Shown: piece after piece, positions 1-33,931 of the stretch | Layout of the letters: each line of letters begins with the position of its first letter | How positions within the stretch are numbered: position 1 is the stretch's first letter | Origin: an uncultured Erysipelotrichaceae bacterium | GTDB taxonomy: Bacteria; Bacillota_I; Bacilli_A; RFN20; CAG-826 | Reading direction: 5' to 3' | Assembly (NCBI GenBank): GCA_902797855.1 | Contig: CADBUI010000011.1 | Location: 1-33,931 of the forward strand | Length of the DNA stretch: 33,931 nucleotides | The notes under the pieces: generated by a model | What the model was told of the DNA's origin: nothing | Seen by the model: only the letters and a program-made list of their open reading frames with translations | The model's database searches: none | Translations under genes and position numbers: made by a program

Positions 1-1
1 A

Positions 2-343
2 TCTTTTAGATTTGCAAATATAGGCACTAAGAATATGGATTATGGAAGATTATATGAAAACTTAGTTGCCATTGAACTTTTAAGAAGAGGATACGAGGTA
101 TACGTTGGTGTTCTCTATGAGAAAGAAATTGATTTTGTTGCGATAAAAAACGGATATAAGTATTACATTCAAGTGAGCGATGACATTTCTAGGGAAGAAA
201 CATTCCAAAGAGAAGTTAAACCATTATTATCCATTAAGGATGCTTATCCAAAGATGTTAATCGCAAGAACAAAGCATCCTGAAAGCCAGTATGAGGGTAT
301 AAGAATAGTGGATATCGGCGAATGGCTTGATAATTCAAAATAA
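2..343 (+). CDS. DUF4143-type AAA ATPase, C-terminal end (partial at left edge)
   Basis: The reading frame is open from base 2, so the gene begins outside the window and only the last 113 codons are seen. The visible part runs [18 protein letters not shown], then [12 protein letters not shown], then a hydrophobic strand with EIDFVA. This is the pattern of the DUF4143 domain at the end of many bacterial AAA ATPases, with a PD-(D/E)xK-like core (E...EIDFV...YIQV). Members of that family are common and mostly uncharacterised; some are linked to mobile elements. The N-terminal Walker A/B half cannot be checked here. The internal ATG at 35 is not the start, because the homologous motif begins upstream of it. 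Confidence 0.8.
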
Positions 344-374
344 CTGACAGACAATACGGAATAGGAGTTTTGAA

Positions 375-440
375 ATGGCTAGTTCAAAAGATTACTTGCT
401 ATATGTTCTCGAATTATTAAGATATTTATTTTTCATTTAA
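375..440 (+). pseudogene. 5' remnant of a TfoX/Sxy N-terminal-domain gene
   Basis: A GGAG Shine-Dalgarno (364-367) precedes an ATG at 375 that opens MASSKDYLLYVLELL. This matches the conserved beginning of Firmicutes TfoX N-terminal-domain proteins, which start MASSK-Y-(2)-VLEQL and continue for about 100 residues. Here the similarity stops after about 16 codons (near base 422), a few unrelated codons follow and TAA comes at 438. The tail overlaps the 3' end of the convergent acyltransferase gene. The rest of the domain is absent from this strand, so I read it as a truncation left by a deletion or rearrangement. The match is from memory of the family, over a short stretch. Confidence 0.6.
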
Positions 441-1661
441 GAGTTTATATATCTCTTCAGTTGCAAGTGATATTTTTGTAACCGAGAATTTTTCGCATTC
501 TGGATAGACATATAGCGTGTCTTCAAGAGTGTTTAAATCAACGCAGTCTCCATATTTACCTAAGTATTCATATTCAATATGTACACTATAAGTGTCTTTA
601 GAAGGTATATCTAAATGATAGTGTTCATCATTCTCTTTATAATATCCTTCTAAATGGAAGCCATCTTTATCATGGATTAGTTTACCTTGTCCAAGGTGAA
701 TAAATTTATCTGCATTAGGTAAAGCATCAATGTGCACAATACTTTCAAAATAGTATTTACCATCTTTAACTTCTTTACGAACATTTCCTCTTTCCCATTC
801 ATACCAATCTGGAATATGAGAAAATTCGGTTTCTCCTTTTAGAGCTTTAAGTTCACCTAAAGTAGAATATTCCCATTTCTTTCCACAGTGCTTGCAAAAT
901 AAGATATTATCTTTCGAATCCATCTCGTATTCGGTGTGGCAGTGTGGACATTGATATAAGACTTTATGTAATCCTTCCGCACGGCCTTTATATTTAACCT
1001 CAACACCTTTTTCTTTTTGCCACTTATATTCGTCATAAACATAAGCTTCTTGGATTCTTCTATCTACTTCTTCCAAAGGAAGATTGTTAACTTCATCAGC
1101 GTTCATTAAACATTTAAGTTCAGCTTCAATTCCTTTAATTTTGCGGTTGTGTAGATTCCAAAATGGAGAGTTAATGTGGTGACCACTCATCTTAAGCATC
1201 ACAACTGGAATTTTTAAAAATTTCGCTAGTTTTGCAACTGATTGAGGAATGATAGCGGTGGTGCCACATAAGGAGTATCTAGCTTCAGCGAATATCTCAA
1301 CAATATCGCCATGATTTTTAACTGTTCTAAGGTGTCTAATAAGATTTAGATCGTTCGTAAATTTTCTTTTACAAATTCCTCCAACATTTCTTAAAAGTTT
1401 CTCTCTACCAATAAATCCATCGATAGCAATAACATAGTTAATTCGATGAGGGAATGTTGCTAGATTAAGGATATCAACATCCATTAAGGCATTGTGATTA
1501 GCGAGTAAAAGATATGGAGGTTTAATCCCCTTCATATTCACTTTTGTAATCTTACCTCTATGTGACCATAAGACAGGAAGTGCTTTTAAATAACCTATAA
1601 AACGTAACTTCTGTCTTTTAGGTGCCTTCATCATGTCAAAGCGATGTATGTTATCAAGCAT
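426..1661 (-). CDS. PlsC-like acyltransferase with C-terminal zinc ribbon
   Basis: This 411-residue protein has an acyltransferase core: an H-x4-D motif (H56, D61, in NHNALMD) and, about 70 residues later, IFAEARYS in the place of the EGTRS-type substrate motif. These are hallmarks of the 1-acyl-glycerol-3-phosphate acyltransferase family, which esterifies lysophospholipids at the inner membrane face. After the core comes a four-cysteine zinc ribbon (C238, C241, C256, C259) and about 150 further residues rich in charged and aromatic residues, so it is much longer than classic PlsC (about 240). The exact acyl acceptor is unknown. The start is leaderless in appearance: an extended -10 box ends 6 nt before the ATG and there is no Shine-Dalgarno. 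A second in-frame ATG pair at codons 10-11 also lacks one. Confidence 0.8.
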   Translation of the reverse strand: MLDNIHRFDMMKAPKRQKLRFIGYLKALPVLWSHRGKITKVNMKGIKPPYLLLANHNALMDVDILNLATFPHRINYVIAIDGFIGREKLLRNVGGICKRKFTNDLNLIRHLRTVKNHGDIVEIFAEARYSLCGTTAIIPQSVAKLAKFLKIPVVMLKMSGHHINSPFWNLHNRKIKGIEAELKCLMNADEVNNLPLEEVDRRIQEAYVYDEYKWQKEKGVEVKYKGRAEGLHKVLYQCPHCHTEYEMDSKDNILFCKHCGKKWEYSTLGELKALKGETEFSHIPDWYEWERGNVRKEVKDGKYYFESIVHIDALPNADKFIHLGQGKLIHDKDGFHLEGYYKENDEHYHLDIPSKDTYSVHIEYEYLGKYGDCVDLNTLEDTLYVYPECEKFSVTKISLATEEIYKLLNEK

Positions 1662-1667
1662 GTCAAT

Positions 1668-1676
1668 ATTATATCA
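1668..1676 (-). promoter_or_regulatory. Extended -10 promoter of the acyltransferase gene
   Basis: On the minus strand the sequence reads TGATATAAT, a perfect extended -10 (TGn-TATAAT). It ends 6 nt before the ATG at 1661, so a start site 7 nt downstream would fall on the A of ATG. No convincing -35 is present, as is usual with an extended -10. Confidence 0.7.
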
Positions 1677-1697
1677 TTAGGTCGTTTATAATTATAG

Positions 1698-1726
1698 TTG
1701 TAATCCTTTTAATCTATTAATATAAT
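1698..1726 (+). promoter_or_regulatory. Sigma-A-type promoter of the small basic protein gene
   Basis: TTGTAA (1698-1703), a 17-nt spacer and TATAAT (1721-1726). Expected start is near 1733, giving a leader of about 59 nt with the Shine-Dalgarno AGGAGA at 1781-1786. Confidence 0.75.
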
Positions 1727-1791
1727 AATATTAATAAATGGCATGAGTAGATTGTTTATCAATCATTTTTCTATTTACTTAGGAGAAAGTC

Positions 1792-2220
1792 ATGCCAATC
1801 AAAAAATCATCATCAATTTATAGAAATATTGAAATTGGAAAATTTTATTTAATTTTCGATGGCAGTAAAACCGGCCATCCAGGTTATATTGCTTGGAAAG
1901 ATGAAAAGAATAATAGATATCTAGTCATTTTGACTGAGAGTGATAAAAATGGAAATAAATCTAAAAGAGAAACTAACAAAAGGCACTTAACTGATTTAAA
2001 TCATCCCACTGAACCTAGAGTAGTAAGATCTTATATTAAGAAAAGACCAATGTTATGTAGAAGAAAAGATATTGGTAAAAAAGAATTAGTTGGTATGAAG
2101 TTTCATAAAGATGATTTAGAAAAGGTTAGATTTGTTCTTAAACAAAAACCGGTTATGTCACCGAGCAACAAAAAAACAACCGATGAACCCACAAGGAGTC
2201 AACGCGTACCGGTTGCATAA
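1792..2220 (+). CDS. Small basic protein of unknown function
   Basis: I do not recognise this 142-residue protein. It has a strong promoter, a clear AGGAGA ribosome site 5 nt before the ATG, and its own intergenic space, so it is very likely expressed. The N-terminal half looks like a small beta domain (GKFYLIFDG, then GHPGYIAW near residues 28-35, then NNRYLVILT). The middle is strongly basic (SYIKKRPMLCRRKD) and the last 25 residues are polar and probably disordered. The overall look recalls short accessory-gene proteins of Firmicutes that act on nucleic acids, but no catalytic motif is visible and I assign no function. It sits alone between two minus-strand genes. Confidence 0.75.
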   Translation: MPIKKSSSIYRNIEIGKFYLIFDGSKTGHPGYIAWKDEKNNRYLVILTESDKNGNKSKRETNKRHLTDLNHPTEPRVVRSYIKKRPMLCRRKDIGKKELVGMKFHKDDLEKVRFVLKQKPVMSPSNKKTTDEPTRSQRVPVA

Positions 2221-2263
2221 ATATTAAAACAAACATCTCTGGATGAGTCAATAATGTCATTAA

Positions 2264-3310
2264 TTATTCATTAATAAAATTAACGATTGAATCCATAAGT
2301 TGATAATTTAATAAATTAGTCCATTTCTCTTTATTCACTAGAATATTGAACAAATGTTTCTTATCTTCAAAAGATAGATTCTTATTTTCTTTCGTGTATT
2401 TTTTATATTGTTTAACGATACTTTCGTAATATTCTTTTCCTTCTAGTGAATCATAGACAGTTCCATGTCCTCTATCTTTAAACTTCTTATAGATGATTCG
2501 TTTGTTATTACCGAATTCTTTTTTATATAGATCAAGTCCTATTTCTATTGGGACTGTTTTATCATCTTCAGAATGAACTATAAAAACTTCTGTATTCGAA
2601 TTTTTTATTCCATCAATAACACTTAATGAAGGATATCCACCGAATCTAAATTCTTCATATTCATCGATATATTCAATCGTGTTATCGACTTTTTCTCCCG
2701 CCCACTCTAGACCATGTTGTCTAACGATAGTAGTGCTCTTATTAAATCCAGACATCATAATGGCCTTAGAGATATTTGGGAATAAGTTTAAAGAGCATCC
2801 AATAGAGTAAGCACCCCAGGAATGCCCCATTAAAATAATGTCTTTATCTTTATATTTTTTAGAAGATTTAACAAAGTTAATCACACTTTCTAAATCAATT
2901 ATTCCTTGTGGAAATCCATATATCCCATCTCCACTTGACTCATCAAAACTAGTCGCGTCATAACTAAAGACGTATAGTCCTTGGCTTGCTAAATAGTTAA
3001 TGATATCTAAATACCTACGATGTCCATTTCCATATCCATGAACAAAAATAACAATCTTTGATGCATCGTATTCTTTATAGTGATAGAAATAACCAACAAG
3101 GTCATTATTTATAGACTTAAAAGTAACTCTCTCTTTAATTAAATTAGGAAATAAATCTAAATCAAAAGATGATGTGTTCCCACTATAAGTGTGGTGGTAG
3201 AAAAACTTTTTATAGGCAACATCAGTCGCGATATATGGAGAAGCATTTATTAGTGTTCTTCCCACAAACTTACCGACATCAGTTAGGATTTTCTTTTTCT
3301 TTTCGTCCAT
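2264..3310 (-). CDS. Alpha/beta hydrolase (serine esterase/peptidase-like)
   Basis: This 348-residue protein has the full alpha/beta-hydrolase set: an oxyanion strand ending HGYGNGHRRY (residue 91 on), the nucleophile elbow GHSWGAYS with Ser164, an acid in HSEDDKTVP (Asp250) and a histidine in RGHGTVYD (His282). The layout resembles the YqkD/BAAT-like hydrolases that act on esters or acyl groups; the substrate is unknown. A weakly hydrophobic N-terminus (residues 15-38) could be a membrane-associating helix but there is no clear signal peptide. The gene is a single-gene unit divergent from the 3373 operon, with TTGAAA-18-TAAAAT ending 6 nt before the ATG and no Shine-Dalgarno, which suggests a leaderless mRNA. 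Confidence 0.88.
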   Translation of the reverse strand: MDEKKKKILTDVGKFVGRTLINASPYIATDVAYKKFFYHHTYSGNTSSFDLDLFPNLIKERVTFKSINNDLVGYFYHYKEYDASKIVIFVHGYGNGHRRYLDIINYLASQGLYVFSYDATSFDESSGDGIYGFPQGIIDLESVINFVKSSKKYKDKDIILMGHSWGAYSIGCSLNLFPNISKAIMMSGFNKSTTIVRQHGLEWAGEKVDNTIEYIDEYEEFRFGGYPSLSVIDGIKNSNTEVFIVHSEDDKTVPIEIGLDLYKKEFGNNKRIIYKKFKDRGHGTVYDSLEGKEYYESIVKQYKKYTKENKNLSFEDKKHLFNILVNKEKWTNLLNYQLMDSIVNFINE

Positions 3311-3316
3311 AAATTA

Positions 3317-3346
3317 ATTTTATTATTTATTTCAAGATGTTTTCAA
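3317..3346 (-). promoter_or_regulatory. Promoter of the alpha/beta hydrolase gene, leaderless geometry
   Basis: Minus strand: TTGAAA (3346-3341), 18-nt spacer, TAAAAT (3322-3317), then 6 nt to the ATG. The predicted transcript starts at or next to the start codon. Confidence 0.65.
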
Positions 3347-3372
3347 TATAAAATATTGATGAGGTTAAACAA

Positions 3373-4299
3373 ATGAGTAGTTTTAAAGATTTGCGTATAG
3401 TTGATAACTTCTATCAAACAAGTCTATTTTTCCCGATGCCTCTAACACTTATTGGCACCCTTGATGAAAAAGGAGAAATGACTAGTTTTGGAGCGTATTC
3501 ACTTATCTTCCCATATTATATTGCTGGGAAAGAATATTATGCGATGGTGCTTGAATGTAGGAATACATCTAACACCGCAAAAGGACTTCTTAGACATGGA
3601 AAATGCACAATTAATTTCCTTCCATTTTCTAAGAAAAACTTTAAACAACATGTTGATAACGGATTCCCTGGAGATACTCCAATAGAAAAGATGAAAGACT
3701 TTAGATTCCATCTTGAAGATGGTGTTTCCCAAAGCGAACATCCAAATGAAAAATACCCAAAGGTCATTTCCGAAGCTATTCAAGTTATGGAATGTACTTG
3801 GGTAAAAGAACTTGATAATGCACAAGATGATAAAGTACTTGAAGAGTATCTTGGACCATATCATAACTTTAATGGTATTACCTCGAAGTATGGTGCTCAC
3901 TTTATTCTTAAAGTTGATCACATTTTAATGAAAGAGAAATATTATAATGCTATCCTTAATGGCGTAACGCGTTCTAATTTTGCGCCTGTGTGCACAAACT
4001 GGGGATATCGCGATAGCAAGAATTTCTGGTGCAGTGATTATAAAAAACCAATCGCTGTTGGAATTCCAAATCGTGAAATCGATTTATCTTCCCTTAGATA
4101 CGCTGCCGATAGAGCAGATGACAAAGTGAAATTCACTGATGATGCTCTTAAGACAATTGTCGCCGTGCCTCGTCCATTCCTTAAGCTAGTTTTAAAAGGA
4201 TGCGTTGATTGGGCAAAAGAAAATAACTGCACTCTTATCACCGAAAAAGAGATGCAGATTATCAAAGATAAACGCGCTAAAGATAAAAAGAAAAAATAA
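3373..4299 (+). CDS. Flavin-reductase-like split-barrel protein with PCP-reductase-like C-terminal domain
   Basis: Residues about 15-185 resemble the FMN-binding split barrel of the flavin reductase family: LTLIGTLDEKGEMTSFGAYS, a hydrophobic strand YYAMVLE, then NTAKGLLRHGKCTINFLP, which corresponds to the family's Ta-nil--g-c-vN- signature. Residues about 253-300 (FTDDALKTIVAVPRP...CVDWAKENNCTLIT) look like the small PCP_red domain found at the end of the protochlorophyllide reductase B subunit and in a few other proteins. The whole is 308 residues, longer than plain flavin reductases (160-200), with a lysine-rich end. It probably binds FMN; substrate unknown. GAGG (3361-3364) lies 8 nt before the ATG. 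It is first in a unit of four genes. Confidence 0.65.
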   Translation: MSSFKDLRIVDNFYQTSLFFPMPLTLIGTLDEKGEMTSFGAYSLIFPYYIAGKEYYAMVLECRNTSNTAKGLLRHGKCTINFLPFSKKNFKQHVDNGFPGDTPIEKMKDFRFHLEDGVSQSEHPNEKYPKVISEAIQVMECTWVKELDNAQDDKVLEEYLGPYHNFNGITSKYGAHFILKVDHILMKEKYYNAILNGVTRSNFAPVCTNWGYRDSKNFWCSDYKKPIAVGIPNREIDLSSLRYAADRADDKVKFTDDALKTIVAVPRPFLKLVLKGCVDWAKENNCTLITEKEMQIIKDKRAKDKKKK

Positions 4300-4312
4300 G
4301 GGGTAATAAAAA

Positions 4313-5374
4313 ATGAAAAAGTATAAAATCATTAGTCCTATTATTGGAGTTGTCCTATCAATTATTGGAATTGTTTTTGCGATTATCTCATTAGCAAACG
4401 ATAAAAGTGATGATAAAGGTGGATCAATCGCCTTACTTGTTATCGTTGCTACTTTAGGTGTCTATTTCATATTGATGAATGTGTTTGGATTTATCGCTGC
4501 ATTTAAAAAAGATGCTAAATCAGATAAAGTAGCATCATTAATTACATCAATTCTTGGTATTCTTGGTAACTTTGTTACTCCAATTATTTTACTTCTTGCA
4601 ACTGCAGTTTTAGGTGCGTTATTCACTGGCCTTATTGCTGGAATGAGTGGTGGAGCAGTTAAACCTGATGAAACTGAAATTATTGAAACTCTTATTAGAG
4701 TTGTCTTACCAGTATGCATCTTAATGTTCATTCTTTCTGTGGCTTCTATCTTTGGACTTGTTTCATCGATTCTGGCTTTAAAAGGAAAGACTAAAATATT
4801 AAGTATTTCTCATCCAATTATCCGCTTCTTAATTTTATTAATTTCAGCGATGGTTATTGGATATGGTATTTCTGCATTTATCGCTCCAAGTGGAAGCAGT
4901 AGTGATGGATTTATCTTTGTTGGTATAGGACTTGTATTTATATCCTATTCAACAATCTATAAATCATGCGAAGATAATGCTTCTATGAATGAAGAAAATT
5001 ATTTAATTCCTTCATTATTAAAATCTTTGATTTTATTTACATTAGCCTTTGCAGTAGCAGTTCCATTCGCCTTTTATACCAATAATTTCTCACAACTAGG
5101 AATTAGTGTTCCATTACTTCAATTTTCAATTATGTTTGGAGCATTTGGATTTATCGCTTATTTAGTAATGTCACTATTTAAAAAGATCTGGTTTATTCAC
5201 ACTGTTGGACCAGCGATTGCTTCCTTACTTGTTTTAATTGGTTCAATTTTGTTACTTACTAGTGGACAAGAAAGTGCAATTAATGGTTTAGGAATTGTAT
5301 CTCTATTATTTAGTGCCTTCGCTCTTGTCTCATCTGGATTATACGTTTTATTTAAAAAATTAAGCGAAAACTAA
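4313..5374 (+). CDS. Polytopic membrane protein of unknown function
   Basis: A 353-residue, very hydrophobic protein with about ten likely membrane helices (roughly residues 7-28, 37-64, two within 74-112, 126-157, 165-191, 199-213, 234-257, 266-289, 296-316, 323-346). Loops are short and mildly charged and I see no transporter, ATPase or enzyme motif. The N-terminal half reads like DUF4064-type small tetraspan proteins (SPIIGVVLSIIGIVFAIIS ... LGILGNFVTP), repeated at lower similarity, but I do not name a family. It lies 13 nt after the split-barrel gene, with a weak AAGGGG ribosome site, and 1 nt before the GH3 start, so the three are co-transcribed and probably coupled. Confidence 0.75.
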   Translation: MKKYKIISPIIGVVLSIIGIVFAIISLANDKSDDKGGSIALLVIVATLGVYFILMNVFGFIAAFKKDAKSDKVASLITSILGILGNFVTPIILLLATAVLGALFTGLIAGMSGGAVKPDETEIIETLIRVVLPVCILMFILSVASIFGLVSSILALKGKTKILSISHPIIRFLILLISAMVIGYGISAFIAPSGSSSDGFIFVGIGLVFISYSTIYKSCEDNASMNEENYLIPSLLKSLILFTLAFAVAVPFAFYTNNFSQLGISVPLLQFSIMFGAFGFIAYLVMSLFKKIWFIHTVGPAIASLLVLIGSILLLTSGQESAINGLGIVSLLFSAFALVSSGLYVLFKKLSEN

Positions 5375-5375
5375 T

Positions 5376-7808
5376 ATGGGAAAATATGTAGACTTAGTTG
5401 ATAAACTCACACTTAGTGAGAAAGCCCAACTTCTTGTGGGTTATTCAACTTGGTCTACTTTTTCTATTCCTCGATTAAATATACCTTCACTTATTGTTAG
5501 TGATGGTCCTACTGGAGTTAGAAAAGAGAAAGAAAATCGTAATTCTGCGAATGGTCTAACTCAAACTGAACTCGCAACTTGCTTTCCAACAAGCGCGACA
5601 CTTGCGAATTCCTTTAATGAAGATTTACTTTTAAAAGTAGGGGAGTCAATCGCAAAAGAATGTAGGTTTTATGGTGTTAATGTCTTATTAGCACCAGGAA
5701 TGAATATAAAAAGAAATCCACTTTGTGGAAGAAATTTTGAATATTTCAGCGAAGATCCTATCTTAGCAGGTAGACTTGCTTCTAGTTTTGTTAAAGGTGT
5801 CCAATCTAGTAATGTTGGAGTAACTTTGAAACATTTTGCGGGTAACTCAAACGAAAAATGGAGATATGTTTCAAGTAGTAATATCGATAAACGTGCCCTC
5901 CATGAAATATATCTAAGACAATTTGAAATCGCGGTGAAAGAGGCTAATTCTTCTGGAATTATGACTGCTTATAACAAAGTTAATCATGTCTTTTGTAGTG
6001 ACTCTAAATATTTAGTAAACGACATCCTCCGTAAGAAATGGGGATTTAATGGAATTGTTATGACTGACTGGGGTGGACTTTCTAATAGAGTAAATGCTCT
6101 TAAAGCTGGAACTGATTTAGAAATGCCAGGCGTGAATATCGCTACTATAAATGACATTATTCGAGGATATGAGAATAATGAATTATCAATGGAAGAAATT
6201 AATAATTCGGTTCATAACATCTTAGATGCTTTAGATATATTTCATCAAGAAAAGATAAATGATAAAGAAATATTTAATAAAAATATTGAAGTAGCGATTT
6301 CTTCAGCAGTAGAATCTGCAGTCTTACTTAAAAATGATGGAATTCTACCATTATCTAAAGATAAAAAGTATCTAATTATCGGCGATTTATTCACTAATAT
6401 GCGTTATCAAGGCGCAGGTAGTAGCCAAGTTAATTCTTATAAAATCATCGATAATAAAGAAGCTTTTGATAAGGCAAATATCAACTATGAATTCGTAAGA
6501 GGTTATGACCAATTTTCACTTAGCGAAGACTCTATTCTATTAAAAGAAGCAATTTTAAAGGCTAAAGATAGCGAAACGATTATTTATTTTGGTGGACTCA
6601 CTAACGCTAGCGAGAGTGAGGGTTTTGATAGAGAAACTTTAAAACTACCTCCTAATCAAATTGCTTTGATAAATGAACTAGCAAAACTAAATAAGAAAAT
6701 TGTCTTTGTGATGTATGGAGGCTCTCCATTTGAAATACCGCACATAGATTCATTTAACGCAATGCTAAATATGTATCTACCAGGTGAAGGTGGTGGAGAA
6801 GCTCTTAAAAGACTCCTCTTTGGGGAAGTTTCTCCAAGTGGTCACTTAAATGAAACTTGGCCAATTAGTTATGATGACGTTATTTTTAATAACGAATACG
6901 CTTCTAGTGGAGAAGAAAATTATAAAGAATCAATCTATGTAGGATATAGATATTATTCTTCGGTTAATAAGAGTGTTCTTTTCCCATTTGGATATGGTCT
7001 ATCTTATTCAATTTTTGAATATTCAGATTTCTTAGTTAAAAAAGATGATGACCACATTGTTGTGTCTTTTAAAGTCACAAATACTGGAGATAGACTAGCC
7101 AAAGCAGTGCCACAAATATATGTTTCTAAAAAAGAAAGTGATTACTTTAGAGCAAAACTTGAATTAAAAGGTTTTTCAAAAGTTGAACTAGAAGGTAAAG
7201 AAAGTAAAGATGTTAAAATTTCTATCCCACTTTCTTATTTAGAAATATATTCTCCAGTTATTGATGAATTTTTCTTAGAAGAAGGAGAATATTCATTCCT
7301 ATTAGGAAATCATGTGAACGACATTCTTTGCAAAGAAGATATCTATCTAGAAGGTAGAAGAATTGATCCTAATTATAGTGAAAATATTAAAAAGCATTAT
7401 TTTGATCCATTACATCTAGATGAAGTTAATAAAGAAACATTTGAAGAACTTTATGGAGAAAAGATTCCTGACTACGTAGTGAGTAAAAAGCCATATAATT
7501 TTGAAACCCCAATTATGGAATTTAATTCTTTCTTTGGAAAGATTGTTAAAAATAGTTTAGTGAAGCAAATATCTAAACCATTTAAAAAAGATATGAAGTC
7601 AAACGACTTAAAAGTTCGAGAACTTGCCTATAAGAACTATTATTTTATGAGCAAGATGGTTCTTTCTAATTCGTTTAGATCGCTTTCTTATTCTTCTAGT
7701 GGGCTATTAACTAAAAATGTCGCGATGGGACTAGTAGAAATTTCTAACGGAAGAATCTTTAAAGGATTACACTATATATTGAAGAAAGAGAAACTTATAA
7801 AGGAGTAG
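5376..7808 (+). CDS. GH3 beta-glucosidase
   Basis: An 810-residue glycoside hydrolase family 3 enzyme, cytoplasmic (no signal peptide). The TIM-barrel domain (residues 1 to about 300) carries KHFAGNSNE and the nucleophile motif VMTDWGG with Asp231. The alpha/beta sandwich domain follows, with SEGFDRETLKLP, whose Glu415 fits the usual acid/base position. A fibronectin-III-like domain covers about 570-650. Beyond it is an extra tail of some 130 residues (about 680-810) with no motif I can name. The family removes terminal beta-linked glucose or xylose from oligosaccharides; the exact sugar is not readable here. The start codon is 1 nt after the previous stop with no Shine-Dalgarno, so translation is probably coupled. 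Confidence 0.93.
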   Translation: MGKYVDLVDKLTLSEKAQLLVGYSTWSTFSIPRLNIPSLIVSDGPTGVRKEKENRNSANGLTQTELATCFPTSATLANSFNEDLLLKVGESIAKECRFYGVNVLLAPGMNIKRNPLCGRNFEYFSEDPILAGRLASSFVKGVQSSNVGVTLKHFAGNSNEKWRYVSSSNIDKRALHEIYLRQFEIAVKEANSSGIMTAYNKVNHVFCSDSKYLVNDILRKKWGFNGIVMTDWGGLSNRVNALKAGTDLEMPGVNIATINDIIRGYENNELSMEEINNSVHNILDALDIFHQEKINDKEIFNKNIEVAISSAVESAVLLKNDGILPLSKDKKYLIIGDLFTNMRYQGAGSSQVNSYKIIDNKEAFDKANINYEFVRGYDQFSLSEDSILLKEAILKAKDSETIIYFGGLTNASESEGFDRETLKLPPNQIALINELAKLNKKIVFVMYGGSPFEIPHIDSFNAMLNMYLPGEGGGEALKRLLFGEVSPSGHLNETWPISYDDVIFNNEYASSGEENYKESIYVGYRYYSSVNKSVLFPFGYGLSYSIFEYSDFLVKKDDDHIVVSFKVTNTGDRLAKAVPQIYVSKKESDYFRAKLELKGFSKVELEGKESKDVKISIPLSYLEIYSPVIDEFFLEEGEYSFLLGNHVNDILCKEDIYLEGRRIDPNYSENIKKHYFDPLHLDEVNKETFEELYGEKIPDYVVSKKPYNFETPIMEFNSFFGKIVKNSLVKQISKPFKKDMKSNDLKVRELAYKNYYFMSKMVLSNSFRSLSYSSSGLLTKNVAMGLVEISNGRIFKGLHYILKKEKLIKE

Positions 7809-7810
7809 AT

Positions 7811-9265
7811 ATGGAAGTTATAGATAAATCATCTCTTATTTTTAATAACAAAATTGATAAGAAAACAATTAAAAAGGCTAATAAATCAAAAAGGAAATAC
7901 GTTAAGAAGTTTGGTGATGATTCTAACAAAGAATATCATTTAGCCATTAAAGAGATACCTTCACTTGATTTTATCAAAGTTAATAATTTAGTCCTTTCTG
8001 ATAAACCTATGAAATTCAGCGATAAAGCTTTAATTGTTGGCAACATCAGAATGGGTTTTGGTCATTACCGTATCTCAATTGCTATCGCTAGCTGTGCTAG
8101 AGCGCTTGGATATGATCCATATTGGTTTGATTTAGCAAGTTTTGATGCCACTGGCTCAAAGATGATTCGTAAACAAAACGATATGTATTCTTTAGCCTCT
8201 CGTATCTCTCAAAAATCTCATCTATTCAACCACTTTATTTGGGAGCCACTTAATAGTGAAGGTTTTAGAAAGATTACTTATAACGCGGTTGATCAAAAAA
8301 ATTCTGAATTACTTGCTCCACTTTATTTTGATTTACCAAAAGATGTTCCTTTTGTGGCCACTCACGTCTGGCCAAGCCAAGGTGCTATTCACGCTGGACT
8401 AACTCATGTAGTGAATGCCATTCCAGATAACTGGCCAATGGGTCTACATCTTTCTGAAGGAGCAATCCACACCGTTCAAACTCCATTTGCCTATCTAGGT
8501 TATAAAATGCTAAACGGAATGGCTAAAAAGCCATTAAATGGAATTCCAGAAAGTGAATTATATGATGTCGGACATTATATCGACCATGAACTTGTTAGCA
8601 ATATTGAAGAAGACGTTAGTAAACGTATTGAAAGAATTAATAATAATAAACCAGTTCGTATTTTGATGAGTGTTGGAGGAGCAGGGGCAGGTTCAAAATC
8701 CTTCCTTGAAATCCTTAATCATCTTCGTGAATACGTCAAGAATAATAAAGTTGCGTTATTCCTTAACCTTGGTGATCACTCTGATATGTACGAATTCTTA
8801 TGTAAGAAAATCAAAGGTTTTGATAAAGAATGCACAACTTTCTTTGATGATTATTCTTCATTCAAGGAATTTGTTGAATCTATGGACAATGATATACCTG
8901 CAAAAATCTATGTCATTTCTCATAAAGATATATTTGAAGCGGTCTATTCCACAAATCTACTTATGAGAAAAGTTGAAATCCTAATTACCAAACCTAGTGA
9001 GCTTGCTTTCTATCCTGTTGTGAAACTTATGATGAGACACATCGGTGGACATGAAGTCTATGGTGCGGTCCATGCTCAAGAAATTGGTGATTCAACATTT
9101 GAATGTCCTGATAAGAAATCGATGAACGAAATGCTTGACCGTCTCATTAGTGATAAAGAATTACTCATTCACTTAAATAAGCAAATCATCAAACTTAAAA
9201 ATGAAGGCATATATAACGGTGGATATGAAGTTGTAAAACTCGCCGTTAATGGTCGACATAAATAA
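7811..9265 (+). CDS. GT-B-fold glycosyltransferase-like protein, uncharacterised
   Basis: A 484-residue protein that I cannot name. After a lysine-rich N-terminus (residues 1-60) it has NIRMGFGHYRISIAIA near residue 78, like the G-x-GH-x-x-A-x-A signature that opens MurG and monogalactosyldiacylglycerol synthase. The second half opens with a beta strand and glycine loop (ILMSVGGAGAGSKS), and near the end ILITKPSELAFYP resembles the KPG-x-x-E nucleotide-sugar site of the same GT-B enzymes, though the usual KPGG is KPSE. In between is an unusual conserved-looking stretch (THVWPSQGAIHAGLTHVV, NWPMGLHLSEGAIHT). I infer a sugar-nucleotide-dependent transferase or binding protein. A strong AAAGGAG overlaps the GH3 stop codon, so the two are coupled; a shared bidirectional terminator follows. 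Confidence 0.6.
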   Translation: MEVIDKSSLIFNNKIDKKTIKKANKSKRKYVKKFGDDSNKEYHLAIKEIPSLDFIKVNNLVLSDKPMKFSDKALIVGNIRMGFGHYRISIAIASCARALGYDPYWFDLASFDATGSKMIRKQNDMYSLASRISQKSHLFNHFIWEPLNSEGFRKITYNAVDQKNSELLAPLYFDLPKDVPFVATHVWPSQGAIHAGLTHVVNAIPDNWPMGLHLSEGAIHTVQTPFAYLGYKMLNGMAKKPLNGIPESELYDVGHYIDHELVSNIEEDVSKRIERINNNKPVRILMSVGGAGAGSKSFLEILNHLREYVKNNKVALFLNLGDHSDMYEFLCKKIKGFDKECTTFFDDYSSFKEFVESMDNDIPAKIYVISHKDIFEAVYSTNLLMRKVEILITKPSELAFYPVVKLMMRHIGGHEVYGAVHAQEIGDSTFECPDKKSMNEMLDRLISDKELLIHLNKQIIKLKNEGIYNGGYEVVKLAVNGRHK

Positions 9266-9297
9266 AATAAATGGCAACGCGAAGTTGCCATTTATTT
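9265..9297. terminator. Bidirectional intrinsic terminator between convergent genes
   Basis: A perfect 14-bp stem (AAATAAATGGCAAC / GTTGCCATTTATTT) with loop GCGAA. A/T runs on both flanks make it functional in either direction. The stop codons of both flanking genes touch or lie inside the stem. Confidence 0.9.
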
Positions 9298-11629
9298 ATC
9301 TAACTGGAATTTCTATTACATTAGTAATATCTTCAAGTTTAATCGTTACTTTTCCAGTTCCTTTTTCTTGTTTTGATTTGATGTATAGTGATAATTTACC
9401 ACCATTAAGAACTTGAGATGATTCACCGATTAATTCAATTGGTCCAAAAACGGAAACATTAACAGGTTTATTCGCGTATTCCATAATGGAATTATATTCA
9501 TCAACATACTCTAGAGAAATTCTTAAAGTATCATAAGTATCTTCATTCACTAATTCGTTTTTGTTAGTAGTGAGATTTAAATCGAATTTGTATGATGGTC
9601 CAATCGTAACGCTTTTAACAACCTTTCCATCTTTAATTCCATCATAGCGATATCTTTTGGCGATTCCTCCCCAAGAGCCAACGTGTTTATTCCAATAAGC
9701 GACTAGTTCAGCATAGCTAAGTTTATATTTCGCCATCATCATCGCTAAATAAAGAAGCTGCGATTTTTTCATCTTATTAAAGCCATGAATTGCAGCGTAT
9801 GAAAACATCTTTCCAATCTTTTTCCAACTCTTCTTATTGAAGCGTTCTTCTTTAAATGTTTCACCCACTAAATCATCAATATAAATAGGTGGATGTTTTA
9901 AACTTGAGAATCTTTTATCTTTAGATAACGGATAGAAATCTCCAACGAATTCATCGTTTTTATATAACTTCACATAATCACAGTTAGTAAGAACATATAT
10001 CTCACCAAAAATTGCGTTATCTAAATCCCCAGGTTTCATATTTGAAAGTACTTCAAGAACTGGGAAATCATCTTGCTGAGAAGAATATGCGCTTGCTGCG
10101 TATTTTTTATTTCTATAGATATCGAACACTCCATGAGGGCAGATATGATCGCCTGAACCAAAGTCTCCATGAGTGTGATAATCCGCAAAACACCAACCAA
10201 TCGCACCAGCGATATTGTCGTATTTTAAATTATCATTAATTACTCTAAGATGACGAAGCGCTTGTTCAGCTTTACTTGTCATGTCACTCGTAGCTTTAGT
10301 TGGATCCATGTGACCCATATATTCACTTACTAAATATGGGTGATTATTTGTTTTAACTTTCTTTGGATTGATTAGTCCAATGCCATCAACACTTTCGTTA
10401 ACGAAGTCGTTATATGCATAGACATCTTCAAGAAGTTCACTATTAGTGAAATTTCTCACGCCTAATGTAGGGCGGAATGGGTCAAGCTTATGAGCAATCT
10501 CATTAGCTTTTGAGTATAGTTCATGATCATCTTGAGATTCATCAATTCTCACTCCATGGATGATAAGAGAAGGATGATTTCTTTCAGTGATGACCATTTT
10601 TTCAACGTTTTTATAGAATTGGTTTCTCCAGATTTCTTCTTTGCCAATGTGTTGCCATCCTGGAATTTCATTTATAACAAGAAGTCCGATTTCATCGCAT
10701 CTATTTAAGAAATGTTCACTATCAGGGTAGTGGGAAGTTCTCACTACATTAACTCCAGCGACATATTTAAGTAGATTAGCGTCATCTTCTTGAAGTGACT
10801 TACTCGCTGCATATCCAATTATTGGATAGGATTGATGACGGTTAAGTCCAATTAATTTAATCTTTTTATTATTTAAGTAGAATCCATCTTTCTTCCAAGA
10901 TATATCTCTAAATCCAAATCTAGTTAGATAAGTTTCACTCCCATCTCCACTTAAGATAGTAGTGCGTAACAAATATAGCTTTGGATTAGCTATGTCCCAA
11001 GGGATAATGTTTTCAATTTTAGCTGTTGGAGTATTAAATTTTGCGATTACTTTATTTTTATCAAGTACTTCATGAACGTATGAGAAGGATTTAGATTCAC
11101 CTATTTTTGTGAATCCTATTTGTATCTCTCCTTTCGAGTTTGCGAATACATATATATCTTTGATATATGTTTTTGGATGAACTTCGATAGATACTTCTCG
11201 ATATATTCCTGAGAAAGTTAAATAATCAACTGCATAACCAAATGGAGGATAATTCTTATCTTCACTAGAATCTAAAACAACAACTAAACGGTTATTTTTT
11301 TGCTTGATAAATTCACTAACGTCAATTTCAACTGGGACATATCCTGAAACATATTCTCCATAATAATGATCATTAAGATATATCTTTGCTTTAAGCATAA
11401 AAGCATCGAATCTTAAGATAGTAACACTATCAGAGATATCATTATCAACATCAAAGATCTTTTCGTAGGTAACAACTTTTTGATAAATCTTCTCATCAAA
11501 ATAGTTATATGGAACATCCTTTACATTATGAGGAATATTAACTATTTCACTCTCTTTTGGTAGTGATTTTAAATATTCTTCTTTAAATGAATCAGTGAAT
11601 TTCCAATTAAAATTTAATTGTTGTTTCAT
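9296..11629 (-). CDS. GH2 beta-galactosidase/beta-glucuronidase-like enzyme
   Basis: A 777-residue glycoside hydrolase family 2 protein without signal peptide. The sugar-binding beta domain covers about residues 40-150, the immunoglobulin-like domain about 155-240, and the TIM barrel starts near GFYLNNKKIKLIGLNRHQSYP. The acid/base glutamate is Glu364 in GVRIDESQDD and the nucleophile Glu436 in YLVSEYMGH. The residue before the acid/base is Asp363, where the family normally has Asn. A C-terminal extension of over 200 residues follows the barrel. The likely substrate is a beta-galactoside or related beta-linked sugar. The gene is divergent from the GH36 operon and shares its promoter region; it ends in the shared terminator at 9265-9297. 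No good Shine-Dalgarno: GGAG lies 15 nt before the ATG. Confidence 0.92.
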   Translation of the reverse strand: MKQQLNFNWKFTDSFKEEYLKSLPKESEIVNIPHNVKDVPYNYFDEKIYQKVVTYEKIFDVDNDISDSVTILRFDAFMLKAKIYLNDHYYGEYVSGYVPVEIDVSEFIKQKNNRLVVVLDSSEDKNYPPFGYAVDYLTFSGIYREVSIEVHPKTYIKDIYVFANSKGEIQIGFTKIGESKSFSYVHEVLDKNKVIAKFNTPTAKIENIIPWDIANPKLYLLRTTILSGDGSETYLTRFGFRDISWKKDGFYLNNKKIKLIGLNRHQSYPIIGYAASKSLQEDDANLLKYVAGVNVVRTSHYPDSEHFLNRCDEIGLLVINEIPGWQHIGKEEIWRNQFYKNVEKMVITERNHPSLIIHGVRIDESQDDHELYSKANEIAHKLDPFRPTLGVRNFTNSELLEDVYAYNDFVNESVDGIGLINPKKVKTNNHPYLVSEYMGHMDPTKATSDMTSKAEQALRHLRVINDNLKYDNIAGAIGWCFADYHTHGDFGSGDHICPHGVFDIYRNKKYAASAYSSQQDDFPVLEVLSNMKPGDLDNAIFGEIYVLTNCDYVKLYKNDEFVGDFYPLSKDKRFSSLKHPPIYIDDLVGETFKEERFNKKSWKKIGKMFSYAAIHGFNKMKKSQLLYLAMMMAKYKLSYAELVAYWNKHVGSWGGIAKRYRYDGIKDGKVVKSVTIGPSYKFDLNLTTNKNELVNEDTYDTLRISLEYVDEYNSIMEYANKPVNVSVFGPIELIGESSQVLNGGKLSLYIKSKQEKGTGKVTIKLEDITNVIEIPVR

Positions 11630-11655
11630 TTTTGTTTTTATTAACTCCGGTTATT

Positions 11656-11665
11656 ATTATATAAT
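11656..11665. promoter_or_regulatory. Symmetric bidirectional -10 element between GH2 and GH36 genes
   Basis: ATTATATAAT is a perfect palindrome that gives TATAAT on each strand (11660-11665 on +, 11661-11656 on -). Expected leaders are about 11 nt for the GH36 gene, beginning at its GAGG ribosome site, and about 20 nt for the GH2 gene. No strong -35 is seen on either side. Confidence 0.6.
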
Positions 11666-11682
11666 ACTTTTGAGGAAAACAT

Positions 11683-14019
11683 ATGATTAAAAATAATAAA
11701 AACACCTTTATAATTGAAACAAAATCACTCAGTTATATTTTCCACGTTAATGAGATGGGAATATTGCTACATGATTATTTTGGAATGCATATTGATTTAG
11801 TAAATGAAGATACACTTCCTATTTCTCTACATGCAAAATGCCAAAAAGGCACGACAGTCATCTATGATGATAGTGTCGATAAAGAATTCTCACTTGATAC
11901 TGCCTTACTTGAATTTTCCTTCCCTCATAAAGGCGATTTTAAAGAATCTCAAATTCTTTTTAAGAATGATAAATATGGCTTTGTCTTTGATTTTAAATAT
12001 GACTCCTACAAAATTAAAGCACCAAGTAAACTTAAAGAACTTCCTACTCCACATGGAGCGAGTGAAGAACTTGTTATCAACTTAAAAGATGAAAAGGCGA
12101 ATATTGTTGTTGAACTACATTATTTAGTTTTTGAAGATAGTGATGTTATCGCTAGAAATATCGTTATTAAAAACCTCGCTAGTGAAGTGCTCACTATTAA
12201 CCGTGCATTATCTTTATCACTTGATTTTATTAACAAAAATTATGAACTCATCACCCTTGCTGGTGGTTGGATTAGCGAAGCTAATGTAATCACTAACGAA
12301 CTTAAACAAGGTATGTATAGTGTTTCCTCTCTTACCGGAGCTAGCTCGCATCATCATAATCCATTCTTCGCTCTTAAAGAAAAAGGAGCAGGACTAGATT
12401 ATGGCGAAGCGCTTGAATGCAATTTAATGTATTCAGGTAATCACCTTGAACAAATTTATCTATCAAATTATGACAAAGTTAGAATATTAACAGGTATCAA
12501 CCCATTCTGCTTTGAAATTAAATTAGCCACTAACGAAGTTTTTGAAACTCCATACGCTGTTCTAACCTTTTCTAATAAAGGTATTAATGGTGCATCTCAA
12601 AATATGCATCATTTCGTCAACAACCATGTTATTAAAGAACAGTGGAAGGACTATCTTCGGCCTGTAGTCATTAATAACTGGGAAGCGACATATTTTAAGT
12701 TTACTGAAAGAAAACTTATTTCCCTAGCAAAACAAGCCACCAAATTTGGAGCGGAACTTTTCGTTTTAGATGATGGTTGGTTTTCTTCTCGAAATGATGA
12801 CTACCATGGTTTAGGAGATTATTTTGTAAACAAAAAGAAACTTCCACATGGACTTAATGGACTCGCAAAAAGAATCAATAAACTTGGACTTAAGTTTGGA
12901 CTTTGGTTTGAACCTGAAAGTGTAAATATCGATTCTGAACTATATAAAGCTCATCCTGATTGGGCGGTTTTTAATGAGGACCGCACTCCATCAAAAGGAA
13001 GACATCAACTTGTTTTAGATTTATCTAAAAAAGAAGTCCAAGATTACATTATTAAAAGTGTTGATGGTGTCTTAAAAAGTGCGAATATTGAATATGTTAA
13101 ATGGGATATGAACCGTCATATCTCAGATATTCCTAGTTTAAATCCAGGAACTTTCTATCATGAATATATTCTTGGATTATATCGCATCATTGATTATCTC
13201 ACTAACGAACATCCTAACATTCTTTTTGAAGGATGCTCTAATGGTGGAAATAGATTTGATTTAGGAATGCTTGCGTATTTTCCACAGATTTGGACAAGTG
13301 ATGATACTGATCCAGTTGAAAGAATTAGAATTCAATCTGGTTATGCTTTAGCATATCCTCTTTCCTCTATCTCAAATCATGTCTCGTGCTCTCCATCCCA
13401 TCAACTTCTTAGAAGAACTACATTAGATACAAGATTTAATGTTGCTTCCTTTGGAGTTCTTGGCTATGAGCTTCTTTTTAAAGAGATGGAACCTCTTGAA
13501 AAGAAGAGACTACCTGAACTAATTAAAATATATAAAGAAAATAGAGACACTTTCCAACATGGAGTGTTCTCTCAGTCTAATTTCTTAACCGGACATAATG
13601 AAGTAAGCTGGAATGTCACTAGTCTTGATGGCACAAAATCATTCACAATGCTATTTAATCTTCTACAATCATCTCATCCAGTAGATAACTATTTATACGT
13701 TAAAAACGTATGTGATGAATTTAGATATAATGTTTCAACCGTTCAACAGAAACATGATATCCGTAAATTTGGTAGCTTAGTGAACATGATTCTTCCAATT
13801 CACGTTAACCCAAATGGAGCGATTGTTCGTATCGCTAGTAAACACGTCACAATTAATGGTGAAAAAGAACAATACGTTGTTAGTGGTAATACGCTTAATA
13901 ATAACGCAGTTATCCTTGATTCCCAGTGGAGCGCTAGTGGTCTAAATGACGATGTCCGTGTCATGGGAGATTTTGGAAGTAGATTATATATAATTTCTAA
14001 AGAAAATGAAGCAAACTAA
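11683..14019 (+). CDS. GH36 alpha-galactosidase
   Basis: A 778-residue family 36 enzyme, the usual length for bacterial members (720-750, here slightly longer), cytoplasmic. The TIM barrel shows DDGWFSSRNDDYHGLGDY, GLWFEPESVN, the nucleophile motif KWDMNRH (Asp475), the sugar-binding EGCSNGGNRFD and the SDDTDPVER motif (residues 539-547) that carries the acid/base aspartate. It cleaves terminal alpha-1,6-galactose from melibiose, raffinose and stachyose. GAGG (11672-11675) sits 7 nt upstream of the ATG. It is the first gene of an overlapping operon with a GH13 glucosidase and a mutarotase, which fits use of raffinose-family and isomalto-oligosaccharides. No transporter is nearby. Confidence 0.95.
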   Translation: MIKNNKNTFIIETKSLSYIFHVNEMGILLHDYFGMHIDLVNEDTLPISLHAKCQKGTTVIYDDSVDKEFSLDTALLEFSFPHKGDFKESQILFKNDKYGFVFDFKYDSYKIKAPSKLKELPTPHGASEELVINLKDEKANIVVELHYLVFEDSDVIARNIVIKNLASEVLTINRALSLSLDFINKNYELITLAGGWISEANVITNELKQGMYSVSSLTGASSHHHNPFFALKEKGAGLDYGEALECNLMYSGNHLEQIYLSNYDKVRILTGINPFCFEIKLATNEVFETPYAVLTFSNKGINGASQNMHHFVNNHVIKEQWKDYLRPVVINNWEATYFKFTERKLISLAKQATKFGAELFVLDDGWFSSRNDDYHGLGDYFVNKKKLPHGLNGLAKRINKLGLKFGLWFEPESVNIDSELYKAHPDWAVFNEDRTPSKGRHQLVLDLSKKEVQDYIIKSVDGVLKSANIEYVKWDMNRHISDIPSLNPGTFYHEYILGLYRIIDYLTNEHPNILFEGCSNGGNRFDLGMLAYFPQIWTSDDTDPVERIRIQSGYALAYPLSSISNHVSCSPSHQLLRRTTLDTRFNVASFGVLGYELLFKEMEPLEKKRLPELIKIYKENRDTFQHGVFSQSNFLTGHNEVSWNVTSLDGTKSFTMLFNLLQSSHPVDNYLYVKNVCDEFRYNVSTVQQKHDIRKFGSLVNMILPIHVNPNGAIVRIASKHVTINGEKEQYVVSGNTLNNNAVILDSQWSASGLNDDVRVMGDFGSRLYIISKENEAN

Positions 14020-15673
14020 TTGGTATAAAGACGCAGTTATCTATCAAATATATCCTCGCTCATTTAAAGATTCAAACGGGGATGGTTTTGGTGATATCCC
14101 TGGAATCATATCTAAACTAGATTATTTAAAAGATCTTGGAGTGAACTGTGTCTGGGTATCTCCAGTATATGATTCTCCTCAAGAAGATAATGGGTATGAT
14201 ATCTCAAATTATAAAGATATTTATTATAAATTTGGGACGATGAAAGACTTTGATCTTCTTTTAGAAGAAATGCATAAAAGAGGCATTAGACTCATTATGG
14301 ATTTAGTGGTCAATCATACCTCTAGTAAACATCCTTGGTTTATCGATGCTTATAACAATAAAGATTCAAAATACCGAGATTACTACATTATCCGCAAAGG
14401 TAAAAAAGGTGGGAAGAAACCACCTAATAACTGGACTGGATTTTTCGGCGAAAAAGCTTGGGAAAGAATAGGAGACACAGAAGACTACTATCTCCATTTA
14501 TTCGCGAAAGGACAGCCAGATTTAAACTGGGAAAATCCTAAGCTTAGAGAAGAAGTAAAAGATATCCTTAAATTCTATCTAGATAAGGGTGTTGATGGAT
14601 TTAGATGTGATGTAATCACATTAATATCTAAAAAACAGGATTTTAAATCTCGTTTCCCAAAGATTGCCTTAACTGGAAAAGACGCCTATATTAACGGCCC
14701 TCGTCTCCATGAATTTTTACATGAATTAAACGTAGATGTTCTTTCTAATTATGATGTGATGACTGTTGGAGAAACAGTTTTATCAACTTTGAAACAAAGC
14801 ATCGATTTAGTCTCTCCTAGTAGAAAAGAACTCACGATGATTTTTAATTTTGATAACACTGATACAGATAACTACTTTGGTGTTAAATATATCAAGAAAA
14901 AATTTAGACTTAAAAACCTTAAAAAAGTTTATCGAAAATGGCAGCATGGACTATATAAAGTTGGTTGGAATTCGCTCTTTATTGAAAACCATGATCAAAG
15001 AAGAAGCGTTGGTAGATTTGGGACCTCTTCTAAGGAAGAATACCGTGAACTTAGTGCGAAAATGCTCGCGACTAGCTACTTTTTAATGAGTGGCACTCCA
15101 TTTATTTATCAAGGTCAAGAAATTGGAATGACTAATGGAGATTTTAAATCCATTGATGAATTCGAAGATGTTGAAATTAAAAACATGTATGAATTATCTA
15201 AGAAAAACGCTTTCCTTAGACCAATCTTAAGAAAATCGATGTTTGAAGTAAGTCGAGATAACGCTAGAACACCAATGCAATGGGATAACTCCGAATTCGC
15301 TGGATTTTCAAGCGTTAAGCCTTGGCTTAAAGTAAACGCTAATAAAGAATATATAAACGTAAAAGATAGTCTAGAAAGAGAAGATTCACTTTTCCATTAT
15401 TATCAAAAATTAATTAAGTTTAGAATTGGAAATTCCATCATTAAAGATGGTGAATATATTGACTTACTCCCTCGTCATAAAAGAATACTTGCTTACAAGA
15501 TGAAAACTGACGCTGGTGAAGTAGTGGTTATCTCTAATTTCTCCACTAAAGAAATAAAGTGTAAATTACTCACCAAATTTAATGACAAAAATATGGTTTT
15601 ATCTAACTATGATAAGCATAATCTAGTCAGCTTAAAACCATACGAAACTAGAGTATATGAGTGCAAGTTTTAA
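14006..15673 (+). CDS. GH13 oligo-1,6-glucosidase (alpha-glucosidase)
   Basis: A 555-residue alpha-amylase-family exo-glucosidase with the classic opening WYKDAVIYQIYPRSFKDSNGDG. Catalytic residues are Asp202 (nucleophile, GFRCDVI), Glu256 (acid/base, TVGETV) and Asp330 (ENHDQ), almost the numbering of the Bacillus oligo-1,6-glucosidase. QPDLNWENP marks the same subfamily (GH13_31). The residue after the nucleophile is Val203; in this subfamily valine there goes with alpha-1,6 (isomaltose-type) and threonine with alpha-1,4 specificity, so I infer isomalto-oligosaccharide or dextran fragments as substrate. Trehalose-6-phosphate hydrolase or sucrose-active enzymes are relatives. The start overlaps the GH36 end by 14 nt. 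Confidence 0.92.
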   Translation: MKQTNWYKDAVIYQIYPRSFKDSNGDGFGDIPGIISKLDYLKDLGVNCVWVSPVYDSPQEDNGYDISNYKDIYYKFGTMKDFDLLLEEMHKRGIRLIMDLVVNHTSSKHPWFIDAYNNKDSKYRDYYIIRKGKKGGKKPPNNWTGFFGEKAWERIGDTEDYYLHLFAKGQPDLNWENPKLREEVKDILKFYLDKGVDGFRCDVITLISKKQDFKSRFPKIALTGKDAYINGPRLHEFLHELNVDVLSNYDVMTVGETVLSTLKQSIDLVSPSRKELTMIFNFDNTDTDNYFGVKYIKKKFRLKNLKKVYRKWQHGLYKVGWNSLFIENHDQRRSVGRFGTSSKEEYRELSAKMLATSYFLMSGTPFIYQGQEIGMTNGDFKSIDEFEDVEIKNMYELSKKNAFLRPILRKSMFEVSRDNARTPMQWDNSEFAGFSSVKPWLKVNANKEYINVKDSLEREDSLFHYYQKLIKFRIGNSIIKDGEYIDLLPRHKRILAYKMKTDAGEVVVISNFSTKEIKCKLLTKFNDKNMVLSNYDKHNLVSLKPYETRVYECKF

Positions 15674-16676
15674 ACACGAAATTTTTTCTAAAGATGGAGT
15701 GACATTTATCAAAGTCAAAAAAGGCACTAAATTTAGTGTTACTTTTGCCGATTTAGGTGCCAGTGTTTATGAGATTTATTATAAGAATAAACTCATGACT
15801 TTAACTCCTAAATATATTAACGATTTTAAGAAAACTTCCGTTTATAACGGAAAAACTATCGGAAGAGTATCGAATAGAATTAAAAACGCTGAGATAGTTG
15901 TAGACAATATTCTTTATAAACTAGACCCTAATGAAAACGGGAATACTCTTCATGGAGGAAGAAACGGAATATCCACAAAATATTTCGATTATGAAGTAGG
16001 CGAATCCGATAAATACTTTTATGTTAGTTTTACTTATTTATCACCTCATTTAGAAGGCGGATTTCCTGAGGATTTAAATATCGAAATAAACTATCTATTT
16101 ACCAAGATTGATAACGATGATTCCTTTTGCATTAATTTGATTGCTAAATCTGATAGAATTACTCCAATCAAATTAACAAATCATCTATATTTCACTCTTG
16201 GAGAGCCAACTAGTAAAAATCTATTCTTGAGTGTGTACACTAATTCATATCTAGATGTAGACAAAGAGCTTTTACCTATAGGTAGGAAAAGAATTAAAGG
16301 TAACCTATTTCATTTTAATGGTGAATTTGGTCCTTTAGATGATTCTCTTCTTGAGGTTTTTAGCAAAAATAAACAACCTTGGGTGGATCATTATTTCTTC
16401 CATCCTAAAACCAAGAATAGAAAAGAAGTATATGATGCACTTTTATATTCAAGTGATATCGTTTTAGCTATTAACTCCACCTTTGGTGGTATGCAAGTAT
16501 ATAACGATTTTTATGAAGACGACATCATCTATAAAAACACAAGCGAAAAATCTCGACGAGGATTCGCACTTGAACCATCTCTTCCAAATAATGAACTTGG
16601 TTTATTTCAACCTGGTTCAATTTTTAATCACAAAATCGTTTATACCTTTTACGAGAAGAAAAATAGCAAGAATTAA
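15657..16676 (+). CDS. galM: Aldose 1-epimerase (galactose mutarotase)
   Basis: A 339-residue galactose mutarotase, interconverting alpha and beta anomers so that sugars released by the upstream hydrolases can be phosphorylated. The family signatures are present: GKTIGRVSNRI, NTLHGGRNG (His99), KLTNHLYF with the catalytic acid His176, and GFALEPSLPNN with the catalytic base Glu306. The start overlaps the GH13 stop by 17 nt, so the three genes form one tightly coupled operon. No galK, galT or galE sits beside it. The epimerase at 26954 is in a different unit. Confidence 0.92.
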   Translation: MSASFKHEIFSKDGVTFIKVKKGTKFSVTFADLGASVYEIYYKNKLMTLTPKYINDFKKTSVYNGKTIGRVSNRIKNAEIVVDNILYKLDPNENGNTLHGGRNGISTKYFDYEVGESDKYFYVSFTYLSPHLEGGFPEDLNIEINYLFTKIDNDDSFCINLIAKSDRITPIKLTNHLYFTLGEPTSKNLFLSVYTNSYLDVDKELLPIGRKRIKGNLFHFNGEFGPLDDSLLEVFSKNKQPWVDHYFFHPKTKNRKEVYDALLYSSDIVLAINSTFGGMQVYNDFYEDDIIYKNTSEKSRRGFALEPSLPNNELGLFQPGSIFNHKIVYTFYEKKNSKN

Positions 16677-16681
16677 TCAAC

Positions 16682-16701
16682 TTTACATTGATCGATGTAA
16701 A
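16682..16701. promoter_or_regulatory. Inverted repeat upstream of the hydrogenase promoter (candidate operator)
   Basis: TTTACATTGATCGATGTAAA: two 7-bp arms (TTTACAT / ATGTAAA) around TGATCG, symmetric except for one pair of positions. No T-run follows, so it is not an intrinsic terminator. It ends 18 nt before the -35 box. Confidence 0.45.
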
Positions 16702-16707
16702 CGAAAG

Positions 16708-16723
16708 ACAATAATAGTATTGT
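16708..16723. promoter_or_regulatory. Second inverted repeat overlapping the hydrogenase -35 box
   Basis: ACAATA-ATAG-TATTGT, perfect 6-bp arms. It overlaps the putative -35 TTGTAA (16720-16725), the position expected for a repressor site. Confidence 0.4.
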
Positions 16724-16747
16724 AATTTACGCGAAATATTATAAAAT
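16720..16747 (+). promoter_or_regulatory. Probable promoter of the hydrogenase operon
   Basis: TTGTAA (16720-16725), 16-nt spacer, TAAAAT (16742-16747). Expected start is near 16754, leaving a leader of about 28 nt that contains the GGAGG at 16772-16776. Confidence 0.55.
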
Positions 16748-16781
16748 AATATCGCATTTTTTTATTTATATGGAGGATTGT

Positions 16782-17273
16782 ATGGCAAATTTACAATCAC
16801 ACGCTAAGGAACAAATTAAAGAGATTGTTGAACGTTATAAAGACGAAGAAACACCTCTTATGATGATCCTTGAAGCAATTCAATCTGAATATGGTTATAT
16901 TCCATTAGAAGTTCAAGAATATGTTAGCTCCTTAACTGGTATTCCAGTTGCAGAAATCTATGGAGTTGTTACTTTCTATTCTTTCTTCTCACTTAAACCA
17001 AAAGGAAAATATGTTATTGGTGTTTGCCTTGGCACAGCTTGCTATGTTAAAGGCTCCCAAACAGTTATGGACAAATTCAGTGAAATCCTTGGTATTGGTC
17101 CAGGAGAAACCACTGATGATGGTTTATTTACATTAGATGCACTTCGTTGCATTGGTGCATGTGGTATTGCACCAGCTATTTCCGTTAACGGAAAAGTCTA
17201 TCCTAAGATGACTCCTAATAAAGTTGTTAGTGTCATCAAAGAATATCATGACTTAGAAGGAGGTGCTAACTAA
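16782..17273 (+). CDS. hydC: NuoE-like [2Fe-2S] subunit of NAD-linked [FeFe] hydrogenase
   Basis: A 163-residue thioredoxin-like [2Fe-2S] protein of the NuoE / HydC / HndA family. The four ligands are C82 and C87 (VCLGTACY) and C123 and C127 (RCIGACGIAPA). It passes electrons between the NuoF-like flavoprotein and the hydrogenase. I place the start at 16782, because GGAGG (16772-16776) sits 5 nt before it; the in-frame ATG at 16770 contains the first bases of that ribosome site and would leave none of its own. First gene of a three-gene operon; its stop overlaps the next start (TAATG). Confidence 0.92.
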   Translation: MANLQSHAKEQIKEIVERYKDEETPLMMILEAIQSEYGYIPLEVQEYVSSLTGIPVAEIYGVVTFYSFFSLKPKGKYVIGVCLGTACYVKGSQTVMDKFSEILGIGPGETTDDGLFTLDALRCIGACGIAPAISVNGKVYPKMTPNKVVSVIKEYHDLEGGAN

Positions 17274-19144
17274 TGGAAAAGATTACTTCTCAAAAACAAC
17301 TTGAAGAAAAAATCGCTCATTGTAGTGCTTGCCTAGAAAAGAAATTTTCTGGTGAAGACGGTAAAAAGCATCTCGTTGTCTGTGGTGGTACAGGTTGTTT
17401 ATCATCTCACTCTGGTGAAATCTTAGAAAAACTTGAACAACTTATCAAAGATAAACATCTTGAAGATAAGTGTACAGTTAACCGTGTTGGTTGCTTTGGA
17501 TTCTGCTCCCAAGGACCATTCGTTAAAGTTTTCCCAGAAGATAGACTATACCGCGCAGTTAAGCTCGGTGATGTTGAACGTATCATCGACGAAGATGTTA
17601 TCGGTGGAAAATGCATCACTGATTTACTTTACGAAGATCCTGTCACTCATGAAAAAGTTGAAAGACAAGATGATATTAATTTCTACAAGAAACAACTTCG
17701 TATCGCACTTCATGGTTGCTCAATGATTAACCCTGAAGAACTTGATGAAGCCTTTGGCTATGGAGCATTCCAAGGTTTAATTAAAGCTTTATCAATGTCT
17801 AGACAAGAAGTTGTCACTGAAGTCCTTAATAGTGGAATTCGTGGACGTGGAGGCGCAGGCTTCCCAAGCGGAAGAAAATGGCAATTTGCCTTAGACCAAA
17901 AAAGCGAAGAGAAATATGTTGTTTGTAATGGTGATGAAGGTGACCCAGGTGCATTCATGGACCGTTCCATCCTTGAAGGTAACCCAATCGGAGTTATCGA
18001 AGGTATGATGATTGCTGGCTATGCCATTGGAGCAAGCAATGGATATTTCTATGTCCGTGCTGAATACCCAATCGCTGTTAATAGACTTAGAATCGCTATT
18101 AAAGAACTCGAAGAAGTTGGTCTTCTTGGCGATAACATTCTTGGCAGTGGATTCTCATTCCGTTGCCATATCCGTCTTGGCGCAGGTGCATTCGTCTGTG
18201 GTGAAGAAACAGCCCTTTTAAATTCAATTGAAGGTAAAAGAGGTATGCCTCGACCAAGACCACCTTTCCCAGCTGTTAAAGGCTTATGGGGAAAACCAAC
18301 AATTATTAATAACGTTGAAACACTCGCTAATATTCCATATATCTTAAGAGAAGGCGCTAAAAAATTTGCATCTATTGGTACTGAAAAATCAAAAGGCACA
18401 AAGGTCTTTGCTCTTGGTGGTAAAGTCAATAATGTTGGTCTTGTTGAAGTTCCAATGGGTACAACTTTAAGAGAACTTATCTTTGATATCGGTGGTGGAA
18501 TTCCAAATGGAAAGAAATTCAAAGCTATCCAAACTGGTGGTCCATCCGGAGGATGTTTAACTGAAAAAGACCTCGATACTGAAATTGATTTCGATAGCTT
18601 AATCGCTCGTGGATCAATGATGGGTAGTGGTGGTGCTATTGTTATGGACGAAGATAACTGTATGGTTGACGTCGCTAAGTTCTATATGGAATTTATTTGC
18701 GATGAAAGCTGCGGTAAATGCTCTCCATGCCGTATCGGCACAAAACGTATGCTTGAAATCTTAACCAAGATCACTGATGGTCATGGTGAACCAAGCGATA
18801 TCGATGATTTAAAAGAATTAGCAGCAGCTACAAAGGCCAATTCACTTTGTGCTTTAGGTCAAACTTCTGCTAACCCAATTCTTTCAACAATGAACAATTT
18901 CATGGATGAATATAAAGCCCACGTCTATGAACATAGATGTCCTGCTCATGTTTGTAAAAACATGGTCACTTATGAAATTGATCCAAATAAATGTAAGAAA
19001 TGTTCTTTATGTGCTCGTAACTGTCCAGTTTCAGCTATCACAGGTGATGTTGGTAAAGTTCCATTTGTGATTAATAAAGAAAAATGTATCAAGTGTGGTT
19101 TATGTTTCACTAACTGTCACTTTGATGCTGTTATGAAGAAATAA
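17273..19144 (+). CDS. hydB: NuoF-like NAD(H)/FMN subunit of [FeFe] hydrogenase
   Basis: A 623-residue flavoprotein subunit like HydB / HndC. Domains in order: a thioredoxin-like [2Fe-2S] domain (C37, C42, C74, C78); the NuoF core with GRGGAGFPSGRKW (FMN/NADH loop), NGDEGDPGAFMDRS and GAGAFVCGEETALL; the [4Fe-4S] motif CGKCSPCRIG (C480, C483, C486); and a C-terminal 2x[4Fe-4S] ferredoxin domain (CKKCSLCARNC, CIKCGLCFTNC). This layout is the one seen in trimeric hydrogenases that couple NAD(H) and ferredoxin to H2. The start overlaps the upstream stop by one base. Confidence 0.94.
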   Translation: MEKITSQKQLEEKIAHCSACLEKKFSGEDGKKHLVVCGGTGCLSSHSGEILEKLEQLIKDKHLEDKCTVNRVGCFGFCSQGPFVKVFPEDRLYRAVKLGDVERIIDEDVIGGKCITDLLYEDPVTHEKVERQDDINFYKKQLRIALHGCSMINPEELDEAFGYGAFQGLIKALSMSRQEVVTEVLNSGIRGRGGAGFPSGRKWQFALDQKSEEKYVVCNGDEGDPGAFMDRSILEGNPIGVIEGMMIAGYAIGASNGYFYVRAEYPIAVNRLRIAIKELEEVGLLGDNILGSGFSFRCHIRLGAGAFVCGEETALLNSIEGKRGMPRPRPPFPAVKGLWGKPTIINNVETLANIPYILREGAKKFASIGTEKSKGTKVFALGGKVNNVGLVEVPMGTTLRELIFDIGGGIPNGKKFKAIQTGGPSGGCLTEKDLDTEIDFDSLIARGSMMGSGGAIVMDEDNCMVDVAKFYMEFICDESCGKCSPCRIGTKRMLEILTKITDGHGEPSDIDDLKELAAATKANSLCALGQTSANPILSTMNNFMDEYKAHVYEHRCPAHVCKNMVTYEIDPNKCKKCSLCARNCPVSAITGDVGKVPFVINKEKCIKCGLCFTNCHFDAVMKK

Positions 19145-19161
19145 TAAGGAAGGAGTTAGTT

Positions 19162-20943
19162 ATGGCTTTAGTAAATATTAAAATTGAAGGTAAAGCTTAC
19201 CAAGTTGAGTCTAACTTAACTGTTTTAGAAGCTTGCCGTAAATGCGGATACAATATTCCTTCTTTATGTTCGTTTATGAACGGTAGATGCTCTTTAGCTA
19301 GCTGCCGTGTCTGTTTAGTTGAAGTTAAAGGTGCTAGAGGACTAGTTGCATCATGTGCTTATCCAGTTAATGAAGGCATGGAAATTACTATTTCTTCTCC
19401 AAAAGCTGTTGAAGCACGTCGCACAAGTGTTGAACTTATTCTCTCTAATCACCATAAAGATTGTTTACAATGTGAGAAAAATGGTCGTTGCGAACTTCTT
19501 GAAGTTAGCAAAATGGTCGGTGCTCGCGAAGGTAAATATATCGGCACAATGACTCCATCCACAAAAGATGAACTCGCTCCAAGTATTATTCGTGATACTG
19601 GTAAATGTATTCTTTGTGGACGTTGTATTGAAACTTGTAAAGAACTTCAAGGCTTAGGTATTTTAGGCTTTGAAAACCGTGGTTTTAAGACCATTGTTTC
19701 TCCTGCCCAAAATCGTTCATTCTTAAATTCACCATGTATGCAATGTGGACAATGCGTCCTTGTTTGCCCAACTGGTGCACTTATGGAAAAGAGTGAAATT
19801 AGTAAAGTTGATGAAGCTCTTAAAGCAGGTAAATATGTTATTTGCCAAGTCGCTCCAGCGGTTAGAGCTACTATCGCTGAAGAATTTGGTAAAAAGATTG
19901 GTACTAATGGTACCAAGAAGATGATTGCTGCTCTTCATAGACTCGGATTCTATCGTGTCTTTGATGTTAACTTTGGAGCAGACTTAACAATCATGGAAGA
20001 AGGAAGTGAACTTCTTGAAAGAATCAAAAATAAAGGTGTTCTTCCACAAATCACATCTTGTTCACCAGGATGGATTAACTACATGGAATATTACTATAGT
20101 GATTTAATTCCGAATGTTTCCACATGTAAGTCTCCTCACCAAATGCAAGGTGCAATTACAAAATCTTATTTCGCAAAATCTCATGATATTGATCCAAAGG
20201 ATATCTTTGTGGTTTCTATCATGCCTTGCGTAGCAAAGAAATTTGAAAAAGATCGCCCAGAAATGGAAGTTAATGGTCTTAGAGATGTTGATGCAGTACT
20301 TACAACTCGTGAACTCGCTAAACTTATTAAGCGTAGTGGTATCAACTGGGATAAGCTTCCAGAAGACGAAGAATTTGACCAAGACTTACTCGGTCAATAT
20401 AGCGGCGCTGGTGTTATCTTTGGTGTTACTGGTGGAGTTATGGAAGCAGCCCTTAGAACTGCCTATCATGAACTTACTGGTAAAGAATATGGCCCAATCG
20501 CTTTAGAAGCAGTCCGTGGACTTGCTGGCGTTAGAGAAGCCACTATTGATGCTAATGGCATTAAACTTAAAGTTGCTATTGCAAGTGGAATGAAAAACGC
20601 TAAAGTTCTTCTTGATCAAATCCGTGAAGGTAAATCCGATTATGCATTCATTGAAATCATGGGTTGTCCAGGAGGATGTATTAATGGTGGTGGTCAACCA
20701 TACGTTAAACCAATGTTCCTTCCAAATGAAGACGATGATATTTTAGAAACATATCGCGAGAAACGCGCTAGCGTCTTATATAGTGAAGATGAGCGTCAAG
20801 TTATTAGACAATCTCATAACAATCCAGACATCATTAAGTTATATAAAGATTTCCTTGGTAAACCACTAAGTGAAAAATCTGAAGAACTTCTTCACACTCA
20901 CTATAATGGCTCTCGCGAAAAATATCCTGACATTAAAAAATAA
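19162..20943 (+). CDS. hydA: [FeFe] hydrogenase catalytic subunit
   Basis: A 593-residue group A hydrogenase. It starts with a plant-type [2Fe-2S] domain (C36, C48, C51, C65), then the His-ligated [4Fe-4S] segment (NHHKDCLQCEKNGRC), a 2x[4Fe-4S] ferredoxin domain (CILCGRCIETC, CMQCGQCVLVC) and the H-cluster domain. The three H-cluster motifs are intact: TSCSPGW (C300), MPCVAKKFE (C356) and MGCPGGCINGGGQP (C502, C506). The C-terminal small-subunit-like region is present. It makes or oxidises H2 in the cytoplasm. A strong AAGGAAGGAG precedes the ATG. The maturases HydE, HydF and HydG are not in the window. Confidence 0.96.
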   Translation: MALVNIKIEGKAYQVESNLTVLEACRKCGYNIPSLCSFMNGRCSLASCRVCLVEVKGARGLVASCAYPVNEGMEITISSPKAVEARRTSVELILSNHHKDCLQCEKNGRCELLEVSKMVGAREGKYIGTMTPSTKDELAPSIIRDTGKCILCGRCIETCKELQGLGILGFENRGFKTIVSPAQNRSFLNSPCMQCGQCVLVCPTGALMEKSEISKVDEALKAGKYVICQVAPAVRATIAEEFGKKIGTNGTKKMIAALHRLGFYRVFDVNFGADLTIMEEGSELLERIKNKGVLPQITSCSPGWINYMEYYYSDLIPNVSTCKSPHQMQGAITKSYFAKSHDIDPKDIFVVSIMPCVAKKFEKDRPEMEVNGLRDVDAVLTTRELAKLIKRSGINWDKLPEDEEFDQDLLGQYSGAGVIFGVTGGVMEAALRTAYHELTGKEYGPIALEAVRGLAGVREATIDANGIKLKVAIASGMKNAKVLLDQIREGKSDYAFIEIMGCPGGCINGGGQPYVKPMFLPNEDDDILETYREKRASVLYSEDERQVIRQSHNNPDIIKLYKDFLGKPLSEKSEELLHTHYNGSREKYPDIKK

Positions 20944-20955
20944 TCGTGGATAGAT

Positions 20956-20982
20956 AAAATAGCTAGGTAGTCTAGCCATTTT
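20956..20982. terminator. Bidirectional terminator after the hydrogenase operon
   Basis: AAAATAGCTAG / CTAGCCATTTT with loop GTAGT: 11-bp stem with one A-C mismatch, A/T-rich on both sides. It sits between convergent genes and can serve both. Confidence 0.75.
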
Positions 20983-20997
20983 AATTTATTTTATAAA

Positions 20998-22626
20998 TTA
21001 TTCAGCGTAAACTTCAAGATATCCGTTAGAGTCTTTACTTTCACCTTTAACGCGGATTTTTCCAGTTTTACCATCGGAAGCAACTAGAGATTTAACGGCT
21101 GGATCAATAGCGGTTGATAAATCAATTATCATTTGCTTTTTCTCATCATTAAATGAGACAAATACCCATTCTTCATTTTTCACCGAATCGGTGATGAGTG
21201 TGTATAGTTCTTCTTTAAGATGATTTCTCGCAAGTTCGTTTCCATAATAAATATCATTAACGGAGAATGACATCTTATATTCTCCAACATCTTCATTATC
21301 TGCGATTGCGTCTACAACAACGGTGTTTGGATATCCATTAATGTTAAATTGGACAACAAATACAAAGTGGTCATCGATAATATTTGAATAGAAGTTGTCT
21401 ACGACAATATAGTTAAGTTTTACTGTATTATCTTCAAGTCTTCTAGATAAGGTATAAGTATGACCAAATAATGATTGAGTCGCAAGTGAACCATCAAATT
21501 TAGTTTCATCTAGTCTACAAATAATTCCATCCATTGGAATAGTGGAGATTCTATTATTCGCATCTTCATGAGCTTCAGAGATAATATCAACTTTTGGTGG
21601 AAGAGGAATTCCTTGATACGACTCTTTATCAGAGATACCAATACTAGAAAGATCTAAATCTTTAACAAAGTTATTAATACTCTCACTACTGCGGTCATGT
21701 CCATTTACTAAATAAGAGAATAATGAGTTTGCTAAATCAGGATTTGGCATGACACCACTTTCCATGATGTCCTTTGCTTTACTTCTATATATATCAAAAT
21801 CGTATGTCTTTAGTTTTTCATTACTACAATAGGTTAGATTTGTTTGTGCAGCGGAAATATCGATTGTCCCACCGATATAGTGTTCTTTATTTAAATTAAA
21901 ATTAAAACTATCTCTATCAATATATTCATCAATAATTGAATAGAAGAGTTTATCTGAACCTGTTTCGTCATCTTTTCTACCGATTAGATTATTCATATCG
22001 CTAAGAAGATTCTTCTCAGAATAAAGCACCCTAGAATTCGCTAAATCAGGAGTGATATTAAATCCAAAGGAACTGAAAACTTGTTTAATTACATCATTAT
22101 TGATGTATTTAGATAAATAATCCTTCGATAAGCCATATAAGTGAGAGGCTCTACCAATAACGATATTATTAATCTTAAAGACATAGACAATTTCATTATT
22201 GATGTTTTCTTTTTCTATTTCGGTATAAACATATAATCTAGATCTAAAGAATCCAAATAAATCGACCTCTGCTGAAAGCATATATTCATTTTTGTTAAAT
22301 TCCGCGCTTGTTTTCTTGATAAATGATTTCACCATTGGATCAACGTTATCAAATCCAAGAGCGATTAAATTATTGAAAGTATTCTCACTTATGGAGTAAT
22401 CAATAACGTGTTCAGTTTTCGCGCGGTCAAGAGAATCAACACTAACGATTTTAAATTGTTCATCTTTATTGAAGTTTGGATCTCTTTCAAAAGATGATGT
22501 TGAATTATCATAAAGAAAACCAAACGCTAATGCGATTGGAGCAACTAAGATAGTTACGATAACACCAAAAATAATCCAACGTCTTAAATGGTGTTTCTTT
22601 TTATTTGGATTCTCACTTTTTGCCAT
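20998..22626 (-). CDS. Membrane-anchored extracellular protein of unknown function
   Basis: From the start I choose, this is a 542-residue protein. The N-terminus is MAKSENPNKKKHHLRR followed by one hydrophobic helix (about residues 18-40, IIFGVIVTILVAPIALAFGF), then about 500 residues of soluble sequence without cysteine clusters or a known motif, so it is probably anchored by the N-terminal helix and faces outward. Two internal segments look alike in style (regularly spaced hydrophobic strands ending in VYVFKINNI and FVVQFNING), which may mean a repeated beta domain. A TTG start 27 nt upstream and an ATG at codon 6 of that longer frame are rejected because they fall at or before the -10 box TATAAT (22642-22637). 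The leader would be only about 4 nt. Function unknown. Confidence 0.75.
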   Translation of the reverse strand: MAKSENPNKKKHHLRRWIIFGVIVTILVAPIALAFGFLYDNSTSSFERDPNFNKDEQFKIVSVDSLDRAKTEHVIDYSISENTFNNLIALGFDNVDPMVKSFIKKTSAEFNKNEYMLSAEVDLFGFFRSRLYVYTEIEKENINNEIVYVFKINNIVIGRASHLYGLSKDYLSKYINNDVIKQVFSSFGFNITPDLANSRVLYSEKNLLSDMNNLIGRKDDETGSDKLFYSIIDEYIDRDSFNFNLNKEHYIGGTIDISAAQTNLTYCSNEKLKTYDFDIYRSKAKDIMESGVMPNPDLANSLFSYLVNGHDRSSESINNFVKDLDLSSIGISDKESYQGIPLPPKVDIISEAHEDANNRISTIPMDGIICRLDETKFDGSLATQSLFGHTYTLSRRLEDNTVKLNYIVVDNFYSNIIDDHFVFVVQFNINGYPNTVVVDAIADNEDVGEYKMSFSVNDIYYGNELARNHLKEELYTLITDSVKNEEWVFVSFNDEKKQMIIDLSTAIDPAVKSLVASDGKTGKIRVKGESKDSNGYLEVYAE

Positions 22627-22636
22627 ACCTAATCTC

Positions 22637-22665
22637 ATTATAAAGTTTTTCAATCGAAACTTTAA
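22637..22665 (-). promoter_or_regulatory. Promoter of the membrane-anchored unknown protein
   Basis: Minus strand: TTAAAG (22665-22660), 17-nt spacer, TATAAT (22642-22637), then 10 nt to the ATG at 22626. The predicted leader is about 4 nt, too short for a Shine-Dalgarno. Confidence 0.6.
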
Positions 22666-22676
22666 TAGATGAATTA

Positions 22677-22685
22677 TGGTAAAAT
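22677..22685 (+). promoter_or_regulatory. Extended -10 promoter of the second GH2 gene
   Basis: TGGTAAAAT (TGn plus TAAAAT at 22680-22685), then 10 nt to the ATG at 22696. The in-frame ATG at 22669 lies upstream of this box and cannot be on its transcript. Confidence 0.6.
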
Positions 22686-22695
22686 AGTTATCGTT

Positions 22696-24396
22696 ATGGA
22701 TATAAGTGGTTTATCTATTCATCCTCGCCCATCATTAAAAAGAAAATCTTTTTATTCGCTTAATGGAACGTGGAATTATGAAATTTTAGATAAAAATAAT
22801 AAAAGAATTAATAAGGATGACACTCTAGTAGTGCCTTTTTCACCTGAGTGTCAAAACGATAAACATATCCTGAAGCCAGATGAAACCCTTATTTATAAGA
22901 AGTCATTTAAAGTTAAAAAGGAAGAATTAGGAAAAGTATTACTTCTTCACTTTATCGCGATTGACCAAATTGCAGAGATTTATTTTAATGATGAACTAGT
23001 TTCTACTCACATTGGAGGCTTTCTTCCAATAGATGTCGAAATTCGTAATTATAAAGAAGAAAATAATCTTAAAATTGTCGTTAAAGATTTAACTGATTCT
23101 TCATATCATTCTCGTGGCAAACAAAAGCTTAAAAGTGGTGGCATTTTTTACACTCCTCAATCAGGCATTTATATGCCAGTATATTATGAGATTGTTAATG
23201 ATAATTATATCAAGGATATAAAGTTTACTCCTGATGTCGATTCTTCTTCATTAAAAATCTTTATTAAAACTGATAAAGAAACCGATGCTAAAATTAGCTT
23301 TGAAAATATGAGTTTTGATATCACTACAAATAAGGAAAATATCATCAAAATTCCTAATGTAAAATTATGGTCAATTGATAATCCATTTTTGTATGAATGT
23401 GAGATAAAGACTGACTCCGATTTAGTCTCTTCTTATTTTGCCTTTAGAAAGATTTCGGTAGTGAAAGATGCTTTAGGACATAAACGTATCGCACTTAACG
23501 ATAAACCTCTTTATCTTTCTGGAGTGCTTGATCAAGGCTATTATAAGGATGGCTTGCTCACCCCAAATAGCTTTGATGAATATCTTGAAGATATTCGTTT
23601 ACTTAAAGATTTAGGATTTAATTTCCTAAGAAAACATATCAAAATTGAACCTGATATTTTCTATTATTATTGCGATAAACTTGGAATGCTAGTCATGCAA
23701 GATTTCGTTAATGGTGGAGGAAAATATAAATTCTTCACAATTTCTGTCCCACTTGTGTCTCATAAGCATCTTGATGATCATCTTTATAAGAAGTTCGCTA
23801 GAAGTGATAAAGAAGGTAGAGACGAATTTATTAATGAAGCTAAAGAAACAGTTTCGTTACTTTATAACCACCCATCAATCTTCTCTTGGACTATTTTCAA
23901 TGAAGGTTGGGGGCAATTTGATTCAAAAGAAGTCTATAAAGAAATTGTAAAATTAGATAATTCTAGACTCATTGACCATGCTTCTGGTTGGCATGATCAA
24001 GGAATATCAGATTTTAAAAGTGACCATGTCTATTTTAGAAAATATAAACTCCCAAAAGAAAAGACTATTAAAGATAGAATAGTGTTCCTATCAGAATTTG
24101 GAGGATATTCATGTAAGTTAGGAGATAGTTCCTTTAGGAAATTTGGCTATAAGACATTCAAAAACAAAGATAGCCTGACATCTGGAATAGTTAGTCTATT
24201 TGATGAGCAAATTAAGCCTGCTATTAAAGGCGGATTATCAATAAGCGTATACACTCAACTTAGTGATGTTGAAGGTGAAATTAATGGCTTTGTGACCTTT
24301 GACCATAGACAAATTAAAGTAGATGTAGAAAGAATAAAGCAAGCAAACCTTCGATTATATGATGAATTTGATCGTTTAAGCTTTACAAATAAATAG
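22696..24396 (+). CDS. GH2 beta-glycosidase (beta-galactosidase/glucuronidase-like), short form
   Basis: A 566-residue family 2 glycosidase without signal peptide, shorter than the 777-residue GH2 at 9296 because it ends after the TIM barrel. The sugar-binding domain opens with the typical YSLNGTWNYEI; the barrel contains FNFLRKHIKIEPDIFYYYCDKLGMLVMQDF, shown here as family-typical in GH2 (NGGG follows). The acid/base is Glu403 (FNEGWGQFD) and the nucleophile Glu467 (LSEFGGYS). The substrate cannot be read from sequence; related proteins are usually annotated beta-galactosidase or beta-glucuronidase. The start at 22696 is chosen because the promoter's -10 box lies between it and the earlier ATG at 22669. 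It is a single gene divergent from the membrane-anchored unknown protein. Confidence 0.88.
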   Translation: MDISGLSIHPRPSLKRKSFYSLNGTWNYEILDKNNKRINKDDTLVVPFSPECQNDKHILKPDETLIYKKSFKVKKEELGKVLLLHFIAIDQIAEIYFNDELVSTHIGGFLPIDVEIRNYKEENNLKIVVKDLTDSSYHSRGKQKLKSGGIFYTPQSGIYMPVYYEIVNDNYIKDIKFTPDVDSSSLKIFIKTDKETDAKISFENMSFDITTNKENIIKIPNVKLWSIDNPFLYECEIKTDSDLVSSYFAFRKISVVKDALGHKRIALNDKPLYLSGVLDQGYYKDGLLTPNSFDEYLEDIRLLKDLGFNFLRKHIKIEPDIFYYYCDKLGMLVMQDFVNGGGKYKFFTISVPLVSHKHLDDHLYKKFARSDKEGRDEFINEAKETVSLLYNHPSIFSWTIFNEGWGQFDSKEVYKEIVKLDNSRLIDHASGWHDQGISDFKSDHVYFRKYKLPKEKTIKDRIVFLSEFGGYSCKLGDSSFRKFGYKTFKNKDSLTSGIVSLFDEQIKPAIKGGLSISVYTQLSDVEGEINGFVTFDHRQIKVDVERIKQANLRLYDEFDRLSFTNK

Positions 24397-24447
24397 TTCA
24401 TTAAGAACTAATATCGTGTATACTATAAACATATGGAGGTATCCATT

Positions 24448-25308
24448 ATGAAAAATAAGTTTGTTTTACTATTAATTAGTGCAATCGCCTTAGTTAGTGG
24501 TTGTAACGGTAATGATAATATTATTCGCGGACCAAGTGATCCAAATGAAGATAGTGGTGAAGTTGAAAATCCACATCTTGTTAGAGGTATCACAATCACA
24601 AAATTAAAAGAAGTCGTTGATGAAGCTTCTAAATCCATTTTTGATATCACTTCTTATAAAACTGTAAAAAGCGCAACCAGAAATAAATTTGATCCAGAAA
24701 CACATGAGCCACTTCTTGATCATAATTATTCTCTTTCTGGAGAAGGAAAACTATATTCAAATTCAGTATTGGTGGATGAATTTAGTGCTCCTGATCAAGA
24801 AAGCTATGATTTATATTTCTATGATAGTCCTGCTCGCACTAAAGGATATTTCTACATTGATGATTCATTTACTGAAATTAAACTTAGATACGCTAGCGCT
24901 AGTGATGGTAAAGTTAAGGAAGTAAAACATCGCGATTATTCTCCAGTTAATTATGAAGAAGTCTTTTATCCATCACACTTAAAAGAAATATCAACTGTCG
25001 ATTTAGAAACTATTTCTCTCGCAGGATACTTAAATGATGGTAGAGTAGTCTTCCAAGTTGTTCAAAAATACGAAAGTTCACACACCGAGTATGGCGTTAC
25101 ATACGATGTTGAAACAATTATTTATATTAACTATCTTTTTAAAGATAACAAATGTGATGAATATCAAACCAGAAGTAAAGCAACCTATACCGTTCATGAT
25201 GATCCAACAAAAAGCTATGTTATGACCGAGGCACTTAATGGTGAGACCTACGCTTATATCGATAATGGTGAATTTGATAAAACTACATTACCAGGACTTA
25301 GTGAATAA
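24448..25308 (+). CDS. Lipoprotein of unknown function
   Basis: A 286-residue protein with a lipoprotein signal peptide: MKNKFVLLLISAIALVSGC, lipobox VSGC with the modified cysteine at residue 19. The mature part begins with an acidic, polar linker and continues as an apparent beta-rich domain with no motif I recognise. The start at 24448 has GGAGG (24435-24439) 8 nt upstream; the earlier in-frame ATG at 24433 overlaps that ribosome site. A possible -10, TATACT, is at 24419-24424. It leads a three-gene unit with cardiolipin synthase and an epimerase, 2 nt before the next start. It resembles the 291-residue lipoprotein at 27945 in size and style, but I could not align them convincingly. Confidence 0.85.
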   Translation: MKNKFVLLLISAIALVSGCNGNDNIIRGPSDPNEDSGEVENPHLVRGITITKLKEVVDEASKSIFDITSYKTVKSATRNKFDPETHEPLLDHNYSLSGEGKLYSNSVLVDEFSAPDQESYDLYFYDSPARTKGYFYIDDSFTEIKLRYASASDGKVKEVKHRDYSPVNYEEVFYPSHLKEISTVDLETISLAGYLNDGRVVFQVVQKYESSHTEYGVTYDVETIIYINYLFKDNKCDEYQTRSKATYTVHDDPTKSYVMTEALNGETYAYIDNGEFDKTTLPGLSE

Positions 25309-25310
25309 TT

Positions 25311-26942
25311 ATGTTAAAGAAAATATTTAAATTATTTTTTGGTCGATTCCTTTGGATTGGACTAATTTTACTTATTGAAGTTGCTTTAGCAATATTCTTC
25401 ATTATTTTCGGGGCGAATATTCTTGAACTAATTGCTGCAGTTATTGCTGTACTAATTAGTAGAGAGCCAGACTTAGGTGTCATTGAAAGCGTTCTTGACA
25501 TCTTTGCGATGCTTATTCTATTTGTTTTTGACTTTATTATTATGACTTATATTGTCAATAGCAAAGCTAATACATCATATAAAATCACATGGTTATTCGT
25601 TGTTGGACTTCTTCCTGTCATAGGTGGAATTTTATATTTGATGTTTGGTAATAAAAACACCACCAAACGTATGAAGAGAAAACTTCAACCTATTCATGAC
25701 GCAACAAAACATTTTGAAATTGAACAAGATGTGCATGATGCATTAATTAAAAATGAGAAAGATTTATCAGCGTTAAATCTTGCTAATTATATCGTAAAAG
25801 GATGTGGCACTAACCTAACTAAAAATACAGAGGTAACATATTTTAAAAGTGGTGAAGATGCTTGGCCACATATGCTTCATGAATTACTTAAAGCTAAGCA
25901 TTACATTTTCTTAGAATATTTCATTATTGAAAGAGGATTATTCTGGAATTCAATTGTTGATATCCTTGCTCAAAAAGTCCAAGAAGGCGTGGATGTTAGA
26001 GTGATGTATGATGATGTTGGTTCTATTCAAACCATTCCAACATTTTATCCTCGTAAACTTCGCAAAATGGGAATTAAATGCGTAGCATATAACCGCTTTA
26101 AACCATTTGTTAACGTTAAACTTAATAACCGTGATCACCGTAAGATTCTAGTTATTGATGGTAAGGTTGGATTCACCGGAGGAATTAACCTCGCTGATGA
26201 ATATGTTAATAAAAAAGTTAGATTCGGATATTGGAAAGATAATTCCATCATGCTTAAGGGCGAATCAGTTCATAACCTCACCCAACTATTCTTAGCTAAC
26301 TGGGTTAGTGTTAATAAAACTGGATTTGATGAACTCAGTGATCCAAAATACGAAGCTTTTGCATATAAAGATGAATCTGAAAAGATTAATCCAAGTGGAT
26401 ATGTTCAACCATATGGAGATATTCCTTATGATGATGAAGCTGTTGGCGAAAGAGTTTATATTCAACTCATCAATAAAGCTCAACATTATGTCTACATAAC
26501 CACCCCATATTTAATCATCGATGATGAGATGACTAATGCACTTTGTAACGCTGCTAAAAGTGGAGTGAATGTCGTCTTACTCACCCCTCATATTCCTGAT
26601 AAAAAGATGGTCTTTAATGTTACAAGAAGCTACTATGATCCTCTTTTAGAAGCGGGAGTAAAGATCTATGAATTCACTCCTGGATTTGTTCATGAAAAGA
26701 TGTTCATCGTTGATGATATATTTGGAACAGTAGGAACAATTAATTTAGATTATCGTTCGCTTTATCTACACTTAGAAAATGGTGTTTTCTTATATAAATG
26801 CGATTGTCTAAAAGACATGAAGAAAGATTATGAAGAAAGTATCGCTAGTAGTGAAGAAATCACTCTTGAAAAATATCAAAAACTTAGACGTGGTAAGAAA
26901 GTTCTTTGGTCACTCCTTAGAGTTTTCGCTCCACTTATGTAG
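25311..26942 (+). CDS. cls: Cardiolipin synthase
   Basis: A 543-residue bacterial cardiolipin synthase: it joins two phosphatidylglycerols into cardiolipin and glycerol at the membrane. The N-terminus has two or three membrane helices (about residues 12-48 and 55-80, then 92-112 with LFVVGLLPVIGGILYLMFG), the phospholipase-D nuclease-N type opening. Two PLD motifs follow: HRKILVIDGKVGFTGG with His276 and HEKMFIVDDIFGTVGT with His461. The length is a little above the usual 480-510. The start lies 2 nt after the lipoprotein stop without a clear Shine-Dalgarno, so it is probably translated by coupling. A role in membrane lipid make-up pairs naturally with the acyltransferase elsewhere in the window. 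Confidence 0.95.
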   Translation: MLKKIFKLFFGRFLWIGLILLIEVALAIFFIIFGANILELIAAVIAVLISREPDLGVIESVLDIFAMLILFVFDFIIMTYIVNSKANTSYKITWLFVVGLLPVIGGILYLMFGNKNTTKRMKRKLQPIHDATKHFEIEQDVHDALIKNEKDLSALNLANYIVKGCGTNLTKNTEVTYFKSGEDAWPHMLHELLKAKHYIFLEYFIIERGLFWNSIVDILAQKVQEGVDVRVMYDDVGSIQTIPTFYPRKLRKMGIKCVAYNRFKPFVNVKLNNRDHRKILVIDGKVGFTGGINLADEYVNKKVRFGYWKDNSIMLKGESVHNLTQLFLANWVSVNKTGFDELSDPKYEAFAYKDESEKINPSGYVQPYGDIPYDDEAVGERVYIQLINKAQHYVYITTPYLIIDDEMTNALCNAAKSGVNVVLLTPHIPDKKMVFNVTRSYYDPLLEAGVKIYEFTPGFVHEKMFIVDDIFGTVGTINLDYRSLYLHLENGVFLYKCDCLKDMKKDYEESIASSEEITLEKYQKLRRGKKVLWSLLRVFAPLM

Positions 26943-26953
26943 GAGGATAAGTT

Positions 26954-27898
26954 ATGGAAAGAAATACGTTAGTTATCGGTGGTGCTGGATTTATCGGTAG
27001 TTTCCTTTGTAAGGAACTTCTTAAAGTAAGTGATAAAGTCATCGCTTTAGATAATCTTCTTCGTGGTAAGAAAGAAAATGTTAAAGATTTAGTTTCTAAT
27101 CCGAAATTTAGTCTTATTATTGGAGACGCTAACGACGTTACTAATTTAAAAAAGATTATCAAAGATAATAAGATCAATTATATCTTCCATTTAGCCGCTA
27201 ATAGTGACATCCAAGCTAGCGCAATGAATCCTTCAATTGAATTTGAATGTACAGCTAAAACTACTTGGAGCATCTTATATGCTATGAGAGAATGCGGAGT
27301 AAAAAACCTTTTCTTCGCTTCAACAAGTGCTGTTTATGGCGAACTTAAAGGTGAAAATTTCTCGGAAGAATCTCTTCTTGAACCAGTTTCATATTATGGA
27401 AGTGCTAAAGCTGCTAGCGAAGCCTTCATTCGAAGCTATTCATATATGAACGATTTCAACGCTCTCATCTTCCGTTTCCCAAATGTTATTGGACCAAATC
27501 TCACTCATGGAGTGTTCTTTGATTTTATTTCTAGACTAAAAGAAAACCCAACTGAACTTGTCGTTCTTGGCGATGGATCTCAATCTAAACCATATATGCA
27601 TGTTTCTGATTTAGTAAGAGGAATCTTAATGCTTATTTGGGATAATAAGGGCGTTAACACCTATAATATAGGTGTAGAGCACGACACTCCAGTAAGAAAA
27701 ATTGCTGAGATGGTCGTTAGAGAAATGAACTTACCTAATTGCAAAATTAAATATGGAAGTGGAAAGATTGGCTGGAAAGGCGACGTCCCTCATTTCTCAT
27801 ATAAACTTGATAAGATTTATTCAACCGGTTGGAAAGCTTCAATGGATTCTGATGAAGCCTCATTAGAAACAATTAAAGAAGCCCTTGGTAAAAAATGA
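26954..27898 (+). CDS. NAD-dependent sugar-nucleotide epimerase/dehydratase
   Basis: A 314-residue extended short-chain dehydrogenase of the GalE/WbpP type. The Rossmann motif GGAGFIGS is at residues 9-16; the active site has STSAVYG (Ser123/Ser125) and Y148-x3-K152 in YYGSAK. FRFPNVIGPN and the C-terminal WKGDVPHFSYKLDKI follow the family pattern. It acts on an NDP-sugar, most likely as a 4-epimerase or 4,6-dehydratase for surface polysaccharide; GalE itself (UDP-galactose 4-epimerase) is possible and would connect to the galactosidases. AGGAGG (26941-26946) overlaps the stop codon of cls. The stop is TGA, evidence for the standard genetic code. A strong terminator follows. Confidence 0.9.
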   Translation: MERNTLVIGGAGFIGSFLCKELLKVSDKVIALDNLLRGKKENVKDLVSNPKFSLIIGDANDVTNLKKIIKDNKINYIFHLAANSDIQASAMNPSIEFECTAKTTWSILYAMRECGVKNLFFASTSAVYGELKGENFSEESLLEPVSYYGSAKAASEAFIRSYSYMNDFNALIFRFPNVIGPNLTHGVFFDFISRLKENPTELVVLGDGSQSKPYMHVSDLVRGILMLIWDNKGVNTYNIGVEHDTPVRKIAEMVVREMNLPNCKIKYGSGKIGWKGDVPHFSYKLDKIYSTGWKASMDSDEASLETIKEALGKK

Positions 27899-27912
27899 TT
27901 CATTTATAAATG

Positions 27913-27941
27913 AAAACATTGCGAGAAGTTCGCAATGTTTT
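27913..27941. terminator. Intrinsic terminator after the epimerase gene
   Basis: AAAACATTGCGA / TCGCAATGTTTT, perfect 12-bp stem with loop GAAGT and T-run after it. The A-run on the other side lets it also end the minus-strand lipoprotein gene that stops at 27945. Confidence 0.92.
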
Positions 27942-27944
27942 TCT

Positions 27945-28820
27945 TTAGTCGGGGATAACTGGTATCAGTGTTTTATCGTAAGCAGTCATTGCTTTTGTAT
28001 AAAACGCTGAGACTGTTTCAGTTTTTTCTAGTGTGAATGGTTCATTAAGCTGATTACCTAGACAATCTTTTCCAATTTGAAGCGATTCGATGTGGTGGTA
28101 GTAATCAAGAATGAATTTATTATCCGCCGCTCTTTTAAATCTAAATAATTCGTAGTTATTTCTAACACATTCAGTTATATCTAAACCACTAAAATTAACA
28201 TGATATGTCACATTTGTGGATGAGATTTTTTCCACTAAGACATCGTCATTTTTCGCTAAACCATAGGTTGTGTTAGCCCATGAATCAATACTAGGAGTGG
28301 ATATATATAATCCCGCTGTATATTCTTCGCTTGTTGGATAATGATATATTTTTTCAGTTCCGATTTTCGAGCCATAGCCATAATCGGTAATTACTCTTTC
28401 AAGTATTGTTTTTTCACTTGCTTCACCAACGTGATAGTTATCAATTGTAACAACTCCATTCGTGTGAGCTTGTTTATAAGATTCCTCGCGCGTATATTTA
28501 GTTAAGAAAATAGTGACGTCATTTGAGTAACGATCTTCAAATACTGTTCTTGATTCAGTAATATTTCCATCAATTTCAGTCGCAAAATTACCTAAATAAT
28601 CTTTATAGTAGGTATTAATTGTTAAAGAAGTTTTCTTTGAAGTTAGTTCATTACGAGACTCTGATGAACTTTCATAAGCTTCGACTGCGTCTTTTTCTAA
28701 AATTGATTTTACAATCGTAATATTTTCAGTATCCCACCATTCAAAAGCTTTCACGCTTGAGCAAGAGGCTAAGAGTGATGTAAGAATAAGTGGAGTAACT
28801 AACAATAATCTCTTTTTCAT
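27945..28820 (-). CDS. Lipoprotein of unknown function
   Basis: A 291-residue protein with a lipoprotein signal: MKKRLLLVTPLILTSLLASC, cysteine at residue 20 in lipobox LASC. The mature sequence starts SSVKAFEWWDTENITIV, is serine- and threonine-rich, and lacks any motif I know. It is convergent with the epimerase gene and shares the terminator at 27913-27941. The promoter TTGTCT-17-TAATAT lies just upstream (28863-28835), with 14 nt between the -10 and the ATG, so the leader is only about 8 nt and has no Shine-Dalgarno. Confidence 0.85.
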   Translation of the reverse strand: MKKRLLLVTPLILTSLLASCSSVKAFEWWDTENITIVKSILEKDAVEAYESSSESRNELTSKKTSLTINTYYKDYLGNFATEIDGNITESRTVFEDRYSNDVTIFLTKYTREESYKQAHTNGVVTIDNYHVGEASEKTILERVITDYGYGSKIGTEKIYHYPTSEEYTAGLYISTPSIDSWANTTYGLAKNDDVLVEKISSTNVTYHVNFSGLDITECVRNNYELFRFKRAADNKFILDYYHHIESLQIGKDCLGNQLNEPFTLEKTETVSAFYTKAMTAYDKTLIPVIPD

Positions 28821-28834
28821 ATCTAACGTTAATA

Positions 28835-28863
28835 ATATTAAAATTAAAAACTCTCTTAGACAA
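28835..28863 (-). promoter_or_regulatory. Promoter of the minus-strand lipoprotein gene
   Basis: Minus strand: TTGTCT (28863-28858), 17-nt spacer, TAATAT (28840-28835), 14 nt to the ATG. Weaker than the other promoters in the window. Confidence 0.5.
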
Positions 28864-28928
28864 CATTTATTGAATTAGACATTTATTTAAAAAGCTGTAT
28901 CATATAAATATGATTGAGGTATCAGATA

Positions 28929-29483
28929 GTGAAATATTTTGATGTCACAAGTAAACAAAAGAAAACCACAATTATTTTCCTAATTTTACTAGTGCTATTT
29001 TCCTTTGCTTTAATTGGTGTACATTTTTTACCATTTTTCACGAATGTTAATTCTCAGACACTTCAAAACTTACTAGAAGTTACAGGAGTGGAAGCATCAT
29101 TTGGTAAACCAGGAATGTATGCATCTAGTAGAGTTAATCCAAATATTTTCCTAATGATTGGAAGTTCATTAGGAGTGCTTGGTTCACTCTTATTACTTGT
29201 GTTTACAATTTGGTTTATTGCCTCTAAAAAATATAATCGCTTCATGTTTTTTATGTTTGCGTTGACCACTCCATGTTATGCAATCTTAGTTGCAACTGAA
29301 TTTTTTATCATTCCTTTATATAAAACATCCAATGTTACTGGCTTTGCAGATATGCAGTACATTCATTATTGGTACTATGTATCTTTAATTGGTTCAATTG
29401 CTATATTTTTAACAATATTTATCACTATTGTTGTCATTGCGTTGCAAGGAGATAAATCCACCATCTCAGTGGAGTCAAATTAG
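28929..29483 (+). CDS. Four-helix membrane protein of unknown function
   Basis: A 184-residue protein with four likely membrane helices: about residues 12-37 (TIIFLILLVLFSFALIGVHF), 72-98, 103-128 and 146-172. A loop of about 35 residues lies between helices 1 and 2. No enzyme or transporter motif. I start it at GTG 28929, because GAGGT (28916-28920) lies 8 nt upstream; the longer TTG-started frame at 28914 would begin inside that ribosome site. A possible -10 TATAAA is at 28903-28908. The gene stands alone between the lipoprotein and the nuclease pair. The nearest relatives could be the membrane-integrated DUF families of gut Firmicutes; I do not name one. Confidence 0.75.
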   Translation: MKYFDVTSKQKKTTIIFLILLVLFSFALIGVHFLPFFTNVNSQTLQNLLEVTGVEASFGKPGMYASSRVNPNIFLMIGSSLGVLGSLLLLVFTIWFIASKKYNRFMFFMFALTTPCYAILVATEFFIIPLYKTSNVTGFADMQYIHYWYYVSLIGSIAIFLTIFITIVVIALQGDKSTISVESN

Positions 29484-29490
29484 GGTAAAG

Positions 29491-29519
29491 TTGCAATTAT
29501 CAAATTATATTTATATAAT
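29491..29519 (+). promoter_or_regulatory. Promoter of the nuclease operon, leaderless geometry
   Basis: TTGCAA (29491-29496), exactly 17 nt, TATAAT (29514-29519), then 6 nt (CGTAGT) to the ATG at 29526. This is the clearest full promoter in the window and puts the transcription start on the start codon. Confidence 0.8.
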
Positions 29520-29525
29520 CGTAGT

Positions 29526-30371
29526 ATGAAAATGAATATTAAACATTTTACAAAAATAGGCTTGTTGCTCACCTCTTTATGTGCATTTCTTTCTGGTTGT
29601 AGTAATTCGGATTATTATGCCTCTATATCTAATGACCTTAGAGGGGATGAACTAAAAGAGGCGTTAAGCGAACTCATCTACCACGAAAAGGCAATTAACT
29701 ATGCGAATGTTTCGTCTTATTATACAAAGACTGATTCTGCTGGTGCACCAAATAAGATTAAACTTTTCTATAACGGACAAGTCGTGTCCACAAAAATGAC
29801 TGATCCTGATTATATGCCTTATACATCAGATGATGATGATCCAAATGGCATCAACCGTGAACACGTCTGGTGTCAATCTCGTTTTAGAATCTATGGTTCT
29901 ATGACTGATCCAGCTCATTATGGTAAAGCTGAAAACCCAGGTCCTGCTACTGATTTATATAACGTTAGACCATGCTTAGGTTCAATTAACCAAGCAAGAA
30001 GCAATTATATTTATAGTGAATCTCATACTTCTCAAACATTTGATCCAGCCGTTATTGAAGGCGGAGAAGAAGCTTCAAGAGGTGAAATCGCTAGAATATT
30101 ATTCTATTGTGCAACTAGATATCTAAAACTTGAACTAGTTGAAGATGATAGTGTCCCTTATAGTGGACGTTCAAATAAGATGGGTAATCTAGATTATCTA
30201 CTTAAATGGAATTTAGCCTACGCACCAAGCGATTTAGAAAAACAAAGAAATGATGCGATTCAAGAAATTCAAGGTAACCGTAATCCATTCGTCGATCACC
30301 CTGAATATGCTTGCCGCATTTATGGTAATAAATCAAACGCAACTAAAGAAATTTGTAAGGAGTATTTATAA
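29526..30371 (+). CDS. Endonuclease-I-family surface lipoprotein
   Basis: A 281-residue lipoprotein nuclease. The signal peptide ends in lipobox LSGC with the cysteine at residue 25. The endonuclease I (EndA/Vvn) fold is shown by NREHVW with Glu112 and His113 (metal ligand and general base) and DLYNVRPCLGSINQARSN, in which Asn155 fits the second metal ligand. GNRNPFVDHPEYA is the family's C-terminal signature. It should cut DNA or RNA outside the cell without strict sequence preference. It has no Shine-Dalgarno and its promoter places the RNA 5' end at the ATG. Its stop overlaps the start of a second nuclease gene (TAATG). Confidence 0.92.
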   Translation: MKMNIKHFTKIGLLLTSLCAFLSGCSNSDYYASISNDLRGDELKEALSELIYHEKAINYANVSSYYTKTDSAGAPNKIKLFYNGQVVSTKMTDPDYMPYTSDDDDPNGINREHVWCQSRFRIYGSMTDPAHYGKAENPGPATDLYNVRPCLGSINQARSNYIYSESHTSQTFDPAVIEGGEEASRGEIARILFYCATRYLKLELVEDDSVPYSGRSNKMGNLDYLLKWNLAYAPSDLEKQRNDAIQEIQGNRNPFVDHPEYACRIYGNKSNATKEICKEYL

Positions 30372-31240
30372 TGAGACTTAACAAACTACTTATCCTCCCA
30401 GCCATCTTATGTTTAATTTCTGGCTGTCAAAACGGAGGAGAAAACCAATCTGGTCCAATTACTGACTATGATGGATATTATCAATCAATTAACTATGATG
30501 ATACTGGAAGTTCACTCATCCATAAGATTCATGATTTAATGATTGATACTCACACAAAATATCCTACATATTCAATCTTTAATAGTACCGCTACATATAA
30601 GAAGACATGCATTAATCCTGCTACCAATAAGATTGTTAACTTCTATAGTGGTAAAGAAACTGCTTCTTATAGTGCATCGCGTGAACACGTTTGGGCATGT
30701 GCTAACTCTAACGAACTTTGGGGTCGTACCGATGGAAAAGATATTGGTGAAAGCTATCAAGGTGGTGGAGCAGATATGTATCATATCATGCCATGTTCAG
30801 GTGCTTTAAATCAGTATCGTGGTAACGCCAAATTCTATGAATTTGAAGAAGGCGAAACCTTCTATCAACGCGGTGATAGCGGCGGTAAATACAAAATTAA
30901 AGGTAATAAAGACGAAGACTTCTGCGATAGAGTTGAAGTTGCCGATGAAATGAAAGGCGATGTCGCTCGTATCTTAGCGTATCTCTACGTTCATTATACC
31001 GCTAACTTTGGTAAGACAAATAAATATACTGGACAACTTCAAATCAATAACATCGTTTATCGTCCAGGTACAGAAACTAACCAATATTGCTTTGATAAAT
31101 TAATCAAATGGAACAATCTTGATCCAGTTGATGAAATGGAAAAGAATCGTTGTAACGAAGTTCAAAAAGAACAAGGCAACCGTAATCCATTTATCGATCA
31201 CCCAGAATTCATGGCTAAAGCATTTGGTCTTGAGGAATAA
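30371..31240 (+). CDS. Endonuclease-I-family surface lipoprotein, paralogue
   Basis: A 289-residue paralogue of the preceding gene. Lipobox ISGC, cysteine at residue 19. The nuclease motifs are SREHVW with His106, DMYHIMPCSGALNQYRGN with Asn147 and GNRNPFIDHPEFMAKAFG. Both copies keep the catalytic residues but differ strongly elsewhere: this one has a longer insert after the Asn motif (about residues 155-185, acidic and lysine-rich). AGGAG sits 9 nt before the ATG, unlike the first copy. The pair probably provides nucleotides by digesting external DNA; diverged copies suggest different substrates or partners. Confidence 0.92.
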   Translation: MRLNKLLILPAILCLISGCQNGGENQSGPITDYDGYYQSINYDDTGSSLIHKIHDLMIDTHTKYPTYSIFNSTATYKKTCINPATNKIVNFYSGKETASYSASREHVWACANSNELWGRTDGKDIGESYQGGGADMYHIMPCSGALNQYRGNAKFYEFEEGETFYQRGDSGGKYKIKGNKDEDFCDRVEVADEMKGDVARILAYLYVHYTANFGKTNKYTGQLQINNIVYRPGTETNQYCFDKLIKWNNLDPVDEMEKNRCNEVQKEQGNRNPFIDHPEFMAKAFGLEE

Positions 31241-31254
31241 ATAAGATACAATAT

Positions 31255-31281
31255 AAGCCTCTAGTAAAATTAGAGGCTTTT
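31255..31281 (+). terminator. Intrinsic terminator between the nuclease pair and rimO
   Basis: AAGCCTCTA / TAGAGGCTT, perfect 9-bp stem, loop GTAAAAT, followed by TTT. The T-run merges with TAAAAT only 1 nt before the rimO ATG. Confidence 0.85.
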
Positions 31282-31287
31282 AAAATT

Positions 31288-32580
31288 ATGACTAAGATAG
31301 GAATGATATCGCTTGGATGCGCTAAAAATCTCGTCGATAGCGAGATTGTTTTAGGCATGCTTAGTGATAAGTTTGAACTAGTTAACACTGTTGAAGAAAG
31401 CGATATCGTTATCATCAATACTTGTGGATTTATCGAAGCAAGTAAGCAAGAATCTATCGAAAATATCTTAGATGTCGTGAAAAGCGGCAAGAAAACAGTC
31501 GTAATTGGTTGTCTAGTGGAACGATACCTAAACGAACTAAAAGAAGCCATTCCTGAAGTTAATTTGTGGGTGAGAATAAAAGACTATAAAGAGTTAAACT
31601 CAAAACTTGAAGAACTAATTAATGATAAACAAGAAATTCCAGCATTTAATCCATTTAATAGACTCGTGACCACTCCAAGCTATATGGCCTATCTTCGCAT
31701 CTCAGAAGGATGTAATAATTGCTGCACATACTGCGCGATTCCTCTAATTAGAGGAAGTTTTAGAAGTAGAAAGATGGAAGATATCTTAAAAGAAGCTCAT
31801 GCACTTGCAAGTAACGGATATAAAGAAATCGTTTTAATTAGCCAAGACACTACTAGATATGGAAGTGATTTTACTAATAAGGTAACAATCGTTGATTTAT
31901 TAACTAAGATTTGTGAAATTAAAGAATTTAAATCTGTTCGCCTACTTTATCTATATCCAGATGAGATCAGTGATGAATTAATTGAGTTTATCAAAAATAA
32001 TCCAAAAGTCGCTCCATATTTTGATATACCTTTCCAACATTCTTCTAACGCTATTTTAAAAGCGATGAATAGAAGAGGTACCCGTGAAGAATATATCGAA
32101 TTAATTAATAAAATTAGAAGAGAGATTCCTCACGCAATCCTTAGAACAACTTATATTGTTGGCTTCCCAGGAGAAAGTGAAGATGATTTTGTGGACTTAG
32201 TGAAATTCACTAAGGAAGTTCGCTTCGATCACATGGGAGCATTTAAATACTCTCGTGAAGATGGCACAAAATCATATTCATTTAATAATCAAATCGCTGA
32301 AGCTTTAAAAGTTGGTAGATTAAATAAGATAATGGATGTTCAAAAGAAGATTTCCTATGAAAAGAATAAAGAGCATATTGGAGAAGTGATGTCTGGTATT
32401 GTTATTGGATATAACGAAAAATCAAATCAATATTCTCTTAGAAGCTATTGGAACGCTCCAGATGATATTGATGGAAACATCTATTTTGAATCTAAAAAGC
32501 CACTTAATCTTGGCGATGAAGTTAAAGTCAAAATCAAATCCGCTTTTGTTTATGATTTATATGGAGAATTAGTTGAATAA
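31288..32580 (+). CDS. rimO: Ribosomal protein S12 methylthiotransferase RimO
   Basis: A 430-residue radical-SAM methylthiotransferase that modifies the conserved aspartate of ribosomal protein S12. The N-terminal UPF0004 domain carries the first cluster's cysteines (C11 in SLGCAKNLVDSE, C46 in NTCGFIEAS, C75 in GCLVERY). The radical-SAM motif CNNCCTYC gives C142, C146 and C149. Later motifs (LYLYPDEI, FDIPFQHSSNAILKAMNRRG, TYIVGFPGE) and a C-terminal TRAM domain complete it. The SLGC-KNLVDSE spelling marks RimO rather than MiaB. The start at 31288 preserves the first strand; ATG at 31303 is possible. No Shine-Dalgarno is seen. Confidence 0.95.
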   Translation: MTKIGMISLGCAKNLVDSEIVLGMLSDKFELVNTVEESDIVIINTCGFIEASKQESIENILDVVKSGKKTVVIGCLVERYLNELKEAIPEVNLWVRIKDYKELNSKLEELINDKQEIPAFNPFNRLVTTPSYMAYLRISEGCNNCCTYCAIPLIRGSFRSRKMEDILKEAHALASNGYKEIVLISQDTTRYGSDFTNKVTIVDLLTKICEIKEFKSVRLLYLYPDEISDELIEFIKNNPKVAPYFDIPFQHSSNAILKAMNRRGTREEYIELINKIRREIPHAILRTTYIVGFPGESEDDFVDLVKFTKEVRFDHMGAFKYSREDGTKSYSFNNQIAEALKVGRLNKIMDVQKKISYEKNKEHIGEVMSGIVIGYNEKSNQYSLRSYWNAPDDIDGNIYFESKKPLNLGDEVKVKIKSAFVYDLYGELVE

Positions 32581-32585
32581 TTTAA

Positions 32586-32614
32586 TTGCATAAAAACCTA
32601 TATAAATATATAAT
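32586..32614 (+). promoter_or_regulatory. Promoter of the tRNA-Thr gene
   Basis: TTGCAT (32586-32591), 17-nt spacer, TATAAT (32609-32614). The start would be near 32621, 7 nt before the mature 5' end. Confidence 0.8.
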
Positions 32615-32627
32615 CTAATTCGTTAAC

Positions 32628-32701
32628 GCCTCCATAGTTAAGTGGTATAACGGATCCATGGTAAGGATCAATTCGTAGTTCGATTCTGCGTGGAGGCACC
32701 A
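32628..32701 (+). tRNA. tRNA-Thr (anticodon GGT)
   Basis: A 74-nt cloverleaf that I folded by hand: acceptor stem GCCTCCA/TGGAGGC (7 of 7 pairs), D arm GTTA-AGTGGTA-TAAC, anticodon arm GATCC-ATGGTAA-GGATC with anticodon GGT after U33, a 4-nt variable loop, T arm CGTAG-TTCGATT-CTGCG, discriminator A and encoded CCA. It reads threonine codons ACC and ACT. It has its own promoter and terminator and stands between rimO and a KilA-N gene. Confidence 0.95.
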
Positions 32702-32711
32702 GGATAATATT

Positions 32712-32741
32712 ACAGTGATGATACACAGTCACTGTTTTTTT
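32712..32741 (+). terminator. Intrinsic terminator after tRNA-Thr
   Basis: ACAGTGA / TCACTGT, perfect 7-bp stem, 10-nt loop, followed by a run of T. Confidence 0.85.
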
Positions 32742-32808
32742 ATTATTTTAAGGTAGAACATTAATCAATATTATGGTAGAATATAATTGATAAAAGGAGA
32801 ATCGTTTT

Positions 32809-33633
32809 ATGAATAAAATCACTGTAAAAAATATTGAAATTAGTATAACCGGAATCAATGATGATGATTTTATTAGTCTTACTGATATTGCTAAAATAAA
32901 AAACCCTGAATTTCCTGCAGATGTAATAAAGAATTGGATGCGTTTAAGAAGCACAATTGAATTTTTGGGGATTTGGGAGCAAATTAACAATTTAAATTTT
33001 AACATGGTCGAATTCGACCAGTTTAAAAATGAGGCAGGTCATAACTACTTTGTTATGACACCAACAAAATGGTCTACAAAAACAAATGCGATTGGTATTA
33101 AAACTAAATCTGGAAAATATGGTGGAGGAACATTTGCTCACCGCGATATTGCTTTAGAATTTGCTTCATGGATTTCTGCAGAAGTGAAATTATATATTAT
33201 TAAGGAATTCCAAAGATTAAAGGTACAAGAATCCGAACAACTTGATTGGCATGGTAAAAGGATGCTAACAAAGCTTAATTATTTAATTCAAACCGATGCA
33301 GTTAAAGAACACCTTGTCCCTATCGAACTCTCTTATGAACAAAAGAGCTATATTTATGCAAGTGAAGCAGATCTTCTAAATGTTGCTTTATTTGGTAAAA
33401 CAGCCAAAGAATGGAGAGAAGTAAATCTAGACAAAGAAGGCAATCTTAGAGATTATGCTAACACAATTGAATTAGCAATTTTAAGTAATCTAGAATTTAT
33501 GAACGCCCAATTGATAGCAAATAAAATCTCGCCAAAAGAGAGATTAATTATTCTTAATAAAGAAGCAAATAAAGAAAAAGAATTGTTTAATAGAAACAAC
33601 GAGAAACCAATTAAGAAAATAGAAAAGAAATAA
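32809..33633 (+). CDS. KilA-N domain protein
   Basis: A 274-residue protein whose first about 130 residues match the KilA-N domain: FISLTDIAKIKNPEFPADVIKNWMR, then the conserved KTNAIGIKTKSGKYGGG and FAHRDIALEFASWISAEVKLYIIKEFQRLK. KilA-N is a DNA-binding-type domain of phages, viruses and integrated elements, and also common in gut bacterial genomes. The C-terminal half (ASEADLLNVALFGKTAKEWR on) is a charged helical region of unknown role. An AAGGAG sits about 9 nt before the ATG; a possible extended -10 TGGTAGAAT is at 32774-32782. Together with the regulator after it and the tRNA before it, it suggests the edge of an accessory element. Confidence 0.85.
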   Translation: MNKITVKNIEISITGINDDDFISLTDIAKIKNPEFPADVIKNWMRLRSTIEFLGIWEQINNLNFNMVEFDQFKNEAGHNYFVMTPTKWSTKTNAIGIKTKSGKYGGGTFAHRDIALEFASWISAEVKLYIIKEFQRLKVQESEQLDWHGKRMLTKLNYLIQTDAVKEHLVPIELSYEQKSYIYASEADLLNVALFGKTAKEWREVNLDKEGNLRDYANTIELAILSNLEFMNAQLIANKISPKERLIILNKEANKEKELFNRNNEKPIKKIEKK

Positions 33634-33653
33634 TGTCATTTATTAAATAAACT

Positions 33654-33682
33654 TTTTGCGGTGCCAAAATGGTATCGCAAAA
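33654..33682. promoter_or_regulatory. Long hairpin / inverted repeat before the XRE regulator gene
   Basis: TTTTGCGGTGCCA - AAA - TGGTATCGCAAAA. Thirteen pairs, eleven Watson-Crick and two G-U in the plus-strand RNA. No T-run follows on the plus strand. It ends 22 nt before the regulator's start codon, so it may be an operator bound by that regulator or an RNA hairpin in its leader. Confidence 0.6.
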
Positions 33683-33704
33683 GCGCCATAAAAGGAGAAA
33701 TTAT

Positions 33705-33931
33705 ATGCCAGTATACAAAGTATTAGGAGATAGAATTAAAAAGATTCGCCTAGAAAACAATATGACTCAGCAAGAATTCGCGGAGGCTTTAGGTTACACT
33801 CATAAATCAATGGTCAACAAGATTGAAACAGGATTAACCGAAATGTCTTTTGATAAAGTTATAGCGTTAATCCTTACATTCAATGTAAATGCTGCTGAAT
33901 TTTTAGATTTAAGTGATGTTGAAACAGATAA
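33705..33931 (+). CDS. XRE-family helix-turn-helix regulator (partial at right edge)
   Basis: The frame is open to the window end, 75 complete codons, so the gene continues outside. AAAGGAG (33691-33697) lies 7 nt before ATG 33705. Residues about 6-64 form an HTH_3 domain: LGDRIKKIRLENNMTQQEFAEALGYTHKSMVNKIETG, with the QQEFAEALG helix and the KSMVNKIETG recognition region, followed by DKVIALILTFNVNAAEFL. Cro/CI-type repressors of phages and integrated elements look like this. It is 71 nt after the KilA-N gene and a long inverted repeat sits between them, suggesting autoregulation. Confidence 0.88.
   Translation, partial: MPVYKVLGDRIKKIRLENNMTQQEFAEALGYTHKSMVNKIETGLTEMSFDKVIALILTFNVNAAEFLDLSDVETD

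Follow-up and report, generated by a model that had tools for sequence, protein, structure and literature searches.

A survey that included 209 Firmicutes genomes reported leaderless genes in 56 of them (mean 4.2%), mostly within Lactobacillales and Mycoplasma, and noted that a Shine-Dalgarno (SD) site is usually required by distal genes, whereas proximal ones may do without a leader (Zheng et al. 2011, PMC3160421). In Deinococcus-Thermus, -10 regions adjoining the open reading frame (ORF) have been demonstrated experimentally (PMC12340547), and the GeneMarkS-2 survey, in the summary given by PMC9581028, predicts leaderless transcription in 21.6% of bacterial species. Our literature search for leaderless starts in metagenome-assembled genomes of Bacilli found none. 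Leaderless mRNAs differ from leadered ones in their response to some antibiotics and to the balance of initiation factors, and gene finders tuned to SD sites place starts wrongly in genomes rich in them. With these systems we compare a nuclease gene pair located in a window (the whole stretch of DNA analysed; 33,931 nucleotides) from an uncultured Erysipelotrichaceae bacterium (Table 1).

By direct reading of the sequence, the first nuclease gene is preceded by TTGCAA-17-TATAAT-CGTAGT-ATG, with the same bases as in the initial annotation. The description of this promoter as near-consensus suits its -10 box and its spacing better than its -35 element, the two hexamers together scoring 10/12. 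As 6 nt separate the -10 box from +1 in the standard sigma-70 geometry, the predicted transcription start is the A of the ATG. When the 60 nt upstream were shuffled 20,000 times with their dinucleotide content preserved, an exact TATAAT at the observed spacing arose at a frequency of 0.0038, and a promoter that scored 10/12 or better and ended 6-9 nt before the ATG at a frequency of 0.0015. The promoter was also held to be the strongest in the window; it does have the top score, although it shares it with that of gene 2264-3310 (-), which reads TTGAAA-18-TAAAAT-6-ATG (10/12) and likewise lacks an SD. Gene 426-1661 (-), like 2264-3310 (-), has TAAAAT or TATAAT exactly 6 nt 5' of its ATG and no SD.

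Table 1. Features of the nuclease locus (positions within the window)
Feature	Position	Strand	Details
Membrane-protein-like ORF	28929-29483	+	GTG start, GAGGT upstream of it
-35 element TTGCAA	29491-29496	+	read from sequence; 4/6 to TTGACA
-10 element TATAAT	29514-29519	+	6/6; spacer to -35 of 17 bp
CGTAGT between -10 and ATG	29520-29525	+	read from sequence
Predicted transcription start (A of ATG)	29526	+	inferred from standard sigma-70 geometry
Endonuclease I family lipoprotein, 281 aa, predicted leaderless	29526-30371	+	PF04231 E=7.1e-30; lipobox LSGC; no SD
SD AAGGAG of second nuclease	30356-30361	+	in 3' end of first gene; SD score 6
Second endonuclease I family lipoprotein, 289 aa	30371-31240	+	PF04231 E=9.8e-27; ISGC motif

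No SD was found before the first nuclease ATG (SD score 0). The TAA at 29517 closes the frame, thus making ATG 29526 the earliest possible one; a second in-frame candidate lies 6 nt downstream (ATG 29532). The lipoprotein signal is encoded from 29526 and the orthologues have similar N-termini, ATG 29532 being a possible start as well. The downstream partner has, as initially annotated, a normal SD (9 nt upstream of its ATG), and its start shares 1 nt with the stop of the first gene. Both proteins score above the curated PF04231 cut-off of 25 bits (104.9 and 94.6 bits for the first and second nuclease, respectively). The relatives of the nuclease retrieved in a genome scan reached 47-48% at best and carried the labels uncultured bacterium, Bacillales or Erysipelotrichales. 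Endonuclease I-like matches number 8 in the same genome, 2-11 per genus member and 0-3 in the other families of the order, and some of them are located in open frames that span 700-1,800 codons.

The wider use of such starts was assessed in the window and 36 further stretches of the genome (L001-L036), which together cover 635 kb of 1.10 Mb (about 58%). ORFs were called with a simple codon model, taking as start the 5'-most ATG that did not run deep into a neighbour, and were classed as internal (same strand, gap of at most 25 nt), mid (26-100 nt) or first (divergent, or more than 100 nt); first and mid genes were pooled as leading or separated genes (hereafter leading genes). The gene caller lacked the ORF upstream of the nucleases, so that the first nuclease was classed as first (705 nt), and by hand as mid, the pooled counts being unaffected. 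The -10 criterion was a TATAAT-like hexamer (at least 5/6, with T1, A2 and T6 fixed) ending 6-9 nt before the ATG, and leaderless here denotes a predicted +1 located 0-3 nt from the AUG. AT-rich DNA makes TATAAT-like hexamers common, which the shuffles allow for.

A -10 box at this distance was present in 52 of 238 leading genes, as compared with 15.3±3.8 in shuffles, while internal genes showed no excess (5 of 203 versus 6 expected). The distribution has a sharp edge: 1, 1 and 2 genes had the box at 3, 4 and 5 nt, and 17, 14, 11 and 10 genes at 6, 7, 8 and 9 nt. Full promoters (at least 10/12) at leaderless spacing preceded 19 leading genes (0.75 expected) and no internal ones, and genes picked on the -10 box alone also had a -35-like TTnAAA at a 17-bp spacer. 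The counts support a predicted leaderless-type class in this genome that is confined to leading genes, and its excess (about 16% of these genes, or roughly one in six) makes the predicted leaderless start a minority mode. In three conserved candidates the -10 box truly adjoins the correct start, given that the alignments with solved relatives begin at residue 1 for Obg (L023:15853-17124) and Spx (L016:8095-8517), and are in register from residue 5 for RuvA (L023:17970-18524).

The use of SD was unequal between the two classes, SD-like sites (at least 4 nt) being found in 46% of leading and 74% of internal genes (13% and 21% in the respective shuffles); restricted to strictly first genes, the contrast was 83/175 versus 150/203 (Fisher p=1.7e-7). 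The initial annotation had envisaged leaderless starts for first genes and SD sites inside operons, which stands as a tendency but not as a rule, considering that nearly half of the leading genes have an SD. Genes with a -10 box 16-22 nt upstream had an SD in 62% of cases and those with the box at 6-9 nt had none, an absence partly forced because SD and -10 would overlap. With respect to the anti-SD sequence, no 16S rRNA gene was found in this genome, and the only full-length 16S locus of the genus (L246) stops before the anti-SD tail.

Two short leaders in the window have an SD adjoining an upstream AUG: at 24433-24450 and 16770-16784 an ATGGAGG is followed, 12-15 nt past its ATG, by a likelier ATG start, and at 24433 the first ATG has a TATACT 8 nt 5' of it. 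Just ahead of the nuclease locus (28876-28942), TAGACA-16-TATCAT is followed after 6 nt by ATG 28910, which opens a 10-codon ORF overlapping the GTG start at 28929; this element is possibly a leaderless mini-ORF or a very short AUG-initial SD leader.

The geometry recurs in orthologues. Among five related nuclease pairs (L038, L039, L127, L040 and L128), the first gene lacks an SD and abuts a promoter in four, two of which (L038 and L039) are nearly identical and hardly count as separate observations; every one of the five pairs has an SD before its second gene. The promoters read TTGAAA-17-TATACT-8-ATG in L038 and L039, TATAAT-6-ATG in L127 (taking the second ATG as start) and GATAAT-6-ATG in L040. 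In L128 the first gene follows a leader that contains an SD-like GGAAAG and has no promoter-abutting start, which indicates that the geometry can be dispensed with. Within the genus, TATAAT-like boxes also stand 6-7 nt before several further members of the nuclease family (L043, the second gene of L048, L062 and L066).

In the pooled genus members (G001-G018 and G020-G023) a -10 box at 6-9 nt preceded 33 of 226 genes (12.2 expected), as opposed to 24 of 328 (20.9 expected, no clear excess) in the pool drawn from the order's other families, where -10 boxes were commonest 16-30 nt upstream, as with ordinary leaders. The contrast between the genus (including the present genome) and these families (p=5.8e-6) is not caused by base composition, the AT content being higher in the latter. 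A member of the same family but of a different genus (G024, L227-L232), from which few genes were sampled, had no leaderless excess (2 of 34). Its SD use was low in both classes (35% of leading and 24% of internal genes).

We consider it probable that the first nuclease is leaderless, starting from its promoter-abutting ATG, with the second gene led by its SD, and that this is a minority mode in the genome. A housekeeping-type promoter (sigma-70/sigma-A) would start transcription on, or within about 1 nt of, the first nuclease ATG; the activity of this promoter and the 5' end of the mRNA are predicted here from sequence. The ribosome would then engage the 5'-terminal AUG without SD pairing, a step that we infer from the general knowledge of leaderless mRNAs, and the second nuclease would be initiated on the same mRNA via its own AAGGAG. 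The organism would apply the leaderless mode to the minority of operon-leading genes estimated above.

The position of the nuclease within its operon is less clear than was initially annotated. The membrane-protein-like ORF lies on the same strand and stops 42 nt before the nuclease ATG, and a search for a terminator between the two found none; hence, the first nuclease may not be the first gene of its operon, its promoter may be internal to a longer transcription unit, and transcripts running on from the upstream ORF could carry the nuclease with a leader but no SD. Taken further, the same arrangement would make the nucleases chiefly distal members of an operon that this ORF heads, with the TATAAT incidental or a weak internal promoter and the first nuclease translated without SD through an unstructured AT-rich start, through S1 or through coupling across the 42 nt. 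Such a reading would agree with L127 and L128, where the pair is likewise preceded by a weak homologue of the membrane-protein-like ORF. We nevertheless regard it as unlikely, for the full promoter stands at the exact leaderless spacing, where shuffles rarely place one, and recurs in orthologues, and closely placed operon genes mostly have an SD.

It is still less probable that the elements are a chance likeness in AT-rich intergenic DNA, inactive at such spacing. Each half of the window does contain many promoter-like matches, which overall do not exceed the shuffles, but chance would account neither for the positional excess across the genome (of -10 boxes and of full promoters), restricted to leading genes, nor for the return of the geometry in orthologues. 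We also considered, and rejected as hardly credible, that the box before the ATG is an AT-rich translation-initiation signal and no promoter: S1 binding may, in some phyla, underlie the AT-rich upstream bias of genes that lack an SD (PMC5397173), yet here the box is accompanied by the -35-like element 17 bp upstream, sets in sharply at 6 nt and is not in excess before internal genes.

For the present nuclease gene by itself, a leaderless start is nothing out of the ordinary. At a larger scale, leaderless initiation may have expanded within a single genus of AT-rich, Bacilli-like bacteria with small genomes, or disappeared from its sister families, by a recent switch that took in a sizeable minority of operon-leading genes, core ones (obg, spx and ruvA) among them, and left distal genes SD-led; we find the arguments for and against this scenario evenly balanced. 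A genus that bears the trait beside families that do not would offer a way to study the spread or loss of leaderless initiation, and, if the switch was recent, closely related families could be compared.

Set against the described systems, both nucleases match the profile of the Endonuclease I family (PF04231; solved member PDB 1oup), from which they differ by forming a tandem pair with lipoprotein signals and by their highly diverged sequence (the nuclease protein P0001 matches 1oup weakly). The mixed style of initiation had been called not widely described in AT-rich Firmicutes; it is uncommon there, but a combined leaderless and SD style is already on record (PMC3160421). The pattern is thus of a known kind, and its novelty may lie in where it occurs, namely in an uncultured genus and not in the sister families sampled. 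The mixed genomes of the GeneMarkS-2 survey (summarised in PMC9581028) resemble the present one in combining leaderless and SD-led genes. With the TA-led genes (PMC3160421) the present ones share the -10 box at leaderless distance, the SD-less leading genes, the distal SD and the TAtAAT form typical of low-GC genomes; the Firmicutes cases there belong mostly to Lactobacillales and Mycoplasma, and those described here to an uncultured small-genome Bacillota-like group. Deinococcus-Thermus (PMC12340547) is another phylum, in which about one third of genes are of this kind, as compared with the excess of about 16% of leading genes obtained here by a strict count; in both, a -10 box directly 5' of the ORF, sometimes with a -35 element, drives (here, by prediction) leaderless mRNA.
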